In this document: positions 1 to 64,000 of the stretch, in pieces
Layout: each line of letters starts with the position of its first letter
How positions within the stretch are numbered: the first letter of the stretch is position 1
Assembly: GCF_013459645.1 (NCBI RefSeq)
Contig: NZ_CP054861.1
Location: forward strand, 1,228,001 to 1,292,000
Length of the DNA stretch: 64,000 nucleotides
Direction: 5' to 3'
Source: Martelella sp. NC20
GTDB lineage: Bacteria > Pseudomonadota > Alphaproteobacteria > Rhizobiales > Rhizobiaceae
Made by a program: the position numbers and the translations under genes
Notes under the pieces: model-generated
Told to the model about the DNA's origin: nothing
What the model saw: the letters and a program-made list of their open reading frames with translations, nothing else
Database searches by the model: none

Positions 1-531
1 ACGATGCTGACCGAGGGGATCGCAGAGGCTTTCCGCAAGGGCAGCGCCGCGATTGCCGATGCAAGCGGCGTGGAAACGCTGATCAAGGCGGAGGCGAATG
101 ACCGCAAGGCGGCGCCGGCGCTCTACAAGGTCTCCGCCGCGGCATTCCTCGAAAATCCGTCGCTCGCCCATGAAGTGTTCGGCCCGCTCGGCGTCATTGT
201 CATGGCGTCCAATGCCCAGGAAATGCGCGCGGTTGCCGAGCGGCTGGAGGGTCAGCTCACCTGTACCCTGCATATGGATCAAGACGATGCCGAGTTCGCC
301 CGCTCGCTGATCCCGGTGCTGGAACGCAAGGCCGGCCGACTGCTCGCCAACGGTTTTTCAACCGGGGTCGCGGTCAGCGACGCCATGGTCCATGGCGGCC
401 CCTATCCGGCGACCACCAATTTCGGAGGAACCTCGGTCGGCACCATGGCGATACGGCGTTTCCTGCGCCCGGTCTGCTATCAGAACATGCCGGCGGCGCT
501 GTTGCCGGAGGATTTGAGGCACATCGGATAG
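1..531 (+). CDS. Alpha-ketoglutaric semialdehyde dehydrogenase, C-terminal part (cut by window start)
   Basis: C-terminal 176 residues of an aldehyde dehydrogenase; the frame is open to base 1, so the start and the catalytic Cys/Glu lie outside the window. The end region carries AHEVFGPLGVI and VHGGPYPATTNFGGTSVGT, followed by a C-terminus rich in RPVCYQNMPAALLP. I recognise this as typical of NADP-dependent 2,5-dioxovalerate (ketoglutarate semialdehyde) dehydrogenases, which make 2-oxoglutarate at the end of non-phosphorylative pentose or sugar-acid pathways. The assignment rests on family motifs remembered, not searched. The next gene is convergent, 26 bases away. A related aldehyde dehydrogenase with another substrate is the main alternative. 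Confidence 0.8.
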   Translation, partial: TMLTEGIAEAFRKGSAAIADASGVETLIKAEANDRKAAPALYKVSAAAFLENPSLAHEVFGPLGVIVMASNAQEMRAVAERLEGQLTCTLHMDQDDAEFARSLIPVLERKAGRLLANGFSTGVAVSDAMVHGGPYPATTNFGGTSVGTMAIRRFLRPVCYQNMPAALLPEDLRHIG

Positions 532-557
532 GGCAGGTCCGGCAAGCAGCGGCCGGA

Positions 558-1631
558 CTATGTGGAAGGCTTTGCCGGCGCGGCGACATCCATGGCGGCG
601 GTCGCGTTGCCCTGCGATTGCAGTTGCTCGCGCCGGCCGGCAAGCTTGTTTCGCCATAATCCAGCGATATGCGAAATGCGGAATTGCGGAGCGGCCGCGA
701 TCTCGGGCGGTGCCTTGCGCCACTGGTCCAGCCGGCCGGCCATGGCGGCGATGTCGCTGGTGTCGATGCACTGGCCGCCGCCCAGGATCTCATGATTGGT
801 GGCGAGCCGCTCGTCGGCGAGCACCGGCGTGCCGACCGCGTTCGCCTCGGCAAGCGGCAGGCTGAACGGCAGGCAATGGCGCGTCTGCGGATAGAAAACG
901 CAGAGCGACCGGCGCATCCGTTCAATCATCCGGCGATGATCGAGCCGGCCAAGGAAGGTGACGCCGGCCGGCGCCCTGCTGTCGGGCCAGACAATATCGC
1001 CGGCTTCGCAGATATCGAGTTTCAGATCAGGCCGTTCGCGCCGCAGCAGTTCGAATTTCTCGATGATTTCCGAAAGCCCCTTCAGCGGCGTGCCGGGGAA
1101 GAACAGCCGGCTCATGTCGCGCGGGGTGGCGTCGGGCACGAGGTCGTCATCGACCGGATTGTAGATCGTGCTGATCTTCGGCAGCGTGCGGTTCTCCGCG
1201 CTCAGGAAATCGCGCACATGGCGCGCATGGACATTTGAGACGCAGACGATCTCGATATCGGCCTCGGCAAGCGCCTCGCCCATGCGGCGGTTGTGCCGGC
1301 CTGGGTTGGAATGAAGCCTGAGAAAGATCGGGCAATGGGGATTGAGCTTGCGCGCCTTCAGCGCCGATTTCCACGAACTGATCACCGCGATCGCCTGAAC
1401 GCCGGCGAGATCGTCCGCCCGCATCGAACCGATCGGGCGGTAAAAGCCGCAGGAATCGCGATCGATGTCGATGCGGCCGTTCTGGTAGAAATGAAACCGG
1501 AATTTCTTGCCATGGGCTCTGGCAACGCGCATGGCGACCGATTCCGCACCGCTGAGCGTCCCGGCTTCAAGTGTGCCAAGCGTGTAGGGCGAAAGGCAGT
1601 AAGGATCGATAATGGCGATGGCGGCGGTCAT
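558..1631 (-). CDS. Glycosyltransferase, group 1 (GT4-like)
   Basis: 357-residue putative cytoplasmic glycosyltransferase. The C-terminal half has the GT-B donor-binding pattern: FLGRLDHRRM, then a region around SLPLAEANAVGTPVLADE, where the conserved Glu of the GT4 nucleotide-sugar site would sit. The N-terminal half holds RLHSNPGRHNRRMGE, like an acceptor-domain loop. The reading frame extends 26 codons further upstream, but the ATG at 1631 has a near-perfect Shine-Dalgarno (AAGGAGG, about 6 bases upstream), so I chose that start. Donor sugar and acceptor cannot be told. It stands alone, convergent with the dehydrogenase gene and divergent from the Crp/Fnr gene, so it is probably its own transcription unit. 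Confidence 0.75.
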   Translation of the reverse strand: MTAAIAIIDPYCLSPYTLGTLEAGTLSGAESVAMRVARAHGKKFRFHFYQNGRIDIDRDSCGFYRPIGSMRADDLAGVQAIAVISSWKSALKARKLNPHCPIFLRLHSNPGRHNRRMGEALAEADIEIVCVSNVHARHVRDFLSAENRTLPKISTIYNPVDDDLVPDATPRDMSRLFFPGTPLKGLSEIIEKFELLRRERPDLKLDICEAGDIVWPDSRAPAGVTFLGRLDHRRMIERMRRSLCVFYPQTRHCLPFSLPLAEANAVGTPVLADERLATNHEILGGGQCIDTSDIAAMAGRLDQWRKAPPEIAAAPQFRISHIAGLWRNKLAGRREQLQSQGNATAAMDVAAPAKPST

Positions 1632-1884
1632 TATATGACCTCCTTGCGCCAGTCCGGCAGCAGTTTTGACATCAGAAATTTCCTCGTTCGCGGCATCTAC
1701 CTGAACCATTCTGACGAAGCGCGCATTAAACTGGTTACAAATAGGTGAAAATTGCGATGAAAGTGCGAAGGTCCCGGATAAAGTGCGCTGCGACCGGTCA
1801 TTGCCCTTGCTGCCATCGTTTCGGCATAATTGCTGTGGCAGTCAGCTTGCCATCACATTCGCCCTGCCGGGAGATTTTGCAAAG

Positions 1885-2640
1885 ATGAACGCGCACACGA
1901 AAAGCTGCCTGGTCCAGAAGCTCTCGCATTATGCCGAACTCGAGGACGCCTCGCTTGAAGGTCTTGCCCGGCTCGAACGCGAGGAAAAGGACTTCGCCAG
2001 GAATGACGAGGTCTATCAGGAGGGCGACCGCAATATTCACCTTTATGTGGTTAAAAAGGGCTGGCTCTACAGCTATGCCGACCTGAAGGACGGCCGCCGG
2101 CAGATCGTGGAGATCCATCATCCGGGCGACATTGTCGGTTTTCCCGACATCGCCTTCACCGAACGCACGACGGTGCTGAGGGCCGCCGAAGACGTGCGCC
2201 TGTGCCCGTTTCCGAAAAAGGACCTCGACGACGTGTTCATGCGCGCGCCCCAGCTTGCCGCGCTGCTGTTTGCGCTCGCGGTGCGCAACCAGGTGATCAT
2301 GATCGATTTCCTGCGCGCCATCGGCCGCATGAGCGCGCGCGAACGGATCGCCTATCTGCTGCTCGATCTTCAGGCCCGGCTTCGCATAGCCAACACATCG
2401 ATGACGACGACCTTCCGCCTGCCGCTGAAACAGACCGAACTCTCCGATGTCCTCGGGCTGACCAATGTCTATGTCAGCCGCAGCTTCACCGCGCTCGAAA
2501 AGGACGGCCTTATCCGCCGCTCCAACGGGTCGGTGGAAATTCTGGAAGAGCAACGGATGAAGCGCATCTGCGACTTCTCCGACCGCCACACCAATCTCGA
2601 CACATCATGGTTTCCCAAGAGCGCGCCGGCCGAGGCGTGA
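1885..2640 (+). CDS. Crp/Fnr-family transcriptional regulator
   Basis: 251-residue DNA-binding regulator. Residues about 20-135 form a cyclic-nucleotide-binding-like beta-roll (YQEGDRNIHLYVVKKGW, then HHPGDIVGFPDIAF). The C-terminal winged helix-turn-helix is around LKQTELSDVLGLTNVYVSR, a typical Crp_2 recognition helix. There is no N-terminal Cys cluster as in oxygen-sensing FNR or FixK relatives, so an Fe-S sensor is unlikely. The frame opens earlier (1783), but the ATG at 1885 gives a normal family length. No adjacent gene is co-oriented, so its targets cannot be inferred from context. Confidence 0.85.
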   Translation: MNAHTKSCLVQKLSHYAELEDASLEGLARLEREEKDFARNDEVYQEGDRNIHLYVVKKGWLYSYADLKDGRRQIVEIHHPGDIVGFPDIAFTERTTVLRAAEDVRLCPFPKKDLDDVFMRAPQLAALLFALAVRNQVIMIDFLRAIGRMSARERIAYLLLDLQARLRIANTSMTTTFRLPLKQTELSDVLGLTNVYVSRSFTALEKDGLIRRSNGSVEILEEQRMKRICDFSDRHTNLDTSWFPKSAPAEA

Positions 2641-2709
2641 TCACGCATATGTCTATGATTTTAAATGATTAAGTCTGATTGACTCGATTTAAGTTAATCA
2701 TGCGGAATC

Positions 2710-3798
2710 CTATTCCCCGGCGACGGCTTCCAGCGTGAGCGAACGGCTGCCCATTTCCTGGGAGCGGCCGGCGAGGTCGAGCACCTGCTGCAGTTCCGCG
2801 CCGCGCAGGAAGGTCGGGTCGGCCGGGGCCTCGCCGCGAATGGCGGCGATGAAGCGCTGGTAGATCGAGGCCACCGGCGGGCATTCGATATCGCTCCACT
2901 CTTCCTTCAGCAGCGCATCCGGACCGATAGCGGCGCGCAGATGGCTGACGCCGCGCTCGAACAGCACCTGCAGCCCGCCCTTGTCGCCGTAAATCCTGAG
3001 GCGGAGGTCATTGTGGTGGCCGGAGGCGAAGCGCGAGGCGGTGATCGTGCCGATCGCGCCATTGGCCAGATCCATATGCATGACGAAACTGTCATTGGCA
3101 TCGAGCGTATAGTCGCCGATCCGGTCGTCCGGCGCCTTGTGGAACACGGCCGTGCGGCAGGAGACCGAATGCGGCGCGGAACCGGCGGCAAACGTGGCGA
3201 AATCGACGATGTGGATGCCGACATCGCCGAGCGCGCCTTTCGAGCCATGCGCCGTGGAAAGCCGCCACAGCCAGCCGGGCTCGGTTCGCCAATCGCCCCA
3301 TGCCGCCTGCGTCAGCCAGCTTTGCAGGTAGGATGCCTCGAAGTGGCGCACGGCGCCGATCGCGCCTTCGGCGATCATATCCGCGGCCTTTTGCAGGGCC
3401 GCGACATTGCGATAGCTGAGATTGATCATGTTGACGATGCCGGCGGCCTCGGCGGCCGAGGCCATTTCGGAGGCAAAGGCGTAGTCGGTGCTCAGCGGCT
3501 TTTCGCAAAGCACATGCTTGCCGCTGGCAATCAGCGGCATGGTCGTGGCATAATGCAGACCGTCGGGCGTCACCACCGAGGCGGCGTCGAAATCGCATCG
3601 CTCGATCGCCTCGGCAAGCGTGGCGTAGCGGCCCTCGATCCCGTGCCTGTCGCAAAATGCAGCGAGCACATCGGTGCGAGGATCGACGCCCGCCACGACG
3701 CTCACGCCGGGGATGTCGGCATAGGCTTCGGCGTGGGTGCGTCCCATGCCGCCGGTGCCGACCAGCAGCACCCGTACCGGTTTCTTGGTCTCGCTCAT
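2710..3798 (-). CDS. Gfo/Idh/MocA-family oxidoreductase
   Basis: 362-residue NAD(P)-dependent oxidoreductase. The N-terminal Rossmann fold shows VLLVGTGGMGRTHAEAY (GxGxxG at residues 14-19), and CEKPLSTD is the family's EKP motif with the catalytic Lys. The C-terminal alpha/beta domain holds GALGDVGIHIVDFATF. Members oxidise or epimerise sugars, inositols or related polyols; the substrate here is not visible. The ATG at 3798 is preceded by GGAGA at 7 bases and was preferred to the upstream start at 3822. It lies downstream of the ThuA gene on the same strand, about 120 bases apart, and such pairs are common in sugar-use loci. Confidence 0.88.
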   Translation of the reverse strand: MSETKKPVRVLLVGTGGMGRTHAEAYADIPGVSVVAGVDPRTDVLAAFCDRHGIEGRYATLAEAIERCDFDAASVVTPDGLHYATTMPLIASGKHVLCEKPLSTDYAFASEMASAAEAAGIVNMINLSYRNVAALQKAADMIAEGAIGAVRHFEASYLQSWLTQAAWGDWRTEPGWLWRLSTAHGSKGALGDVGIHIVDFATFAAGSAPHSVSCRTAVFHKAPDDRIGDYTLDANDSFVMHMDLANGAIGTITASRFASGHHNDLRLRIYGDKGGLQVLFERGVSHLRAAIGPDALLKEEWSDIECPPVASIYQRFIAAIRGEAPADPTFLRGAELQQVLDLAGRSQEMGSRSLTLEAVAGE

Positions 3799-3861
3799 CG
3801 GGATGTCTCCGTGGTTGAGCATTCGCGGGCAGGTGAAAACGCCTGAGCTCTGCGAAAATGT

Positions 3862-3921
3862 ATCAGAAAAACAAATAGATGGAATGGAGTGGAGAGGCGC
3901 TTCGGCGAAAAGCGCTGCCTC
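3862..3921 (-). terminator. Hairpin with T-rich tail after the ThuA gene
   Basis: Just past the ThuA stop, the minus strand can fold a GAGGC-AGCGCTT / AAGCGC-CTC hairpin. About ten bases later comes TCCATCTATTTGTTTTTC. The T tract is not adjacent to the stem, so this is a weak intrinsic terminator at best. The same arrangement recurs after the HPr gene. Confidence 0.35.
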
Positions 3922-4706
3922 TATCGGAAACCCTCTTCGCCGGGATTGTGCAGGCGGGCGCCGCGCTCCGCGATTTTTTCCGGCGCCTTGTCGACCGGCA
4001 CGTTGGGAGCGGCGGTCGGCTCGGCGATCCGGCGGGCCGGATTGTGGGCCCAGTGCACGGCGTTGGCGATCACGCGCTGGACATTGGCGTCGTGATAGGT
4101 CGGATAGGTCTCGTGGCCGGGGCGGAAGTAGAACACATTGCCCGCGCCGCGCTTGTAGGTGAGGCCGGAGCGGAACACCTCGCCGCCCTGGAACCAGCTC
4201 ACGAACACGGTCTCGAGCGGTTCCGGCACGCCGAAGGGCTCGCCGTACATTTCCTCGTTTTCAAGCTCGAACATCGGCCCGACGCCGGCGGCGATCGGGT
4301 GGTTGGCGGAGGTCACCCACAGCCGCTCGCGCTCGCCCGCCTCCCGCCAGGTGAGATTGCAGGCCGTGCCCATCAGCCGTTTGAACGGTTTCGAAAAATG
4401 CGCCGAGTGCAGGAAGATCATGCCCATCCCGCTCCACACCGCCTCGCAGACCCGCTCTGCGACGGCGTCGGAGATCTCGCCGTGGGCGGCATGGCCCCAC
4501 CACAGCAGGACGTCGGTTTCGGCAAGCCTCTGCGCGGTCAACCCATGTTCGGGATCCTGGAGAACGGCGGTTTCGGCGGAGATCCCGTCATCGCGGTTGA
4601 GGCTTTCGGCGATGGCGGCATGCATGCCGCGCGGGTAAAGGTCGGCCACGGTCTTGTTGGTCTGCTCGTGGACGTTCTCGCCCCAAACGAGTGTTCTGAT
4701 CGTCAT
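3921..4706 (-). CDS. ThuA-like (trehalose utilisation) domain protein
   Basis: 261-residue protein of the class-I glutamine-amidotransferase-like ThuA family, named from the rhizobial trehalose utilisation gene. Visible family features are VWGENVHEQ near the start, DVLLWWGHAAHGEI, and GMIFLHSAHFSKPFKRLMG. The catalytic role of the family is poorly defined; related proteins take part in oxidation of disaccharides at a keto-sugar stage. The frame opens 56 codons earlier, but homologues begin at the MTIRTLVWGE-like sequence, so I used the ATG at 4706. It precedes a Gfo/Idh dehydrogenase on the same strand, and the two probably act on the same carbohydrate, which is not identifiable here. Confidence 0.82.
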   Translation of the reverse strand: MTIRTLVWGENVHEQTNKTVADLYPRGMHAAIAESLNRDDGISAETAVLQDPEHGLTAQRLAETDVLLWWGHAAHGEISDAVAERVCEAVWSGMGMIFLHSAHFSKPFKRLMGTACNLTWREAGERERLWVTSANHPIAAGVGPMFELENEEMYGEPFGVPEPLETVFVSWFQGGEVFRSGLTYKRGAGNVFYFRPGHETYPTYHDANVQRVIANAVHWAHNPARRIAEPTAAPNVPVDKAPEKIAERGARLHNPGEEGFR

Positions 4707-4789
4707 GTCTGGTATCCACTTTTCCCGGATGGGCTCGGCGCATTTCGCGACCCGGGCGGGCTCGCCCGAAATTCGCGGAAATGCGGAAA

Positions 4790-4846
4790 ACAAACAGATG
4801 GAGCGGGTCCGCGGTTCTTTCGTGAAAAGCGGCCCGGCTCCGGGTT
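4790..4846 (-). terminator. Imperfect hairpin with T-rich tail after the HPr gene
   Basis: On the minus strand, GC-rich imperfect arms (AGCCGGGCCGCTTTTC with GCGGACCCGCT) follow the HPr stop codon and lead into CTCCATCTGTTTGTTTTCC. The tail closely matches the one after the ThuA gene (CTCCATCTATTTGTTTTTC allowing small differences). It probably ends the chvI-chvG-hprK-EIIA-HPr transcript, but the stem is imperfect. Confidence 0.35.
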
Positions 4847-5121
4847 CAGCCGTCCTCGCCGAAGCGGTCGGCAATCAGCGCCTCGATCGCATCGAGCGCC
4901 GGCTCCGCCTCGGCTCCCGCGGCGGAAACGAGAATAGTGCTGTTGATGCCGGCTGCAAGCATCATCAGCCCCATAATCGACGTACCGCCGACATTCATGC
5001 CATCCTTGGTGACATTGACGGAGGCGTCGAACTTTTCGACGGTCTGAACGAATTTCGCGGAAGCGCGCGCATGCAGCCCCCTTTTGTTGAGAATGGTAAG
5101 GCGGCGGGTCAGCGGTTCCAT
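4846..5121 (-). CDS. ptsH: HPr phosphocarrier protein
   Basis: 91-residue HPr. NKRGLHARASAKF places the phospho-accepting His at residue 17, and GTSIMGLMML places the regulatory Ser, the target of HPr kinase, at residue 48. In alphaproteobacteria HPr passes phosphate to Man-type EIIA in a PTS cascade that regulates rather than imports sugar. It is the last gene of a co-oriented set: chvI, chvG, hprK, EIIA, HPr, with the EIIA stop 8 bases upstream. The presence of both His and Ser sites beside an HPr kinase gene fits a working regulatory switch. Its length is usual for the family. Confidence 0.94.
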   Translation of the reverse strand: MEPLTRRLTILNKRGLHARASAKFVQTVEKFDASVNVTKDGMNVGGTSIMGLMMLAAGINSTILVSAAGAEAEPALDAIEALIADRFGEDG

Positions 5122-5129
5122 CTAGCCTG

Positions 5130-5528
5130 TTAGTTCCCGTTCAGAACACGGCTTGCGACATTGATATAGCGGCGGCCGGCATCCTCGGCTTCGGCAAGCG
5201 CCTTGGCCATGTCGTTTTCCTGGCGCACGGCCACGAGCTTGATCAGCATCGGCAGGTTGACGCCGGCGATCACCTCGGTCGTGCTGTTCATCACCGAAAT
5301 CGCAAGATTTGAGGGCGTTCCGCCGAACATGTCGGTCAGGATGATGACGCCATTGCCGGCATCGACCCTGCCGACAGCGCCAACGATATCGTCGCGGCGG
5401 CGATCCATGTCGTCCTCGGGACCGATCGAAATCGTCTCGATGGCATCCTGGGGCCCAACAACATGTTCGACCGCCAGACGGAATTCCTCCGCAAGGCCGC
5501 CATGGGTCACAAGAACCAGTCCGATCAT
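5130..5528 (-). CDS. manX: PTS EIIA component, mannose family (regulatory)
   Basis: 132-residue EIIA-Man-type protein. MIGLVLVTHGGLAEEF places the phospho-His at residue 9, and ILTDMFGGTPSNLA is the family's second signature. No EIIB, EIIC or EIID genes are near, so it is inferred to receive phosphate from HPr for regulation rather than sugar import, as known in rhizobia and other alphaproteobacteria. It sits between hprK (149 bases upstream) and the HPr gene (8 bases downstream). An AAGGAGC Shine-Dalgarno precedes the ATG at 5528. Confidence 0.92.
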   Translation of the reverse strand: MIGLVLVTHGGLAEEFRLAVEHVVGPQDAIETISIGPEDDMDRRRDDIVGAVGRVDAGNGVIILTDMFGGTPSNLAISVMNSTTEVIAGVNLPMLIKLVAVRQENDMAKALAEAEDAGRRYINVASRVLNGN

Positions 5529-5676
5529 TCACCAAGCTCCTTTTCGGCAGGCGATCACGTTCGCATCTTGTCGAAGCGGGCGCGAAGTGCAAGCCAAAAG
5601 GGCGAAATCTCACATGAAATCAGTTGCAGCCGTCGCTCTGATGCGGGCCGGTCACAAGTCGCCCGTGCCGAGGCGA

Positions 5677-6159
5677 TCAGTAATCGGCGAAACGCGGCCG
5701 TGCGGGACGTCCTTCCTCAAGTCCGGGACAAAGTGCTGCAAGCGTCGAAAACGGATCGGGCGAGGGCCAGTGCAGGCGGGCGAGCGGCAGCGCCAGACCG
5801 GGCAGAACGGCGAGGCTTTCGCCGGCTTCCGGCAGGCGCGCGGCCTCGGCCGGATCGACGGGCAGGAGCGCGAAATCGATGACCGCCTCCGGCAGGTGGT
5901 CGATGGGGACGAGGCCGGTCCCGCGGATTTCGATCAATCCCGCGGTCGCCGCCGGGGCTGCAGCCACCACCGTGCCGTTGAAGGCCGAAATCATGATCTG
6001 GTCATCGGCGATCAGGCTTGCATGAAGGCCATGCAGCCGTCCCGCCCGTATCAGCGAGAGCGCGAGCGCGCTTTTGCCGGCGCCAGAGGGGCCGGTGATC
6101 AGGATGCCGGTCGCCCCAAGCACGATTGCCGTCGCATGCAGATTGGTCGCGCCGGTCAT
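5677..6159 (-). CDS. hprK: HPr kinase/phosphorylase, short alphaproteobacterial form
   Basis: 160-residue HPr(Ser) kinase. The P-loop GPSGAGKS is at residues 23-30, and GLIEIRGTG matches the family signature that follows the catalytic region. It lacks the N-terminal domain of Firmicute HprK (about 310 residues in all); this short form is normal for alphaproteobacteria and not a truncation event. The start ATG overlaps the chvG stop in an ATGA, implying translational coupling to the sensor kinase. It should phosphorylate Ser48 of the neighbouring HPr and so connect ChvG/ChvI signalling with PTS carbon control. Confidence 0.9.
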   Translation of the reverse strand: MTGATNLHATAIVLGATGILITGPSGAGKSALALSLIRAGRLHGLHASLIADDQIMISAFNGTVVAAAPAATAGLIEIRGTGLVPIDHLPEAVIDFALLPVDPAEAARLPEAGESLAVLPGLALPLARLHWPSPDPFSTLAALCPGLEEGRPARPRFADY

Positions 6160-7925
6160 GATGCCTTGCCGATGGCCGCCGGCAGGGTGAGCGTGAAGCG
6201 TGCGCCCCTGACCTCGCCGGTTTCCGGATCGGTGACGTTTTCCGCCGCAAGCGTGCCGCCATGGGCCTCGGCGATCTGGCGCGAGATCGAAAGACCGAGG
6301 CCGGAATTCTGGCCGAAGGCCTCGCCATCCGGCCGGTCGGTGTAAAACCGCTCGAAAATGCGCTCCAGCGCATCGGGCCGGATGCCGGGGCCATTATCGG
6401 TGACGGTGACGGTGATCTGTGCCCTTGTGCGGGTCAGCGCCACATCGACGCGGCCGGTCTTCTCGGGCACGAAGGACCGGGCGTTTTCGATCAGATTGGT
6501 GACGATCTGGCCGATGCGCAGATCATGCCCGATCGCCTCGAACGCGGTCTTGCCGTGATTGCCGGGATGGGCGGTGAATCCGATCTGCACCTTTTTGTGG
6601 CGCTTGCTGGTCTCGCGAGAGATCTCCACCAGGTCGGTGAGCAGCGCCTCGACATCGAAGCGTGTGGCATCCTCGCGGGCAAGTTCGGCATCGAGCCTGG
6701 AGGCGTCCGAGATATCGCTGATCAGCCGGTCGAGGCGGCGCACATCGTGCTGGATGATTTCGGTGAGCCGGGCCTTGGACTCCTCTGTTTTCGCCAGCGG
6801 CAGCGTCTCGACCGCGCTGCGCAGCGAGGTCAGCGGGTTTTTCAGCTCGTGGGCGACATCGGCGGCGAAACTGTCGATCGCGTCGATCCGGTCATAGAGC
6901 GCCGTGGTCATCTCCCTGAGCGCTGTCGACAGATGGCCGATTTCGTCCTGGCGGGCCGAAAAATCCGGGATTTCCTCACGCTCGCGCGGTCCCCCGCGGC
7001 GCACCCTTACGGCGGCTTCGGAAAGCCGGCGCAGCGGATTGGCAATCGTCGAGGACAGCATGAAGGAGAGGATCATCGTCACCAGCGCCGTGACCCCGAA
7101 GACGCGGATGATCGCGATCCGCTCGGCATGGACGATCTGGTCGATATCGCCGGCCTGGGTGGACAGCAGCAATACGCCGAGGACCGCGCGAAAACGCTGG
7201 ATCGGCACGGCGACGGAGACGATCAGCTTGCCCTTGTCGGTGACGCGCACCACGGCGGAACGCTGGGCATCGAGCGCCTTGACGACTTCCGGGTAGATCG
7301 AGCCGTCGCCGCCCGGCGCCTCCTCGTAGCGCGGCAGGTTGCCGGGCTGCAGGAAGCGGTTCATGAGGTTGCCGAGCTTGTTGCTGACGCTTTCGCTGTC
7401 GTCCACGCTGGCGGCGGGCAGATCGTAGCGCAGTACCTGTCCGCGCGAATAGAGATAGCGCGAATCGAGAATGAGATTGGCGTCCGGATCGAAGATCCGC
7501 GCTCTTGTCCGCGTCGGCGAAATCAGACGCCTGAGGATCGGCGCCACCTTTTCCGGATTGAGCGGAAAGCGAAGATCCTCGTCGCTGGTGGTCGGCCGGG
7601 CGCTCTCGCCGGCCTGCAGTTCCAGCAGCTTCTGCGGGTCGATGGTCATCGTGTCGGTTTCGACCGAGGCCGAGGAGGCGATCGCGCCGGCGATGATTTC
7701 GCCCTGGGTCAAGAGGCTTTCGACGCGCGCGTCGATCAGCCCCTCGCGAAACTGGTTGAGATAGAGGATGCCGCCGACCAGAAAGAACAGCGCCAGAAGG
7801 TTGAAGAACAGGATGCGCCAGTTGAGGCTGGAGAACACGGTCGAGGCCAGCACCCAGCGCATCACGGCGAAGGGCTTTCGCCAGCGCCGGGCCGGTTTGG
7901 CAGTGTTCTTGGCTGTGTCCGTCAC
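6156..7925 (-). CDS. chvG: Two-component sensor histidine kinase ChvG (ExoS)
   Basis: 589-residue inner-membrane sensor kinase. Transmembrane segments lie near residues 37-57 and 272-294, with a periplasmic sensor domain of about 215 residues between. HAMP follows (about 295-350), then the H-box FAADVAHELKNPLTS with the phospho-His at residue 359. The ATPase domain shows NLIENARSF, DNGPGI and GLGLSI. The start is GTG at 7925 with AGGA six bases upstream. Placement beside chvI and hprK and divergent from pckA is the classic rhizobial arrangement. Known relatives respond to acid pH and envelope state and control exopolysaccharide and virulence or symbiosis genes. Confidence 0.95.
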   Translation of the reverse strand: MTDTAKNTAKPARRWRKPFAVMRWVLASTVFSSLNWRILFFNLLALFFLVGGILYLNQFREGLIDARVESLLTQGEIIAGAIASSASVETDTMTIDPQKLLELQAGESARPTTSDEDLRFPLNPEKVAPILRRLISPTRTRARIFDPDANLILDSRYLYSRGQVLRYDLPAASVDDSESVSNKLGNLMNRFLQPGNLPRYEEAPGGDGSIYPEVVKALDAQRSAVVRVTDKGKLIVSVAVPIQRFRAVLGVLLLSTQAGDIDQIVHAERIAIIRVFGVTALVTMILSFMLSSTIANPLRRLSEAAVRVRRGGPREREEIPDFSARQDEIGHLSTALREMTTALYDRIDAIDSFAADVAHELKNPLTSLRSAVETLPLAKTEESKARLTEIIQHDVRRLDRLISDISDASRLDAELAREDATRFDVEALLTDLVEISRETSKRHKKVQIGFTAHPGNHGKTAFEAIGHDLRIGQIVTNLIENARSFVPEKTGRVDVALTRTRAQITVTVTDNGPGIRPDALERIFERFYTDRPDGEAFGQNSGLGLSISRQIAEAHGGTLAAENVTDPETGEVRGARFTLTLPAAIGKAS

Positions 7926-7988
7926 GCTACGTCCTGCTTGCCCCGGCGGGCCCGAAGTCGATGGGCTCGCCGGTCGTCATCGGGAAAA

Positions 7989-8705
7989 TCAGGCCGCCTC
8001 ACGGAAGCGATAGCCGACGCCGTAAAGGGTCTCGATCATGTCGAAGTCGGTGTCGACGATCTTGAACTTCTTGCGCAGGCGCTTGATGTGGCTGTCGATG
8101 GTGCGGTCATCGACATAGACCTGATCGTCATAGGCGGCATCCATCAGCGCATCGCGGCTCTTGACCACGCCCGGGCGCTGGGCAAGCGATTGCAGGATCA
8201 GGAATTCGGTGACGGTGAGGGTGACCGCGCCGCCTTTCCAGGTGCAGGTATGACGCTCGCGGTCCATCACCAGCGGCCCGCGCTCCAGCGGACGGTTGGC
8301 CTCGCCATCGGCCGGCTTGATGCCGTTGGCGGCGGCCTCGCGGGCGGCGACCCGGCGCAGCACGGCGCGGACGCGCTCCACCAGCAGGCGCTGCGAGAAA
8401 GGCTTGGTGATGAAATCGTCGGCGCCCATCTTGAGGCCGAACAACTCGTCGATCTCCTCGTCCTTCGAGGTCAGGAAGATCACCGGCATGTCGGATTTCT
8501 GGCGCAGCCGGCGCAGCAGTTCCATCCCGTCCATGCGCGGCATCTTGATATCGAAGATGGCAAGCTGCGGGGGGTTGGCCTGAAGCCCGGTCAGCGCGGT
8601 GGCGCCATCGGTATAGGTGTCGACGCGATACCCCTCCGATTCGAGCGCGATCGACACCGAGGTCAGAATATTGCGGTCGTCATCGACCAGAGCGATCGTC
8701 TGCAT
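7989..8705 (-). CDS. chvI: Response regulator ChvI (OmpR family)
   Basis: 238-residue regulator. The receiver domain has the acidic pair VDDD at residues 7-10, the phospho-acceptor Asp52 in [14 protein letters not shown], and the conserved Lys in [11 protein letters not shown]. The C-terminal winged helix shows [17 protein letters not shown] and [15 protein letters not shown], typical of OmpR/PhoB DNA-binding domains. I started at the ATG at 8705 ([10 protein letters not shown]) rather than 8777. It is the first gene of a leftward set leading through chvG into the PTS genes, and is divergent from pckA over 336 bases. It is the partner of ChvG. Confidence 0.95.
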
Positions 8706-9041
8706 GGGGAACTCCCTGTCAGCTTGGTTTTGGAAGGACCGCCCCGAAAGAACGGACCAACTCCCTGTTTTTAGCATTTGTTGGAAAAAAACTGGAACAA
8801 ATTGTGGCAGGATCGCCGGTTACGCCAATCCGCTGCGGTTTAAACCGGATTTCGCGCCGGCTTTTCTGCGCGGTTAAAGTCATGAGAAAACAGGGAAAAT
8901 TTCATATCGCTGTCATGCGTGAATTTTCTTTAATCGATTAAATAACTGATTTCATTACCTTTTGAGACTTTCCCGGTTGTCGGATGCGAATTTATTTAAT
9001 ATGTTTTTAAAAAATTGAATTTGCTTCTGAAAGGCGAAGAC
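8706..9041. promoter_or_regulatory. chvI/pckA divergent promoter region with a 14-bp palindrome
   Basis: This 336-base gap is much more AT-rich than its surroundings and must hold promoters for both directions. The clearest signal is a perfect 14-bp palindrome, TTTAATCGATTAAA, at 8929-8942, about 100 bases upstream of the pckA ATG. It has the central CG of LacI/GalR-type operators. In Sinorhizobium, pckA is controlled by a LacI-type regulator (PckR), so this is a candidate site by inference. No -10/-35 pair stood out with confidence. Confidence 0.55.
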
Positions 9042-10649
9042 ATGGCGGAGCATGGAATTTACAATCGCAGCTTTCCGGTGGACCAGGCGGGGCTGAAAGA
9101 CCTCAATGAAGTCTACTACAACCTTCTTCCGGCTGAACTCTGCGAGGAATCAATCCGTCGTGGCGAAGCCGTTCTGACCGCCGGCGGCGCGTTGCGCGCG
9201 CTCACCGGCCAGCACACCGGCCGTTCGGCAAAGGACAAGTTCGTCGTTTGCGATGACGTCACCCGCGACCAGATCTGGTGGGACAACAACAAGGCCATGA
9301 CGCCGGAGCATTTCGCGCTTCTGAAGGCGGACATGCTGGCCCATGCCGCCGGCAGGGACCTTTTCGTGCAGGACCTGATCGGCGGCGCCGATGAGGACAA
9401 CCGCCTGCCGACGCGCGTGATCACCGAATATGCCTGGCACGCCCAGTTCATCCGCAACCTGCTGATCCGTCCCGATCGCGACGCGGTGGAGGATTTCGAG
9501 GCGAAGCTGACGATCATCAACCTGCCGTCCTTCGCGGCCGATCCGAAGCGCTACGGCTGCCGCACCGAGACCGTGATCGCCTGCGATCTGGTCAACGGCC
9601 TGGTGCTGATCGGCGGCACGTCCTATGCCGGCGAGATGAAGAAATCGGTGTTCACCGTGCTCAATTACCTGCTGCCGGAACGCGGCGTGATGCCGATGCA
9701 CTGCTCGGCCAATGTCGGCGATGACGGCGATGCCGCGGTGTTCTTCGGCCTGTCGGGCACCGGCAAGACCACGCTTTCGGCCGATCCGGCGCGCACGCTG
9801 ATCGGCGATGACGAGCATGGCTGGGGCGAAAAGGGCCTGTTCAACTTCGAGGGCGGCTGCTACGCCAAGACCATCCGGCTTTCGGCGGAGGCCGAGCCCG
9901 AGATCTACGCCACGACCCAGCGTTTTGGCACGGTGCTGGAAAATGTCGTGCTCGATGCCGACCGCAATCCCGATTTCGACGACGGCTCGCTGACCGAAAA
10001 CACCCGTTGCGCCTACCCGCTGGATTATATTCCCAACGCCTCGCGCACCGGGCTCGCGCCCCATCCCCAGACCGTGATCATGCTGACGGCGGATGCCTTC
10101 GGGGTGCTGCCGCCAATCGCGAAGCTCACCCCCGAGCAGGCGATGTACCACTTCCTGTCGGGCTACACCGCCAAGGTCGCGGGCACCGAAAAGGGCGTCA
10201 CCGAGCCCGAAGCGACGTTCTCGACCTGTTTCGGCGCGCCGTTCATGCCGCGCCACCCGACCGAATATGGCAATCTGCTGAAGGCGCTGATCGCGCAGCA
10301 CGGCGTCCAGTGCTGGCTGGTCAATACCGGCTGGACCGGCGGCGCCTATGGCACCGGTAGCCGCATGCCGATCCGCCAGACCCGCGCCATGCTCGCCGAG
10401 GCGCTGTCGGGCCGGCTTGCCGGCGCCGATTTCCGCACCGATGCCAATTTCGGCTTCGAGGTGCCGGTCTCCGTGCCGGGCGTCGATGCCGCCATCCTCA
10501 ACCCGCGCGGCACCTGGGCGGATGCCAACGCCTATGATGCGCAGGCAAAGAAACTGGTCGACATGTTCGTCGCCAACTTCGCCAAGTTCGAGGACCATGT
10601 GGATGACGGCGTCAAGGCCGCGTCGCCGGGCGTTCTGGCGGCGGCCTGA
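9042..10649 (+). CDS. pckA: Phosphoenolpyruvate carboxykinase (ATP)
   Basis: 535-residue ATP-type PEP carboxykinase, which converts oxaloacetate to PEP for gluconeogenesis. The kinase-1a P-loop GLSGTGKTT is at residues 236-244. Other family marks are [15 protein letters not shown] near the N-terminus and [17 protein letters not shown] toward the C-terminus. Length matches rhizobial PckA. The ATG at 9042 was chosen over the upstream start at 9015 because MAEHGIYN begins the family homology and an AAGG lies 6-9 bases before it. It is monocistronic, ending at a strong terminator. The palindrome about 100 bases upstream suggests carbon-source control. Confidence 0.96.
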
Positions 10650-10679
10650 CAAACAGACGAACCCTGAAAAGGGTGCGCG

Positions 10680-10714
10680 ATACCCGGGCGGCACTGGTCG
10701 TCCGGGTATTTTTT
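10680..10714 (+). terminator. Intrinsic terminator after pckA
   Basis: ATACCCGG and CCGGGTAT form the stem, with a 14-base loop that can pair further. The stem runs straight into six T residues. It lies 30 bases past the pckA stop and gives a convincing factor-independent terminator. Confidence 0.85.
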
Positions 10715-10733
10715 CGTTTCCGCGATCGACCTG

Positions 10734-11183
10734 TTACCACGACAGTTCCACATGCGGACGGCCGTCGGACGTCTTGGCAGGAGACCGCCCGGTCTCATCG
10801 ACCGTGCAGTTGATCCGCCGCCTGAAAGCCGAGAAACTGTCGAATGTCACCACATCGACGGGGTCGTCGAACTTCAGCGTCAGACGATAATGGCCCGGCT
10901 TGCCCGCAAAGGCGCTGGCGGAAATGATCTCGGCGTTGAAGGCATGGCCCAGATAGGTTCCCGAGACCCGTGAGCCGAGCATCCACGGATTGAGCGGCGG
11001 GCGATTGCTGATCCTGGCATGCAGCGTGTTCCAGTCGCGAAAGCCCAGTTGGGCGGCAATCAGTTCCAGCGCGCGCGAATGGGTGATCGGCTGGCCTTCG
11101 CGGCCAAGATGAGCGCGCAGACGTTTGGCCTGATCCTTGAGCGCCTCAAGCGATGGCAGTGGGGAATTGGGTAAATTGGACAT
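10734..11183 (-). CDS. Glyoxalase-related small protein (unknown function)
   Basis: 149-residue protein. The N-terminal part, SLEALKDQAKRLRAHLG followed by HSRALELIAAQLGFRDWNTL, is a helical module I recognise from proteins annotated as glyoxalase-related, in which that helical region precedes a small beta domain. The rest (VSGTYLGHAFNAEIISA, then a beta-rich C-terminus) has no recognised active site. The start at 11183 (MSNLPNSP) fits better than the upstream one. It is convergent with pckA and shares the terminator region. Its biochemical role is unknown. Confidence 0.6.
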   Translation of the reverse strand: MSNLPNSPLPSLEALKDQAKRLRAHLGREGQPITHSRALELIAAQLGFRDWNTLHARISNRPPLNPWMLGSRVSGTYLGHAFNAEIISASAFAGKPGHYRLTLKFDDPVDVVTFDSFSAFRRRINCTVDETGRSPAKTSDGRPHVELSW

Positions 11184-11439
11184 GGCGAAGTCTTTCCTTC
11201 GCATCCGCTGTCTGGTGTTTCGGTGCCCGCATTGCCGGAAACGCGAATGCGCAAGGTTTGAAAACATCGCTCATCGGTTCAATGGGCACTTCACCATGGT
11301 TTCACATGAAACCCGCGGGCGGCCGGCGACCCTTGCCGTTGCTGCTGAGTAGGCCGCTTTTGCGGCCACGTCAAGCAATGCCCGCGCGGCGGAGATTGCG
11401 GTCTTGAAGGGCGGGACGCGGCATGAGATAACGCGAGCC

Positions 11440-11877
11440 ATGGCTTCAAGCGACCTTTTCATCAATGACCGGATCACGATCTTCGGCTGGGAACTGACCG
11501 AACAGTTCGTGCTGGCGGGCGGGCCCGGGGGGCAGAACGTCAACAAGGTCGCGACCGCCGTTCAGCTGTTCTTTCCGCTCGCAGCCTCGCCCTCGCTGCC
11601 CGAGGCGGTCAAGCGCAATGCCGTGCGCCTTGCCGGCCGCAAGGTCTCCAAGGAAGGCGTGCTGATGATCGAGGCCAACCGGTTTCGCAGTCAGGAGCGC
11701 AATCGCGAGGATGCCCGCGAACGGCTGAAGGAACTGATCCTCGCCGCCGCCGCCCCGCCGCCGCCAAGACGGCGCAAGACCCGGCCCACCAAGGGTTCGA
11801 TAGAACGCCGGCTGAAGGAAAAGACCGGCCGCGGCACCATCAAGAAAATGCGCGGCAAACCCGCGCCCGACGAGTAG
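11440..11877 (+). CDS. arfB: Alternative ribosome-rescue factor ArfB (peptidyl-tRNA hydrolase)
   Basis: 145-residue ArfB/YaeJ-type protein. The GGQ motif of class-I release factors lies at residues 30-32 in LAGGPGGQNVNK. The C-terminal tail is strongly basic (RRRKTRPTKGSIERRLKEK), as expected for the helix that enters the empty mRNA channel of stalled ribosomes. It hydrolyses peptidyl-tRNA on ribosomes without a stop codon. The short length and lack of a codon-recognition domain separate it from RF1/RF2. I chose the ATG at 11440 over 11404. It is followed after 5 bases by alkB, so the two are probably cotranscribed. Confidence 0.92.
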   Translation: MASSDLFINDRITIFGWELTEQFVLAGGPGGQNVNKVATAVQLFFPLAASPSLPEAVKRNAVRLAGRKVSKEGVLMIEANRFRSQERNREDARERLKELILAAAAPPPPRRRKTRPTKGSIERRLKEKTGRGTIKKMRGKPAPDE

Positions 11878-11882
11878 TCGCG

Positions 11883-12494
11883 ATGACCGACCTGCCCGAG
11901 GGTTTCCGCTATCTGCCGGATCATCTCGACCGCGCCGCCCAGCAGGCGCTGGTCGACGAAATCCGGGCCGTGGTCACGGAGGCCCCGCTTTACGTGCCGC
12001 GAATGCCGCGCACCGGCAAGCCGATGTCGGTCAGGATGACCAATTGCGGCGCGCTTGGCTGGGTCACCGACAAGGAACGCGGCTATCGCTATCAGCAAAC
12101 TCATCCGGCTACGGCCAAGCCATGGCCGCCGATGCCGGCAAGCCTTCTGAACCTCTGGGATACGCTTGCGGACTACCCGCGCCCGCCCGAGGCCTGCCTC
12201 GTCAATTTCTATGACGATACCGCGAGGATGGGTCTGCATCAGGACAGCGACGAGGCCGATCTGAACGCGCCGGTGCTCTCCGTCTCGCTCGGCGATACCT
12301 GCCTGTTCCGCGTCGGCGGCACCGAGCGCTCCGGCAAGGCGGTGTCGCTGAAGCTCAAAAGCGGTGATATCGTGCTGCTCGCCGGAAAAAGCCGCCTCGC
12401 CTTCCACGGCGTCACCCGGACCTATCCCGGCACCTCGACGCTGCTGAAGAATGGCGGCCGGATCAACCTGACGCTGCGCCGGGTGACGGTGTAG
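11883..12494 (+). CDS. alkB: AlkB-type 2-oxoglutarate/Fe(II) dioxygenase
   Basis: 203-residue DNA/RNA dealkylation enzyme. The iron triad is visible: His119 and Asp121 in GLHQDSDEAD and His175 in LAFHGVTRTYPG. The 2-oxoglutarate-binding Arg lies in the C-terminal NLTLRRV. AlkB oxidatively removes 1-methyladenine and 3-methylcytosine lesions. Length is close to E. coli AlkB. It follows arfB by 5 bases. The Ada-like methyltransferase and Nth of this window lie about 27 kb away, so alkylation repair is not clustered here. Confidence 0.93.
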   Translation: MTDLPEGFRYLPDHLDRAAQQALVDEIRAVVTEAPLYVPRMPRTGKPMSVRMTNCGALGWVTDKERGYRYQQTHPATAKPWPPMPASLLNLWDTLADYPRPPEACLVNFYDDTARMGLHQDSDEADLNAPVLSVSLGDTCLFRVGGTERSGKAVSLKLKSGDIVLLAGKSRLAFHGVTRTYPGTSTLLKNGGRINLTLRRVTV

Positions 12495-12573
12495 CCGCCG
12501 CATTGCATGCAAGAGCCGGCTAGATCATCCTCGCCGGGTTCAGTTTGTTGACAAAGCCTACTCTACTCTCCGC

Positions 12574-12710
12574 CGTCATGCTCGGGCTTGTCCCGAGCAT
12601 CTAAGCACGTATCAACACGACGGCCGTCTCGGGCGAGATCAATTACGAAACGCCAACGCCGCTCGTGCGGAACGGTGGTTAGATCCTCGGCACAAGGCCG
12701 AGGATGACGC
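12574..12710. repeat. Dispersed palindromic repeat (GTCAT type), with an unoccupied IS110 target
   Basis: About 137 bases between convergent alkB and the TRAP genes. It starts with CGTCATGCTCGGGCTTG, folding with CCCGAGCAT, and ends with ATCCTCGGCACAAGGCCGAGGATGACG cut into a second stem. The inner part (TAACCACC... GAGCGGCG.TGGCGTTT on the minus strand) matches the copy at 38054, inverted. Bases 12698-12711 read CCGAGGATGACGCC, the same as the reconstructed insertion site of the IS110 element at 38201. The rest of the 12495-12782 gap shows no gene. Confidence 0.75.
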
Positions 12711-12782
12711 CCGTGGAAAGGATAGGTTTGCTCAGCTATCTGAGCCGGGGGGCATCCCGCCGGCATGCCCCGGGAGGCGGGA

Positions 12783-14774
12783 TCACACTGCACCCGTCGC
12801 ACTCATGCCCCGGCGGTTCTGGATGATCGCGGCGATCACCACCGGCGACATCACCGCAAGGCCGATCACCAGCAGTTCGAGATCGCCGATCCCGGCAACC
12901 GCCTCGCCGGGCAGCGCGATCAGGATCGCGCCGATCAGGAGCGGCAGCCGCAGGATCCAGGCATAGGGGCTGTCGCGGAAGATCGGGCCGATGCCCATGA
13001 TGTATCCCTGGATGCCGCTTGCGAACATCCACACCCCGAACAGCGCTAGCGAGACCGAAAGCAGGATATTGCCCCAGCTTCCGTGGCCGATCAGCGCCGG
13101 ATCGAACACGAAGAAGAACGGGATGAAGTAGACGATGCTGCCGATCTTCATGGCTTCGAACCCGGTCCGCATCGGCGGCGTGTTGGCGACCGAGGCGGCG
13201 GCGAAGGCGCCGAGCGCGACCGGCGGCGTGATGAACGACAGCATGCCCCAGTAGAAGATGAACAGATGCGAGGCGAGCGGATCGAGCCCGACCTGGATCA
13301 GCGCCGGCGCCAGCATCACCGCGAGGAAGATGTAGCAGGCCGTCGCCGTCATGCCGGTGCCGAGAACCAGGCTGGTGAGCGCGCCCATGATCAAGAGCAG
13401 CAGCGGGCTGTCGCCGGCGATCGACAGCAGGTCGTTGACCAGCGTCGCCGCAAGGCCGGTCATCGAAAGCCCGCCGACGATCATGCCGACGGCGGCAAGC
13501 GTCGCGGCAAGCGTTGCAAACAGCCGGGCAAGCGAATCGATGAAGTGCAGCAGTTCCTTCTTGCCCCAGCGGTCGGTCTTCGAGACGATCTGGTTGATCA
13601 CCAGCAGCGCGGCGGTGGCGTAGAACGGCGCATATTGCTCGTTCTGCATCACCAGCAGCATGAAGGTCAAAAGCGCGAAGGCGAAGACGTGGTGCCAGCC
13701 CTCCTTCAGCGTCTGCTTCAGGTTCGGCAGTTCGGCGACCGGGATACCCTTCAGCCCCTCGCGCGCCGCCCGCGCATCGATCTGGATGAACAGGCCCATG
13801 AAATAGAGGAAGGCGGGGATCGCCGCCGAAACCGCGATCGTCGCATAGGGCACCTGCAGGAAATCCGCCATGACGAAGGCCGCGGCCCCCATGACGGGCG
13901 GCATCAGCACGCCGCCCGTCGAGGCGCAGGTCTCGATCCCGGCAGCCGTCGTGCCCTTCATGCCGACCCTGCGCATGGCCGGAATGGTCATGACGCCGGT
14001 GGTCAGCACATTGGTGACGACGCTGCCCGAAAGCGAGCCCATCAGCCCGCTCGAAAGGATCGCGACCTTGGCCGGTCCGCCGCGGACATGACCGAGAAGC
14101 GCGAAGGCGAGGTTGATGAAGAACCGGCCCGCGCCGGTATGTTCGAGCGCCGCACCGAAGATGACGAAACCGAACACGAGATTGGCGAACGCCTTCAGCG
14201 GAATCCCGAGCATGCTCTCAAGGCTCATCGCATGATAGGCCGCGACATAGCGGAACGGCGAGGCGAACGCCGAGATCGGTCCGGGCATCCTGTCGGCAAA
14301 CAGCGGATAGGCCGAAAAGAACAGTACGATCAGACCGAGGATCAGCCCGCCCGCCCGCCGTCCGGCGTCGAGCATCAGGATCCACAGGATGGCGCTGAAG
14401 ATCACCGCCACCTGCGGTGGCGACATTTCCCAGCCCATGAGCACGATGTCATAGGCGTGGATGACGAAATAGGAGAGCGTGACGACAGTGATGGTGGCGA
14501 GCGCCCAGTCGATGACCCCCGGTCCCTTCGCGCTGTTGCCGCCAAAGCCGGGAATGAGCAGAAACACCATCGGTATGGCGAGCGCCAGCACGAGATAGAA
14601 ATACTGGTTTTCGAGGATCGTGAAACCGAAATGCGATCCGAGATTGAAGGTCTGGTTGGTGCCGAGCACCAGGAGGATCAGGGTAAACACCCTGACCGCC
14701 CAGCGCGCCGGACCGGGGAGATGGCGGGCGGGAGCCGTCTCGCCATCATGATAGATCTTTTCCGGTTCGGACAT
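12783..14774 (-). CDS. TRAP transporter fused permease (TAXI type), DctQM-like
   Basis: 663-residue polytopic inner-membrane protein, the length expected of TRAP permeases in which the small (4-TM) and large (12-TM) subunits are fused. Typical DctM-domain stretches are LSGSVVTNVLTTGVMTIP, ETCASTGGVLMPPVMGAAAF and MLSFITPPVALGAFAAA. Such proteins use an ion gradient to import organic acids or other solutes delivered by a TAXI-family binding protein. The binding-protein gene lies 9 bases upstream on the same strand, so they form one operon. The ligand is unknown; the neighbouring catabolic genes suggest an organic acid. Confidence 0.92.
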   Translation of the reverse strand: MSEPEKIYHDGETAPARHLPGPARWAVRVFTLILLVLGTNQTFNLGSHFGFTILENQYFYLVLALAIPMVFLLIPGFGGNSAKGPGVIDWALATITVVTLSYFVIHAYDIVLMGWEMSPPQVAVIFSAILWILMLDAGRRAGGLILGLIVLFFSAYPLFADRMPGPISAFASPFRYVAAYHAMSLESMLGIPLKAFANLVFGFVIFGAALEHTGAGRFFINLAFALLGHVRGGPAKVAILSSGLMGSLSGSVVTNVLTTGVMTIPAMRRVGMKGTTAAGIETCASTGGVLMPPVMGAAAFVMADFLQVPYATIAVSAAIPAFLYFMGLFIQIDARAAREGLKGIPVAELPNLKQTLKEGWHHVFAFALLTFMLLVMQNEQYAPFYATAALLVINQIVSKTDRWGKKELLHFIDSLARLFATLAATLAAVGMIVGGLSMTGLAATLVNDLLSIAGDSPLLLLIMGALTSLVLGTGMTATACYIFLAVMLAPALIQVGLDPLASHLFIFYWGMLSFITPPVALGAFAAASVANTPPMRTGFEAMKIGSIVYFIPFFFVFDPALIGHGSWGNILLSVSLALFGVWMFASGIQGYIMGIGPIFRDSPYAWILRLPLLIGAILIALPGEAVAGIGDLELLVIGLAVMSPVVIAAIIQNRRGMSATGAV

Positions 14775-14783
14775 TTCGTTTTC

Positions 14784-15926
14784 TTACCTGAAATAGGCCG
14801 GGAAGCCGGCGGCTTCCAGCGCATCGGCACGCACCTGCATCCACTTGTCGCCAAAGCCGTCGCCGCTTTCGCCTTCCATGGTTGCCCAGGCATCCTGAAG
14901 CACCTTGCCGCGGGCCATGAGGTCATCATTGTGCTTCTGGATTTCGTCGGTCCAAACGCCTGCTTCCTTGTAGTATTCGATGGCGCCGGCATTATACGGC
15001 ACGACCCAGTCGAACACCTGGCGGTCCGCCGCCCAGCCGGAGGTGCCCGACTGCATCTTGGAATAGACCGGGGCCTGCAGGTCGATCGCCTTGGTGACGT
15101 TGTAGACCAGGTCTTCCGGGGCGGTGTAGGTGATCAGCGCCGGATAGGGCACGCCCGCGCATTCGAGCGGATGATCCTCGTCGATATCGACGCCGACGGT
15201 CGCCTTGCGCTGGGTGAAGTGCGGGTTGACGGCCTGCAGCCGTTCCCAGCCCGCCGTGTCGGAAAACGGCATCGCCAGCCATTTGAGGCCCTGCGGCGAG
15301 GCTGCGGCCTGTTCCAGCACGCCGCTGCCGGAGGTCACGGCCGTCATCGCGTCGATCTGGCCGCTGGTGAACGCCTGCCATGCGCCGCCATAGCTCGGCT
15401 GTTCGACAAGCTGGACATCGTCGATGGTGAGACCGCCAAAGGCGAGAAACGCCCGGACATTGGACTGGAGCGACGGAGAACTGACCACCCAGCCGATCTT
15501 CTTGCCCTTCAGATCCTGGATCGAATTGATGCCGTCATTGGCGGCAACCCCCATGGCAACGCCGTTATCGGCGCCCGCGAGATCCACGGCCGTCAGTTTC
15601 TGCGGCCCGAGTTCCGGCGTGGCGTAGCTCAGCACGCCCTCGAAGGCGTAGAAGGCATCGCTGCCGGCAAGCGCGAACGGCACCCGGCCCTCGCGCGCCG
15701 GCGCGATCCGCGAAAGATCGGTGGAGGCCGGCAGCACCCGCAGCGAAATGCCATAGGCATCTTCCAGCGCCTTGCCGACCGCGATCGACTGGTTGTAGCC
15801 AAGACTGCCGGTGTCGAAACTGGTCCAGACCAGCGTTTTCGGCAGCGTTACGGTATCATCGGCGGCGACAGCACTGCCCGCCACCAGGCAGAATGCGCCG
15901 AGCGCCATGCGCGCAAGTGTATTCAT
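14784..15926 (-). CDS. TAXI-family TRAP transporter solute-binding protein
   Basis: 380-residue periplasmic binding protein. The first 21 residues (MNTLARMALGAFCLVAGSAVA) form a Sec signal peptide with an AVA-type cleavage site; residues are given here only as the signal range 1-21. The mature part has TAXI features: FDTGSLGYNQSIAVGKALE, then LKGKKIGWVVSSPSLQSNVRAFLAF around the hinge. The reading frame runs 99 codons further upstream, but the ATG at 15926 has AGGAGGA about 9 bases before it and begins the signal peptide. It is cotranscribed with the fused permease. A TTTCG-N5-CGRAA operator lies about 124 bases upstream. Confidence 0.92.
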   Translation of the reverse strand: MNTLARMALGAFCLVAGSAVAADDTVTLPKTLVWTSFDTGSLGYNQSIAVGKALEDAYGISLRVLPASTDLSRIAPAREGRVPFALAGSDAFYAFEGVLSYATPELGPQKLTAVDLAGADNGVAMGVAANDGINSIQDLKGKKIGWVVSSPSLQSNVRAFLAFGGLTIDDVQLVEQPSYGGAWQAFTSGQIDAMTAVTSGSGVLEQAAASPQGLKWLAMPFSDTAGWERLQAVNPHFTQRKATVGVDIDEDHPLECAGVPYPALITYTAPEDLVYNVTKAIDLQAPVYSKMQSGTSGWAADRQVFDWVVPYNAGAIEYYKEAGVWTDEIQKHNDDLMARGKVLQDAWATMEGESGDGFGDKWMQVRADALEAAGFPAYFR

Positions 15927-16049
15927 TGGTTTATCCTCCTCGTCATTTTGGCTGACTTCCTCGGCATCGCCGGCGCAATCGCCGCCTTTCTGCCGTCCCG
16001 ACCCGAAATTAGGATGACTGGTGTCCGGGGGATATTTCAATCCAGATAC

Positions 16050-16066
16050 GTTTCGCCTGGCGGAAT
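16050..16066. promoter_or_regulatory. Shared operator site A (TTTCG-N-CTG-R-CGRAA)
   Basis: GTTTCGCCTGGCGGAAT is a near-perfect palindrome with one mismatch in the outer arm, 124 bases upstream of the TAXI binding-protein start. It is the same motif as sites at 18673, 19430 and 20520. I infer that one regulator controls the whole 12.8-23.6 kb locus. Confidence 0.6.
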
Positions 16067-16284
16067 AAGGGCCGCCGCCGATGCCGGAGAAGCGGAACCT
16101 AAGGCGGCATGAAAAAGGCGGCCCGAAGAGCCGCCGATACTTGCTGGATAATGATGAAACAGCAACGCAGTGCCGGAGCGAAGCCGTGTTTGAATGCCGA
16201 GCCGAACTAAAGCCAACCGTCAAGTCAACAGATACTCCCCCCTCAAGGGCATGGGAATTGCAATTGACCTTTCCGCACAGCCCC

Positions 16285-16434
16285 CAAATCTTCTCGCCCC
16301 GGAGGGGAGAGATGTCGCGACAGCGACAGTGAGGGGGGAGCCCATCCCCTCGGGCGCCCTCACAACTGGAAACGCGGCTTCACCCTCACTGCCCCTTTCG
16401 GGGCATCTCTCCCGCAAGCGGGCGAGAGTATTTG
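16285..16434. repeat. RIME-like intergenic palindromic repeat, copy 1 (divergent)
   Basis: About 150 bases with two outer palindromic ends: TTCTCGCCCCGGAGGGGAGA plus GATGTCGCGACAGCGACAG on the left, and TGCCCCTTTCGGGGCATCTC with GGGCGAGAG on the right. The layout (CTCCCC.. stem, GATGTCGCG-AGCGACA, variable centre, CACTGCCCC..GGGGCATCTC) matches the copies at 32815 and 35324 and resembles the Rhizobium-specific intergenic mosaic elements (RIME). It is more diverged than those two copies. Confidence 0.7.
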
Positions 16435-16534
16435 GAGCAAGCCATTAGGCCAAATGCGATAGCCCATGCTCCGCATGGGGAGCGAGCCTAAATGTCCCAT
16501 CGCTGCGCGCCTTGAACCGAGCCAAAATCATCAA

Positions 16535-17155
16535 TCACATCGATGCGAGCCACGCCTCCTCGCCCTCGTGGAAGGCGGCGAGGTCTTCGGGGCGGTCGTC
16601 GCCGAGCAGGTTCTGGTTGACGGTGATGCCGCGGCTGCCCTGGAGATAGGACAGGAAACAATAGCTCGGGCGGAAGCTTTCGAGCTTGTCCCAGTCGATC
16701 GGCAACCCATCGCGCGGGTTGAGGGCGCTCATGACGTCGCGCTCGAACAGCACCTCGAAACTCAGGATCTTCCAGCGGCCGTCCTCGCGCACGCAGCGCG
16801 AGAAGAAGCGGCAGAACACGTGGAAATCGACCGTGACATCGTGGAGCTTGGCGCGGTTGAAGATCATCGCCGGGCTTTCCACGGTCGCCCTGTCGCCGTT
16901 GATGCGGGCGAAGGCTGGAAACACCCAGTGCTTGCCGCCGCGCACCTTCTTCATGAATTCGCGGCTGGAATCGACATAGGCAGCCCCCCCTTTGCCGTCA
17001 TACCAGCTTGTTCGCACATAGGCGTCGTCGTGAAAGCATTCGCGCATCACGTCGAAACGCCCCTGATCGCGAGCGAAACGCTCCCGGCGCACCAAGTCGA
17101 ACAGTTCCTCGCGCTCGAGCATTTCCATCAGGCGTTTTTCGGTTTCGGGTTGCAT
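16535..17155 (-). CDS. SnoaL-like / NTF2-fold protein
   Basis: 206-residue protein with an N-terminal SnoaL/NTF2-like region: LFDLVRRERFARDQGRFDVMRE, then FHDDAYVRTSWYDGKG. This resembles small cone-shaped folds used by ring-hydroxylating dioxygenase beta subunits, polyketide cyclases and dehydratases. No large dioxygenase subunit or Rieske protein is present in the window, so a stand-alone role (isomerase, hydratase or binding protein) is more likely. The ATG at 17155 has GAGGA five bases upstream. It follows the aldehyde dehydrogenase gene after 23 bases on the same strand, so they share a transcript. Substrate unknown. Confidence 0.65.
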   Translation of the reverse strand: MQPETEKRLMEMLEREELFDLVRRERFARDQGRFDVMRECFHDDAYVRTSWYDGKGGAAYVDSSREFMKKVRGGKHWVFPAFARINGDRATVESPAMIFNRAKLHDVTVDFHVFCRFFSRCVREDGRWKILSFEVLFERDVMSALNPRDGLPIDWDKLESFRPSYCFLSYLQGSRGITVNQNLLGDDRPEDLAAFHEGEEAWLASM

Positions 17156-17178
17156 GTTGTCCTCCGCATCGATGCCGG

Positions 17179-18603
17179 TCAGGCGAAAAAGCCGACCAGG
17201 GCCTTGGTTTCCAGATATTCCTCGAAGCCCGCAAGGCCGAATTCTCGACCATTGCCGGATTGTTTGTAGCCGCCAAAGGGCAACGCCCGGTCAAAGGGCG
17301 CGCCATTGTAGTAAACCCGCCCGGCGCGCAGACGATTGGCGATCCCGCGCGCGCGCTCGGGATCGGGCGACTGCACGAAGCCCGCGAGACCGAACGGCGT
17401 GTCATTGGCGATCTCGACCGCCTCGTCCTCGCTTTCATAGAACATCATCGACAGCACCGGGCCGAAGATTTCCTCGCGCGCGATCCGCATCTCCGGCGTC
17501 ACATCGGCGAATACGGTCGGATTGACGAAATAGCCGGCGTTCTGTGCGGCCGGGCGGCCGGGACCGCCGGCAACCAGCGTCGCGCCTTCCGCGATCCCGG
17601 AGACGATCAGCGCCTGCACCTTGTCGAATTGCGTCCGGCTCACCAGCGGGCCCATCGTCGTCTTCGGGTCCATCGGATCGCCAAGCACGATCGTATCGAT
17701 CGCGCCGCGCGCGGCCTCGATTGCTTCTTCACGATTGACGCGCGGCACCAGCATGCGGGTTGGCGACTGGCAGTTCTGGCCGCCATTGACGTTGCAGGCA
17801 TGGACGCCGGCGGCGACCGCCTTCGCGATATCGGCATCGGGCAGAATGATGTTGGCGGATTTGCCGCCGAGTTCCTGGGCCACGCGCTTGATCGTGTCGG
17901 CGGCAAGCTTGGCAACGCGGATGCCCGCGCCCCCCGAGCCGGTGATCGACACCATGTCGATGTCCGAGTGGCTTGCGATCGCCTCGCCGACGGTCGGCCC
18001 GTCGCCGGCGACGAGGTTGAAGACGCCTGCGGGAACGCCGGCCCGGTCGATGATCTCGGCAAGCGCCTTGGCGCTCAGCGGCGCGATCTCGCTCGGCTTC
18101 AGCACCATGGTGCAGCCGGTGGCAAGCGCCGGCGCGATCTTCGAGGCCATCTGGTTCAGCGGCCAGTTCCACGGCGTGATCATGCCGCAGACCCCGATCG
18201 GTTCGCGCCGGACGATGCCGGTCGGTTCGGGACGCTCGAATGCGTAGGTTTCCAGAATCCGGATGGCTTCCTCGAAGTGAAACAGCGCGACGGTCGCCTG
18301 CCGTTCCGTCGAGAATGTGATCGGCACGCCCATTTCCATCGTCATCAGCCGGGCAAGCTCGGGCAGGTCTGCCCGGAAGCCTTCCACGATGCGATGGAGC
18401 GTTTCAAGCCGTTCCTCGCGCGTCGTTATCGACCAGGTCGCAAAGGCCCGGCGCGCGGCAGCGACGGCCATATCGACATCGGCAGCGGAGCCGAGCGCGA
18501 CACGGCCGATCCGCTGTTCGTCGGCCGGGTTGATGATCGCCATCTCGCCAGCGCCTGCAGGCGTCACCCAGCTTCCGTCAATATAGAACTCCAGCGCGTC
18601 CAT
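17179..18603 (-). CDS. Aldehyde dehydrogenase family protein
   Basis: 474-residue NAD(P)-dependent aldehyde dehydrogenase. The catalytic Cys is at residue 278 in NGGQNCQSPTRMLV, and the general-base Glu is in VAQELGGKSANII. The cofactor region shows VCGMITPWNWPLNQM and SITGSGGAGIRVAK. The C-terminal RALPFGGYKQSGNGRE is the usual family ending. The N residue before Cys and the surrounding sequence fit broad-specificity class enzymes; the substrate is not predictable. GGGAGAGG precedes the ATG. It is divergent from the MaoC gene across a 154-base region that holds operator site B, and leads the SnoaL-like gene. Confidence 0.92.
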   Translation of the reverse strand: MDALEFYIDGSWVTPAGAGEMAIINPADEQRIGRVALGSAADVDMAVAAARRAFATWSITTREERLETLHRIVEGFRADLPELARLMTMEMGVPITFSTERQATVALFHFEEAIRILETYAFERPEPTGIVRREPIGVCGMITPWNWPLNQMASKIAPALATGCTMVLKPSEIAPLSAKALAEIIDRAGVPAGVFNLVAGDGPTVGEAIASHSDIDMVSITGSGGAGIRVAKLAADTIKRVAQELGGKSANIILPDADIAKAVAAGVHACNVNGGQNCQSPTRMLVPRVNREEAIEAARGAIDTIVLGDPMDPKTTMGPLVSRTQFDKVQALIVSGIAEGATLVAGGPGRPAAQNAGYFVNPTVFADVTPEMRIAREEIFGPVLSMMFYESEDEAVEIANDTPFGLAGFVQSPDPERARGIANRLRAGRVYYNGAPFDRALPFGGYKQSGNGREFGLAGFEEYLETKALVGFFA

Positions 18604-18672
18604 GATCCTCTCCCTTGCTCGGCAGCGGCGACTTTATCCGTCGCGGGCAAGGCTGCAATCGGGGCGCTGCCG

Positions 18673-18691
18673 CATTTCGTCTGACGAAATG
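18673..18691. promoter_or_regulatory. Shared operator site B between divergent genes
   Basis: CATTTCGTCTGACGAAATG is a perfect palindrome (8-base arms, CTG centre) midway between the aldehyde dehydrogenase and MaoC starts, 70 and 67 bases from them. It matches sites A, C and D. Its central position suits control of both directions. Confidence 0.65.
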
Positions 18692-18757
18692 AAAGGCGCG
18701 CGGTTTTGCCTGGCATTGCGATGGTATCTAGAACATCATCTCCAACAGGAGGACAGC

Positions 18758-19207
18758 ATGCGGCGCTATTTCGAGGATTTTGAGGTCGGCGAGACCTGGA
18801 CCAGCAAGACGATTACCCTGTCGGAGGCCGATATCATCCGCTTTGCCGGCGAATACGACCCGCAGCCGATGCATACCGATCCCGAAGCGGCGGCAAAGGG
18901 CCGGTTCGGCTCGCTGATCGCCAGCGGCTGGCAACTCGCAGCGCTTTCCATGCGCCTGTTCGTGGAACAGGGCGGCTATGGCGAAACGCCGATGGTCGGC
19001 CTTGGCGTCGATGAGCTGCGCTGGCGGCGGCCGGTCAGGCCCGGCGATGCGCTGACCGTCACCCGCGAGGTGGTGGAAACCTCCCGGCATGAAAAACGCC
19101 CCGAATTCGGCCGCGTCCGCACCAGGGTGACGATGACCAACCAGGACGGTGAGGCGGTGATGACCTTCACGTCACTCGGTCAGGTGCCCGCGCGCGATGC
19201 GGGGTAG
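18758..19207 (+). CDS. MaoC-family (R)-hydratase/dehydratase
   Basis: 149-residue hot-dog-fold protein. The hydratase-2 motif is visible: ADIIRFAGEYDPQPMHTDPEAA, where the Asp and His of the YDPQPMH segment are the expected catalytic pair, followed by GLIASGW-like sequence. Members hydrate enoyl-CoA or related acyl thioesters. AGGAGGA lies six bases before the ATG at 18758; the longer frame upstream is not supported. It is divergent from the aldehyde dehydrogenase gene and shares operator site B, so it belongs to the same locus. The real acyl substrate is unknown. Confidence 0.88.
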   Translation: MRRYFEDFEVGETWTSKTITLSEADIIRFAGEYDPQPMHTDPEAAAKGRFGSLIASGWQLAALSMRLFVEQGGYGETPMVGLGVDELRWRRPVRPGDALTVTREVVETSRHEKRPEFGRVRTRVTMTNQDGEAVMTFTSLGQVPARDAG

Positions 19208-19272
19208 CGGCATAATGAGGAGAGTGGGTTGATAAACCCGGCAAGTGGTTACGGAGTTGCCGCGCTATCCGC

Positions 19273-19385
19273 CGTCATCCCGGCCCTGAGCCGGGATCCA
19301 GTAAGCGCAAGTCCTTGCGCCCAAAACCTTTTTTTGAAAATCACCACAGGTGGCCCTGGCTGCCGGCTCAAGGCCGGCATGACGG
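19273..19385. repeat. GTCAT-type palindromic repeat
   Basis: The left stem CGTCATCCCGGCCCTGAGCC pairs with the following GGGAT; the right stem is GCCGGCTCAAGGCCGGC and ends ATGACGG. The two ends are inverted relative to each other (GTCATCCCGGC... / ...GGCCGGCATGAC), as in the repeats at 12574, 31358 and 38054, but with a different core sequence (CCGG rather than CCTCGG). Confidence 0.65.
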
Positions 19386-19429
19386 ATGAGCTTGGGAGGA
19401 CTTTGTCAGCGGTCAGGAAAGCGTCTCCC

Positions 19430-19445
19430 TTTCGGCTGACGAAAC
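19430..19445. promoter_or_regulatory. Shared operator site C
   Basis: TTTCGGCTGACGAAAC, with the palindromic arms TTTCG and CGAAA around GCTGA, lies about 73 bases before the hydrolase start. It differs from site B only at one central base and in the outer flanks. Confidence 0.55.
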
Positions 19446-19517
19446 GCGGCGGCGGCAGGGGATGCGTCCGTCGCCGTCCGCGCATATGAACGACGCATGA
19501 ATCAGGGAGGATGCATT

Positions 19518-20516
19518 GTGCAGCAGATCAGCCGCAGGGATTTTTTCGTTACGACGCGCGACGGCGTCAGGATCGCGATCCGGGAGGTGGTTGACGAGGC
19601 CGCGCCCGACCGTGCCGTGCCGATGATCCTGATGCATGGCACGCGGATTCCAGGCCTTTCCGAATATGATCTCGATGCGCCGAACGGCTCGCTTGCCGAA
19701 GACCTGGCCCGCAGCGGGCACCGCTGCTACATCGTCGATGGCCGCGGCTTCGGCCGGTCCGAGCGCCCGCCGGAAATGGAAGCGCCGCCGCAAAAGTCCC
19801 GGCCGCTTTACCGCATGCTGGAACTGACGCGCGATCTCGACGCAGCCGCCGATCATCTGCGCAATGCAAGCGGGTATGACAAGGTCGGCATGTTCGGCTG
19901 GGGCGTCGGCGGCACCTGCGTCATGGCCTATGCGGCGCTCTGGCCGGAAAAGGTCAGCCACCTCGTGCTCTACGTGATGATGTATGGCGCGGCCGGCAAT
20001 CACCCGAAATTCCGTCATGGCTCGCAATGGGAGGATCCCGCCCGGCCCGGTCATTTCAACCGCCCGCATTTCGGCAATTACACCTTCAATGCCGTCGACA
20101 TGCTGACCCGCGAATGGGACCGGCAGATCCCGATCGAGGACAAGACCGCATGGCGCGACCCGGCCATCGTCAAGGCCTTCGAGAAGGCGCTGATCGATGG
20201 CGATCCGACCGCGAAGGACCGCGATCCGCCGACCTATCGCAGCCCCAACGGCATGCTGGAGGACCTGTTCCTGATGGGAACCGGCCACAAGCTTGTCGAT
20301 GCCAGCCAGGTCTATGCCCGGGTCATGATCGTGCGCCCGGAATTCGACACGCTCAGCCAGAAGGATGATATGGACGCGCTTGCCGGCGACCTGATCAATG
20401 CGGCGGAAGTGTTATACTGGCAGCCGGAAAACACCACGCACTACATTCTTTTCGATCGGCCCGAACGCGGACGGGATGCGATGCTTGGAGAAATGGACGC
20501 GTTTCTGGGACGCTGA
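19518..20516 (+). CDS. Alpha/beta-hydrolase-fold protein lacking the usual nucleophile
   Basis: 332-residue alpha/beta hydrolase. The oxyanion strand MILMHGTR, the strand with DGRGFGRSERP, and a C-terminal THYILFDRPERG (candidate catalytic His) fit the fold. At the nucleophile elbow, however, the sequence is FGWGVGG, where the usual G-x-S-x-G Ser is Gly (residue 129 from the GTG start). This was read directly from codons GGC TGG GGC GTC GGC. It may be non-hydrolytic, use another residue, or act as a binding protein. I favour GTG at 19518 (GGGAGG seven bases upstream) over ATG at 19497. Operator site C precedes it and TctC follows. Confidence 0.75.
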   Translation: MQQISRRDFFVTTRDGVRIAIREVVDEAAPDRAVPMILMHGTRIPGLSEYDLDAPNGSLAEDLARSGHRCYIVDGRGFGRSERPPEMEAPPQKSRPLYRMLELTRDLDAAADHLRNASGYDKVGMFGWGVGGTCVMAYAALWPEKVSHLVLYVMMYGAAGNHPKFRHGSQWEDPARPGHFNRPHFGNYTFNAVDMLTREWDRQIPIEDKTAWRDPAIVKAFEKALIDGDPTAKDRDPPTYRSPNGMLEDLFLMGTGHKLVDASQVYARVMIVRPEFDTLSQKDDMDALAGDLINAAEVLYWQPENTTHYILFDRPERGRDAMLGEMDAFLGR

Positions 20517-20519
20517 TTC

Positions 20520-20536
20520 GTTTCGCCTGGCGAAAC
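20520..20536. promoter_or_regulatory. Shared operator site D before tctCBA
   Basis: GTTTCGCCTGGCGAAAC is a perfect palindrome (8-base arms around T), starting three bases after the hydrolase stop and 113 bases before the TctC start. Its first 13 bases equal site A. Confidence 0.65.
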
Positions 20537-20648
20537 AAAGGCCTCGCACGGTTTGCGTTTCGCAAGCGGATTGATAGGCAGGAACAGGACAAGGGTGCGA
20601 TCTGGCATTGGGGATTGAGGCCAGCCACCCGCAACGGAGGAGGAAAAC

Positions 20649-21596
20649 ATGAAAACCACAATTTTTGGCACGATCGTGCTTGGCTTTACGGCAATGACGG
20701 CAACCGGCGCCTATGCCGCAACCTGCCCGGACGGCTTTCCGGAAAAGCCGATCCAGATGCTTGTCGGTTACGGCGCGGGCGGCGGCACGGATGCGATTGC
20801 GCGCGCGCTCGCGGCCGAAATCGAGGAGAGCCAGGGCTGGACGGTGATCACCGACAACAAGCCGGGCGCCGGCGGCGGGGTGATGTCGGCGATGCTGATG
20901 AACATGAAGCCCGATGGCTATGCGATCGGCGTCGGCGCGACCGGCACGGTGGCGCTCAACCCATACGAAAACAACGACACGCCCTACACCTATGAAAGCT
21001 TCGACTATCTGGGCACCGCGATGCAGATCAATTACGGCCTGGTGGCGCTGGTCGACCGGCCCTACCAGAACCTCGAGGAATTCATCGCCTATGCCAGGGA
21101 AAACAATGGCGCGACCATTGCCGTCGGCGGCAAGAGCCAGGAAATCCTCGTCGATCAGATGGCCAAGCACTACGACGTGACGCTGATCGCGGTGCCGAGC
21201 AAGGGCGCCGCCGACGCGCTTCAATCGACGCTTGGCGGCCATGTGGATGCAACCACACAGGGCACCCAGCATGTGCAGCAGATCAAGGCCGGCGCGATGA
21301 ACCAGCTCGCCTCGCTCACCGATTCCCGCGTGCCCTACGCGCCGGATTCGCCGTCGCTGGTGGAGGGCGGCCTCGATGCCACGATCGAGGGACAGACCAT
21401 CTTCATGATCCCCAAGGGCGTCGATCCTGCGATCAGGACCTGCCTTGAAGAGGCGCTCGACGAGGCGGTCAATTCGCAAAGCTATGGCGAGCTGATGACC
21501 AGGCTGGAAAACGAGCCGCTCAATCTCGGGCCTGAGGGAACGACCGAGCGGATCGCGCAGAACGCCCGGTTCTACAAATCCTATCTCGGCAAGTGA
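20649..21596 (+). CDS. tctC: Tripartite tricarboxylate transporter binding protein (TctC family)
   Basis: 315-residue periplasmic binding protein. Residues 1-23 form a signal peptide ending in AYA. The mature protein has the Bug/TctC layout: FPEKPIQMLVGYGAGGGTDAIARALA at the ligand entrance (given here as a short pattern, GYGAGGGTD) and VITDNKPGAGGG. Family members bind citrate, other carboxylates or related small molecules and pass them to TctAB. GGAGGAGG lies shortly before the ATG. It heads a tctC-tctB-tctA operon and follows operator site D. The bound ligand is not predictable. Confidence 0.92.
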   Translation: MKTTIFGTIVLGFTAMTATGAYAATCPDGFPEKPIQMLVGYGAGGGTDAIARALAAEIEESQGWTVITDNKPGAGGGVMSAMLMNMKPDGYAIGVGATGTVALNPYENNDTPYTYESFDYLGTAMQINYGLVALVDRPYQNLEEFIAYARENNGATIAVGGKSQEILVDQMAKHYDVTLIAVPSKGAADALQSTLGGHVDATTQGTQHVQQIKAGAMNQLASLTDSRVPYAPDSPSLVEGGLDATIEGQTIFMIPKGVDPAIRTCLEEALDEAVNSQSYGELMTRLENEPLNLGPEGTTERIAQNARFYKSYLGK

Positions 21597-21615
21597 CGCG
21601 GGAAGGTCTGGCGGC

Positions 21616-22047
21616 ATGCATTTCGAACGACTGATCGGGGGAGCCGCCATCATCTTCGGCGGGTTCCTGCTGTTCTACCTGATCCCCGATCAGGTGACCG
21701 CCAGCGCCGGGCCGATCGACCCGTCGCTGTTTCCGAAAATTGCCGCCTGGCTGTTCATCCTGCTCGGCGCGGTGCAACTCGTCATGAAACCGCGCGAGGC
21801 GTCCGCGTTCGATGCTTACGAATTCGTCCGTCTCGCCGGCCTCACCATCGCCGTGCTTGTGGCGGCGCTGGCGATGCCGCGGATCGGTTTCCTGCCGTCG
21901 GCGGTGGCGCTGATGGCGGTGATCTGCGCCTTCATGTTCGAACGGCGCAGAGCCTGGCTTGCCGCCACGGTCGCGGCCGTGCCGGTCGGCACATGGTTCG
22001 TCTTCGTCATCGTGATGGGCCGTCCGCTGCCCGCAATACCGTTCTGA
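21616..22047 (+). CDS. tctB: Tripartite tricarboxylate transporter small membrane subunit (TctB family)
   Basis: 143-residue membrane protein with about four hydrophobic segments: near residues 8-25, 38-52, 70-95 and 115-140. Location between tctC and tctA and the family-like GPIDPSLFPKIAAWLFILLG region (shown only in part) support TctB. It is poorly conserved across the family, so the call depends partly on context. It starts 20 bases after tctC and stops 10 bases before tctA. Confidence 0.85.
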   Translation: MHFERLIGGAAIIFGGFLLFYLIPDQVTASAGPIDPSLFPKIAAWLFILLGAVQLVMKPREASAFDAYEFVRLAGLTIAVLVAALAMPRIGFLPSAVALMAVICAFMFERRRAWLAATVAAVPVGTWFVFVIVMGRPLPAIPF

Positions 22048-22056
22048 GAAAGCGCC

Positions 22057-23580
22057 ATGCCTGATCTTGCAACCATTATCGGCGGGCTGACGGACGCGCT
22101 CACGCTCACCAATCTTTTCTACATCATCATGGGCGTGGCCGTCGGCCAGATCGTCGGCGCCATACCCGGCATGACGCTGTTGATGGCGCTCGCGATCGCG
22201 ATCCCGCTCACCTATACGCTCGACACGCTGACGGCGCTCGCCTTCCTGATTTCCGTCAACAAGGGCGGCACGGTCGGCGGCGCGATCCCGGCGATCCTGA
22301 TCAATACGCCGGGCACCCCGGAATCGGCGGCAACCGCGCTCGATGGCCATCCCATGGCCAAAAAGGGCAAGCCGATGAAGGCGATGAAATATGCGCTGTA
22401 TTATTCGGTTTTCGGCGATATTTCGAGCGACATCGTGCTGATCACGATCTCGGCGCCGCTGGCTATTGTGGCGCTGAAAATGGGGCCGATCGAGATCACC
22501 GCGCTGATGATCCTCGCCTTCACGGTGATTACCGGGCTTGTCGGCAATTCGATGGTGAAGGGGCTGATGGCGGCGGCCCTCGGTTTTCTGTTCGCCTCCG
22601 TCGGCATCGATCCCGGCCTCGGCACGCCGCGTTTCACCTTCGGCTCGCTCGATCTTTACGACGGCCTGCCGCTGACGGCGATGTCGATCGGGCTTCTGGC
22701 CGTTTCCGAAATCTTCCGCCAGATCGCCGCGACCACGCGGGCCACCAGCACCGCCTCGCCCATCCGCGTTCGTTCCGATGATCCCGACGACAGGGGCGTC
22801 ACCTTCGCCGAACTGATGGCGAACAAATATGTCGCGATCCGCGCCTTCGTGATCGGGACCGTGATCGGGGCGATCCCGGGGCTCGGCTCGGCGACGGCAG
22901 GATTTCTGTCCTATTCGGTCACCAAGCAGGCAGCGAAGGACCCCGAAAGCTTCGGCACGGGCGATCCGCGCGGCATCGCGGCTTCGGAAGCCGCCAATTC
23001 CGCGGTGGTCGGCGCCAATCTGATACCGCTGCTGACGCTCGGCATCCCCGGCAATATCGCCGCCGCCCTTCTCGTCAGCGCCTTCATCATTCACGGCGTC
23101 CAGCCGGGCCCGCTTCTGTTCGAGGAACAGGGCCGGCTGATCTACGGTCTGTTCGGGGCGATGCTCATTGCCAATTTCTGCAATCTCGGCGTCGGCCAGA
23201 TCGGCATGCGGATCTGGGCGCTGGCGATCGCCGCGCCCAATTCGGTGGTCTATCCGGCAGCCCTGCTGCTCTGCGTCACCGGCGCCTATGTGACCGCCGG
23301 TTCGATGTTCGGCATCTACATCATGCTCGCATTCGGCGTTCTCGGCTATTTCATGCAGCGTTTCGGCTTTTCGGTGGTCGCCTTCATCATCGGCTATGTG
23401 CTGACGCCGGAACTGGAATCGAAAATGGTGCAGTCGATCCTGATCAGCCGCGGCGACCCGATGGTCGTGTTCCAGCATCCGATCGCGCTGGTGCTGCTGG
23501 CGCTCTCGGTCATCTCGATCGTCTATCTGGGGCCAAGGAAGAGAAAGCCGAACCCGGAACCGGAGCCCATCGAGGACTGA
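22057..23580 (+). CDS. tctA: Tripartite tricarboxylate transporter large membrane subunit (TctA family)
   Basis: 507-residue integral membrane protein of normal TctA length. The family repeats are visible: VGAIPGMTLLMALAIAIPLT near the N-terminus and a second copy around IGAIPGLGSATAGFLSY, each with the conserved Gly-Pro-Gly hairpin pattern. TPGTPESAATALDG is another hallmark. It forms the ion-driven import channel with TctB. It ends the operon and is convergent with coaA, 13 bases away. Confidence 0.93.
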   Translation: MPDLATIIGGLTDALTLTNLFYIIMGVAVGQIVGAIPGMTLLMALAIAIPLTYTLDTLTALAFLISVNKGGTVGGAIPAILINTPGTPESAATALDGHPMAKKGKPMKAMKYALYYSVFGDISSDIVLITISAPLAIVALKMGPIEITALMILAFTVITGLVGNSMVKGLMAAALGFLFASVGIDPGLGTPRFTFGSLDLYDGLPLTAMSIGLLAVSEIFRQIAATTRATSTASPIRVRSDDPDDRGVTFAELMANKYVAIRAFVIGTVIGAIPGLGSATAGFLSYSVTKQAAKDPESFGTGDPRGIAASEAANSAVVGANLIPLLTLGIPGNIAAALLVSAFIIHGVQPGPLLFEEQGRLIYGLFGAMLIANFCNLGVGQIGMRIWALAIAAPNSVVYPAALLLCVTGAYVTAGSMFGIYIMLAFGVLGYFMQRFGFSVVAFIIGYVLTPELESKMVQSILISRGDPMVVFQHPIALVLLALSVISIVYLGPRKRKPNPEPEPIED

Positions 23581-23593
23581 CCTGCGGTCTCGC

Positions 23594-24586
23594 TCAGAGC
23601 TTTCTGAGCGCGACCGTTTCGACCAGATGATCGCGGCCCTTGCGCAGGATCAGGTCGGCGCGGGGACGGGTCGGCAGGATGTTTTCCTCGAGGTTCCTGA
23701 AGTTGATCTTGTCCCAGAGCTCTTCGGCATGGGCGATCGCTTCCGCCTCGCTGATCTGGGTGAAGCGGTGGAAATAGGAGGCCGGGTTCTGGAACGCGGT
23801 GGCGCGCAACTGCCGGAACCGCTCGATATACCACTGATGGATCAGCGAGACCTCGGCATCGATATAGATCGAGAAATCGAAGAAATCCGAGACCATCGGC
23901 ACCATCCGCCCGCCGGCCGGCAGATTGCGGGCCTGCAATACGTTGATGCCCTCGAAGATCAGGATATCGGGCCGGTCGACGGTGACGAAGCCGTCGGGCA
24001 GCACGTCATAGCTCAGATGCGAATAAAGCGGCGCCTTGACATGCGGCATGCCGGCCTTGATCGCCGACAGGAAATTCAGGATCGCGCCGGTATCGAAGCT
24101 CTCGGGAAAGCCCTTGCGCTGCATCAGCCCGTCGCGCTCCAGCACGGCATTGGGATAGAGAAATCCATCGGAGGTGACGAGATCGACCTTGGGGCTTGAC
24201 GGCCAGCGCGCAAGCAGCTGTTTCAACAGGCGCGCGGTGGTGGACTTGCCGACCGCGACCGGGCCGGCAACGCCGATGATGAACGGCGTCTTGTTGTCCT
24301 GCTCGTCGAAGTTCAGGAACCGCGCGCGCTGGCGAAACAGCATCTGCGAGCTTTCCACATGCGTGGACAGAAGCCGCGACAGCGACAGATAGATGCGGCG
24401 GACTTCCTCAAGCTCGGTCGGGTCGTTGAGCGAGCGCATCTCGCGCACTTCGTCGGCCGTCAGCGTCAGCGGCGTATCGGCGCGAAACCGGGCCCATTCC
24501 TCCGCGGTGAAGAAGCGATAGGGCGAGACCCTGCCCGGGCGGATATCGCCCTGCGCCTGCAGGGCGTCCTGGAAGTCCTCGATCAT
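23594..24586 (-). CDS. coaA: Pantothenate kinase, type I
   Basis: 330-residue type-I pantothenate kinase, which catalyses the first step of CoA synthesis. The P-loop GPVAVGKST is at residues 108-116. Family marks include [22 protein letters not shown] and YFHRFTQ. The first ATG (24586) shares one base with the hisE stop; a GTG one codon earlier would overlap hisE by four. It is the last gene of the hisB-hisH-hisA-hisF-hisE-coaA set, as commonly seen in rhizobia. The C-terminus extends to [10 protein letters not shown], normal for the family. Confidence 0.95.
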
Positions 24587-24906
24587 CACGATGGCCGTCC
24601 CGCCTTTTCCTCCAGGCCGGATTGGCCCGTGCGGCGGGAAAGTTCGTCCATCACCTCGGAAAGCGGAACATCGGCGATCTTCAGCACCACAAGCAGGTGA
24701 AACAGCACGTCGGCGGTTTCCTCAATGAGGTTCTCGCGGTCTTCCGCGATCGCGGCGATCACGGCTTCAACGGCTTCCTCGCCAAACTTCTTGGCGGCCT
24801 TGCGCTGGCCGCCGGCGACGAGTTTCGCGGTCCAGCTTTCTTCCGGTGAGGCCTCGGCGCGGGTTCTGACGATTTCTTCCAGATCGGCGAGCGTGAATTC
24901 TGACAT
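24586..24906 (-). CDS. hisE: Phosphoribosyl-ATP pyrophosphatase
   Basis: 106-residue HisE, the second step of histidine synthesis (PR-ATP to PR-AMP). The all-alpha MazG-like fold motif appears as [15 protein letters not shown] and [13 protein letters not shown], with the metal-binding acidic residues EEAxE and ExxD. It is a stand-alone HisE, not fused to HisI; hisI is not in the window. It lies 16 bases after hisF and overlaps the start of coaA, so translation of the two is probably coupled. Confidence 0.94.
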
Positions 24907-24922
24907 GTCTTCTCCTCAGCCG

Positions 24923-25705
24923 TCAGTCGAGCCTGACGGCGATCCCGCTGTCAGCCATATACTGTTTCGCCTCGCCTATGGAATAGGTGCCGAAGTGAAA
25001 AATCGACGCAGCCAGAACGGCCGTGGCGTGACCATCGCGGATGCCCTCGACCAGATGCTCGAGCGTGCCGACGCCGCCCGACGCGATCACGGGCACGGAA
25101 ACCGCATCGGCAAGCATGCGGGTCAATTCGATGTCGTAGCCCGCCTTGGTGCCGTCGCGGTCCATGGATGTGAGCATGATTTCGCCCGCGCCCAGATCAA
25201 CGACCCTGCGCGCAAATTTCACCGCATCGATGCCGGTCGGCTTACGTCCGCCATGGGTAAAAATTTCCCAGGCGCTGTCGCCTTCCTCTGCCGGCGTTTC
25301 GCGCCGTTTGGCATCGATCGAAACGACGATGCACTGATTGCCGAACTTGTCGGCGGCCTCGGCCACGAAATCCGGGTTGTTCACCGCCGCCGAATTGATC
25401 GACACCTTGTCGGCGCCGCACAAGAGCAGCTTGCGGATATCGGCGACCGTGCGCACCCCGCCGCCGACGGTGAGCGGCATGAAGCAGTGCTCGGCGGTGC
25501 GGGTCACGACGTCGAAGATGGTGTCGCGATTGTCGGAGGTGGCGGTGATGTCGAGGAAGCAGAGTTCATCCGCCCCCGCCGCATCATAGGCCTGCGCCGC
25601 TTCCACCGGATCGCCGGCATCGATCAGGTCGACAAAGTTGACGCCCTTGACGACACGACCGTCCTTGACGTCGAGACAGGGTATGACACGGGCTTTGAGG
25701 GTCAT
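24923..25705 (-). CDS. hisF: Imidazole glycerol phosphate synthase, cyclase subunit
   Basis: 260-residue (beta/alpha)8 barrel, the cyclase half of IGP synthase. Asp11 in [14 protein letters not shown] is the first catalytic Asp; the second is in [10 protein letters not shown]. Phosphate-binding loops are seen in [10 protein letters not shown] and IASGGVGT. It partners HisH (glutaminase), encoded two genes upstream, to make IGP and AICAR. It starts 4 bases after hisA. The [20 protein letters not shown] segment has a short insertion often seen in alphaproteobacteria; I did not compare lengths formally. Confidence 0.95.
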
Positions 25706-25709
25706 GAGG

Positions 25710-26435
25710 TCAGCCTTTCAAGAGCGCCAGCGCTTCGGCCGGATCGATGCGGCCATCATAAAGCGCGCGGCCGGAGATTGCACCTTCGAGGATCTGGGCG
25801 TCCGGCGCGGTCATCCGGGCGATGTCGGCCATCGAGGCGAGACCGCCGGAGGCGATCACCGGGATCGAGACTGCGCGGGCAAGTTCCAGCGTGGCCTCCC
25901 AGTTGATGCCGGTCAGAATGCCGTCGCGATCGATGTCGGTGTATATGACCGCGGCAACGCCGGCGCCCTCGAAGCGTTTGGCGAGCTCGATGACTTCGAG
26001 CTCCGAAGCCTCGGCCCAGCCCTCGACCGCCACCTTGCCGCCGCGCGCATCGATGCCGACGGCGACCTGGCCCGGAAACGCCTTGCAGGCGGCCTTCACA
26101 AGGTCCGGGTCGCGCACCGCGACGGTGCCGAGGATGACGCGGGCAAGGCCGCGCGACAGCCAGTTCTCGATATGGGCCAGCGAACGGATCCCGCCGCCGA
26201 GCTGCACCGGGTTGTTCGTCGCCTTCAGGATCGCGTCAACCGCCGCGCCATTGACGGTCTCACCCGCGAACGCGCCGTTGAGGTCAACCACATGCAGCCA
26301 TGAAAACCCCTGATCCTCGAAGGCCTTCGCCTGTGCCGCCGGATCGGGATTGTAGATCGTCGCCTGCTCCATGTCGCCAAGCTTCAGGCGAACGCACTGG
26401 CCGTCTTTCAGGTCGATTGCGGGGAAAAGGATCAT
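25710..26435 (-). CDS. hisA: ProFAR isomerase
   Basis: 241-residue (beta/alpha)8 barrel HisA, which opens the ribose of ProFAR to PRFAR. The first catalytic Asp is Asp8 in [14 protein letters not shown]; the second barrel half carries [15 protein letters not shown] and the phosphate-binding VIASGGLAS. Sequence similarity to HisF at both ends reflects common ancestry. It lies between hisH (25 bases) and hisF (4 bases) on the same strand. Confidence 0.95.
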
Positions 26436-26460
26436 TTTGGCTTCATTCTCTCACAATAGC

Positions 26461-27117
26461 TTACGGCGCCCACGTCAGAAAATTGGCGATCAGCTTGAGG
26501 CCGAGGGTCTGGCTCTTTTCCGGGTGGAACTGGCTGCCGGCCTTGTTGCCGTCTGCGACGAAGGCGGTGACGGGGCCGCCGTAATCGGTGGTGGCGATCA
26601 CCTGTTCCGGTTTTTTTGCCGCAAGGTGATAGGAGTGCACGAAATAGGCGTGGAGGCCATTCTCGCCGGTCTCGATGCCGTCGAAAAGCGGGTGCGGCCG
26701 CGTCAGCGTCAGCGTGTTCCAGCCGATCTGCGGGATCTTTAGGCCGGGATCGGCGGGCGTGATCGGGGTGACGTCGCCGGCAATCCAGCCGAAGCCTTCG
26801 GAGACGGTTTTCTCCAGCCCGCGTTCGGACATCAGCTGCATGCCGACGCAGATGCCCAGAAACGGCCGGGCCCTGACCTCCACCGCCTCGCGGATCGCCT
26901 CGACCATGCCGTCGACGGCTGAAAGGCCGGCGCGGCAATCGGCATAGGCGCCGACGCCCGGCAGCACGATCCGGTCGGCGCTGGCCACCACCCCGGCCTT
27001 GTCGGTGAGCACGATCTCAGTGTCGGCGCCGATTTCGCGGGCGGCCCGCTCGAACGCCTTGGTGGCCGAGCGCAGATTGCCCGAGCCATAGTCGATAATC
27101 GCGACGGTGTTGGTCAT
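26461..27117 (-). CDS. hisH: Imidazole glycerol phosphate synthase, glutaminase subunit
   Basis: 218-residue class-I glutamine amidotransferase. The nucleophile is Cys90 in [11 protein letters not shown]; the His and Glu of the triad are in [10 protein letters not shown] near the C-terminus. It supplies ammonia to HisF. It follows hisB directly with 30 bases between. In some rhizobia a small membrane-protein gene sits between hisB and hisH; none is present here. Confidence 0.95.
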
Positions 27118-27147
27118 ACGGTCGTTCCGTTTATAAGGCGGCCGCCC

Positions 27148-27756
27148 TCAGGCGAGCATGCCCTTGGTGGACGGCACGCGGCCTTCCTGGCGGGGGTCGA
27201 TTTCGGCCGCCGCGCGCAGGGCGCGGGCCACCGCCTTGAAACAGGTCTCGGCGATGTGATGGCTGTTGGCGCCGTAGTGATTGAGCACATGCAGCGTGAT
27301 GCCGGCATTCTGGGCCAGCGCATGAAAGAACTCGCGCATCAGCTCGGTATCGAAGGTGCCGATCTTCTCGCTCGGAAAGGTGACATTCCATACCAGGAAC
27401 GGCCGGCCGGAAAGATCGAGCGCCGCCTTGGTCATGGTCTCGTCCATGGCGAGATCGATCGAGGCATAGCGGGTCACGCCGGCGCGGTCGCCGAGCGCCT
27501 TGGCCAAAGCCTGGCCGATGGCGATGCCGACATCCTCCACGGTGTGGTGGTCGTCGATATGCAGGTCGCCCTTCGCCTCGATCGTCATGTCGATCAGCGA
27601 ATGGCGGGAAAGCTGGTCGAGCATATGGTCGAAGAAGCCGATACCGGTCGCAATCCGCGCCTCGCCGGTACCGTCGACATTGACGGCAACGGAAACGGCG
27701 GTTTCCTTGGTCTTGCGCGAAACATCCGCGCGTCGGGCGTCTTTTCCAGCGGCCAT
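27148..27756 (-). CDS. hisB: Imidazoleglycerol-phosphate dehydratase
   Basis: 202-residue monofunctional IGP dehydratase, without the HisB N-terminal phosphatase domain of enterics. The two metal-binding His repeats are visible: [13 protein letters not shown] with DDHHTVED, and later EFFHALA with GANSHHIAE. The open frame begins far upstream, but the ATG at 27756 gives the usual rhizobial N-terminus (SRKTKET in the first 20 residues) and has GGAGG about 11 bases before it; the ATG at 27774 is an alternative. It heads the his-coaA operon and is divergent from the DMT pair. Confidence 0.95.
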
Positions 27757-27936
27757 AATGCCTGATGCCTCCATGATAAGGGATGATCGGCGTTTCTTAA
27801 CAGGCAGGGTCGGGAAGCGCAAAAGAAAACCGGCCGCAGAAAACCGGCCCCCGAAAACCGGCCATGGAAAACCGGCGATGTTTCCCAAGCGCATATTCTC
27901 CGCTAAAGGAGGGGCAGATTTCACCGAAAGTCCCTC

Positions 27937-28416
27937 ATGCCCGCCGCAAATCGTCCCGCCCTGCCTTATTTCGCCGCAGCCTTCGCCGCCGGCTGCGTGC
28001 TGGCGATGATGACCCATCTGAATGCCGTTATGGGTTTCTACAGCAATGCGATGTTCGCCTCCTGGACGGCGCATGCCACCGGCACGGCGGTCTCGATCGC
28101 GCTGCTTGGGCTTCTCCGTTTCAAGAAGCCGGCGGCGACGGCCGGGGCAAAGCCTTCGATACCCTGGTGGGCCTATCTCGGCGGCGTGTTCGGCGCGGCC
28201 ACGGTGGTGTGCGCGGCGCTCGCCGTCAATTCGCCGCTGGCGCTCTCCGGCACGATCGCGATCGGGCTAGCCAGCCAGGTGCTGTTTTCGCTGGCCGCGG
28301 ATTACTGGGGCTTTTTCGGCCTGCCGGCGCGCAAGCTCGACCGCCGGGATCTCTGCGTCGTGGCGCTGATCCTGACGGGCGGCCTGCTGGTCATTCTGGC
28401 GGGGGCCACGGCATGA
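27937..28416 (+). CDS. DMT-superfamily membrane protein, DUF606/YdcZ type (first half)
   Basis: 159-residue protein with about five hydrophobic segments. It is a half-size transporter of the DMT superfamily (DUF606): [26 protein letters not shown] contains the conserved loop, given here partly as VNSPLAL. It overlaps the next gene by four bases (ATGA), and that gene encodes a second protein of the same family. The pair probably forms a heterodimeric inner-membrane exporter or importer. Its substrate is unknown. Only a weak ribosome site precedes the ATG. Confidence 0.75.
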
Positions 28417-28841
28417 TCGCGGCGATATTCTTTGCCGTCGTCACCGGCCTGCTGGTGGTGCTCAGCCGGCAGGTCAATGGTCGTCTCAGCCTCTCCACCT
28501 CGCCGATGACATCGTCATTCTTCAACCATCTGGTCGGCTTCGTCGTCATGAGCGTGGTGCTTTTCGCTATCGGCGGGCTCTGGCCGACCTCGTTTTCCGC
28601 TATTCCCTTTCATGCCTGGCTCGGCGGTCCGCTCGGCGTGATCTTCGTGGCCGCCGGATCATGGGTGATCCCGAAGATCGGCGCGGTCAATACCGCGGTG
28701 CTGATCATCGGCGGCCAGATGATCGCCGGCGCGGCGATGGACATGGCGGACGGCATGACCGCTTCGCCGGTATTGCGGTTTTCGGGCCTGGCGCTGATCC
28801 TCGCCGGTATCCTGCTGGCGCAGGCCCGCCCGAAGGCGTGA
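28413..28841 (+). CDS. DMT-superfamily membrane protein, DUF606/YdcZ type (second half)
   Basis: 142-residue hydrophobic protein with about five membrane segments and family features VNGRLS near residue 23, GGPLGVIFVAAGSWVIPKIGA (partial: GVIFVA) and GGQMIAGAAMD. It starts inside the stop of the previous DUF606 gene (ATGA overlap), which implies coupled translation and equal amounts of the two subunits. It ends 89 bases before hslV. The two halves are paralogous, as is common for this family. Confidence 0.78.
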   Translation: MIAAIFFAVVTGLLVVLSRQVNGRLSLSTSPMTSSFFNHLVGFVVMSVVLFAIGGLWPTSFSAIPFHAWLGGPLGVIFVAAGSWVIPKIGAVNTAVLIIGGQMIAGAAMDMADGMTASPVLRFSGLALILAGILLAQARPKA

Positions 28842-28930
28842 CCCCCTCACGGATTGCAAATATGGCAGGGCTGCCTACATAGGAGGCCGGAAAGGCCGCT
28901 GCTGCGGACCGGAAATGAGGTTTTTTGATC

Positions 28931-29491
28931 ATGAGCGAACACAATCCCTTCGGCACCATGCATGCCACCACCATCATTACCGTGCGCAAGGACGGCAAGG
29001 TGGTGATGGCCGGCGACGGCCAGGTCTCGCTCGGCCAGACGGTGATGAAGGGCAATGCCCGCAAGGTGCGCCGCATCGGCAAGGGCGGCAATGTGATCGC
29101 CGGTTTCGCCGGCGCCACGGCGGACGCCTTCACCCTGCTGGAGCGGCTGGAGCGCAAGCTTGAGCAATATCCCGACCAGCTGATGCGCGCCTGCGTCGAG
29201 CTTGCCAAGGACTGGCGCACCGACAAATATCTGCGCAATCTGGAAGCGATGATGCTGGTCGCCGACAAGGACATCACGCTTGCCGTCACCGGCAATGGCG
29301 ATGTGCTGGAGCCCGAACACGGCGTCATGGCGATCGGCTCCGGCGGCAATTACGCGCTTTCGGCAGCGCTCGCCCTGATGGACAGCGACAAGCCCGCCGA
29401 CGATGTCGCCCGCCGCGCGATGGAGATCGCCTCGCAGATCTGCGTCTACACCAATGGCAATATCAACGTGGAAACGCTGGATGCCGCATAA
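28931..29491 (+). CDS. hslV: ATP-dependent protease proteolytic subunit HslV
   Basis: 186-residue HslV. Proteasome-like catalysis needs an N-terminal Thr after processing: the sequence [23 protein letters not shown] (shown in parts) gives Thr at about residue 13-14, followed by the conserved Lys in [12 protein letters not shown]. As in other alphaproteobacteria there is a short propeptide before the Thr. The ATG at 28931 follows another ATG at 28925; either is possible. HslV assembles as two hexamers with the HslU unfoldase encoded downstream. Confidence 0.95.
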
Positions 29492-29984
29492 TGACGGCGT
29501 CATAGGCTTCCGCCCACTTGTCGAAGGCGACCTCGACATGATGGCCCGCTGGCTTGCCGAGCCGCATGTTGCGGCATGGTGGCACGCTGCGGAAAAGCAG
29601 GTGGCAAGCATGCGCGCCCATATCGACGATCCGACGGTTTCGCCCTTCGTGGTGCTGCTGGACGATGTGCCGTTCGGCTATATCCAGCTTTGCGATCTCG
29701 ATGGCGAGCGCGACAACGAGCCGGCGCTTGCAGGCCAGCCCGCCGGCACCTTCGGCATCGATCAGTTCATCGGCCCGGCCGACAAGATCGGCAAGGGCCT
29801 CGGCACAAGGCTGGTCTCCGCCATGGCGGAGCGGGCCCTGGCGAGTGATGCGAAGCGCGTCCTCGTCGATCCGCATCCCGATAACGCGGCGGCGATCCGC
29901 GCCTATGAGAAGGCCGGCTTCATCCGGCTTGGAATTTTCAGCATGACAAGCGGTCCGGCGCTGCTGATGGCCCGCGATCCTTGA
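29481..29984 (+). CDS. GNAT acetyltransferase, AAC(6')-like
   Basis: 167-residue GNAT-fold protein. [22 protein letters not shown] at the N-terminus and the acetyl-CoA loop GKGLGTRL followed by [18 protein letters not shown] match enzymes annotated as aminoglycoside 6'-acetyltransferase-like. Those labels do not prove resistance; the natural acceptor is unknown. It overlaps the end of hslV by 11 bases and ends 13 bases before hslU, so all three are cotranscribed. I checked the start: ATG at 29481 inside the hslV C-terminal codons. Confidence 0.85.
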
Positions 29985-29997
29985 GGAGCAGTGACAG

Positions 29998-31305
29998 ATG
30001 ACCAGTTTTTCCCCCCGCGAGATCGTTTCCGAGCTCGACCGCCACATCATCGGCCAGCACGACGCCAAGCGCGCCGTCGCCATCGCGCTTCGAAACCGCT
30101 GGCGTCGCCAGCAGCTTCCCGATGACCTGCGCGACGAGGTGATGCCGAAGAACATCCTGATGATCGGCCCGACCGGCGTCGGCAAGACCGAGATTTCAAG
30201 GCGGCTGGCGAAGCTCGCGGGCGCGCCCTTCATCAAGATCGAGGCGACCAAGTTCACCGAGGTCGGCTATGTCGGTCGCGATGTCGAGCAGATCATCCGG
30301 GATCTCGTCGAGATCGGTCTGGTGATCGTGCGCGACAAGAAACGCCAGGAAGTGCAGGCCAAGGCCCATGCGAATGCCGAGGAACGCGTGCTCGACGCGC
30401 TGGTCGGCAAGACCGCCTCGCCCGCCACCCGCGATTCATTCCGCAAGAAGCTGCGCGATGGCGAGATGGACGACAAGGAAATCGACATCGAAGTGACGGA
30501 CACGAGTTCGGGCATGCCGGGCTTCGATATCCCCGGAATGCCGGGCGCCAATATCGGGGTGCTGAACCTTTCGGAAATGTTCGGCAAGGGCATGGGCCAG
30601 AAGACCAAGAAGGTGCGCACCACGGTCAAGGATTCCTACCAGGACCTGATCCGCGACGAGAGCGACAAATTGCTGGATGACGAAGTGATCCAGCGCGAAG
30701 CGATACGCTCCGTGCAGGAAGACGGCATTGTGTTCCTGGACGAGATCGACAAGATCGCCGCGGGCGACGGGCGCATGGGCGCCGGCGTTTCCCGCGAGGG
30801 CGTGCAACGCGACCTGCTGCCGCTGGTCGAGGGCACGACCGTCGCCACCAAGCACGGGCCGATCAAGACCGACCATATCCTGTTCATCGCGTCCGGCGCC
30901 TTCCATGTCTCCAAGCCTTCGGACCTGCTTCCGGAGCTTCAGGGCCGACTGCCGATCCGCGTCGAATTGCGGGCGCTGACCAAGGAGGACTTCCGCCGGA
31001 TCCTGACGGAAACCGAAGCGAGCCTGATCCGCCAGTACAAGGCGCTGCTGAACACCGAGGAAGTCTCGCTCGACTTCACCGAGGATGCGATCGACGCGCT
31101 TGCCGATGTCGCGGTGCATCTGAATGCCACCGTCGAAAACATCGGCGCGCGCCGGCTGCAGACGGTGATGGAACGGGTGCTGGACGAAATCTCGTTCACA
31201 GCCTCCGACCAGTCCGGCCAGTCCCTGACGATCGATTCGGAATATGTCCGCAAGCATGTCGGCGATCTGGCGCAGGATACCGATCTGTCGCGGTTCATTC
31301 TGTAG
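29998..31305 (+). CDS. hslU: ATP-dependent protease ATPase subunit HslU
   Basis: 435-residue AAA+ unfoldase. Walker A is GPTGVGKTE near residues 56-64; Walker B is [11 protein letters not shown]. The conserved pore loop GYVGRDVE is present, and the C-terminus ends DLSRFIL, as expected for the tail that docks on HslV. The intermediate I-domain (about residues 110-240) contains the acidic linker [22 protein letters not shown] precedes the ATG. It forms an operon with hslV and the GNAT gene. Confidence 0.96.
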
Positions 31306-31663
31306 CCAGCTTTTACGGCGAGGCGGGTAAATGCTCGAAATGCCCCATCAAAGCTGAGTCATGCTCGGGCTTGACCCGAGCATCCAGGCCACACGGTGAA
31401 TTTTGCCTGGACCCTCGGGTCAAGCCCGAGGGTGACCCGAAAAGCGGTGCGCGGTTTTCAATTTTGCAAAACCGCTCGAACGTCGGGCATTCATATTGCG
31501 GACAGTGCCGCGTCGCGTCGACGGAAGATGCGTCAGGGCATGACGGACGCATTTTATCTCTCACCGCGATTGAAATCGCGGGTCTTGCTCCCTACCATCC
31601 AATCATCTGAAAGGTCGCGCAGCGCTTGTCGTCGTGCCACGCCCCCAACCCCGGAGGAAAATC
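31306..31663. other. 358-base gap after hslU with a palindromic repeat
   Basis: The gap holds a short GTCAT-type repeat at 31358-31436. The rest shows no gene, and no clear intrinsic terminator follows hslU. Upstream of the aldo/keto reductase gene no clear promoter was seen. Confidence 0.5.
31358..31436. repeat. GTCAT-type palindromic repeat (short form)
   Basis: GTCATGCTCGGGCTTGACCC folds with CGAGCAT, and the distal end CCTCGGGTCAAGCCCGAGG is followed by GTGAC. The unit is 79 bases, shorter than the 137-150-base copies at 12574 and 38054. Neither end is an exact match to the IS110 target (CCGAGGATGACG). Confidence 0.65.
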
Positions 31664-32725
31664 ATGGAATATCGCCAGCTCGGCCGCTCGGGCCTCAAAA
31701 TCTCGACCATCACTATGGGCACGATGACCTTTGGCGGGGTCGGCTGGGCGAAGACCGTGGGGGACCTCGGCGCCAAGGAGGCAAGCCGCCTCGTCGACAT
31801 CTGCATCGATGCCGGGGTCAATATTCTCGACACCGCAGATGCCTATTCGCAAGGCGTGTGCGAGGAAATCATCGGCGAAATCCTCGACAGGCCGCGCCGC
31901 GACAAGATGATGATCGCAACCAAGGCCCGGTTTGCCATGGGCGACGGGCCGAATGATGCAGGGCTTTCCCGCCACCATCTGATCGCCGCCTGCGAGGCCA
32001 GCCTGAAGCGGATGAAGACCGATGTCATCGACCTCTATCAGGTCCATGAGTGGGACGGGCTGACGCCGCTGGAAGAAACCATGGAAGCGCTCGACACGCT
32101 GGTGCGCCACGGCAAGGTCCGCTATGTCGGCTGCTCGAATTTCTCCGGCTGGCATATCATGAAGGCGCTCGGCATTTCCGAGCGCGAGCACCGCCAGCGC
32201 TTCGTCAGCCAACAGATCCACTATACGCTCGAAAGCCGCGACGCGGAAAACGAGCTGGTGCCCATCAGCATCGACCAGGGGCTCGGCATTCTGGTGTGGA
32301 GCCCGATCGCCGGTGGGCTTCTGTCGGGCAAGCATCGCCGTGACCGCAAGGCCCCGGAGGGCACCCGCCAGTTCGCCGGCTGGACCGAGCCGCCGATCCG
32401 CGACGAGGAGCGGCTCTGGACCATCATCGACACGCTGGTGGAGATCGCGGACGCTCGCGGCGTTTCGGCCGCCCAGGTCGCGCTGGCCTGGACGCTCGGG
32501 CGCAAGGGCGTGACCTCGGTGATCATCGGCGGGCGCACGGAGGAACAGTTCCGCGACAACCTCGCTTCCGCCGACCTGACGCTTTCCGACGACGAGCGCG
32601 GCCGCCTCGATGCCGTCAGCCAGCCCTGGCTGCAATACCCCTACTGGCACCAGCGCAATACCGCGAGCGACCGCCTCGGCGCTGCCGATCTCGCACTGAT
32701 CGAGCCGTATCTGGAAGGGAAGTAA
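31664..32725 (+). CDS. Aldo/keto reductase
   Basis: 353-residue NADPH-dependent reductase of the aldo/keto reductase barrel family. The catalytic tetrad is visible: Asp and Tyr in LDTADAYSQG, Lys in IATKARF and His in VHEWDG. The C-terminal cofactor-binding segment is VIIGGRTEEQFRDNLAS. It resembles class AKR11/12 sugar or carbonyl reductases. GGAGGAAAATC precedes the ATG. It stands alone between two intergenic repeats. Physiological substrate unknown. Confidence 0.9.
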   Translation: MEYRQLGRSGLKISTITMGTMTFGGVGWAKTVGDLGAKEASRLVDICIDAGVNILDTADAYSQGVCEEIIGEILDRPRRDKMMIATKARFAMGDGPNDAGLSRHHLIAACEASLKRMKTDVIDLYQVHEWDGLTPLEETMEALDTLVRHGKVRYVGCSNFSGWHIMKALGISEREHRQRFVSQQIHYTLESRDAENELVPISIDQGLGILVWSPIAGGLLSGKHRRDRKAPEGTRQFAGWTEPPIRDEERLWTIIDTLVEIADARGVSAAQVALAWTLGRKGVTSVIIGGRTEEQFRDNLASADLTLSDDERGRLDAVSQPWLQYPYWHQRNTASDRLGAADLALIEPYLEGK

Positions 32726-32814
32726 GGCGAGGGGGCACCACCCGATATGCAGCCGAGGAGCAACTGCTTTTCGTTTAGCTAGGCCCCTACTGCATAGGGA
32801 AAGCTTCGGCTCAC

Positions 32815-32952
32815 AATCTCCCCCCTTGAGGGGGAGATGTCGCGAAAGCGACAGAGAGGGGTATTGGGCATAAGCCGCGAACTCAGCGCTCACGGATAGG
32901 GTTCACCCCCCTCTGCCCCTATCGGGGCATCTCCCCCTCAAGGGGGGAGATT
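32815..32952. repeat. RIME-like intergenic palindromic repeat, copy 2
   Basis: 138 bases beginning AATCTCCCCCCTTGAGGGGG and ending CCCCCTCAAGGGGGGAGATT, so the ends are inverted repeats of each other and each folds on its own. Inside are GATGTCGCGAAAGCGACAGA and a mirrored TCTGCCCCTATCGGGGCATC. Centre contains GCATAAGCCGCGAACT. It is a close relative of the copy at 35324, in the same orientation, and of the diverged copy at 16285. Confidence 0.8.
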
Positions 32953-33022
32953 GGTGGAGACGAGGCCTCGCAAGTGAGGGATTTATGCCCGAATGGCAAT
33001 AATATTTCAAATTCTTGCCGAA

Positions 33023-33050
33023 TTGACCTCGCGCCCTTTGCCGCTACAGT
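33023..33050 (+). promoter_or_regulatory. Candidate sigma-70 promoter of glcB
   Basis: TTGACC (33023-33028), a 16-base spacer, and TACAGT (33045-33050) lie 40 bases before the glcB ATG. The pair is a fair match to alphaproteobacterial housekeeping promoters, but was found by eye. Confidence 0.4.
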
Positions 33051-33089
33051 GACGACAATGACGAATCCAGCCACAGGGATGATGATTTC

Positions 33090-35258
33090 ATGGCGCGCAT
33101 CGAGAAGAACGGCCTTGCCTATGACAAGGCGCTTTACGACTTTCTGGCCGAGACGGTGCTGCCGGGCACCGGCGTAGAAGCTGAGGCCTTTTTCGAAGGT
33201 TTTGCCGCGATCGTCGCCGATCTTGCGCCGAAGAACCGCGCGCTGTTGAAGACCCGCGATGCGATGCAGGAAAAGCTCGACACCTGGTACAAGGAAAACG
33301 GCGCGCCCTCCGACATGGCGGCTTACGAGGCGTTTCTGCGCGAGATCGGTTATATCCTGCCGGAAGGCGGGGATTTCGCGGTCGAGACCGACAATGTCGA
33401 TCCGGAAATCACCACCATCGCCGGCCCGCAGCTGGTGGTGCCGGTGATGAATGCGCGCTATGCGCTGAACGCGGCGAATGCCCGCTGGGGCTCGCTCTAT
33501 GACGCGCTCTACGGCACGGATGCGATTGCCGAGGATGACGGCGCGGAAAAGGGCAGGGGCTATAACCCGAAGCGCGGCCAGAAAGTCATCGCCTGGGCCA
33601 AGGATTTCCTCGACGGCAATTTTCCGCTGGCAGGCGGAAAATGGGCCGATGTCACCGGCTTCGGCTATGATGGCGGCGCGCTGATCGTCAAGACGCCCGC
33701 CGGTGAAACCGGCCTTGCCGATCCGGCGCAATATGCCGGTTTCAGGCAAGAGGACGGCGATGCCTTCCGGCTCTATTTCGTCAACAACAACCTCCATGCG
33801 CTGATTTTCGTCGACCCCGACAGCATGATCGGCAAGGACGACCCGGCAGGCATCGGCGATATCGCGCTGGAATCGGCCATTACCGCGATCATGGATTGCG
33901 AGGATTCCGTTGCCGCCGTCGATGCCGAGGACAAGGTGCTGGCCTATTCCAACTGGCTCGGCCTGATGAAGGGCGACCTGACGGAGGAGGTCGCCAAGGG
34001 CGGCAGGACATTCACCCGCAAACTCGCCAACGACATCGAATACACCGCCGCCGACGGCACGTCGAAGACGCTGCCCGGTCGCTCGCTGATGCTGGTCAGG
34101 AATGTCGGCCACCTGATGACCAATCCGGCGATCCTCGACCGCGACGGCCGCGAAGTGCCGGAGGGCATCATGGATGCCGCCGTCACCGCGCTGATCGCGC
34201 TTTACGACATTGGCGAAAACGGCCGTCACATGAATTCGCGCGCGGGCTCGATGTATGTGGTCAAGCCGAAGATGCACGGGCCGGAGGAAGTGGCCTTCGC
34301 CTCGGAATTGTTCGGCCGCGTCGAGGCGATCGTCGGCATGAAGCCGAACACGATGAAGATGGGGATCATGGACGAGGAGCGCCGCACCACGGTCAACCTC
34401 AAGGAATGCATCCGCGCGGCCAAGGACCGGGTTGTGTTCATCAATACCGGCTTCCTCGACCGCACCGGCGACGAGATCCACACCTCGATGGAAGCCGGGC
34501 CGATGATCCGCAAGGGCGACATGAAGGCCGCCCCCTGGATTGCGGCCTATGAGGACTGGAATGTCGATATCGGACTGGAATGCGGCCTTGCCGGCCACGC
34601 CCAGATCGGCAAGGGCATGTGGGCGATGCCGGATCTGATGGCGGGCATGCTGGAGGCGAAGATTTCCCAGCCCAAGGCCGGCGCCAACACCGCCTGGGTG
34701 CCCTCCCCGACGGCGGCAACGCTGCATGCCACGCATTACCACGCCGTCAATGTCGCAAGCGTGCAGGAAAAGCTGAAGAGCCGCCCGCGCGCCAGCCTCA
34801 GGGATATCCTCTCCGTTCCGGTCGCGGTGCGCCCGAACTGGAGCGAGGCCGATATTCAGGCCGAACTCGACAATAACGCACAGGGGATCCTCGGTTACGT
34901 CGTGCGCTGGGTCGATCAGGGCGTCGGCTGCTCCAAGGTGCCCGACATCAACGATATCGGCCTGATGGAAGACCGCGCCACGCTGCGCATCTCCTCGCAG
35001 CACATGGCGAACTGGCTGCATCACGGCGTGGTCAGCGAGGACCAGATCGTCGCGACCATGAAGAAGATGGCCGCCGTCGTCGACCGCCAGAACGCGGGCG
35101 ATCCTGCCTACCGCCCGATGGCCGGACACTTTGATAGCTCCATCGCCTTCCAGGCCGCGCTCGACCTGGTGCTCAAGGGCCGCGAACAGCCGAACGGCTA
35201 CACCGAACCGGTGCTGCACAAGCGGCGTCTGGAGCGGAAGGCGAAGGATGCGGGCTGA
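33090..35258 (+). CDS. glcB: Malate synthase G
   Basis: 722-residue malate synthase G, which condenses glyoxylate with acetyl-CoA to malate. The G-type length (about 720 residues, longer than the 530-residue A type) and the long N-terminal insertion fit. Recognisable regions include [37 protein letters not shown] and the CoA-binding [18 protein letters not shown] region. No glc oxidase or isocitrate lyase gene is adjacent. It is a single-gene unit, framed by two direct RIME-like repeats about 2.5 kb apart. Confidence 0.96.
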
Positions 35259-35664
35259 GACTGCGACGCTGCCGTAAATCGTCGCCTGAGATGGCAGCTT
35301 TCTCAGCCGCATAGCCCCCAACCAATCTCCCCCCTTGAGGGGGAGATGTCGCGAAGCGACAGAGAGGGGTGTGCAGCATAAGCCGCAGACCCCGTGCTTT
35401 CGGAAAGGGTTCACCCCTCTCTGCCCCTGTCGGGGCATCTCTCCCTCAAGGGGAGAGATTGGGATGCGCAATGCCCCGCCTGGGATCAATGGCGACGCAC
35501 TGCCAGAGCGATGGGCGGCTAAACGAGAGCGCTTTCCCCCGCACAACAATCCCTTGTTTTCCATCAGCAATCGCTCAAAAAATGCGTTCCGCATACGTCA
35601 CAGTTTGGGCGCGTTTGAGGGAGCATTGTCGCGGCGCTGTCAACGTACAGAAAGGAAAATGTTC
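35259..35664. other. 406-base gap after glcB with RIME-like repeat
   Basis: The gap holds RIME-like copy 3 (35324-35460). The remaining 200 bases before the secreted-protein gene hold no clear gene; a short Shine-Dalgarno (AAAGGAAA) lies at its end. Confidence 0.55.
35324..35460. repeat. RIME-like intergenic palindromic repeat, copy 3
   Basis: 137 bases, beginning AATCTCCCCCCTTGAGGGGG and ending CCCTCAAGGGGAGAGATT. The centre GCATAAGCCGCAGAC and AAAGGGTTCACCCCTCTCTG match copy 2. It is in the same orientation as copy 2, so the two are direct repeats around glcB. Confidence 0.8.
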
Positions 35665-36201
35665 ATGAAACTGCGTTCATTTGTATATGCGGGGCTGGCG
35701 GCCTCGGTGGTTGGCGTCCTTGCGCTTCAGACCACGGCCTCGGCCGCGGAACTGCTCGATACCGGCGCCACCTGGAATGCGGCGTGCAATACCGCGATGA
35801 CCTGCCGGCTGACGACCAGCGACCTGCCGGCCAATGACGGCGGCCTGGCGATCCCCTCCTTCGTGCGGGCCAATGGCGCGAAATCGCCGGTCATGATGGT
35901 GCTGCCGACGATTGACGGCTGGGACACGCTTGCCAGCGACGGCAAGTTCACCATTTCGGTCGACGGAGAGGAGATCACCTCGATCAAGGTCAGCCAGCTC
36001 AAGCAGGATGATGGCGAGGGCGGCTATGTGACCAGCGACCCGAAGATCGTACAACCGGTGCTGGCCGCGGCAAGGGTCGGCAAGGACGCGATCATGGTGA
36101 CCTATGACGGCCCGGAAAGCCAGGAAGTGGCGACCGCCGACCTGACCGGTTTCCGCGAAAGCCTCGACTGGCTTTCCCAGCAGCAGCATCGCGGTTCCTG
36201 A
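35665..36201 (+). CDS. Putative secreted protein, possibly DUF1176/IalB-like
   Basis: 178-residue protein with a signal peptide of about 28 residues (MKLRSFVYAGLAASVVGVLA, then an ASA-type cleavage site). The mature part has a Cys pair in NAACNTAMTCRL, likely a disulfide, then a beta-rich domain with GKFTISVDGEEITSIKV and a C-terminal LTGFRESLDWLSQQQ. This layout resembles periplasmic DUF1176 or invasion-associated locus B proteins, but similarity is weak. AAAGGAAA is eight bases before the ATG at 35665; the ATG at 35659 is too close. Function unknown. Confidence 0.6.
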   Translation: MKLRSFVYAGLAASVVGVLALQTTASAAELLDTGATWNAACNTAMTCRLTTSDLPANDGGLAIPSFVRANGAKSPVMMVLPTIDGWDTLASDGKFTISVDGEEITSIKVSQLKQDDGEGGYVTSDPKIVQPVLAAARVGKDAIMVTYDGPESQEVATADLTGFRESLDWLSQQQHRGS

Positions 36202-36300
36202 AAACGCTTGTTTCAGGCGAAAACCAACCCTACATCGCGCAAGGTACTTTGCGCGATGCAGGCGCAAAGGCCGGCCTCTCGTCCCGTCCCGGAGCCGACC

Positions 36301-37020
36301 ATGCTGATAGATGCCGCCCGCCGGGCGTTTTACGATCTGATCGATCCGAAGATGCGCACCATCCTGTGGAAGGTGCTGGGTCTTTCGCTGCTCTGCCTGA
36401 CCGGCCTCTGGTTCGCCCTTCGCGGCCTGTTTCTGTGGCTCGCCTTTCCCTGGCTCGAAAGCCTGTTTCCGACCATGCCGGAATGGACCGGCTGGATCAC
36501 ATTCGTGCTGCTGCTGTTTGCGGCGATCGGTCTGGCGCTCGGCCTTGCGTTGCTGATGGCCCCGGTCTCGGCACTCGTCGCCGGCATTTTTCTCGATGAG
36601 GCCGCTGAGCATATCGAGCGCAATCATTATCCGGAAGAACCGCCCGGTCGCGCGCTGCCGGTGTTTGCCGCGATCAAGGAGGCGCTGGCCTTTCTCGGCG
36701 TCGTCATCCTCGGCAATATCTTCGCGCTGCTGCTGCTGTTGGTTCCCGGCGTCAACCTGATCGCGTTTTTCATCGTCAACGGCTATCTGCTCGGACGCGA
36801 GTTTTTCGAATTCGCGGCGATGCGGTTCATGAGCCCCGAGGAGGCGCGTGCCTTCCGCCGGAAACGCGGGTTCACGGTGTTCATTGCCGGCCTGATCGTC
36901 GCCGGCTTCGTGGCGATCCCGATCGTCAACCTGGCGACCCCGCTGTTCGCCACCGCCTTCATGATGCATCTGTTCAAACGGATGGACCGGCAGCAAGGCG
37001 TGGTTCGTGCGGAAAATTGA
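36301..37020 (+). CDS. EI24/CysZ-like integral membrane protein
   Basis: 239-residue protein with four or five hydrophobic segments (about residues 18-40, 62-90, 125-155 and 200-225) and the family pattern AGIFLDEAAEHIERNHYP and NGYLLGREFFEFAAMRFM. EI24/CysZ-type proteins in bacteria are linked to sulfate uptake for cysteine synthesis, but alphaproteobacterial members are not well studied. The frame opens at 36208; I prefer the ATG at 36301, with GGAG upstream. Alone between the secreted protein and aminotransferase genes. Confidence 0.75.
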   Translation: MLIDAARRAFYDLIDPKMRTILWKVLGLSLLCLTGLWFALRGLFLWLAFPWLESLFPTMPEWTGWITFVLLLFAAIGLALGLALLMAPVSALVAGIFLDEAAEHIERNHYPEEPPGRALPVFAAIKEALAFLGVVILGNIFALLLLLVPGVNLIAFFIVNGYLLGREFFEFAAMRFMSPEEARAFRRKRGFTVFIAGLIVAGFVAIPIVNLATPLFATAFMMHLFKRMDRQQGVVRAEN

Positions 37021-37116
37021 TGTAAATATGCAATAAACCGCGAATCCATCACTCTTGAATCGAAGCCTCCAAGCGGCTATGACCGTCTTGACATCATGAA
37101 TACTCAGGAGCGCGCG

Positions 37117-37974
37117 ATGAGCCGTATCGTCTATCTGAACGGAGAATGGCTGGCCGAGGAAGACGCCAAGGTCTCGATCTTCGACCGCGGCTATGTCTTC
37201 GCCGACGCCATTTACGAGGTCACCTGCGTTCTCGACGGCAAGCTGCTCGATTATGACGGCCATGCCGCGCGGCTGAAGCGTTCGACGGCGGCCATCGGGA
37301 TTGCCATGCCGACCGATGACGAAACCCTGCTTGCGCTCCACCGCGAGATCGCCGCCCGCAACGCCATGACCGCGGGGCTGATCTATCTGCAGGTCTCGCG
37401 CGGCAATCCGGGCGACCGCGATTTCATGTTCGAAAAGGGGATGACGCCGACCTTCTCGATGTTCACCCAGAAAAAGGACGTGCTCGGCGCGCCCACGGGC
37501 AAGAACGGCATCACCGTGGTGACAGTCGAGGACCTGCGCTGGGGCCGCTGCGACATCAAGACGGTGCAGCTTCTCTACCCGAGCCTCGCCAAGATGGAAG
37601 CCCATGAAAAGGGCGCCGACGATGCCTGGATGGTCAAGGACGGCCTGGTTACCGAGCAGACCTCGGCCACGGCCTATATCGTGACGGAGGGCGGCGTGGT
37701 CGTGACCCGCCCGCTGTCACGCGAAATCCTGCCCGGCATCACCCGCGCCACCGCGCTCGAAATCGCCGCCCGCAACGGCTTCAAGGTCGAGGAACGCGCC
37801 TTCAGCGTCGAAGAGGCCAGGGAAGCCAAAGAGGCCTTCTTCACCTCTGCCAGCAATTTCGTGACCCCGGTGATTTCAATCGATGGTCAGCCGATCGGCG
37901 ACGGCAAGCCCGGCGCAACCAGTCTGAAGCTGCGCGAACTCTACATCGCCGACCGGCGGGCGAACGCGATTTAG
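37117..37974 (+). CDS. D-amino-acid aminotransferase (class IV PLP)
   Basis: 285-residue fold-type IV PLP aminotransferase. The Schiff-base Lys is in GRCDIKTVQLLYPSLAKMEA, in the context known from bacterial D-alanine aminotransferase. The N-terminal GYVFADAIYEVTCV and the PLP-phosphate-binding region PGITRATALEIA are also typical. It probably interconverts D-amino acids and 2-oxo acids, for example D-Ala and D-Glu; branched-chain aminotransferase is the main alternative. AGGAG lies 6 bases before the ATG at 37117. The IS110 insertion lies downstream. Confidence 0.85.
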   Translation: MSRIVYLNGEWLAEEDAKVSIFDRGYVFADAIYEVTCVLDGKLLDYDGHAARLKRSTAAIGIAMPTDDETLLALHREIAARNAMTAGLIYLQVSRGNPGDRDFMFEKGMTPTFSMFTQKKDVLGAPTGKNGITVVTVEDLRWGRCDIKTVQLLYPSLAKMEAHEKGADDAWMVKDGLVTEQTSATAYIVTEGGVVVTRPLSREILPGITRATALEIAARNGFKVEERAFSVEEAREAKEAFFTSASNFVTPVISIDGQPIGDGKPGATSLKLRELYIADRRANAI

Positions 37975-38053
37975 CCACCAGTTATCGGCGCCTCCCATCG
38001 GACAGTGCCGTTCCGAAAAGTTTCTTTTCGAAAAGCCGTGCCACCGCCACCCG

Positions 38054-38200
38054 CGTCATCCTCGGGCTTGACCCGAGGATCTAACCACGCCTGTCGCGAG
38101 CGGCGCTGGCGTTTGGGCACACTATGGCACCACGAATGGAGAAAGCCGTTACGCCTGACGTGGTGGGATGTGCTTGGATCCTCGTGTCAAGCCCGAGGAT
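38054..38200. repeat. GTCAT-type palindromic repeat, interrupted at its end by the IS110 element
   Basis: The left end is CGTCATCCTCGGGCTTGACC with pairing CGAGGAT; the right end is ATCCTCGTGTCAAGCCCGAG then GAT. The repeat should end GATGACG, mirroring its start, and those bases are found only after the IS (39356-39362). The repeat is thus split by the insertion. The left end itself (38052-38066, minus strand) reads CCCGAGGATGACGCG, an unoccupied target of the same kind. The rest of the gap 37975-38053 has no recognised feature. Confidence 0.85.
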
Positions 38201-38218
38201 TGTTTGTTGAATGCAGGT

Positions 38219-38224
38219 TATGAT
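38219..38224 (+). promoter_or_regulatory. -10 element for the bridge RNA; -35 completed only in the circular form
   Basis: TATGAT at 38219-38224 is a good -10. In the integrated element the -35 position (38196-38201) reads AGGATT, which is poor. When the right end joins the left end across the GAT core, that position reads TTGATT, exactly 17 bases before the -10. The inferred start is near 38231, the first base of the 5' stem-loop. Confidence 0.7.
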
Positions 38225-38230
38225 GTTGGC

Positions 38231-38395
38231 GCAGCTGCGGGCTCTTTCACAGCCCGCAGCTGCTGTGGCAGGCGACCGTCCGAGGATTGGGCAACACCCG
38301 ACGTCATCAAGGTCACTGCCGCACTCTGCCATCGCTTGGAGAGTTGATTGGGCCGCTGCCTGGCACGCCCGCAAACAATCCGAAGCCTAGAGAGG
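38231..38395 (+). ncRNA. Candidate IS110 bridge RNA
   Basis: Read in order: (1) a perfect 13-bp stem-loop, 38231-38243 with 38251-38263. (2) A target loop, closed by GGCAG/GACC (38267-38277) with GGTC/CTGCC (38311-38320). Its left arm CCGAGGAT (38280-38287) equals the left chromosomal flank, and its right arm CGTCATC (38302-38308) is the reverse complement of the right flank GATGACG. (3) A donor loop closed by CTCT/AGAG and GCTT/AAGC. Its left arm AGAGTTGAT (38340-38348) equals the IS right end, and its right arm CAAACAATC (38372-38380) is the reverse complement of the IS left end GATTGTTTG. Both loops have GC apical stems. The layout matches the IS621 bridge RNA. The ends of the RNA are approximate. 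Confidence 0.85.
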
Positions 38396-38406
38396 ATAGC
38401 ATCACC

Positions 38407-39357
38407 ATGACCTTTTTGCATCATCCCCCGTGCCGTTGCCTTGGCGTCGATGTCGCCAAGGACACCATCGCCGTTTTTGACGGCCGCATCGCGACGGTCA
38501 TTCCCAACCAGCGAAAACAGATCCGGCACTTCCTGCGAAAGTGCGATGTCGACCTGGTCATTTGCGAGCCCACCGGCGGCTACGAGATCATCTTGATGGA
38601 AGAATGCCGGGGCCTGAAACTTCCGCTCCATCGCGCCGACACACGCAAGCTCAAGGCTTTCATCCGGTCACGCGGCCGCTTGGGCAAGAGCGATGCGATC
38701 GATGCGCGGGAAATGGTCGCCTATGGGCTGGAGCGATGGGCAACCCTGCCTTTATGGCATGCGGAGGACCCCTGTGAGGCAAGGCTCAAGGCTCTCGTGC
38801 GCCGCCGCGCCGATCTGGTGGCCATGAGGGTGGCCGAGCAGAATCGCGCCAAGGCCCCAAGCGCGCGCGAACTGGGCGGGCGCGACCTGGCCGCCACCTT
38901 CAAGGCCCTGCTCACTGTCCTCAACCGGCAGATCGTGCTTGTCGACAAAGCCATCAGTGCGCTGATGCGCTCCGCATCCCTTGTGCAGAGGGCCAGGACC
39001 GCAACCGCCATGAAGGGTATCGGCGAAACGACGGCCGCAGCCCTCATTGCCGCCATACCGGAACTGGGGAAGATGGACCGAAAGCAAGCAGCGGCTCTGG
39101 CGGGCCTGGCGCCTCATCCAAACGAAAGCGGCAACAAGATCGGCTACCGCAGGATGCGCGGTGGACGGCCAGCCGTGCGAACGATCCTGTTCATGCCCGC
39201 CATGCAGGCCGCACAAGGAAGGGGCGAATTCGTCGAATTCTACAAACGCCTCATCCACAACGGTAAAAAGCCAATCGTCGCCCTCGCCGCGGTCATGCGA
39301 AAGATAGTCATCACATTGAATGCAAGGTTCAGAGACCAGCTAAGCCAACAGAGTTGA
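38407..39357 (+). CDS. IS110-family transposase (bridge-RNA-guided recombinase)
   Basis: 316-residue transposase. The N-terminal RuvC-like DEDD domain shows Asp in CLGVDVAKDTIAVF, Glu in ICEPTGGYE, and acidic residues in GKSDAIDAREM. After a helical middle, the C-terminal Tnp domain carries ALAGLAPHPNESGNKIGYRRM, where the Ser in ESG is the expected nucleophile, then GGRPAVRTILFMPAMQA. No frameshift is seen, so it may be active. The ATG at 38407 comes about a dozen bases after the bridge-RNA region. Its TGA stop (39355-39357) shares two bases with the GAT core, so the ORF runs to the very end of the element. Confidence 0.93.
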   Translation: MTFLHHPPCRCLGVDVAKDTIAVFDGRIATVIPNQRKQIRHFLRKCDVDLVICEPTGGYEIILMEECRGLKLPLHRADTRKLKAFIRSRGRLGKSDAIDAREMVAYGLERWATLPLWHAEDPCEARLKALVRRRADLVAMRVAEQNRAKAPSARELGGRDLAATFKALLTVLNRQIVLVDKAISALMRSASLVQRARTATAMKGIGETTAAALIAAIPELGKMDRKQAAALAGLAPHPNESGNKIGYRRMRGGRPAVRTILFMPAMQAAQGRGEFVEFYKRLIHNGKKPIVALAAVMRKIVITLNARFRDQLSQQS

Positions 39358-39419
39358 TGACGCCGAGAAAGAGGCAGGGCCTGGACCGCGATTTGCGCCT
39401 CGAGGAAAGTCGTCTCAAG

Positions 39420-40151
39420 TCACCCCAGCGGCACCAGCGGCGCCGGCATTTCCGAGGTCTTTTCCGCGGCCTTGCAGATATCGGCGATGACGCAGGCCGG
39501 ACAGTCGGGCTTGCGGGCCTTGCAGACATAGCGGCCGTGCAGGATCAGCCAGTGGTGGGCGTGGAACAGGTATTGGTCCGGGATTATCTTTTCGAGCTTT
39601 GCCTCCACCTCGTCCGGCGTCTTGCCGGGGGCAAGGCCGATGCGGTTGGCGATCCGGAAGATATGGGTGTCGACGGCAATCGTCGCCTCGCCGAAGGCCA
39701 TCGACATCACCACATTGGCGGTCTTGCGGCCGACGCCGGGCAGGGTGACGAGTTCCTCGCGGGTCCTCGGCACCTCGCCGCCGAACTCGTCGATCAGTTT
39801 CCGGCTGAGCGCGATCACGTTTTTGGCCTTGTTGCGATAAAGCCCGATGGTTCTGATATGGGAGATCAGCCGTTCCTCGCCGAGTTCCACCATCTGTTCC
39901 GGGGTCTCGACTTCGGCAAACAGCGCGCGGGTCGCCTTGTTGACGCCGACATCGGTGGCCTGGGCGGAAAGCGCAACGGCGACCAGCAGCGTGAACGGAT
40001 TGGTGTGCTCCAGCTCGCCCTTCGGTTCCGGCCGCTGGATTTCGAAGCGGCGGAAAATCTCGCGGATTTCCGCATCGCTATAGACGCTCGGTCGACCGGT
40101 ATTTGACTTTTTGCGCCTTTGGGTGCTGACTGTGGTCTTGGGTTTTGTCAT
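39420..40151 (-). CDS. nth: Endonuclease III (DNA glycosylase/AP lyase)
   Basis: 243-residue base-excision repair enzyme for oxidised pyrimidines. The helix-hairpin-helix LVTLPGVGRKTANVV holds the catalytic Lys; the catalytic Asp is in AVDTHIFRIANRIG. The 4Fe-4S cluster ligands fit C-x6-C-x2-C-x5-C in the segment CKARKPDCPACVIADIC. An N-terminal basic tail of about 25 residues (TQRRKKSNTGRPS) precedes the core. I start at the ATG at 40151 (MTKPKTTV), 24 bases from the divergent DUF2244 gene. The IS110 insertion ends 61 bases past its stop, so the gene was not damaged. Confidence 0.94.
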   Translation of the reverse strand: MTKPKTTVSTQRRKKSNTGRPSVYSDAEIREIFRRFEIQRPEPKGELEHTNPFTLLVAVALSAQATDVGVNKATRALFAEVETPEQMVELGEERLISHIRTIGLYRNKAKNVIALSRKLIDEFGGEVPRTREELVTLPGVGRKTANVVMSMAFGEATIAVDTHIFRIANRIGLAPGKTPDEVEAKLEKIIPDQYLFHAHHWLILHGRYVCKARKPDCPACVIADICKAAEKTSEMPAPLVPLG

Positions 40152-40175
40152 TTTTTCAATCTGGCTCGACGCGCA

Positions 40176-40661
40176 ATGACCGAAGCGCTTGATGACAGGC
40201 CGGTCTTTTCGGCTGAACTTTTCCCCCATCGCTCTTTGGGGCGCAAGGGTTTTCGCGTGCTGCTCTCGCTCGCGGCCCTCGGCTTCGTGCCGAACATGCT
40301 GTATTTCACCGCCCACGGGGCCTGGCCGATCGCGCTTTACTGCCTTGCGGCATTCGCCGGCCTTTATGCCGCCTTCAGGTGGTCCTACCGGACAGCCCTT
40401 CAGCGCGAGCATGTTTCGGTGTCGCGGCTTGAGATATCGGTCACCAAGGTGACGCCGGCGGGCCGCAGGCTCGAGGCGCATTACAATCCGTTCTGGGCGC
40501 GCTTCATGGTTGATCGCCACGACGAGTTCGGCATCACCCGCATGGCGCTTGCGGGCGAGGGGCGGCGAACCGAGATCGGCGCCTTTCTCAATCCGGATGA
40601 CCGGGAGAGTTTCGCAGGGGCCTTCCGGCAGGCGCTGGCGACCGTGAAACAGCGCATTTGA
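40176..40661 (+). CDS. DUF2244 membrane protein
   Basis: 161-residue protein of the DUF2244 family. Two hydrophobic segments (about residues 27-45 and 50-66) lie near the N-terminus, followed by a soluble beta-rich domain: VSVSRLEISVTKVTPAGR, then FWARFMVDRHDEFGITRMAL. Members are inner-membrane proteins of unknown role, often near cytochrome oxidase or nth genes in alphaproteobacteria. It begins 24 bases from the nth start (divergent) and precedes the Ada-like gene by 75 bases. Confidence 0.75.
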   Translation: MTEALDDRPVFSAELFPHRSLGRKGFRVLLSLAALGFVPNMLYFTAHGAWPIALYCLAAFAGLYAAFRWSYRTALQREHVSVSRLEISVTKVTPAGRRLEAHYNPFWARFMVDRHDEFGITRMALAGEGRRTEIGAFLNPDDRESFAGAFRQALATVKQRI

Positions 40662-40736
40662 CGGCGGCTGGCAAGAATCGGGTGGCGGGGCTTGCGAAAA
40701 CCGTGCTTGCTGCCGTGACGAAGGAGCACGAAGCCG

Positions 40737-41621
40737 ATGAACGCCTTATTCGAAACCATATCCGACAGCGCCGTCGAGATGACCCCGTGCGGGGCCGATT
40801 ACGACACGGTGCGCAGTGTGATCACGATGATCAGCGAGGATTATCGCGACCAGCCGGGGCTCGAGACCATCGCCGAGCGGCTCGGCATGTCGCCGACCGG
40901 ATTGCAGAAGACCTTCACCCGCTGGGCCGGGCTTTCGCCGAAAGCGTTTCTGCAGGCCATCACGCTCGATCACGCCAAGCAGCTTCTCGGCAAGGAACGG
41001 CTGCCGGTGCTCGACACCTCCTATGAACTCGGCCTTTCCGGTCCCGGCCGCCTGCACGACCTGTTCGTCACCCACGAGGCGATGTCGCCGGGCGAGTGGA
41101 AGAGCGGCGGCGAGAGCCTGGTGATCCGCTACGGGTTCCACGCCTCGCCCTTCGGCCGGTCGCTGCTGATGATCACCGATCGCGGGCTTGCCGGCGTCGC
41201 CTTTGCCGATCCCGGCGAGGAGCGCGTTGCATTCGAGGACATGGCGGCGCGCTGGCCCAACGCCACCTATATCGAGGACGAGCGCGCGACGGCGGCCTAT
41301 GCGCGGCGGATATTCGATCCGGAGGAATGGTCGTCGGACCGGCCGCTGAAAGTCGTGCTGATCGGAACCGACTTTCAGGTTCAGGTCTGGGAAAGCCTGC
41401 TGAAGATACCGTTCGGCAAGGCCAAGTCCTATTCCGATATCGCCGCTGAAATCGGTCGGCCGAAGGCGTCGCGCGCCGTCGGCGCCGCGATTGGAAGGAA
41501 CCCGGTTTCCTTCGTCGTTCCCTGCCACCGGGCGCTTGGCAAGTCCGGCCAGCTTACGGGTTACCACTGGGGCGTGACCCGCAAGCGGGCCATGCTCGGC
41601 TGGGAGGCCGGCCAGGCCTGA
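40737..41621 (+). CDS. Ada-like regulator/O6-methylguanine-DNA methyltransferase
   Basis: 294-residue protein with an AraC-type helix-turn-helix region first (ETIAERLGMSPTGLQKTFTRW, residues about 42-62) and a C-terminal methyltransferase domain with the active-site Cys263 in FVVPCHRALGKSG. The substrate-flipping Arg region PKASRAVGAAIGRNP is also present. It lacks the N-terminal Zn-Cys methylphosphotriester domain of E. coli Ada, so it can repair O6-methylguanine but cannot sense phosphotriesters that way. It follows DUF2244 and is near nth, so DNA repair genes are loosely clustered here. Confidence 0.9.
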   Translation: MNALFETISDSAVEMTPCGADYDTVRSVITMISEDYRDQPGLETIAERLGMSPTGLQKTFTRWAGLSPKAFLQAITLDHAKQLLGKERLPVLDTSYELGLSGPGRLHDLFVTHEAMSPGEWKSGGESLVIRYGFHASPFGRSLLMITDRGLAGVAFADPGEERVAFEDMAARWPNATYIEDERATAAYARRIFDPEEWSSDRPLKVVLIGTDFQVQVWESLLKIPFGKAKSYSDIAAEIGRPKASRAVGAAIGRNPVSFVVPCHRALGKSGQLTGYHWGVTRKRAMLGWEAGQA

Positions 41622-41683
41622 GCGATGGTTCCGGAGCAGCCGGTTTCAGACCCTGCTGCCGCCGGCAATTGCGATATCCTTCC

Positions 41684-41713
41684 TTGACTTTGAAAAGCCT
41701 CGCTTGCGATAGT
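41684..41713 (+). promoter_or_regulatory. Candidate promoter for tal
   Basis: TTGACT (41684-41689), an 18-base spacer and GATAGT (41708-41713) lie 160 bases before the tal start. The match is moderate and the leader would be long. Confidence 0.3.
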
Positions 41714-41873
41714 CGCCGGGAAACTGCCGCCCTTGCATGGCGGGCCGATGTCTGCGAACAGTCATGAACGCATCACCGCGACCCGCTATCATCGCGGGAG
41801 CGCCGCGACGGCTTCGGCGGAACAGGATTGCGGCCGGCCTTCTGGTCCGGCCATAGAAGGAAGGATGAGGAAA

Positions 41874-42830
41874 ATGGCTTCCAAGCTAGATCAATTGCGC
41901 GAGATGACCACGGTCGTTGCCGATACCGGCGATATCCGCGCTGTCGAGAAACTGAAACCGGTCGATTGCACCACCAATCCCTCGATCGTGCTGAAGGCGC
42001 TGTCCACCGACATGTTCGACGACGCCTTCGCCGAGGCGATCAAATGGGGCAAGGAGCAGGGCGGCGCCAAGGATGATGTGGTCGCCGCCGTCGCCAGCCG
42101 GCTCGCCATCGATGTCGGCGCGGCCCTGGTCAAGCTGGTGCCCGGCCGGGTTTCGACCGAGGTCGATGCCGACCTGTCCTTCGATACCGATGCCTCGGTC
42201 GCCAAGGCGCGCGCGATCATCAAGGCCTATGACGAGCGCGGCATCGGCCGCGAGCGCATCCTGATCAAGCTCGCCTCCACCTGGGAGGGCATCCGCGCCT
42301 GCGAAATCCTTCAGATGGAAGGCATTGACTGCAATCTGACGCTGCTGTTTTCCAAATGCCAGGCGATTGCCTGCGCCGATGCCGGCGCCTTCCTGATCTC
42401 GCCGTTCGTCGGCCGTATTCTCGACTGGTACAAGAAGGATACCGGCGAGACCTACACGTCGGAAACCGATCCCGGCGTCGTGTCTGTCCGCTCGATCTAT
42501 AATTATTACAAGGCCAACGGCATCAAGACCGTGGTCATGGGCGCCTCGTTCCGCAATACCGGCGAGATCGAAGGCCTTGCCGGCTGCGACCGGTTGACGA
42601 TCGCGCCGAACCTGCTTGAAGAACTTGCCGCCGACGACGGCAAGCTGGAGCGCAAGCTGACGCCGGATGTCTTCGAGGCCGAAGACAGGATCGATATCGA
42701 CGAGAAGACCTTCCGCTGGATGATGAACGAGGACCCGATGGCGACCGAAAAGCTCGCCGAGGGCATCCGCAATTTCGCCAAGGACCTCGGCAAATTGCGC
42801 ACGCTGGTGGCGGAAAAGCTCGACGCCTGA
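41874..42830 (+). CDS. tal: Transaldolase (TalB type)
   Basis: 318-residue transaldolase of the non-oxidative pentose phosphate pathway. The Schiff-base Lys is residue 132 in [12 protein letters not shown], the same number as in E. coli TalB. Other conserved parts are [30 protein letters not shown] and [13 protein letters not shown]. Length fits the TalB subfamily, not the short TalC type. The ATG at 41874 ([10 protein letters not shown]) matches the usual start; the ATG at 41865 is an alternative. It is followed by a good terminator and is monocistronic. Confidence 0.96.
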
Positions 42831-42857
42831 TTTTTTTCGAAGAAAAATCGAACGATG

Positions 42858-42884
42858 AACCCGGCTGCAAGGCCGGGTTTTTTG
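42858..42884 (+). terminator. Intrinsic terminator after tal
   Basis: AACCCGGC and GCCGGGTT form an 8-bp stem with a 6-base loop, running into a T-rich tract. It lies 28 bases past the tal stop. Confidence 0.9.
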
Positions 42885-43144
42885 TTGTCTTTGGCCGCCC
42901 CGACAGGATCCTCAGCGTGTCCTTCTGTCCCAATTTAATCAATTGATTTATAAGCTGAATCGCACTCGAACCGAAGGTTTCCAGCGCCAAAAATAAAGCC
43001 GTAACAAGGGCTTCGACGAATATGCGCGAGGGCCGTCAACAAAAGAACGACGCTGCGGCTCTAAAATGAAGACTTGTTAATCACGCGATTAAAACCCATC
43101 TCCCGGTCATCAAATGATGCAATGATGATCAAAGGAGTTTCATC
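42885..43144. other. AT-richer gap before the tandem secreted peptides
   Basis: No gene is seen. A 12-bp palindrome AATCAATTGATT lies at 42937-42948. The Shine-Dalgarno AAAGGAG sits just before the first peptide gene. The promoter of the peptide pair must be here, but no strong -35/-10 pair was found. Confidence 0.4.
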
Positions 43145-43381
43145 ATGAACAAGTTCGCAGCCACCGCCGCCCTGGTCTCCGCTCTCGCAGCGGCCCCCGC
43201 GGCCTTCGCCATCCAGCCCTCGGCCGTTCCGGAAACCGGCACGCTTTCCAAGGCTCCGGTCGGTTCCACGGTCCAGATCGAGAGTACCGGCAAGTTCGGG
43301 GATCATTACGTGAATTTCTATCGCGTGTCCGATGACGGCTCGCTGAAGCTCGTCGACCAGGTTCGCCAGAGCGACGACTGA
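43145..43381 (+). CDS. Small secreted protein, tandem copy 1
   Basis: 78-residue protein with a signal peptide (residues 1-22, ending in AAFA). The mature part of about 56 residues contains IQPSAVPETG, PVGSTVQIESTGKFG and the ending VDQVRQSDD. AAAGGAG lies seven bases before the ATG. It is 61 bases upstream of a clear paralogue. I do not recognise the family. There are no Cys residues, so no disulfides; the mature sequence is polar and could be a short beta-rich domain. It is probably periplasmic or exported. Confidence 0.8.
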   Translation: MNKFAATAALVSALAAAPAAFAIQPSAVPETGTLSKAPVGSTVQIESTGKFGDHYVNFYRVSDDGSLKLVDQVRQSDD

Positions 43382-43442
43382 AATCAACAATCATGATGGT
43401 GCGCCCGGAAACGGTAGCGCACCGCAACAAGGAGTATTTATA

Positions 43443-43676
43443 ATGAACAAGTTCGCAGTAGCCGCCGCTCTCGCCTCCATTCTGGCCGCCCCGGCCGCCT
43501 TTGCCATCCAGCCGTCCGCCATCCCGGATGCCGGCCCGCTGGTCAACTCGCCCGTCGGCAGCACCGTACAGATCGAAAGCACCGGCAAGTTCGGCGCCCG
43601 TTACGACAACTACTTCCGTGTCGGCGCGAATGGCGAGTTGGAGTTTGTCGATCAGTTTCGCCAGTCCGACAACTGA
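43443..43676 (+). CDS. Small secreted protein, tandem copy 2
   Basis: 77-residue paralogue of the preceding protein. Both genes begin with the same 16 bases and share the signal peptide and the block PVGSTVQIESTGKFG. Both end VDQ.RQSD plus an acidic or amide residue. Differences cluster between, for example GARYDNYFRV here against GDHYVNFYRV. AAGGAG precedes the ATG. It ends about 40 bases before a strong terminator, which implies a two-gene transcript. Function unknown; no similarity to a toxin, bacteriocin or adhesin family was recognised. Confidence 0.8.
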   Translation: MNKFAVAAALASILAAPAAFAIQPSAIPDAGPLVNSPVGSTVQIESTGKFGARYDNYFRVGANGELEFVDQFRQSDN

Positions 43677-43718
43677 TCGATGGTAGCAGCGCCTTGGACG
43701 GCGCCCGCTCATTCTCAA

Positions 43719-43750
43719 AAAAAAGGCCCTGGTTTTCCGGGGCCTTTTTT
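43719..43750 (+). terminator. Terminator after the tandem secreted-protein genes
   Basis: AAAAAAGGCCC and GGGCCTTTTTT make an 11-bp stem around a 10-base loop, with the T run forming both stem and tail. It would also work on the opposite strand. Confidence 0.88.
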
Positions 43751-43836
43751 ATGTCACGCATGGGGGAAGAGGCGCGGCCGCGGCGTCGACTGAGCGTGCG
43801 AACAGTTTCATATTCCAGCCGCAAATCGCGCATTTC

Positions 43837-43851
43837 TGAAAATCATTTTCA
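43837..43851. promoter_or_regulatory. 15-bp palindrome before the sugar ABC operon
   Basis: TGAAAATCATTTTCA is a perfect palindrome (7-base arms around C) lying 97 bases before the first gene of the operon. A second small palindrome, TTTCATGAAA, is at 43864-43873. These are candidate operator sites; no regulator gene is adjacent. Confidence 0.45.
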
Positions 43852-43947
43852 CGCGGTCATTTTTTTCATGAAAGTTTGTTGACGTTTGGGCATTCTTGTC
43901 TCAGTCTGAAGAAAATAAATTACGAAAAATGTTGGGAACAGTCCTCT

Positions 43948-45126
43948 ATGAAGGTCGCTATAATCGGACTCGGTTTCCGTCTGGGTTATCTTGGCGTCGT
44001 GTTTTCCGAAATGGACCCCGATTTCGAGATCGTGGGCTATGTCGACCCTGCGCCCGCCGGTCTCGAAACGCTTGAAAAAGAGGGCATTTCTCCCGGCCGG
44101 GCCTATGATACGCCCGAAGCGCTGATCGCAAACGAGCGCTTCGATCTGTTGATGATCGGCTCGCCCAATTTCATGCATCTCGACCATATCCGCCTCGGCC
44201 TTGAGGCGGGGCTGACCGTTTTCACCGAAAAGCCGATCGTGATATCGATCGAGGAAAGCTACCAACTCGCGGCCCTGCTGCAGGCCCATGGCCATGACCG
44301 CCTGCTGGTCGGTCTGGTGCTGCGCTATTCGCCGCTTTACCGCGATCTGCGCGCCGCCCAGGCCGAAGGCCGTCTCGGCGATGTGGTGTCGATTGAAGCC
44401 TCGGAGCATATCGCGCCCTATCACGGCGCGTTCTTCATGCGCGACTGGCGGCGGCATACGCGCTATTCCGGGCCGTTCATGCTGGAAAAATGCTGCCACG
44501 ACCTTGATCTTTACAATGGCGTCGTCGGCGCGCGGCCACGTTATGTCGCAAGTTTCGGCGGCCGCAAGAGCTTCACGCCCGCCAATGCGCCCCAGGGCGC
44601 CGGCGCCAATGATATCGAGGTCTATCACCGCAAGCCGAGCGGCTGGATGGGCGCGGACAAGGTCTTCGACAGCGACGGCGATATCATCGATTACCAGACG
44701 GCGACGGTCGAATATGAAAACGGCGTCGCCATGACCTTCCACACCAATCTCAATGTGCCGGACGAATTCCGCCGCTTCTGCGTGATCGGCGCGAAGGGCA
44801 TGGCGGAAGGCGATTTCGTGCGCGGCTTCCTCGATGTCCATGATGCCCGCACCGGCGAAAAGACCGTGTCGCGCACCTATTCCGCCCCTTCGGAACGCTC
44901 CCAGCATTACGGCGCCGACGAGCAGATGGCCGAGGATGTGATCGCCCATATCACCCGCGGCGTGGCGCTGCCGGTCTCGGCTCTCGACGCGATCGAGGCC
45001 GGCATTCTGGCGCTCGCCATGGATGAGGCCCGCCGCGAACGCAAGGTCGTCGATCTTGTCCCGGTGTGGGCGCGCTACGACGCGCTTCTTCACGGTGACG
45101 CCCTCGCGGCGCAAGCCGCAGGCTGA
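43948..45126 (+). CDS. Gfo/Idh/MocA-family oxidoreductase of the sugar ABC operon
   Basis: 392-residue NAD(P)-dependent oxidoreductase. The N-terminus reads MKVAIIGLGFRLGYLGVVF, with a Rossmann Gly motif; the EKP motif is in FTEKPIVISIEE; the C-terminal domain holds LEKCCHDLDLYNGVVG, with the Asp/His typical of the active site. It starts the operon (ATG at 43948) and is followed after 10 bases by the first permease gene, so it probably converts the imported sugar or cyclitol, or an early derivative. Substrate not predictable. Confidence 0.88.
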   Translation: MKVAIIGLGFRLGYLGVVFSEMDPDFEIVGYVDPAPAGLETLEKEGISPGRAYDTPEALIANERFDLLMIGSPNFMHLDHIRLGLEAGLTVFTEKPIVISIEESYQLAALLQAHGHDRLLVGLVLRYSPLYRDLRAAQAEGRLGDVVSIEASEHIAPYHGAFFMRDWRRHTRYSGPFMLEKCCHDLDLYNGVVGARPRYVASFGGRKSFTPANAPQGAGANDIEVYHRKPSGWMGADKVFDSDGDIIDYQTATVEYENGVAMTFHTNLNVPDEFRRFCVIGAKGMAEGDFVRGFLDVHDARTGEKTVSRTYSAPSERSQHYGADEQMAEDVIAHITRGVALPVSALDAIEAGILALAMDEARRERKVVDLVPVWARYDALLHGDALAAQAAG

Positions 45127-45136
45127 GGGGGCGGGG

Positions 45137-46021
45137 ATGGACACCAAACGCGGCGCCGTCATCTTCGCCTGGCTCCTGCTGGCCCCGGCCCTGATCTATA
45201 TCCTGCTGATCGTCGCCTATCCGCTGCTCGATACGATCAACCTGTCCTTCACCGACGCCTCGCTGAAGCGCAGCTATGACTGGGTCGGGCTCGAGAACTA
45301 TTTCAAGATCTTCGAGCGCGGCTTCGGCGAGGTCATCGTCCGCACCTTCGTCTGGACCTTCTTCTCGGTGGCCGCGAAAATGGTGATCGGCGTGTTCGGC
45401 GCCGTGCTTTTGAGCGCCGCCGTGCCCGGCCGCACGCTGTTTCGCGTGCTGGCCATGCCGCCATGGATCGTGCCGATGGCGATCGGCATCTTCATGTGGG
45501 GCTGGATGTATAACGGCCAGTTCGGCATGATTTCCGGCCTGCTGCAGCGTTTCGGCCTGCTCGACGGACCGTTCCCGATCCTTGCCACCGGCACCTCGGC
45601 CTTCATCGCCACCATCGTCACCGACGTCTGGATCGGCGTGCCGATGGTCACGATCTACATGCTGGCGGCGGTGCAATCGATCCCCGCCGATCTTTACGAA
45701 GCGGCATGGACCGATGGCGCCGGCCGGTTCTACCGCTTCCGCCGGATCACGCTGCCGCTGATCGTGCCGGCGCTGGTGACGATGTCGATGATCTCGCTGA
45801 TCTCGACCTTCAATTCCTTCGACATCATCTGGATCCTGACCAAGGGCGGCCCTTCCAGCGCCACCACCACGATGATCATCGATACCTACAAGGTCGCGAT
45901 CGGCTCCTACAAATTCGGCGCGGGGGCTGCGCGCGCCGTGCTGATCTGCATCTTCCTGTCGATCTTCTGCTATGTCTATTTCCGCGCCGTCAACCGTTTC
46001 TCCGGGGAGGCCGCACGATGA
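45137..46021 (+). CDS. Sugar ABC transporter permease, MalF-like
   Basis: 294-residue inner-membrane permease with six hydrophobic segments. The EAA loop that contacts the ATPase is visible in LYEAAWTDGAGRFYRFRRITLP (given here in part: EAAWTDGAGR). The N-terminal segment resembles CUT1-family MalF/UgpA permeases. It starts 10 bases after the oxidoreductase gene and overlaps the next permease by four bases (ATGA). GGGG before the ATG is a modest ribosome site. Confidence 0.92.
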   Translation: MDTKRGAVIFAWLLLAPALIYILLIVAYPLLDTINLSFTDASLKRSYDWVGLENYFKIFERGFGEVIVRTFVWTFFSVAAKMVIGVFGAVLLSAAVPGRTLFRVLAMPPWIVPMAIGIFMWGWMYNGQFGMISGLLQRFGLLDGPFPILATGTSAFIATIVTDVWIGVPMVTIYMLAAVQSIPADLYEAAWTDGAGRFYRFRRITLPLIVPALVTMSMISLISTFNSFDIIWILTKGGPSSATTTMIIDTYKVAIGSYKFGAGAARAVLICIFLSIFCYVYFRAVNRFSGEAAR

Positions 46022-46875
46022 AGCCCACCGCCCGCATCCATCACTATAAATGGTACGAGCTGATCGGCGTCTATGCCGGGCTGCTGGTGTTTCTCGGTTT
46101 CGTGCTGGCGCCGTTCTTCGAGGGCTTCATGGTTTCCCTGAAGCCGCTCAACCATCTGTTTTCCGCGCCTTACAAATTCTGGCCGGAAGATCCCTCGCTT
46201 GCCGCCTATTTCGATATGTGGGAGCGGGTGCCGCTGCTCGGACGCTATATCTTCAACTCGATCCTGATCGCCGGCATCGGCACGGCGCTTTCGGTGATCT
46301 TCGTGACGCCCGCCGCCTATGCCTTCGCCCGGTTCGAGTTCAAGGGCCGGGGGCCGCTGCTCGGCGCGTTCCTGGCGGTCAACATGTTTTCGGGCGCGGT
46401 GCTGTTGATCCCGCTGTTCCGGCTGATGCGCTCCTTCGGCCTGATCAATACCTATTTCGCGATGATCGTTCCCGGCGTCGCCTTCACGATCCCGACCGGC
46501 ATCTGGCTGTTGCGCACCTATATGCTGCGCATTCCGCGCGAGCTGGAAGAGGCCGCCCTCGTCGATGGCGCGAGCCGGTTCTACACCTTCCGCCGGGTGA
46601 TCGTGCCGCTTGCCATGCCCGGCATCTCCGTGATCGCGATCGCCGCGTTCCTGACGATCTACGCGCAGCAGTTCATCTATGCGCTGACCTTCAATTCGAA
46701 GACCGAGTATATGCCGCTTCCGGTGGGCCTCTACGCCTTTTTCGGACGCCAGGAGGTGATCTGGAACGAGCTGATGGCGGCAAGCTTCGTCGGCATCCTG
46801 CCGGTCTTCGTCGTGTTCATCTTCCTTCAGCGTTATCTCGTCGCCGGCATGACGGCGGGGGCGGTGAAGGCCTGA
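46018..46875 (+). CDS. Sugar ABC transporter permease, MalG-like
   Basis: 285-residue permease with six hydrophobic segments and the EAA loop LEEAALVDGASRFYTFRR. It belongs to the CUT1 MalG/UgpE type. Its ATG overlaps the previous permease stop, so translation is coupled and the two form a heterodimeric channel. It is separated from the binding-protein gene by 150 bases that hold a strong hairpin. Confidence 0.92.
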   Translation: MKPTARIHHYKWYELIGVYAGLLVFLGFVLAPFFEGFMVSLKPLNHLFSAPYKFWPEDPSLAAYFDMWERVPLLGRYIFNSILIAGIGTALSVIFVTPAAYAFARFEFKGRGPLLGAFLAVNMFSGAVLLIPLFRLMRSFGLINTYFAMIVPGVAFTIPTGIWLLRTYMLRIPRELEEAALVDGASRFYTFRRVIVPLAMPGISVIAIAAFLTIYAQQFIYALTFNSKTEYMPLPVGLYAFFGRQEVIWNELMAASFVGILPVFVVFIFLQRYLVAGMTAGAVKA

Positions 46876-46901
46876 ACCGGCGGCGCATGCCGTCCTCATC
46901 G

Positions 46902-46941
46902 CTGGCGATCGGGAGAACATGCGAGAGCATGCGAGCGCCAG
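46902..46941 (+). other. Hairpin between permease and binding-protein genes
   Basis: CTGGCG (46902-46907) pairs with CGCCAG (46936-46941) and encloses a second stem CATGC-GAGA-GCATG (46918-46931). There is no T tract, so it is not an intrinsic terminator. It may mark an mRNA processing or stability boundary before the binding-protein gene. Confidence 0.45.
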
Positions 46942-47025
46942 TCAAAGCGGCATATTGCCGGACCAAGAAGGCCCGCACCGTCCACGGGCGATCATGGATT
47001 GGACGAGAGATAGGGGAATACCGAT

Positions 47026-48243
47026 ATGCCTGATCTGAAAAAACTCAGCCTCGGCGTCGCCACGCTCGCGCTCGTCGCCTCGGCGTCCGTCGCTTCCGCC
47101 GACGACAAGGTCGTCTCGATGATCCAGTGCGGCGATGAGCTTGCCGAAGGCTATGACGGCTTCATCGCCGAATGGGAAAAGAACAATCCCGGCTACAAGG
47201 TCGAAACCGAGGTCGTCGGCTGGGGCCAGTGCCAGGACAAGGCCACCAACCTCGCCGTCGCCGGCACGCCGATCGCGCTTGCCTATATGGGCTCGCGCAC
47301 TCTCAAGCAGCTTTCCGAAAACGGCCTGATCGTGCCGGTGCCGATGAGCGAGGAGGAAAAGGCCTCCTACTATCCGCACATCGTCGACACCGTTACCTTC
47401 GACGGCGAACAGTGGGGCGTGCCGGTGGCGTTTTCCACCAAGGCGCTCTACTGGAACAAGGACCTGTTCGAACAGGCCGGCCTCGACCCGGAGACCCCGC
47501 CGAAGACCTGGCAGGAACTCTACGACATGGCCGCCACGATCAAGGAAAAGACCGGCACGCCCGGTTTCGGCCTGACCGCCAAGAGCTTCGACAACACCAT
47601 GCACCAGTATCTGCACTGGGTTTACACCAATAACGGCCAGGTGGTCGATGCCGACGGCAATATCGTGCTCGACAGCCCGCAGAACCTCGAGGCGCTCGAA
47701 TGGTACGGCAAGATGGTGGCTGTGGCCGAAGAAGGCCCGACGGCCTATGAGCAGGACGAATTGACGCCGCTGTTCAACGATGCCCAGGTCGCGATGATCG
47801 AACAGGGCCCGTGGGTGAGAAACCGCGTCAATGACGACCTCAACTGGGGCGTGGCGCTGCTGCCGGTCGGCCCGCAGGGCGAAGGCCCCGGCACGCTGCT
47901 GATCACCGACAGCATGGCGGTATTCGACGGTTCCGGCGTTGAGGAGCAGGCGATCAGCCTCGCCAAATGGCTCACCAATCCGGAAAACCAGTTCTTCTAT
48001 GAAAAGACCCACGGCCTGACGCCGCTGCGTCCGGTTCCGGGCGTTCAGGAAATGGTCGCCGCCGATCCGACCTGGGCGCCGTTCCTCGACGGTATCGAGT
48101 TCGGCGGTCCCGAGCCGCTGTTCACCGACTACCAGGCCTTCCAGAACGCCATGGTCGACATGGTCCAGTCCGTCGTCATCGGCAATGCCGAACCTTCGGA
48201 AATCCTGACCTCGACCGCGGCCGAGATCGAAGAGTACAAGTAA
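47026..48243 (+). CDS. Sugar ABC transporter solute-binding protein (CUT1, MalE-like)
   Basis: 405-residue periplasmic binding protein. Residues 1-25 form a signal peptide ending in ASVASA. The mature protein has the extracellular-solute-binding family-1 pattern: GFIAEWEKNNPGYKVETEVV near the N-terminus and GVPVAFSTKALYWNKDLF in the hinge region (given in part). It comes third in the import set, after both permeases, which is unusual since CUT1 operons generally begin with this gene. Hairpins lie on both sides, suggesting a separately stabilised mRNA segment. Sugar specificity unknown. Confidence 0.92.
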   Translation: MPDLKKLSLGVATLALVASASVASADDKVVSMIQCGDELAEGYDGFIAEWEKNNPGYKVETEVVGWGQCQDKATNLAVAGTPIALAYMGSRTLKQLSENGLIVPVPMSEEEKASYYPHIVDTVTFDGEQWGVPVAFSTKALYWNKDLFEQAGLDPETPPKTWQELYDMAATIKEKTGTPGFGLTAKSFDNTMHQYLHWVYTNNGQVVDADGNIVLDSPQNLEALEWYGKMVAVAEEGPTAYEQDELTPLFNDAQVAMIEQGPWVRNRVNDDLNWGVALLPVGPQGEGPGTLLITDSMAVFDGSGVEEQAISLAKWLTNPENQFFYEKTHGLTPLRPVPGVQEMVAADPTWAPFLDGIEFGGPEPLFTDYQAFQNAMVDMVQSVVIGNAEPSEILTSTAAEIEEYK

Positions 48244-48248
48244 ACGAT

Positions 48249-48278
48249 AGCCGCCCGGCCTCGTCCGGCCGGGCGGCT
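48249..48278 (+). other. GC-rich hairpin between binding-protein and ATPase genes
   Basis: AGCCGCCCGGCC and GGCCGGGCGGCT are perfect 12-bp arms around a 6-base loop, starting six bases after the binding-protein stop. No T tract follows. Such hairpins protect the 3' end of binding-protein mRNA in many ABC operons, which may apply here. Confidence 0.6.
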
Positions 48279-48333
48279 TCCCCATTTGCGGGCCGGCGCA
48301 ACGCAGGCCGCCCGGATGCGGCAGGAGAGACCC

Positions 48334-49470
<1,137 letters not shown>

Positions 49471-49492
49471 CGCCGCCGGCAATGCGGCGATC

Positions 49493-51397
49493 TTACACGC
49501 GCGTCGGGCTTGGCTGCGGACTGACGGCGGATGCCGTCCGGTTGGCGCGGATCTGCGATACCATGACGGCCGCAAACGCGCCGCAGCCGATCGCAAGCAG
49601 CGGATATTCGAGCGGCAGGCCCTCGACATGGCGAAATGCCGAATAGCCGAACAATCCGGCCGCAGCCAGCGCCGCCAACGCGCGTTCCCGGGCGGAAAAC
49701 ACCGTCAGCCCGCAGCCGTAGATCGTTGCCGTCAGCGCCGTCATGCCGAGCGGGACCGCTATGATGGTGCCGAGCCCCCAGACCCAGCCCACCGGATTGA
49801 ATGTCAGCAGCGGGTTGAAGATGATCAGGAACGGGATGATGAAACCGGAGATCGCGAGCTTTGCCGCCGACAGCGCCGTCTTGAAATAGGGCGCGCCGGC
49901 AATGCCAGCGCCGGCAAGGGCCGCGAGCGCCACCGGCGGCGTCAGCGACGAGATCACCGCGAAATAGAACGAGAAGAAATGCGCCGCCATCGGTTCAACG
50001 CCCATCTTGATGATGGAGGGGATGACGACGATCGCGACCAGCGTGTAGGCGGCGCTGGTGGGAACGCCGCAGCCGAGAATGATCGAGACCACCATGGTCA
50101 GCGCCAGCCCGATCAGCAGGTTGCCGGCGCTCAGGATCTCGACGAGACCGGCAATCTTGTTGCCAAGACCGGTGGTGATCAGCGTCTGCGCAATCAGTCC
50201 GACGATCGCCAGCGAAATGCCGATCTGCGCGCCGATCAGCGCGCCGCCCGCGATGCTTTTCGCAAGTTCGGAGAGACGGGGTCGCGTCTGCGGATCGATA
50301 TAGGAGAGGCCAACGGCCAGCACGATCGCCCAGAACGCCGATTTCGCCGGGCTGTACTGCATGATCAGCATGGTGATCAGCACGGCAAGCGGAATGGCGA
50401 ACAGCGGCAGCCGGCGAAACAGCTTGCGGTAGTCGACCCGCTCCAGCGGGGTGCGGATGTCGTTGCGTACGGCCAGGAACTGGACGCCGAGCATCACGCC
50501 CCAGAAATAGAGCACCGCCGGCAGCACGCCGGCCAGCATCACCGTGTCGTAGGAAACGCCGAGAAAGGACGCCATCAGGAACGCGGCCGCGCCCATCACC
50601 GGCGGCATGATCTGCCCGCCGGTGGACGCCGCCGCCTCGATCGCGCCGGCATGTTCGGGCTTGTAGCCGACCTGCTTCATGTAGGGGATTGTGAAGGCCC
50701 CGGTGACGGCGACATTGGCGACGGCCGCGCCCGAAATCATGCCGATGAAGCCGCTGGAAACCACCGCCGTCTGTCCCGGTCCGCCGCGAAACGCCTTGCC
50801 GGCGATCTTGCCGGCTTCGAGGAAGAAATCATTGACCTTGATGATCCCGAGCAGCGCGCCGAAGACGACGAACAGGAACACCTGATTGGCGGAAATGCCG
50901 AGGAACTGGCCGAAAATGCCGGAAAGCCCGATGCTGAGATAGGAGACGACGTAGTCGAAGTTGAATGGCCGGTGATAGAGATGACCGGGCAGGTTGTTGC
51001 CCCAGAGGAAATAGGCGACGAAGATCGCCGCCACGATCGGCAGCGTCCAGCCCCAGGCCGCCCGCGTGGCGATCACGACAAGGCCGATCAGCACGACGCC
51101 GACGATCACGTCGGTCGGGTCGGGAAAGCCGAAGACCTCCTCAAGGTGGATGATATTGGCGAGCACATAGGCGCAGGCCGCCACGCCGAGCGCGCCGAGG
51201 GCAAGGTTCAGCGCCATGCCGAAGCGGGTTTTCGCCTGGCGCGCCTGGTGCAGAAAGAGCAGCGCGAAGACGAAGCCGAGATGGACGGCCTGATGCTCGT
51301 ACGAGCCCAGAAACAGATACTGGGTCGAAAACATCTGGTAGGCGAACATCGCCAGTCCGGTGACGATCAGTGCGCCATCCAACAATCTCACACGCAT
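49493..51397 (-). CDS. TRAP transporter fused permease (TAXI type), second system
   Basis: 634-residue fused DctQM-like TRAP permease with many hydrophobic segments. The DctM part shows FIGMISGAAVANVAVTGAFTIP and AASTGGQIMPPVMGAAAFLMA, with SSLTPPVALAALAGAG. It is a homologue of the 12783-14774 permease, but not close enough to be a recent duplicate. I used the ATG at 51397; a TTG lies three codons upstream. A terminator separates it from the binding-protein gene upstream, so its expression is probably attenuated. It lies next to the acyl-CoA gene cluster. Confidence 0.9.
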   Translation of the reverse strand: MRVRLLDGALIVTGLAMFAYQMFSTQYLFLGSYEHQAVHLGFVFALLFLHQARQAKTRFGMALNLALGALGVAACAYVLANIIHLEEVFGFPDPTDVIVGVVLIGLVVIATRAAWGWTLPIVAAIFVAYFLWGNNLPGHLYHRPFNFDYVVSYLSIGLSGIFGQFLGISANQVFLFVVFGALLGIIKVNDFFLEAGKIAGKAFRGGPGQTAVVSSGFIGMISGAAVANVAVTGAFTIPYMKQVGYKPEHAGAIEAAASTGGQIMPPVMGAAAFLMASFLGVSYDTVMLAGVLPAVLYFWGVMLGVQFLAVRNDIRTPLERVDYRKLFRRLPLFAIPLAVLITMLIMQYSPAKSAFWAIVLAVGLSYIDPQTRPRLSELAKSIAGGALIGAQIGISLAIVGLIAQTLITTGLGNKIAGLVEILSAGNLLIGLALTMVVSIILGCGVPTSAAYTLVAIVVIPSIIKMGVEPMAAHFFSFYFAVISSLTPPVALAALAGAGIAGAPYFKTALSAAKLAISGFIIPFLIIFNPLLTFNPVGWVWGLGTIIAVPLGMTALTATIYGCGLTVFSARERALAALAAAGLFGYSAFRHVEGLPLEYPLLAIGCGAFAAVMVSQIRANRTASAVSPQPSPTRV

Positions 51398-51485
51398 GTT
51401 CCGCAAGCTCCGGTATGGGCGGTTCCCCGCCCTTCTTCAGACTTTTGAAGGCAGGCCCTGTCCGCCATTCGCTGCAACCTGACTG

Positions 51486-51522
51486 AAAAAAAAACGCCGG
51501 CGGAGGTCGTGCCTCCGCCGGC
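51486..51522 (-). terminator. Terminator/attenuator between TAXI binding-protein and permease genes
   Basis: On the minus strand GCCGGCGGAGG and CCTCCGCCGGC form a perfect 11-bp stem with a 5-base loop, followed by a run of nine T residues (A on the plus strand, 51486-51494). It lies eight bases after the binding-protein stop and upstream of the permease, so it should end most transcripts while letting some continue. Confidence 0.85.
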
Positions 51523-51530
51523 CCCGTGCC

Positions 51531-52553
51531 CTATTGGATGACGCCGGCCTCGCGGTAGGCGCGCAACGCGCCGGGGTGGATATCCTCCACATCCCAGCCA
51601 TAGACCATGCCCTCCGGCGACATCAGCTTGCCGGTGGCCTGATATTCGCCGAACTGATCGACATTGGCGAGGATCATCTTTGTGATCTGATAGGCGGTTT
51701 CCTCCGGAAATTCCGGCGCCACGGTCCATGCCACGCTGTCGGCGAAGCCTTCCAGCGGTTCGGTGATCGAGGGATCGGCGCCGGCCGGGATTGTGGCGTT
51801 GGCCATGCTGATGCCGGCCTCCCGCGCCTTGGTCACCTGCTCGGCGCCCCAGGAAAGATGATGGGGGTTGCGGCCTGACGCCAGAAACTCGATCGTCTGC
51901 GGGCTCATCATCACCCGGTTGCTGACCGGGTCGATGTAACCGCCGACAACCGCCGCATCGGCGGTGCCGTCGAGCAGCGCATCGACGGCCTCCTGGGTGC
52001 CGACATATTCGATGTCGATATCGTCATCGGTGAAGCCGTAGCCGTCCTTCAGGATCGCGACCGGCTGGATCGCCCAGTTGATCTGGGCGCGGCGACCGAC
52101 AGCGATCTTCTTGCCCTTCAGGTCCTCGATCGTCTTGATGTCCGGGTCGAGGGTTGCGAGCCAGCTCGAATTGAGATTGTAGTTGGCGATCAGCTGCAGC
52201 CCGTCATAGGGCTTGTCGAACGGCTCGTCGCCGGCCTTGGCAAGGCCCAGAACGCCGCCGCCCGAACCGACGATAGTGGTTTCCTTCAGCTCCGGCTCGG
52301 CATCGAGCTTCTTGATGTTGAAAACGAAGCCGGGGCTTTCGGTATGGGTGATGCGCACGCCGATATCGTTCTTCTTGGAAATCTCCTCGAGCGCCGACCC
52401 CATGACGTAGGAGCCGGTGCCGAACGGGGCGCTGATCAGGCTGATTTCGGTCTGGTCCTGCGCCCGCGCGCCGCCAAGCGACAGCGCAACGACCCCCGAT
52501 GCAACGAGGGCGGCGGTAAACCCGCCCCTTTTGGATATCGATGAAGTCTTCAT
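51531..52553 (-). CDS. TAXI-family TRAP transporter solute-binding protein, second system
   Basis: 340-residue periplasmic binding protein with an N-terminal signal peptide of about 32 residues (KRGG, then a hydrophobic stretch, ending GARAQ). Family features in the mature part are ISAPFGTGSYVMGSALEEIS and DLKGKKIAVGRRAQINWAIQ, with VGTQEAVDALLDGTADAAV (given as short patterns). It pairs with the fused permease downstream. A strong terminator follows, giving more binding protein than permease. Ligand is unknown; the adjacent CoA-pathway genes suggest a carboxylic acid. Confidence 0.9.
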   Translation of the reverse strand: MKTSSISKRGGFTAALVASGVVALSLGGARAQDQTEISLISAPFGTGSYVMGSALEEISKKNDIGVRITHTESPGFVFNIKKLDAEPELKETTIVGSGGGVLGLAKAGDEPFDKPYDGLQLIANYNLNSSWLATLDPDIKTIEDLKGKKIAVGRRAQINWAIQPVAILKDGYGFTDDDIDIEYVGTQEAVDALLDGTADAAVVGGYIDPVSNRVMMSPQTIEFLASGRNPHHLSWGAEQVTKAREAGISMANATIPAGADPSITEPLEGFADSVAWTVAPEFPEETAYQITKMILANVDQFGEYQATGKLMSPEGMVYGWDVEDIHPGALRAYREAGVIQ

Positions 52554-52645
52554 AACAGTTCTCCTCCCAGAGTGTTATTGGTCCTTCGTCCGGATGGCGA
52601 ACGCCTCGGGCGTCCGGACCTGCGCCCCAGTTCTATGACGAAAAT

Positions 52646-53062
52646 CTATGCCGGTCTGAATTTCGGGATTCCAGCCTCCTTGCTGATTTCCTCGAAATAG
52701 GCCTTCACCCGCATGCCGACGCGGATATCCGCTTCCGATACATCGGTCACCTGCGCATACATCCGGGCGCCATCATCGATATCGATGAGGCACATCACCA
52801 CGGGCAGCTCCTTTTGCCAACCGAGGTAGTTCATCGCGACGGAATGGGAGATCGTGTAGGAATAGACGGCGCCTTCCGGCTTCATTTCCGTCCATTCGAG
52901 CGCGCGTTCGCCGCATTCTATGCACCATGGCTTGGGATGAAAGTTGACCGTGTCGCAGCGCGGGCATTTCTGCATCACCAGCTTTCCCGCGCGCGCCGCC
53001 GTCCAGAACGGTCGCGTCAGGTCGGAAATTTCGGGAAGCGGCTTGTTGGGTAACGCGTTCAT
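52646..53062 (-). CDS. DUF35 OB-fold/zinc-ribbon acyl-CoA-associated protein
   Basis: 138-residue DUF35 protein. The rubredoxin-like zinc ribbon is C-x2-C ... C-x2-C in MQKCPRCDTVNFHPKPWCIECGE (residues about 29-52; only the Cys pattern is meant), followed by an OB-fold with GAVYSYTISH and MRVKAYFEE. Such proteins bind thiolase-like enzymes and acyl-CoA. It starts four bases after the thiolase-like gene, so they are translationally close and probably form a complex. The frame opens earlier, but the ATG at 53062 gives the expected N-terminus. Confidence 0.88.
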   Translation of the reverse strand: MNALPNKPLPEISDLTRPFWTAARAGKLVMQKCPRCDTVNFHPKPWCIECGERALEWTEMKPEGAVYSYTISHSVAMNYLGWQKELPVVMCLIDIDDGARMYAQVTDVSEADIRVGMRVKAYFEEISKEAGIPKFRPA

Positions 53063-53066
53063 GGCT

Positions 53067-54275
53067 TCACGCCTCCGATCCGAGAATGACAGAGATGCAG
53101 CTTCGACCCGGCCTGCCGTATGGAATGCCGCCAAAGCCGCAGACCGCCCCGATCGTTGCGTCCTTCACCTGCCGCTTGCCGCCTTCGCCGCGCAATTGCG
53201 CAACCCCCTCGACCAGCGGCATGAACCCGCCATTGGCGCCGCCGGGCTGGCCGCCCGATAGCTGGCCGCCATCGGTGGAGACCGGGAAATCGCCGTCGAA
53301 ACGAAGATCGTGTTCCTCGATGAACCTGCCGCCCTCGCCCTTTTTGCAGAAACCCCAGTCCTCGATGGTCATCATCGAGATGAAGGGATAGTCGTCATAG
53401 GGCTGCAGGAAATCGATATCATCATGTTCGACGCCGGCCATCTTCATCGCGCGCGGCGCGGATTGCGAGAAGCCGGTGACGGTGACGTCCGGAAACACTT
53501 TTGATCCGGCATAGAAATTATTGGTCTCGCCGAAGCCGAGCACATGGACCGGGCTGTCGGTGATGGCACTGGCCGATTCCGCCGAGGTGACGATGAAGGC
53601 GAGCCCGCCATTGACGATCGGCACGCAGTCGTAAAGCCGGATCGGATCGGACAGCATGCGCGAGCCGAGATAGTCGTCGATCGAAAACGGCGTGCGGTAG
53701 ATCGCGCCCGGATGCAGCGAGGCATGATAGCGGTTGGTAACCGCCACCTTGCCGAGCTGCTCGGGCGTGACGGAATATTCATGCATATAGCGGCGCAGCA
53801 CCAGCGCGAACTGGGCCGTTGCGCCCATCACCCCGAACGGTCCCTGGAAATCCCAGAACACGCCGCGGGTGCGCTCCGGCGAAAGCGGCAGGCCGGGGGC
53901 GATCGAGGGCATGGAAAGCGGCGTGTCGGCGCCGACGATCAGCGCCCGGTCGATCACGCCGGCCTCGATCAGGGCTGCCGCGCGGATCAGCATCGATGTT
54001 GCAGAGCAACCGCCCTGATCGCCGCGGATAAGGGCGTTGGGGCTGATGCCGAGATTTTCCGCGGTCGCGGCCGACCAGTTCACGGTGTGGGCGACCTCGG
54101 CGTGGGAAACGCCGAGCCCCTGGCCATCGAAATCGGCCTTCGACATGCCGGCGCTTGTCAGCGCCAGATCGGCCGCCCAGGCGATATATTCATCGACAGT
54201 CAGCACCTGTTCGCCGGGTTTGACCCGGCTGTAAGGCGTCCTGCCATAGCCGACAATGGCTACCTTGCCTCGCAT
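53067..54275 (-). CDS. Thiolase-like protein (SCP-x/Ltp2 type; thiolase or aldolase)
   Basis: 402-residue thiolase-fold protein. A Cys sits in GDQGGCSATSML, the region of the thiolase nucleophile. The C-terminal GHP-type motif of true thiolases is replaced by SGGQPGGANGGF, and the region EDWGFCKKGEGG and PVSTDGGQL is typical of lipid-transfer-protein-like members such as Ltp2. With its DUF35 partner, Ltp2 acts as a retro-aldolase on 3-hydroxyacyl-CoA in steroid side-chain degradation. Either thiolysis or aldol cleavage is possible here. GGAGGAG precedes the ATG. It is divergent from the LysR gene. Confidence 0.82.
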   Translation of the reverse strand: MRGKVAIVGYGRTPYSRVKPGEQVLTVDEYIAWAADLALTSAGMSKADFDGQGLGVSHAEVAHTVNWSAATAENLGISPNALIRGDQGGCSATSMLIRAAALIEAGVIDRALIVGADTPLSMPSIAPGLPLSPERTRGVFWDFQGPFGVMGATAQFALVLRRYMHEYSVTPEQLGKVAVTNRYHASLHPGAIYRTPFSIDDYLGSRMLSDPIRLYDCVPIVNGGLAFIVTSAESASAITDSPVHVLGFGETNNFYAGSKVFPDVTVTGFSQSAPRAMKMAGVEHDDIDFLQPYDDYPFISMMTIEDWGFCKKGEGGRFIEEHDLRFDGDFPVSTDGGQLSGGQPGGANGGFMPLVEGVAQLRGEGGKRQVKDATIGAVCGFGGIPYGRPGRSCISVILGSEA

Positions 54276-54352
54276 CGAAATCTCCTCCCTTCGAGCCGGT
54301 CGGCCCGCATGTTTCGTGCAAGGATGGCAGGGGCATCTTATTTGTCTAGTTT

Positions 54353-54401
54353 CTATAGATGATAGACATTATTGATGGAGTGAATATAATAGCGCGCTAT
54401 T
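54353..54401. promoter_or_regulatory. Operator-like palindromes between the thiolase-like and LysR genes
   Basis: Two inverted repeats lie in this 139-base divergent region. TCTAT-AGATG-ATAGA is at 54352-54366. AATAGCGCGCTATT, a perfect 14-bp palindrome, is at 54388-54401, ending 13 bases before the LysR ATG. They are good candidates for LysR autoregulation and control of the divergent operon. Confidence 0.5.
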
Positions 54402-54414
54402 GGGGGGAGAAGAA

Positions 54415-55320
54415 ATGAAACTGCGCTCGATGGATCTCAACCTGCTTCTGGTCTTCGACGCGGTCTATGCCGAGCGCAGCATTTCGCGCGCGGCGGTGCG
54501 GCTCAATCTCTCCCAGCCGGCGGTTTCCAACGCGCTGGCGCGGCTGCGCCATGCGGTCGGCGATCCGCTGTTCAAGCGCGAGGGCTCCGGCATGATCCCG
54601 ACGGCGCGCGCCAAGATGCTGCGCGACCCGATCCGCCAGGCGCTGGAAATTCTCGAACGCGGCTTCCGCAGCGACGAGGCATTCGATCACCAGCATTCGA
54701 CCCGCGAATTTGTGATCGCCGTGGAAGACTATGGCGAGACCGTGCTGATCCCGCGCTTCATCGACTGGCTTGCCGATGTCGCGCCCGGCATCCATATCGA
54801 GATCCGCCCGGAGCTCAGCTCCTCGCTCACGCGCGAGCTCAGGGAGGGCACGGTCGACCTCGCGCTCGACTATTTCGCGCTGCGGGGCGAGGGGTTCGAG
54901 AGCAAATGCGTGCTGACCGAGGACCTCGTCACGCTGTCGCGCATCGACCATCCGACGATCGGCGAACAGCTCAGCCTCGACACCTATCTCGAGCTTCAGC
55001 ATGTGGTGATCACGCCGCGCCGCAAATCCCGCCCGATGATCGATCTGGCGCTCGACAAGCGCGGGTTGAAGCGCAAGATCGCGCTCACGGTTCCCCATTT
55101 CCTGTCGATGCCGACGGTGGTCCAGCGCTCCAACCTGCTGGCGACACTGCCGCGCCGGATGGCCTATATCTACGCCGATCATTTCCGACTGAAGGCCTAT
55201 ACGCCGCCTGTGCGCACACCCGAATTCCCGGTGTTCATGATCTGGCACGACACGCTGAACGAGGATCCCGCCCACCGCTGGCTCCGAAACCACCTGATGG
55301 CGATCTGCGAGACGCTGTGA
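54415..55320 (+). CDS. LysR-family transcriptional regulator (NodD-like group)
   Basis: 301-residue LysR regulator. The N-terminal helix-turn-helix is MDLNLLLVFDAVYAERSISRA, then RLNLSQPAVSNALARLR. The C-terminal effector domain runs from about residue 95, with LVTLSRIDHPTIGE and FLSMPTVVQRSNLLATLPRR. The N-terminus resembles the NodD/SyrM/LinR-like group. GGGGGGAGAAGAA precedes the ATG. It lies between the thiolase-like/DUF35 genes (divergent) and the enoyl-CoA hydratase gene (same strand), so it is the likely regulator of the cluster, with a carboxylic acid or CoA ester as effector. Confidence 0.9.
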   Translation: MKLRSMDLNLLLVFDAVYAERSISRAAVRLNLSQPAVSNALARLRHAVGDPLFKREGSGMIPTARAKMLRDPIRQALEILERGFRSDEAFDHQHSTREFVIAVEDYGETVLIPRFIDWLADVAPGIHIEIRPELSSSLTRELREGTVDLALDYFALRGEGFESKCVLTEDLVTLSRIDHPTIGEQLSLDTYLELQHVVITPRRKSRPMIDLALDKRGLKRKIALTVPHFLSMPTVVQRSNLLATLPRRMAYIYADHFRLKAYTPPVRTPEFPVFMIWHDTLNEDPAHRWLRNHLMAICETL

Positions 55321-55330
55321 GAACTGTTCT

Positions 55331-55345
55331 ATTCACAATCTGAAT
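55331..55345. promoter_or_regulatory. LysR-type box before the enoyl-CoA hydratase operon
   Basis: ATTCA-CAATC-TGAAT fits the T-N11-A pattern of LysR-family sites and lies in an AT-rich 102-base gap. It starts 11 bases after the LysR stop and 78 bases before the hydratase ATG. It shares the 5-5-5 geometry with the site at 54352. Confidence 0.45.
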
Positions 55346-55422
55346 AATAATACTCCTTAAAATAAATTGGACTGTATAGAGCCCCGCCTGTTAGCCGTTG
55401 TTGACGACAGGATTGAAACCGC

Positions 55423-56217
55423 ATGGCCGATTATCAGACGATCACACTCAGCAATGACGGGGCCAGGGCCTATCTGACCTTCAACCGGCCCGAAGTGCTC
55501 AACGCGCTTAACGACATGCTCATTGCCGAGGCGCTGGATGCCGTTTCCGGCCTTTCGGGCGAGACGCGGGTGTTGGTGCTGAAAGGCGCGGGCGACAGGG
55601 CGTTTGCCGCCGGCGCCGATCTTGAAGAAATGCAGCGGCGCACGCCGTGGAACGAGATCGACTTCGGCCGCCGCCGGGAACTGGCGCGCAGGCTTGAATC
55701 GGCGCCCTTCGTCACCGTCGCGGCCATTAACGGCTACGCGCTCGGCGGCGGGCTGGAACTGGCGCTTGCCTGCCATTTGCGGATCGGCAGCACAAGCGCG
55801 GTGGTGGGCCTGCCGGAAACCCGGATCGGCATATTGCCCGCCAATGGCGGCACGGCGCGGCTGACGCGACTGGTCGGGCGCGGACGGGCGATGCGGATGA
55901 TCCTGCTGGGCGAGCAAGTGAAGGCAGAAGAGGCCGAGCGTCTCGGCATCCTCAACTGGGTTGTCGGCGAAGACGATTTCGAAGCGGAGATCGAGACGCT
56001 TGCCGAGCGGCTGTCGAGGCTGGCACCGGTTTCCGCGCGCGCGATCATCGATACCGTTTCCAAAACCGCCGATATGAGCCTTGACCATGCGATCGACTAC
56101 GAGCATCGCTGGTTCCAGCTCTGCCTCGGCTCTGAGGGCAAGAAGGAAGGCGTGAGGGCCTTTCTGGAAAAGCGAAAGCCGCAATTCGGGCCTGAACCGG
56201 ACAGGGACGGCTTCTGA
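55423..56217 (+). CDS. Enoyl-CoA hydratase/isomerase family protein
   Basis: 264-residue crotonase-fold protein. The CoA-binding oxyanion segments are [14 protein letters not shown] and [20 protein letters not shown]. The acidic residue in [16 protein letters not shown] matches one of the two catalytic Glu of hydratases; the other, expected near ACHLRI, is not clear, so isomerase activity cannot be excluded. It probably hydrates the enoyl-CoA formed by the dehydrogenase encoded 62 bases downstream. A weak ribosome site precedes the ATG. Confidence 0.88.
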
Positions 56218-56279
56218 GGTTTCGGGCACCCGTCGCGTTGAGGAGAATGCGGCCGGAGCGCCCTTTTGGAGGAGAGATC

Positions 56280-57491
56280 ATGACCGAACCGGCCGTAGCC
56301 GTTCTCGACCGGGCGCGCATGAAGGGCGCGCATTTTGATTGGCAAGACCCGTTTCTGATCGAGGCCCTGCTGTCGCCGGAGGAAATCATGATCCGCGATG
56401 CCGCCCGCGATTATGCGCAGGAGCGGCTGATGCCGCGCATTCTCGACGCGAACCGGCATGAGCGTTTCGATATCGAGGTGATGCAGGAACTCGCCGAACT
56501 CGGCTTCCTCGGCGCCACGATCGATGGCTATGGCTGTGCCGGCATCAGCTATGTCGCCTACGGGCTGATCGCGCGCGAATTCGAGCGGGTGGACACCGCC
56601 TATCGGTCCGCGCTTGGCGTGCAGAGCACATTGTCGATGCTGCCGATCTATCTTTACGGCTCCGAGGCGCAGCGCGAGACATACCTTCCCGCCATGGCCA
56701 AAGCCGAAAGGCTCGGCTGTTTCGGGCTCACCGAGCCGGATCACGGTTCCGATCCGTCCGGCATGCAGTCGCGGGCCCGAAAGGTCGATGGCGGCTATCG
56801 CCTGACCGGTTCCAAGACCTGGATCACCCACGCGCCGATCGCCGATATCATGGTGGTCTGGGCCAAGGATGACGAAGGCACGCTGCTCGGCTTCATCCTG
56901 GAGCGCGGCATGGAGGGGCTGGCCACCAGCAAGATCGAAGGCAAGTTCTCCGTCCGCGCCTCGCCCACCGGGCAAATCCATATGGATGACGTCTTCGTTC
57001 CGGATGAAAACCGGCTGCCCGGCGCGCGCGGCTATGGCGCGCCCTTCGCCTGCCTCAACAATGCCCGCTTCGGCATCTGCTGGGGCGCGATCGGGGCGGC
57101 GGAATTTTGCTGGCATGCCGCGCGCTCCTATGTGCTGGACCGCAGGCAGTTCGGCAGGCCGCTTGCCGCCAACCAACTGATCCAGAAGAAGCTCGCCGAC
57201 ATGCAGACCGAGATCACGCTGGCGCTCACCGCCACGCTGCATCTCAGCCGGATGCGCGACGAGGGCAGGGCGAGCCCGGAAATGGTGTCGCTGTTGAAGC
57301 GCAACAATGCCGGCAAGGCGCTCGAAATCGCCCGCGCGGCCCGCGACATGCATGGCGGCAACGGTATTTCGGACGAATATCACGTGATCCGCCACCTGAT
57401 GAATCTGGAAACCGTGAACACGCTGGAAGGCACGCATGATATCCATGCGCTGGTGCTGGGCCGCGCCCAGACCGACATTTCCGCATTCTAG
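56280..57491 (+). CDS. Acyl-CoA dehydrogenase, glutaryl-CoA-dehydrogenase-like
   Basis: 403-residue flavin acyl-CoA dehydrogenase. It follows the glutaryl-CoA dehydrogenase (GCDH) pattern: [36 protein letters not shown], and [17 protein letters not shown] with the catalytic Glu in EGTHD. Arg and Glu that bind the substrate carboxylate in GCDH (in ERVDTAYR) are kept. Two other GCDH active-site residues appear changed: Ser to Gly in YRSALG and Tyr to Leu before the catalytic Glu. So a dicarboxyl-CoA other than glutaryl-CoA is possible. GGAGGAGAG precedes the ATG at 56280. It is the second gene of the operon. Confidence 0.87.
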
Positions 57492-57569
57492 CGGAAAGCC
57501 GCTGCAACTCTTTTTTACGCAATTCCAGAGGATGAGAAGATCGCCGCGGAATTGTTCGAGGATCGCCCG

Positions 57570-59687
57570 ATGACCTGTCACGACCGCACCGAGACCATTC
57601 GCAAGCTCGTCAGCCCGCAATCGATTGCCGTCATCGGGGCATCCGCCGATTTCTCCAAGGTCAATGGCCGACCGCTGAAGCACCTGATCGAAAAGGGCTA
57701 TACCGGCGATATCCTGCCGGTGAACCCGAAATATCGGGAGATCGCGGGCCTTGCCTGCTATCCGGATATCGCCTCGCTGCCGGTCGCGGCCGACCTTGCA
57801 ATCATCGCGCTGCCGGCGGCTTTCGTCTGCGATTGCGTGGCGGAACTCGGCAGGAAGGGCATCCGCGCTGCGGTGATCTTTTCCTCGGGCTTCGGCGAAA
57901 TGGGGCCGGAAGGCAAGGCGCTGGAGCAGAGGCTGGCCGAGACCGCGAAGGCGGCGGGCGTCATCCTGCTCGGGCCGAATTGTCTCGGATTCATCAACGC
58001 CTTCGAGAATGTCTACGCCACCTTCAGCCAGTATGCCGATGGCGAGACCGGGGCGGGACCGATCGCCTTCGTCACCCAGTCCGGCGCGTTCGGCACGGCG
58101 CTGGCGGCCCTGGTGCGCCGGCGCGGCCTCGGGCTTGGCTACTTCGTCAACACCGGCAATCAGGCCGATCTCGATTTTGCGGAACTGATGTCTGTGGTGG
58201 TCGAGGATCCGCGCATCAAGGTCGCGGCGGGCTATCTGGAAGGTGTCAAGGATGGCGAGGCGTTGGTCCGGCTTGCGAAAAAATGCCGGGCGCTCGGCAA
58301 GCCGCTGATCCTCACCAAGGTCGGCCGCATGGGCTCCGGCGCGCGCGCTGCAGCGTCACACACCGGGGCGCTTGCCGTTTCGGACGCGGTGTTTGACGCC
58401 GTCGTCCGGCAATATGGCGTGCTCAGGGCCCGCAACGAGGAACAGATGCTCGACATGATGGAGGTGTTCTGCCAGCCGCGCCGGGCGAAGGGCAACGGCC
58501 TCGGCATCGCCACCCAATCCGGCGGCGCGGGCGTGATGATGGCCGACCGCGCCGAGGAGGTGGGACTTGCCGTGCCCGAACTCGGAGCGGAAACGCAGGC
58601 GCGGCTTTCGGCGGTGATGCCCGCCTTCGGGGCTGCCGGCAATCCGGTCGATGTCACCGGCCAGTTCGTCGCCCGCCCGGAGCTTCTGAGCGAATCGGTG
58701 GTCGGCATGCTGGAGGATCCGGATATCGATGTCGCCATCGTCTGGCTGCAGCTGATGACGGCCCATGTCGACAAGCTGCTGAACATCTTCACTGAGATCC
58801 GCGACCGCACCGCCAAGCCATTCCTGGTGTGCTGGGTTGCCGCCCCCGAGGCGGCGGTGACGGGGCTCAGGGCGCTCGGCATTCCGATGTTCACCGCCGG
58901 CGAACGCGCGGTGGAGGCGGCCGCGGCACTTGCCCGCTACGGCATGCTGCCGGCGCCCGGCGCGGATATCGCTGTCGCCCCCGTGGCGCTTCCGTCCATG
59001 ATTTCAGCCGGCGCACAGCCTACGGTGGAAGCGTCGGCCTGGCTGAGGGCGGCGGGCGTGCCGATGGCGCATGTGGCGCTTGCGGAAAGCGCTGATGCGG
59101 CCGTGGCACTCTGGCGCGGCAATGGCGGGCCGGTGGCGCTGAAAATCGAATCCCCTGACATCCTGCACAAGACCGAGATCGAGGGCATCCTCCTCAATGT
59201 CGACAGCGAGGAGGATATCCGCGCGGGCTACGCCACGCTGATCGAGAGGGCGAAAACGATGGCGCCGGATGCGCGGATCTCGGGCGTGCTGGTGCAGGAA
59301 ATGTCGGCGGGCCATGTCGAGCTTGTCGTCGGCGTCAGCCGCGATCCGGTGTTCGGCATCATCGTCATGGTCGGGCTCGGCGGCGTGCTGGTCGAGGTGC
59401 TGAAGGACGTCACCTTCCGCAAGGCCCCCTTCAGCCGCGAGGAGGCGCTTGTGATGCTGTCGGAGCTGCGCATGGGTGCCGTGCTTGATGGCGTACGCGG
59501 CAAACCCGCCGTCGACCGGGGGCGGATCGCCGCTATGCTGGCGAACCTTTCGCAATGGGCGGCGGGCATGGCGGACCATCTGTCCGAACTCGATCTCAAC
59601 CCCGTTCTGGTGGGGGCGGATGGCCCGAGCGTGGTCGATTGCGTGATGATCTTCGATACTGTCCCGACCGCCTCCGGCAAGGGCTGA
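57570..59687 (+). CDS. NDP-forming acyl-CoA synthetase (acetate-CoA ligase family)
   Basis: 705-residue single-chain ADP-forming acyl-CoA synthetase. The N-terminal CoA-binding domain starts SIAVIGASADFSKVNGRPL. The phospho-His is in RAAASHTGALAVSDAVFDA. The C-terminal ATP-grasp part contains PVALKIESPDILHKTEIEG and GVLVQEMSAGHVELVVG. It activates a carboxylic acid to its CoA ester using ATP, forming ADP, or the reverse. It follows the dehydrogenase gene after 78 bases; the ATG at 57570 has GAGGAT upstream. I infer that it activates the acid imported by the TAXI system. Confidence 0.9.
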   Translation: MTCHDRTETIRKLVSPQSIAVIGASADFSKVNGRPLKHLIEKGYTGDILPVNPKYREIAGLACYPDIASLPVAADLAIIALPAAFVCDCVAELGRKGIRAAVIFSSGFGEMGPEGKALEQRLAETAKAAGVILLGPNCLGFINAFENVYATFSQYADGETGAGPIAFVTQSGAFGTALAALVRRRGLGLGYFVNTGNQADLDFAELMSVVVEDPRIKVAAGYLEGVKDGEALVRLAKKCRALGKPLILTKVGRMGSGARAAASHTGALAVSDAVFDAVVRQYGVLRARNEEQMLDMMEVFCQPRRAKGNGLGIATQSGGAGVMMADRAEEVGLAVPELGAETQARLSAVMPAFGAAGNPVDVTGQFVARPELLSESVVGMLEDPDIDVAIVWLQLMTAHVDKLLNIFTEIRDRTAKPFLVCWVAAPEAAVTGLRALGIPMFTAGERAVEAAAALARYGMLPAPGADIAVAPVALPSMISAGAQPTVEASAWLRAAGVPMAHVALAESADAAVALWRGNGGPVALKIESPDILHKTEIEGILLNVDSEEDIRAGYATLIERAKTMAPDARISGVLVQEMSAGHVELVVGVSRDPVFGIIVMVGLGGVLVEVLKDVTFRKAPFSREEALVMLSELRMGAVLDGVRGKPAVDRGRIAAMLANLSQWAAGMADHLSELDLNPVLVGADGPSVVDCVMIFDTVPTASGKG

Positions 59688-59690
59688 TCC

Positions 59691-60422
59691 ATGATCACGG
59701 CGCCGGAAGCCTTTTTCGCGACCGCGCCGATCGTCTTTCTCGGCTATGCGGTCTATGGGCTCACCGGCTTTGGCTCGACGATCACGTCATTGCCGCTTCT
59801 GGCGCTGTTTCTGCCGCTGACCGTCGCCTCCCCGGTGATGCAGATATTCGATATCCTCGCCGGTCTTCTGGTCGGCGTCAGGGGCCGGCGCTCGGCGGAT
59901 TTCAGGGAGCTCGCGAAGCTCGTCCCATGGTGCGCGATCGGCGTTGCGGGCGGGCTCGTGGTGTTCCACTATGCCCCCGAGCGCGCGCTGAAGCTGACGC
60001 TCGGGATTTTCCTGATCGTGTTTTCGGGCTGGTCCTTCCTGCGCCGCACATCGCTCAGCCCGGTATCGGCGGGCTGGGCGGTTCCGGCCGGTTTCTTCGG
60101 CGGGATCTTTACAGCGCTTTTCGGCACGGGCGGTCCGATCTATTCCGTTTATCTCGCGCGCCGCCTCTCCGACCACCGCAGGTTCCGGGCGTCGATCAGC
60201 CTGTTCATCCTGTCCATCGGCCTTTGCCGGTTCTCGTGGTTTCTCGCCACCGGCTACTATGCCAGGGGCGATACGCTGATGCTGATCGTCTGGGTTCTGC
60301 CGGCCATGCTTGCGGGCCTTGCCTGCGGCAGCCTGCTTTCCGGGCGGATATCGCGTTCGGCGGTGCTCCATATCGTCTGGGCGATCCTTGCCGCCGCCGG
60401 CGTCAGGCTGGTGGTCGGCTAG
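59691..60422 (+). CDS. TauE/SafE-family membrane transporter
   Basis: 243-residue membrane protein with about seven or eight hydrophobic segments. The family's two repeats are visible: GYAVYGLTGFGSTITSLPLL in the first and PAGFFGGIFTALFGTGGPIYSVYLARR in the second (short parts only). TauE/SafE proteins export or import sulfite, sulfonates and other small organic anions. It begins 3 bases after the CoA-synthetase stop, so it is cotranscribed and may move an organic acid or intermediate of this pathway. Substrate unknown. Confidence 0.85.
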   Translation: MITAPEAFFATAPIVFLGYAVYGLTGFGSTITSLPLLALFLPLTVASPVMQIFDILAGLLVGVRGRRSADFRELAKLVPWCAIGVAGGLVVFHYAPERALKLTLGIFLIVFSGWSFLRRTSLSPVSAGWAVPAGFFGGIFTALFGTGGPIYSVYLARRLSDHRRFRASISLFILSIGLCRFSWFLATGYYARGDTLMLIVWVLPAMLAGLACGSLLSGRISRSAVLHIVWAILAAAGVRLVVG

Positions 60423-60578
60423 TTTTTGCCAGGGAAAACTGGAAACCGGTTTTCCGGAAAGAAAACGCGCCGCGTGAACATATCTGCGGTTCATCGACGA
60501 AAAAAATAGCTGGAACTTAATCTGAATTCATCGTCAATGGAGATCGATACGCTCGTGTATCGGAAAAAGGGGACCAGT

Positions 60579-61787
60579 ATGCTTGTGTTCGTGCGTTATG
60601 CGGCATTGTTCGTGCTGCTTTCCGTTGGCTTCTCACCCGCACATGCACAGCAGGATGCTGTCATCCAGGTGACCTCCGGCGTCAGTTATCAGTGGATCGG
60701 CCATTGGGATGTCGAACGCCTGAACAAAATTCTGAAAACCGATACGCCTGCCTTCGCGGGCATCACTGTACCCTATACGCCGGCACGCAACGGTGTGAAC
60801 CTTTATCGGATCACTTACAATTCCGTCATTCCGGAGATGGACAACAAACCCACAGTGGCTTCAGGCCTGATTGCGGTGCCTGACACCGACGGAACGTCAT
60901 TTCCAACGGTTTCCTACCAGCATGGCACTGTCTATGGCCGTCATGAGGTTCCGTCCTTTCTGGAAGAGTCGCCCGAAACGCAGTTGATGGTCGCTCAGTT
61001 TGCCGGGCAAGGTTATATGGTGATCGGCGCTGATTATTTTGGCCTTGGCCTTTCCACAGAACCGGAAGGCTATATGGTCAAAGGCAGTCATCAGCAGGCC
61101 GCCTACGATCTGCTGATGGCCAGCCGTGACGTGCTGACGGACAGGAATCTTTCCAGCCCGAAGCTGTTTCTGGCTGGCTGGTCGCAGGGCGGCTTCGTGA
61201 CGATGGCCTTCCTCGAGAAGCTTGAGGCGGCCGGCATCCCGGTCGATGCGGCGGCAACCGCCAGTGCTCCTCTTGACGTCTATGCGCTCATGGAGGGTTT
61301 TCTCGTCTACCCGCGCGAGTTCGACGCGGTATGGCTGAACAGCATCATGATCCTCTCGTCCTTCGCCTATGAGAACTACTACGGCATACCCGGGCTTGCC
61401 CGCTCGCTGCTGACGGACGAATATTACGACATCGCAAAGAAGGCCTATGACCGGGAACCGTTCAACCCGGAGGACATCACCACCGATCTGCACAAGCTGA
61501 TCCGGCCGGACTATTTCGATCCTCAGTATTTCGCCAGTTCCGCGTTCGGCAAGCTGATCAAGACAGCGCAGGCCTATCGCTGGGTGATCAAATCGCCCGT
61601 GCGCAACTATTACGGCGAGACCGACGAGGCAATTACCCCCGGTGTTGGCCGCATGGCGATGACTTATGCTCAATCGATGGGAACCGGAAACCAGAATGTC
61701 GAAGCCGTCTCGACGGGGCCGACCAGCCATCGCGGCACGTTCGCAACTGCCGTTCCGCAATGGAAGGTCTGGTTCGACGCCAGGTAA
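60579..61787 (+). CDS. Secreted alpha/beta hydrolase (lipase/esterase-like)
   Basis: 402-residue protein with an N-terminal signal peptide (residues about 1-24, ending HAQ). Catalytic features of an alpha/beta hydrolase are present: nucleophile Ser in FLAGWSQGGFVTMAF, an acidic residue in NYYGETDEAI, and His in GPTSHRGTF near the C-terminus. The long insertion YVFDA-like region between (GFLVYPREFDAVWLN) is lid-like. It resembles secretory lipase or prolyl-peptidase-like esterases. AAAGGGGA precedes the ATG at 60579; the in-frame start 14 codons upstream is weaker. It is likely a single-gene unit, convergent with bglA. Confidence 0.8.
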   Translation: MLVFVRYAALFVLLSVGFSPAHAQQDAVIQVTSGVSYQWIGHWDVERLNKILKTDTPAFAGITVPYTPARNGVNLYRITYNSVIPEMDNKPTVASGLIAVPDTDGTSFPTVSYQHGTVYGRHEVPSFLEESPETQLMVAQFAGQGYMVIGADYFGLGLSTEPEGYMVKGSHQQAAYDLLMASRDVLTDRNLSSPKLFLAGWSQGGFVTMAFLEKLEAAGIPVDAAATASAPLDVYALMEGFLVYPREFDAVWLNSIMILSSFAYENYYGIPGLARSLLTDEYYDIAKKAYDREPFNPEDITTDLHKLIRPDYFDPQYFASSAFGKLIKTAQAYRWVIKSPVRNYYGETDEAITPGVGRMAMTYAQSMGTGNQNVEAVSTGPTSHRGTFATAVPQWKVWFDAR

Positions 61788-61858
61788 GGCGGAAGCCCCG
61801 AGCTCCGGTCAACCTTCCGCCGTGACGATGACCATTCTGCCCGGCCATGCCGGCCTGG

Positions 61859-61887
61859 CAGAGGCAGTCTGAACCGGACTGCCTCTG
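61859..61887. terminator. Hairpin between the secreted hydrolase and beta-glucosidase genes
   Basis: CAGAGGCAGTC and GACTGCCTCTG are perfect 11-bp arms around a 7-base loop, between convergent genes. Only a short T run follows on the plus strand. It is probably a terminator for the hydrolase transcript, or a bidirectional 3' end. Confidence 0.5.
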
Positions 61888-61978
61888 GATTCATCTGTTT
61901 TCGTCTGTGTCTTGGGGAAGACGGTGCGCCGTTTTCCCTGACAGTCTTTAACGAGCAGCTGCGCGGCGGCCCTCTTCA

Positions 61979-63352
61979 TCAGGCCGTTTCGGTGTCGGGC
62001 GTCCTGAAGGTTTCGGCGAGCGCCTTGTACCACTTGCCGGATTCCTTGATGGTGCGTTCCTGGGTTTCGTAATCCACGTGGATCAGGCCGAAGCGCATGC
62101 GATAGCCCTCCGCCCATTCGAAATTGTCCATCAGGCTCCAGGCATAATAGCCCTTGAGCGGGATGCCGCCCGCCACGAGATCGGCGACCTCGGCAATGTG
62201 ATCGGAGAGGTAGTCGATGCGCGGCGTGTCGTCGACCACGCCGTCGACCGGGCCCATATTGTAGCACGCGCCGTTTTCGGTGATGTACATCTCCGGCAGG
62301 TCATAGCGGTCGTAAAGCTGCCTGACGAGTTTTCCGAGCGAGGGCGCGTTCACCTCCCAGCCGATATCGGTGAAGACGTTGTTGACCGGGGTCGCGTCCT
62401 TCACGGCCGGGAAGGCAGCCTCCGGGTTGCCGTCATGGGCGATGCGCATCGGGAAATAATAGTTGAGGCCCCACCAGTCGAGCTTCTGGTTGATGGTCGT
62501 GAGATCATCCGCCTCGATTTCCGGCATCCGGTCGCCATAGGCGGCCATGAATGCCTCGGGGTATTCGCCCTTCAGCATCGGATCGAAGAAACAGGCATTG
62601 TGGAACTGGAAGGCGCGCTCGGCGGCCGCCATATCCTCGGCGCTGTCGGTCGCGGGCTCGATCGCCTGATGATTGCAGACGATGCCGACCGGCACCTCCG
62701 GCGCTTCCTGGCGGCATGCCTCGACGCCGAGGCCATGGGCAAGGTTCAGTGTATGAAGCGCCGCGAGTGCTGCGTCGATCGATTTTTCGCCGGGTGCATG
62801 GACGCCGTAGAGATGGCTGAGCCAGACGATGCACCACGGCTCGTTGAAGGTCGCGACCATGTCGAGCCGGTCGCCGAGGCGCTTCATCACGGTCTGGGCG
62901 TAGCGCTGGAAGGCGTAGGCCGTCGAGCGCGCGGCCCAGCCGCCGTCGCCGGCAAGCGTCAGCGGCAGGTCCCAGTGATAGAGCGTCGCATTGGTCTTGA
63001 TGCCGCGTTCCTTGCAGCCGTCGATCAGGCGGTCGTAGAAGTCGAGGCCGGCTTCGTTGACCGGTCCGCGGCCATCCGGAATGATACGCGGCCAGGCGAT
63101 CGAGAACCGGTAGGTCTCGACGCCGAGCGCCTTGATCAGGTCGAGGTCCTCATCGAGGCGGTGGTAGTGGTCGCAGGCGATATCGCCGCTGTCGCCGTTG
63201 AAGGTCCGGCCCGGCATGTGGGAAAACGCGTCCCAGATCGACGGCTTGCGGCCATCCTCGCGGGCAGCGCCTTCGATCTGGTACGAGGCGGTTGCGACGC
63301 CGAACATGAAATCGGACGGAAAACGTCCGGCCAGAGCCTTGGGGTCGATCAT
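61979..63352 (-). CDS. Beta-glucosidase, glycoside hydrolase family 1
   Basis: 457-residue GH1 enzyme. The acid/base Glu is residue 171 in VATFNEPWCIV and the nucleophile Glu is residue 359 in MYITENGACYN. Other GH1 marks are FMFGVATASYQIEGAA at the N-terminus and GWEVNAP. No signal peptide is present after choosing the ATG at 63352 (AAGGA eight bases upstream), so it acts on imported disaccharides or aryl glucosides. It is preceded by two operator-like palindromes and lies next to a divergent or co-oriented Gfo/Idh gene of the same strand. Confidence 0.95.
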   Translation of the reverse strand: MIDPKALAGRFPSDFMFGVATASYQIEGAAREDGRKPSIWDAFSHMPGRTFNGDSGDIACDHYHRLDEDLDLIKALGVETYRFSIAWPRIIPDGRGPVNEAGLDFYDRLIDGCKERGIKTNATLYHWDLPLTLAGDGGWAARSTAYAFQRYAQTVMKRLGDRLDMVATFNEPWCIVWLSHLYGVHAPGEKSIDAALAALHTLNLAHGLGVEACRQEAPEVPVGIVCNHQAIEPATDSAEDMAAAERAFQFHNACFFDPMLKGEYPEAFMAAYGDRMPEIEADDLTTINQKLDWWGLNYYFPMRIAHDGNPEAAFPAVKDATPVNNVFTDIGWEVNAPSLGKLVRQLYDRYDLPEMYITENGACYNMGPVDGVVDDTPRIDYLSDHIAEVADLVAGGIPLKGYYAWSLMDNFEWAEGYRMRFGLIHVDYETQERTIKESGKWYKALAETFRTPDTETA

Positions 63353-63498
63353 GCTGGATATCCTTTTGATCCTGACCGGGATGAGGCAATCGCCCCGGCC
63401 ATCCGTCGTGCCGCCGTTTTCGCGGCCTGCGATTCCTGAGCCGCCGGACGCCACCTGAGGACGCGAGCGGCCATGCCAAAGGCGATCTCTAGAAAATC

Positions 63499-63546
63499 CA
63501 AAGCGCTTTGTACAGAACGGGCACCGGGAATCTGTAACGTTACAGA
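63499..63546 (-). promoter_or_regulatory. Two LacI-like palindromes upstream of the beta-glucosidase gene
   Basis: CAAAGCGCTTTG (63499-63510, perfect 12-bp palindrome) and TCTGTAACGTTACAGA (63531-63546, perfect 16-bp palindrome) both have the central CG of LacI/GalR operators. They are centred 34 bases apart (about three helical turns) and lie about 150-190 bases before the ATG. A sugar-responsive LacI-type repressor is inferred; its gene is not in the window. Confidence 0.6.
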
Positions 63547-63624
63547 ACTTATCCCGCAAACGTTGCCGAATTGCGTCACCAGCGGCCGCATGCGCCCGCC
63601 CGGGCGCATGCGGTTCGTGCCGGA

Positions 63625-64000
63625 TCAGACGTCGGGCTTCACCCAGGCGCCGTCCTTTTTGGCCGATTCGACGCAGGCCTCGATGAAGGCGAGGCCGATC
63701 ACGCCGTCCTCGATCGTCGGATAAACCACGTCGGGCGCGTTACTGCCGTCGCGGAATGCCTTGATCGCGAGCGCGGCTTCCGAATAGATCGTGGCAAAGC
63801 CTTCGAGATAGCCTTCCGGGTGACCGGCGGGGATGCGGGAGACGCGGGTCGCAACCGCCATCGCGCCGGCGCCGTTGCGGGTCAGCATCTGCTTCGGCTT
63901 GCCGAAGGCGGTGAACCACAGGATGTTCGGGTGTTCCTGCACCCATTCGATCCCGCCCTTTGTGCCGCAGATGCGGATCTTCAACCCGTTCTCGAAGCCG
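63625..64000 (-). CDS. Gfo/Idh/MocA-family oxidoreductase, C-terminal part (cut by window end)
   Basis: About 125 residues of the C-terminal part of a sugar dehydrogenase-type oxidoreductase; the frame continues past 64000, so the start and the Rossmann domain lie outside. The visible text includes GFENGLKIRICGTKGGIEW and HPEGYLEGFATIYSEAALAI, typical of the C-terminal alpha/beta domain of Gfo/Idh proteins. It lies upstream of bglA on the same strand, with 272 bases between holding the operator palindromes. The pair fits disaccharide use, for example cleavage or oxidation of a beta-glucoside. Confidence 0.85.
   Translation of the reverse strand, partial: GFENGLKIRICGTKGGIEWVQEHPNILWFTAFGKPKQMLTRNGAGAMAVATRVSRIPAGHPEGYLEGFATIYSEAALAIKAFRDGSNAPDVVYPTIEDGVIGLAFIEACVESAKKDGAWVKPDV

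What the first reader, a model, noticed from the sequence alone, without database searches (positions are those of the whole stretch)
38231..38395. A complete bridge RNA can be read in the IS110 left end
All four guide arms predicted for a bridge RNA are present and in the right order. Target loop: CCGAGGAT (38280-38287) equals the left flank (38193-38200), and CGTCATC (38302-38308) is complementary to the right flank GATGACG (39356-39362). Donor loop: AGAGTTGAT (38340-38348) equals the right end (39350-39358), and CAAACAATC (38372-38380) is complementary to the left end GATTGTTTG (38198-38206). Every match includes the core GAT. Each loop is closed by a stem, and a 13-bp stem-loop comes first. 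This makes the element a guided recombinase with a legible target and donor code. From established knowledge, IS621 (IS110 family) works this way; this copy in a rhizobial-type chromosome has, to my knowledge, not been described.
Basis: partly seen in the sequence, partly recalled or inferred. Interest (0 to 1): 0.92.

Follow-up and report, generated by a model that had tools for sequence, protein, structure and literature searches.

The report
IS110 jumping gene with RNA address
This is a small bacterial jumping gene of a known kind (IS110) that appears to carry its own guide RNA; copies and relatives show that the RNA's address matches the genomic sites it lands in, so it is a clear new example of a recently discovered mechanism rather than a new mechanism.

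Summary
The element (38201-39358, 1158 bp) has eight copies in the genome; seven of eight sit exactly in CCGAGGAT|GACG, the site spelled by the RNA's target loop, and the eighth has two mismatches. One exact copy lies inside an open frame without a significant hairpin, so sequence rather than hairpin shape marks the site. In 45 loci with 17 guides, guide and flank agree (mean 5.96 of 7; 0 of 50,000 permutations as high), although related elements are not independent. The predicted RNA has three stem-loops, two with compensatory changes. The circle would create a promoter-like pair that the integrated form lacks. The recombinase has both IS110 domains and IS621's catalytic motifs. Corrections: only AT, not GAT, is shared by target and donor across relatives; the C after AT in two arms sits where IS621 has handshake guides, though only the next base pairs as IS621 would predict. 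Most sites are CGTC-tagged REP repeats, whose conserved head CGTCAT equals the right target guide plus core. Against a simple reading, the fourth right base agrees in 29 of 40 loci. Verdict: a well-supported new member of a known kind. RNA expression and activity were not testable.

The parts
38201..39358 (+). IS110-group element, 1158 bp counted with one AT core
   Evidence: 8 copies of 1158 bp; the other seven differ from this one at 0-2 positions; boundaries from the copies
38199..38200 (+). left copy of the AT core
   Evidence: base before AT varies with the flank in relatives
39357..39358 (+). right copy of the AT core
38192..38200 (+). left target half: 3' arm of a REP hairpin (5' arm 38178-38186)
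   Evidence: inverted repeat 8 of 9, loop 5, shuffle fraction 0.004
39359..39362 (+). right target half GACG (CGTC tag of the REP read on the other strand)
38054..38065 (-). unoccupied exact target site in the neighbouring REP
38231..38386 (+). predicted bridge RNA; ends inferred from promoter position and structure, true ends unknown
   Evidence: fold and covariation
38231..38263 (+). 5' stem-loop, 13 bp
   Evidence: 8 of 11 aligned pairs have changes on both sides
38280..38287 (+). left target guide with core, CCGAGGAT
   Evidence: equals left flank in 7 of 8 copies; changes with the flank in relatives
38302..38307 (+). right target guide with core, CGTCAT, complementary to ATGACG
   Evidence: 7 of 8 copies
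38308..38309 (+). place of the handshake guide in the target loop (CA)
   Evidence: second base pairs with donor in 15 of 15 and with target in 0 of 15 elements; first base pairs with donor in 14 and with target in 13
38340..38348 (+). left donor guide with core, AGAGTTGAT
   Evidence: equals 39350-39358
38372..38379 (+). right donor guide with core, CAAACAAT, complementary to ATTGTTTG
   Evidence: six relatives with left end ATTGTTCG or GTTGTTCG have GAACAAT in the guide
38380..38381 (+). place of the handshake guide in the donor loop (CC)
   Evidence: second base pairs with target in 14 of 15 and with donor in 0 of 15; first base pairs with target in 14 and with donor in 15
38219..38224 (+). 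-10-like TATGAT; in the circle it lies 17 bp from TTGATT made by joining 39354-39358 to 38201
   Evidence: 15 of 15 elements: TTGATT then TANNNT at 17 or 18 bp (pattern judged afterwards, no shuffle control)
38407..39357 (+). recombinase, 316 aa; stop TGA (39355-39357) lies in the donor sequence
   Evidence: PF01548 38.9 bits, PF02371 58.5 bits; IS621 chain E 3.2e-22
39350..39358 (+). left donor AGAGTTGAT (right end of the element)
38201..38206 (+). right donor TGTTTG (left end of the element), after the AT core

Best explanation
It is an IS110-group insertion sequence with a left-end bridge RNA. The element excises as a circle; joining its ends makes a sigma-70-like promoter (TTGATT-17-TATGAT) that transcribes the RNA, starting near 38231. 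The recombinase binds the RNA. The target loop pairs with both strands of CCGAGG-AT-GACG, the donor loop with both strands of AGAGTTG-AT-TGTTTG, and the serine/DEDD active sites exchange strands at the AT core. Guide-flank matching, predicted fold, boundaries and domains are shown by sequence. Excision, transcription, RNA binding and strand exchange are inferred from IS621 and were not observed.
For: Eight copies, left end 100% alike over 223 nt in 8 of 8; 7 of 8 flanks equal the guide-specified site, 1 has two mismatches. The joined flanks of L011 match an unoccupied repeat, L052, at 59 of 60 positions across the junction (the other seven copies match their best of 30 sites at 29-53 of 60). 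L012 lies in a 514-codon stop-to-stop frame at codon 441, has no significant hairpin, yet has the exact 12-mer. Unoccupied CCGAGGATGACG: 50 in the genome, reversed control 2; of the 30 read, 19 have the REP stem and 11 do not. Guide-flank matching over 45 loci and 17 guides: 5.96 of 7, permutation mean 3.82, maximum 5.25, 0 of 50,000. L141: right guide CCTCAT with right flank ATGAGG, where the other 39 counted loci have GAC. Structure: 98.2% of cells paired and 14 pairs with changes on both sides, 0 of 500 shuffles as high. The RNA model finds the RNA in 13 of 384 family genomes, 8 of them not used to build it. Recombinase D15, E54, D96, D99 and S241 by motif, with D96, D99 and S241 in the stretch aligned to IS621.
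Against: No RNA or activity data. The fourth right-target base agrees in only 29 of 40 loci and the first left base in 21 of 45. Imperfect insertions exist: L015, L056, L096, L099, L111; L113, left out of the counts, has AACG to the right against guide CGTC. Permutations do not remove relatedness; the right-side tests are weaker (62 of 50,000; 490 of 20,000 for the fourth base alone). One structure measure, further pair types, was not above shuffles (144 of 500), and the donor-loop helices hardly vary, so they give no covariation support. At position 7 both loops can pair with their own DNA (13 and 15 of 15), which in IS621 hinders exchange (PMC11208158, section 11). No Rfam family matched. 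The -35-like hexamer has 4 of 6 consensus bases.
Confidence: 0.94

Rival explanations
1. No guide RNA: the arms are copies of end and target DNA left in the element, and the protein recognises the REP hairpin or sequence itself.
For: 24 of 38 sites have a hairpin at shuffle fraction under 0.05, and REP sequences are known IS targets (PMC1525189, passages).
Against: Each loop has one sense and one antisense arm, as pairing needs; arms agree with flanks across guides; they sit in a fold with compensatory changes; L012 has no significant hairpin but the exact 12-mer.
Confidence: 0.03
2. The RNA exists but works chiefly as a 5' leader or small regulator of transposase expression, and target matching is secondary.
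For: Small RNAs were thought to modulate the IS110 member ISPpu9 (mentioned in PMC11208160, section 5); the RNA lies directly upstream of the gene.
Against: Regulation does not predict guide-flank agreement across 17 guides.
Confidence: 0.03
3. A variant of the same mechanism: the working form is a short processed RNA with the target loop only, as reported for seekRNAs, and the donor loop is not needed. (This overlaps with the best explanation, so its odds are not exclusive of it.)
For: A 74-nt seekRNA was found for the IS110-type ISEc21 (PMC11187229, passages).
Against: The donor loop is highly conserved and the right donor guide follows the T/C change of the left end.
Confidence: 0.15

Closest known systems
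IS621 and its bridge RNA (IS110 group, E. coli)
   Same: DEDD plus serine recombinase motifs, left-end RNA with 5' stem-loop, target loop and donor loop, four arms in the same order and strands, promoter-like pair across the circle junction, two-base core, REP target
   Different: core AT instead of CT; other target and donor sequences; recombinase only distantly alike (phmmer E 3.2e-22)
ISCro4 (solved structure 9t56)
   Same: related recombinase (E 1.6e-22)
   Different: guides not compared here
ISRm19 (IS110, Sinorhizobium meliloti)
   Same: IS110 element in REP sequences of a rhizobial genome, 4 of 4 copies (PMC1525189, passages)
   Different: its sequence was not compared here
seekRNA of ISEc21 (IS110 type)
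   Same: upstream RNA with target matches on both strands, top-strand match 3' of the bottom-strand match
   Different: described as a shorter processed RNA (PMC11187229, passages)

Membership tests
[quoted passage not shown]
   38.9 and 58.5 bits, both over cut-off
IS110 family, IS110 group | catalytic D, E, D, D and serine | tested here: met
   motifs at 15, 54, 96, 99 and 241; D96, D99 and S241 within the IS621 alignment; D15 and E54 by motif only; the serine is matched to IS621 S241 assuming a two-residue offset of the chain numbering
IS110 family, IS110 group | long non-coding left end, short right end | tested here: met
   206 nt before the ATG; stop codon reaches the right core. An upstream in-frame TTG at 38287 exists
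IS110 bridge RNA | 5' stem-loop and two further stem-loops with internal loops | tested here: met
   predicted fold; donor-loop helices without covariation support
IS110 bridge RNA | target loop pairs with both target strands, donor loop with both donor strands, core included | tested here: met
   by sequence
IS110 bridge RNA | handshake guides pair with the other DNA after exchange | tested here: inconclusive
   second position fits in 15 and 14 of 15; first position pairs with both DNAs
IS110 bridge RNA | promoter rebuilt across the circle junction | tested here: inconclusive
   sequence pattern in 15 of 15 elements, no control and no activity test
IS110 bridge RNA | RNA is made, binds the recombinase and is needed for recombination | not testable with these tools
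   needs wet-lab work
IS1111 group | RNA in the right end | tested here: not met
   RNA is in the left end and the right end has no non-coding stretch
IS1111 group | subterminal inverted repeats of 7-17 bp | not tested
   no scan was made
CGTC-tagged REP as target | hairpin whose stem begins with AT next to an unpaired CGTC, TGTC or CCTC tag | tested here: met
   this copy and 5 of the other 7 in the genome; 24 of 38 loci overall at shuffle fraction under 0.05; definition from PMC3733652 passages

The most novel reading that the evidence does not exclude
An alphaproteobacterial IS110 clade is a dedicated parasite of CGTC-tagged REP repeats. Its right target guide plus core is the repeat's own head (CGTCAT, with TGTC and CCTC versions), while the left guide follows a REP stem present in each host, so guides are naturally reprogrammed by REP divergence. 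This would give CGTC REPs, reported to lack an associated transposase, a partner recombinase that may rearrange DNA between repeats.
Probability: 0.3. Interest if true: 0.55.

Novelty: new member of a known kind. Interest (0 to 1): 0.42.

Why it matters
It is a natural series: relatives whose guides differ by one or a few bases together with their sites. That makes two open points testable: how a guide is reprogrammed in nature, and how much mismatch is tolerated (L015 and L056 are natural imperfect insertions). It also links RNA-guided recombination to CGTC REPs, and offers a compact recombinase (316 aa) with a legible 12-bp target.

Tried and rejected
Rfam scan of 37500-40500: the only match up to E 1 was FtrB (E 0.79, 23.7 bits against a threshold of 66), taken as chance. 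The first RNA alignment A1 was faulty because some loci were read on the wrong strand; replaced by A2. An orthologous empty site was sought beside the gene at the right: of the 12 other genomes of the genus, by my reading of the printed sequence five have the window's left-hand gene next to it with a short gap and no REP, and seven have something else; only G383 has CCGAGGATGAC there. This is no strict orthologous empty site. GAT as core was rejected from relatives. A pure hairpin target was rejected because L012 and L015 lack a significant hairpin. The protein search of plasmids found no match at 1e-40 and, at 1e-10, 1936 records, all under 60% identity. No structure prediction was run, since solved relatives exist.

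Rows left out of the guide-flank count: 45 loci were used (38, 7). Not used: L058 (same element as L085); L061, L145 and L113 (contig starts before the left flank is complete); L062, L063, L073, L074, L079, L084, L087-L095, L114 (cut, broken or not examined); L064-L067, L103, L115-L118 (no pattern found) and L144, L146-L148 (none). Further copies listed without a locus in G383, G177 and G222 were not read. Five of the 45 lack a read right flank, so right-flank counts are of 40.

Full report
WHAT IS THERE. The window lies at C1:1228001-1292000 of a 6.1-Mb genome. The genus is probably Martelella: a genome of the same genus (G222) has matches at the same contig numbers and nearly the same positions as Martelella mediterranea USBA-857. 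This identification is inferred. The element runs from 38201 to 39358 (1158 bp with one core). It encodes a 316-aa recombinase (38407-39357) with PF01548 and PF02371. The catalytic motifs D15, E54, D96, D99 and S241 are present; D96, D99 and S241 lie in the stretch that aligns with solved IS621 and ISCro4 chains (E 3.2e-22 and 1.6e-22).

THE OBSERVATION. All four arms in order occurred in 0 of 20,000 first-order Markov sequences. The 172-nt RNA folds at -81.4 kcal/mol, z -3.97.

COPIES IN THE SAME GENOME. The 223-nt left end is found eight times at 100% identity, and the other seven elements differ from this one at 0-2 positions. Seven of eight flanks read CCGAGGAT and (GAT)GACG; L015 reads CCGGGGAT and GACA. 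The exact 12-mer CCGAGGATGACG occurs 50 more times unoccupied, against 2 for the reversed pattern. Of the 30 of these that were fetched, 19 have the REP stem upstream and 11 do not, so the reversed pattern understates the background of the bare 12-mer. The joined flanks of L011 match an unoccupied repeat, L052, at 59 of 60 positions across the junction; the other copies match their best of the 30 at 29-53 of 60. L012 lies within a 514-codon stop-to-stop frame at codon 441 (it resembles a TctA-type transporter, recalled, not searched) and shows no significant hairpin, yet has the exact 12-mer. That separates guide matching from hairpin recognition.

RELATIVES. Protein searches found relatives in 13 of 394 family genomes, 9 of 397 order genomes and 7 of 385 class genomes at E 1e-40, each count including this genome, and 11 loci in named genomes. 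Guides and flanks were read in 38 loci and then 7 more. Examples: G383 guide CCGAGCAT with flank CCGAGCAT in 3 of 4 copies counted; G251 CCCGGAAT with CCCGGAAT in 4 of 4; G177 TTCCGGGAT in 4 of 4; L102 GCGTAGGAT with GCGTAGGAT. Two further copies read afterwards fit too. Over 45 loci and 17 guides the mean match is 5.96 of 7, against a permutation mean of 3.82 and maximum of 5.25 (0 of 50,000). By position, left bases 3-7 agree in 42-44 of 45 loci, base 2 in 38 and base 1 in 21; the two core bases agree in 43 and 44. On the right, the first three bases agree in 40 of 40 and the fourth in 29 of 40. L141 is the one counted element with right guide CCTCAT, and its right flank is ATGAGG. The right side is weaker in permutation (62 of 50,000; the fourth base alone, 490 of 20,000). 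L113, not counted because its contig starts in the left flank, has AACG on the right against guide CGTC. Permutation ignores shared ancestry, so these figures are support, not exact probabilities.

GUIDES AND HOST REPEATS. Counts of exact guided sites differ by host: CCCGGAATGACG 27 in G251 (whose guide it is), 36 in G177, 4 in this genome, 5 in G687, 2 in G768; TTCCGGGATGACG 109 in G177 (whose guide it is), 2 in G251, 0 in the other three; GCG(G/T)AGGATGACA 19 in G768, 4 in G687, 1 in G177, 0 in the other two. Reversed controls were 0 in these three calls. CCGAG(G/C)ATGAC occurs 110, 113, 94 and 79 times in G000, G383, G317 and G251, with reversed controls of 3, 1, 3 and 3. Two results go against a tight host match: G251 holds more CCGAG(G/C)ATGAC (79, a shorter and two-fold degenerate pattern) than sites of its own guide (27), and G687 holds only 4 exact sites of its guide. 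G317 had no element in the searches, so the repeat does not depend on the element. Of 38 insertion sites, 24 show a hairpin at shuffle fraction under 0.05 and 14 do not. The sites resemble the CGTC-tagged REPs of PMC3733652, whose passages give an AT at the stem start, the tag variants TGTC and CCTC, and no transposase association. Right guides read here are CGTC, TGTC or CCTC, except AGTC in L097 and GGTC in L072.

RNA STRUCTURE. The alignment of 15 elements supports a 5' stem-loop, a target loop and a donor loop. Of cells, 98.2% pair and 14 pairs have changes on both sides; 0 of 500 shuffles reach either, while the measure 'further pair types' is reached by 144 of 500. Sliding the partner by 1-3 columns gives 36.6-49.7% paired. 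The support comes from helices 1 and 2; the donor-loop helices are almost invariant and say little. The structure was derived from the same alignment, which favours it over slid versions. The model found the RNA in 13 of 384 family genomes, this one included; eight of the 13 were not used to build it.

CORE AND HANDSHAKE. Only AT is common to targets and donors of all relatives read, so I take AT as the core; L085 and L111 have GT at the left, which a mismatch at the first core base or later mutation could explain. After the core, the target loop reads CA and the donor loop CC. At position 6 the target-loop base pairs with the donor in 15 of 15 and with the target in 0 of 15; the donor-loop base pairs with the target in 14 of 15 and with the donor in 0 of 15. 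That is the arrangement which favoured exchange in IS621 (PMC11208158, section 11). At position 7 both kinds of pairing are possible: target loop with donor 14 and with target 13 of 15, donor loop with target 14 and with donor 15 of 15. Pairing with the own DNA hindered exchange in IS621, so position 7 does not fit simply. The G383 row of that tally used L056, whose flank has G before AT; the other G383 copies have C, where the donor-loop base would not pair with the target.

PROMOTER. In the circle, all 15 elements read TTGATT followed at 17 bp (11) or 18 bp (4) by TANNNT; the integrated form has AGGATT or similar instead. The pattern was judged after seeing it and has no shuffle control. The predicted start fits 38231. 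The stop codon TGA lies within the donor sequence, so the recombinase gene and the donor site overlap.

COMPARISON AND NOVELTY. Papers seen: PMC11208160 (abstract, sections 5, 6, 7, 12, and part 1 of section 43), PMC11208158 (abstract, sections 7, 10, 11), and passages of PMC1525189, PMC3733652 and PMC11187229. PMC11208160 predicts bridge RNAs in 85.7% of catalogued IS110s and reports covariation on 5,511 target and 2,201 donor pairs, so kind and mechanism are known; this element may be among those pairs, which I could not check. A search for Martelella with IS110 found no paper. Searches on IS110, REP and rhizobia or Alphaproteobacteria were seen only as listings, apart from the papers named above. 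The link between CGTC REP heads and an IS110 clade is the part that may be new; IS110 elements in rhizobial REPs were already known (ISRm19).

Noticed in passing
window 12698, 26128, 33529 (+), 36702, 38054 (-): Five unoccupied exact CCGAGGATGACG sites in the window. Two (12698, 38054) have the REP stem and three do not (L041-L045); 38054 lies about 135 bp from the insertion in a neighbouring oppositely oriented REP.
   Followed up: partly
L012 (C1:4531500-4537000): One copy of the element interrupts a 514-codon stop-to-stop frame resembling a TctA-type transporter at codon 441 (name recalled).
   Followed up: partly
39350-39357: The recombinase's last codons and stop TGA are also the left donor sequence; the 35 loci printed, down to about 43% identity, keep GAGTTGA near the gene's end.
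   Followed up: partly
genome G000: Thirteen of the 21 matches to the IS110 domain lie outside this element's eight copies, in several types; their guides were not read.
   Followed up: no
L015 and L056: Natural imperfect insertions: two mismatches each to their guides, in L015 within this genome and in L056 in G383.
   Followed up: no
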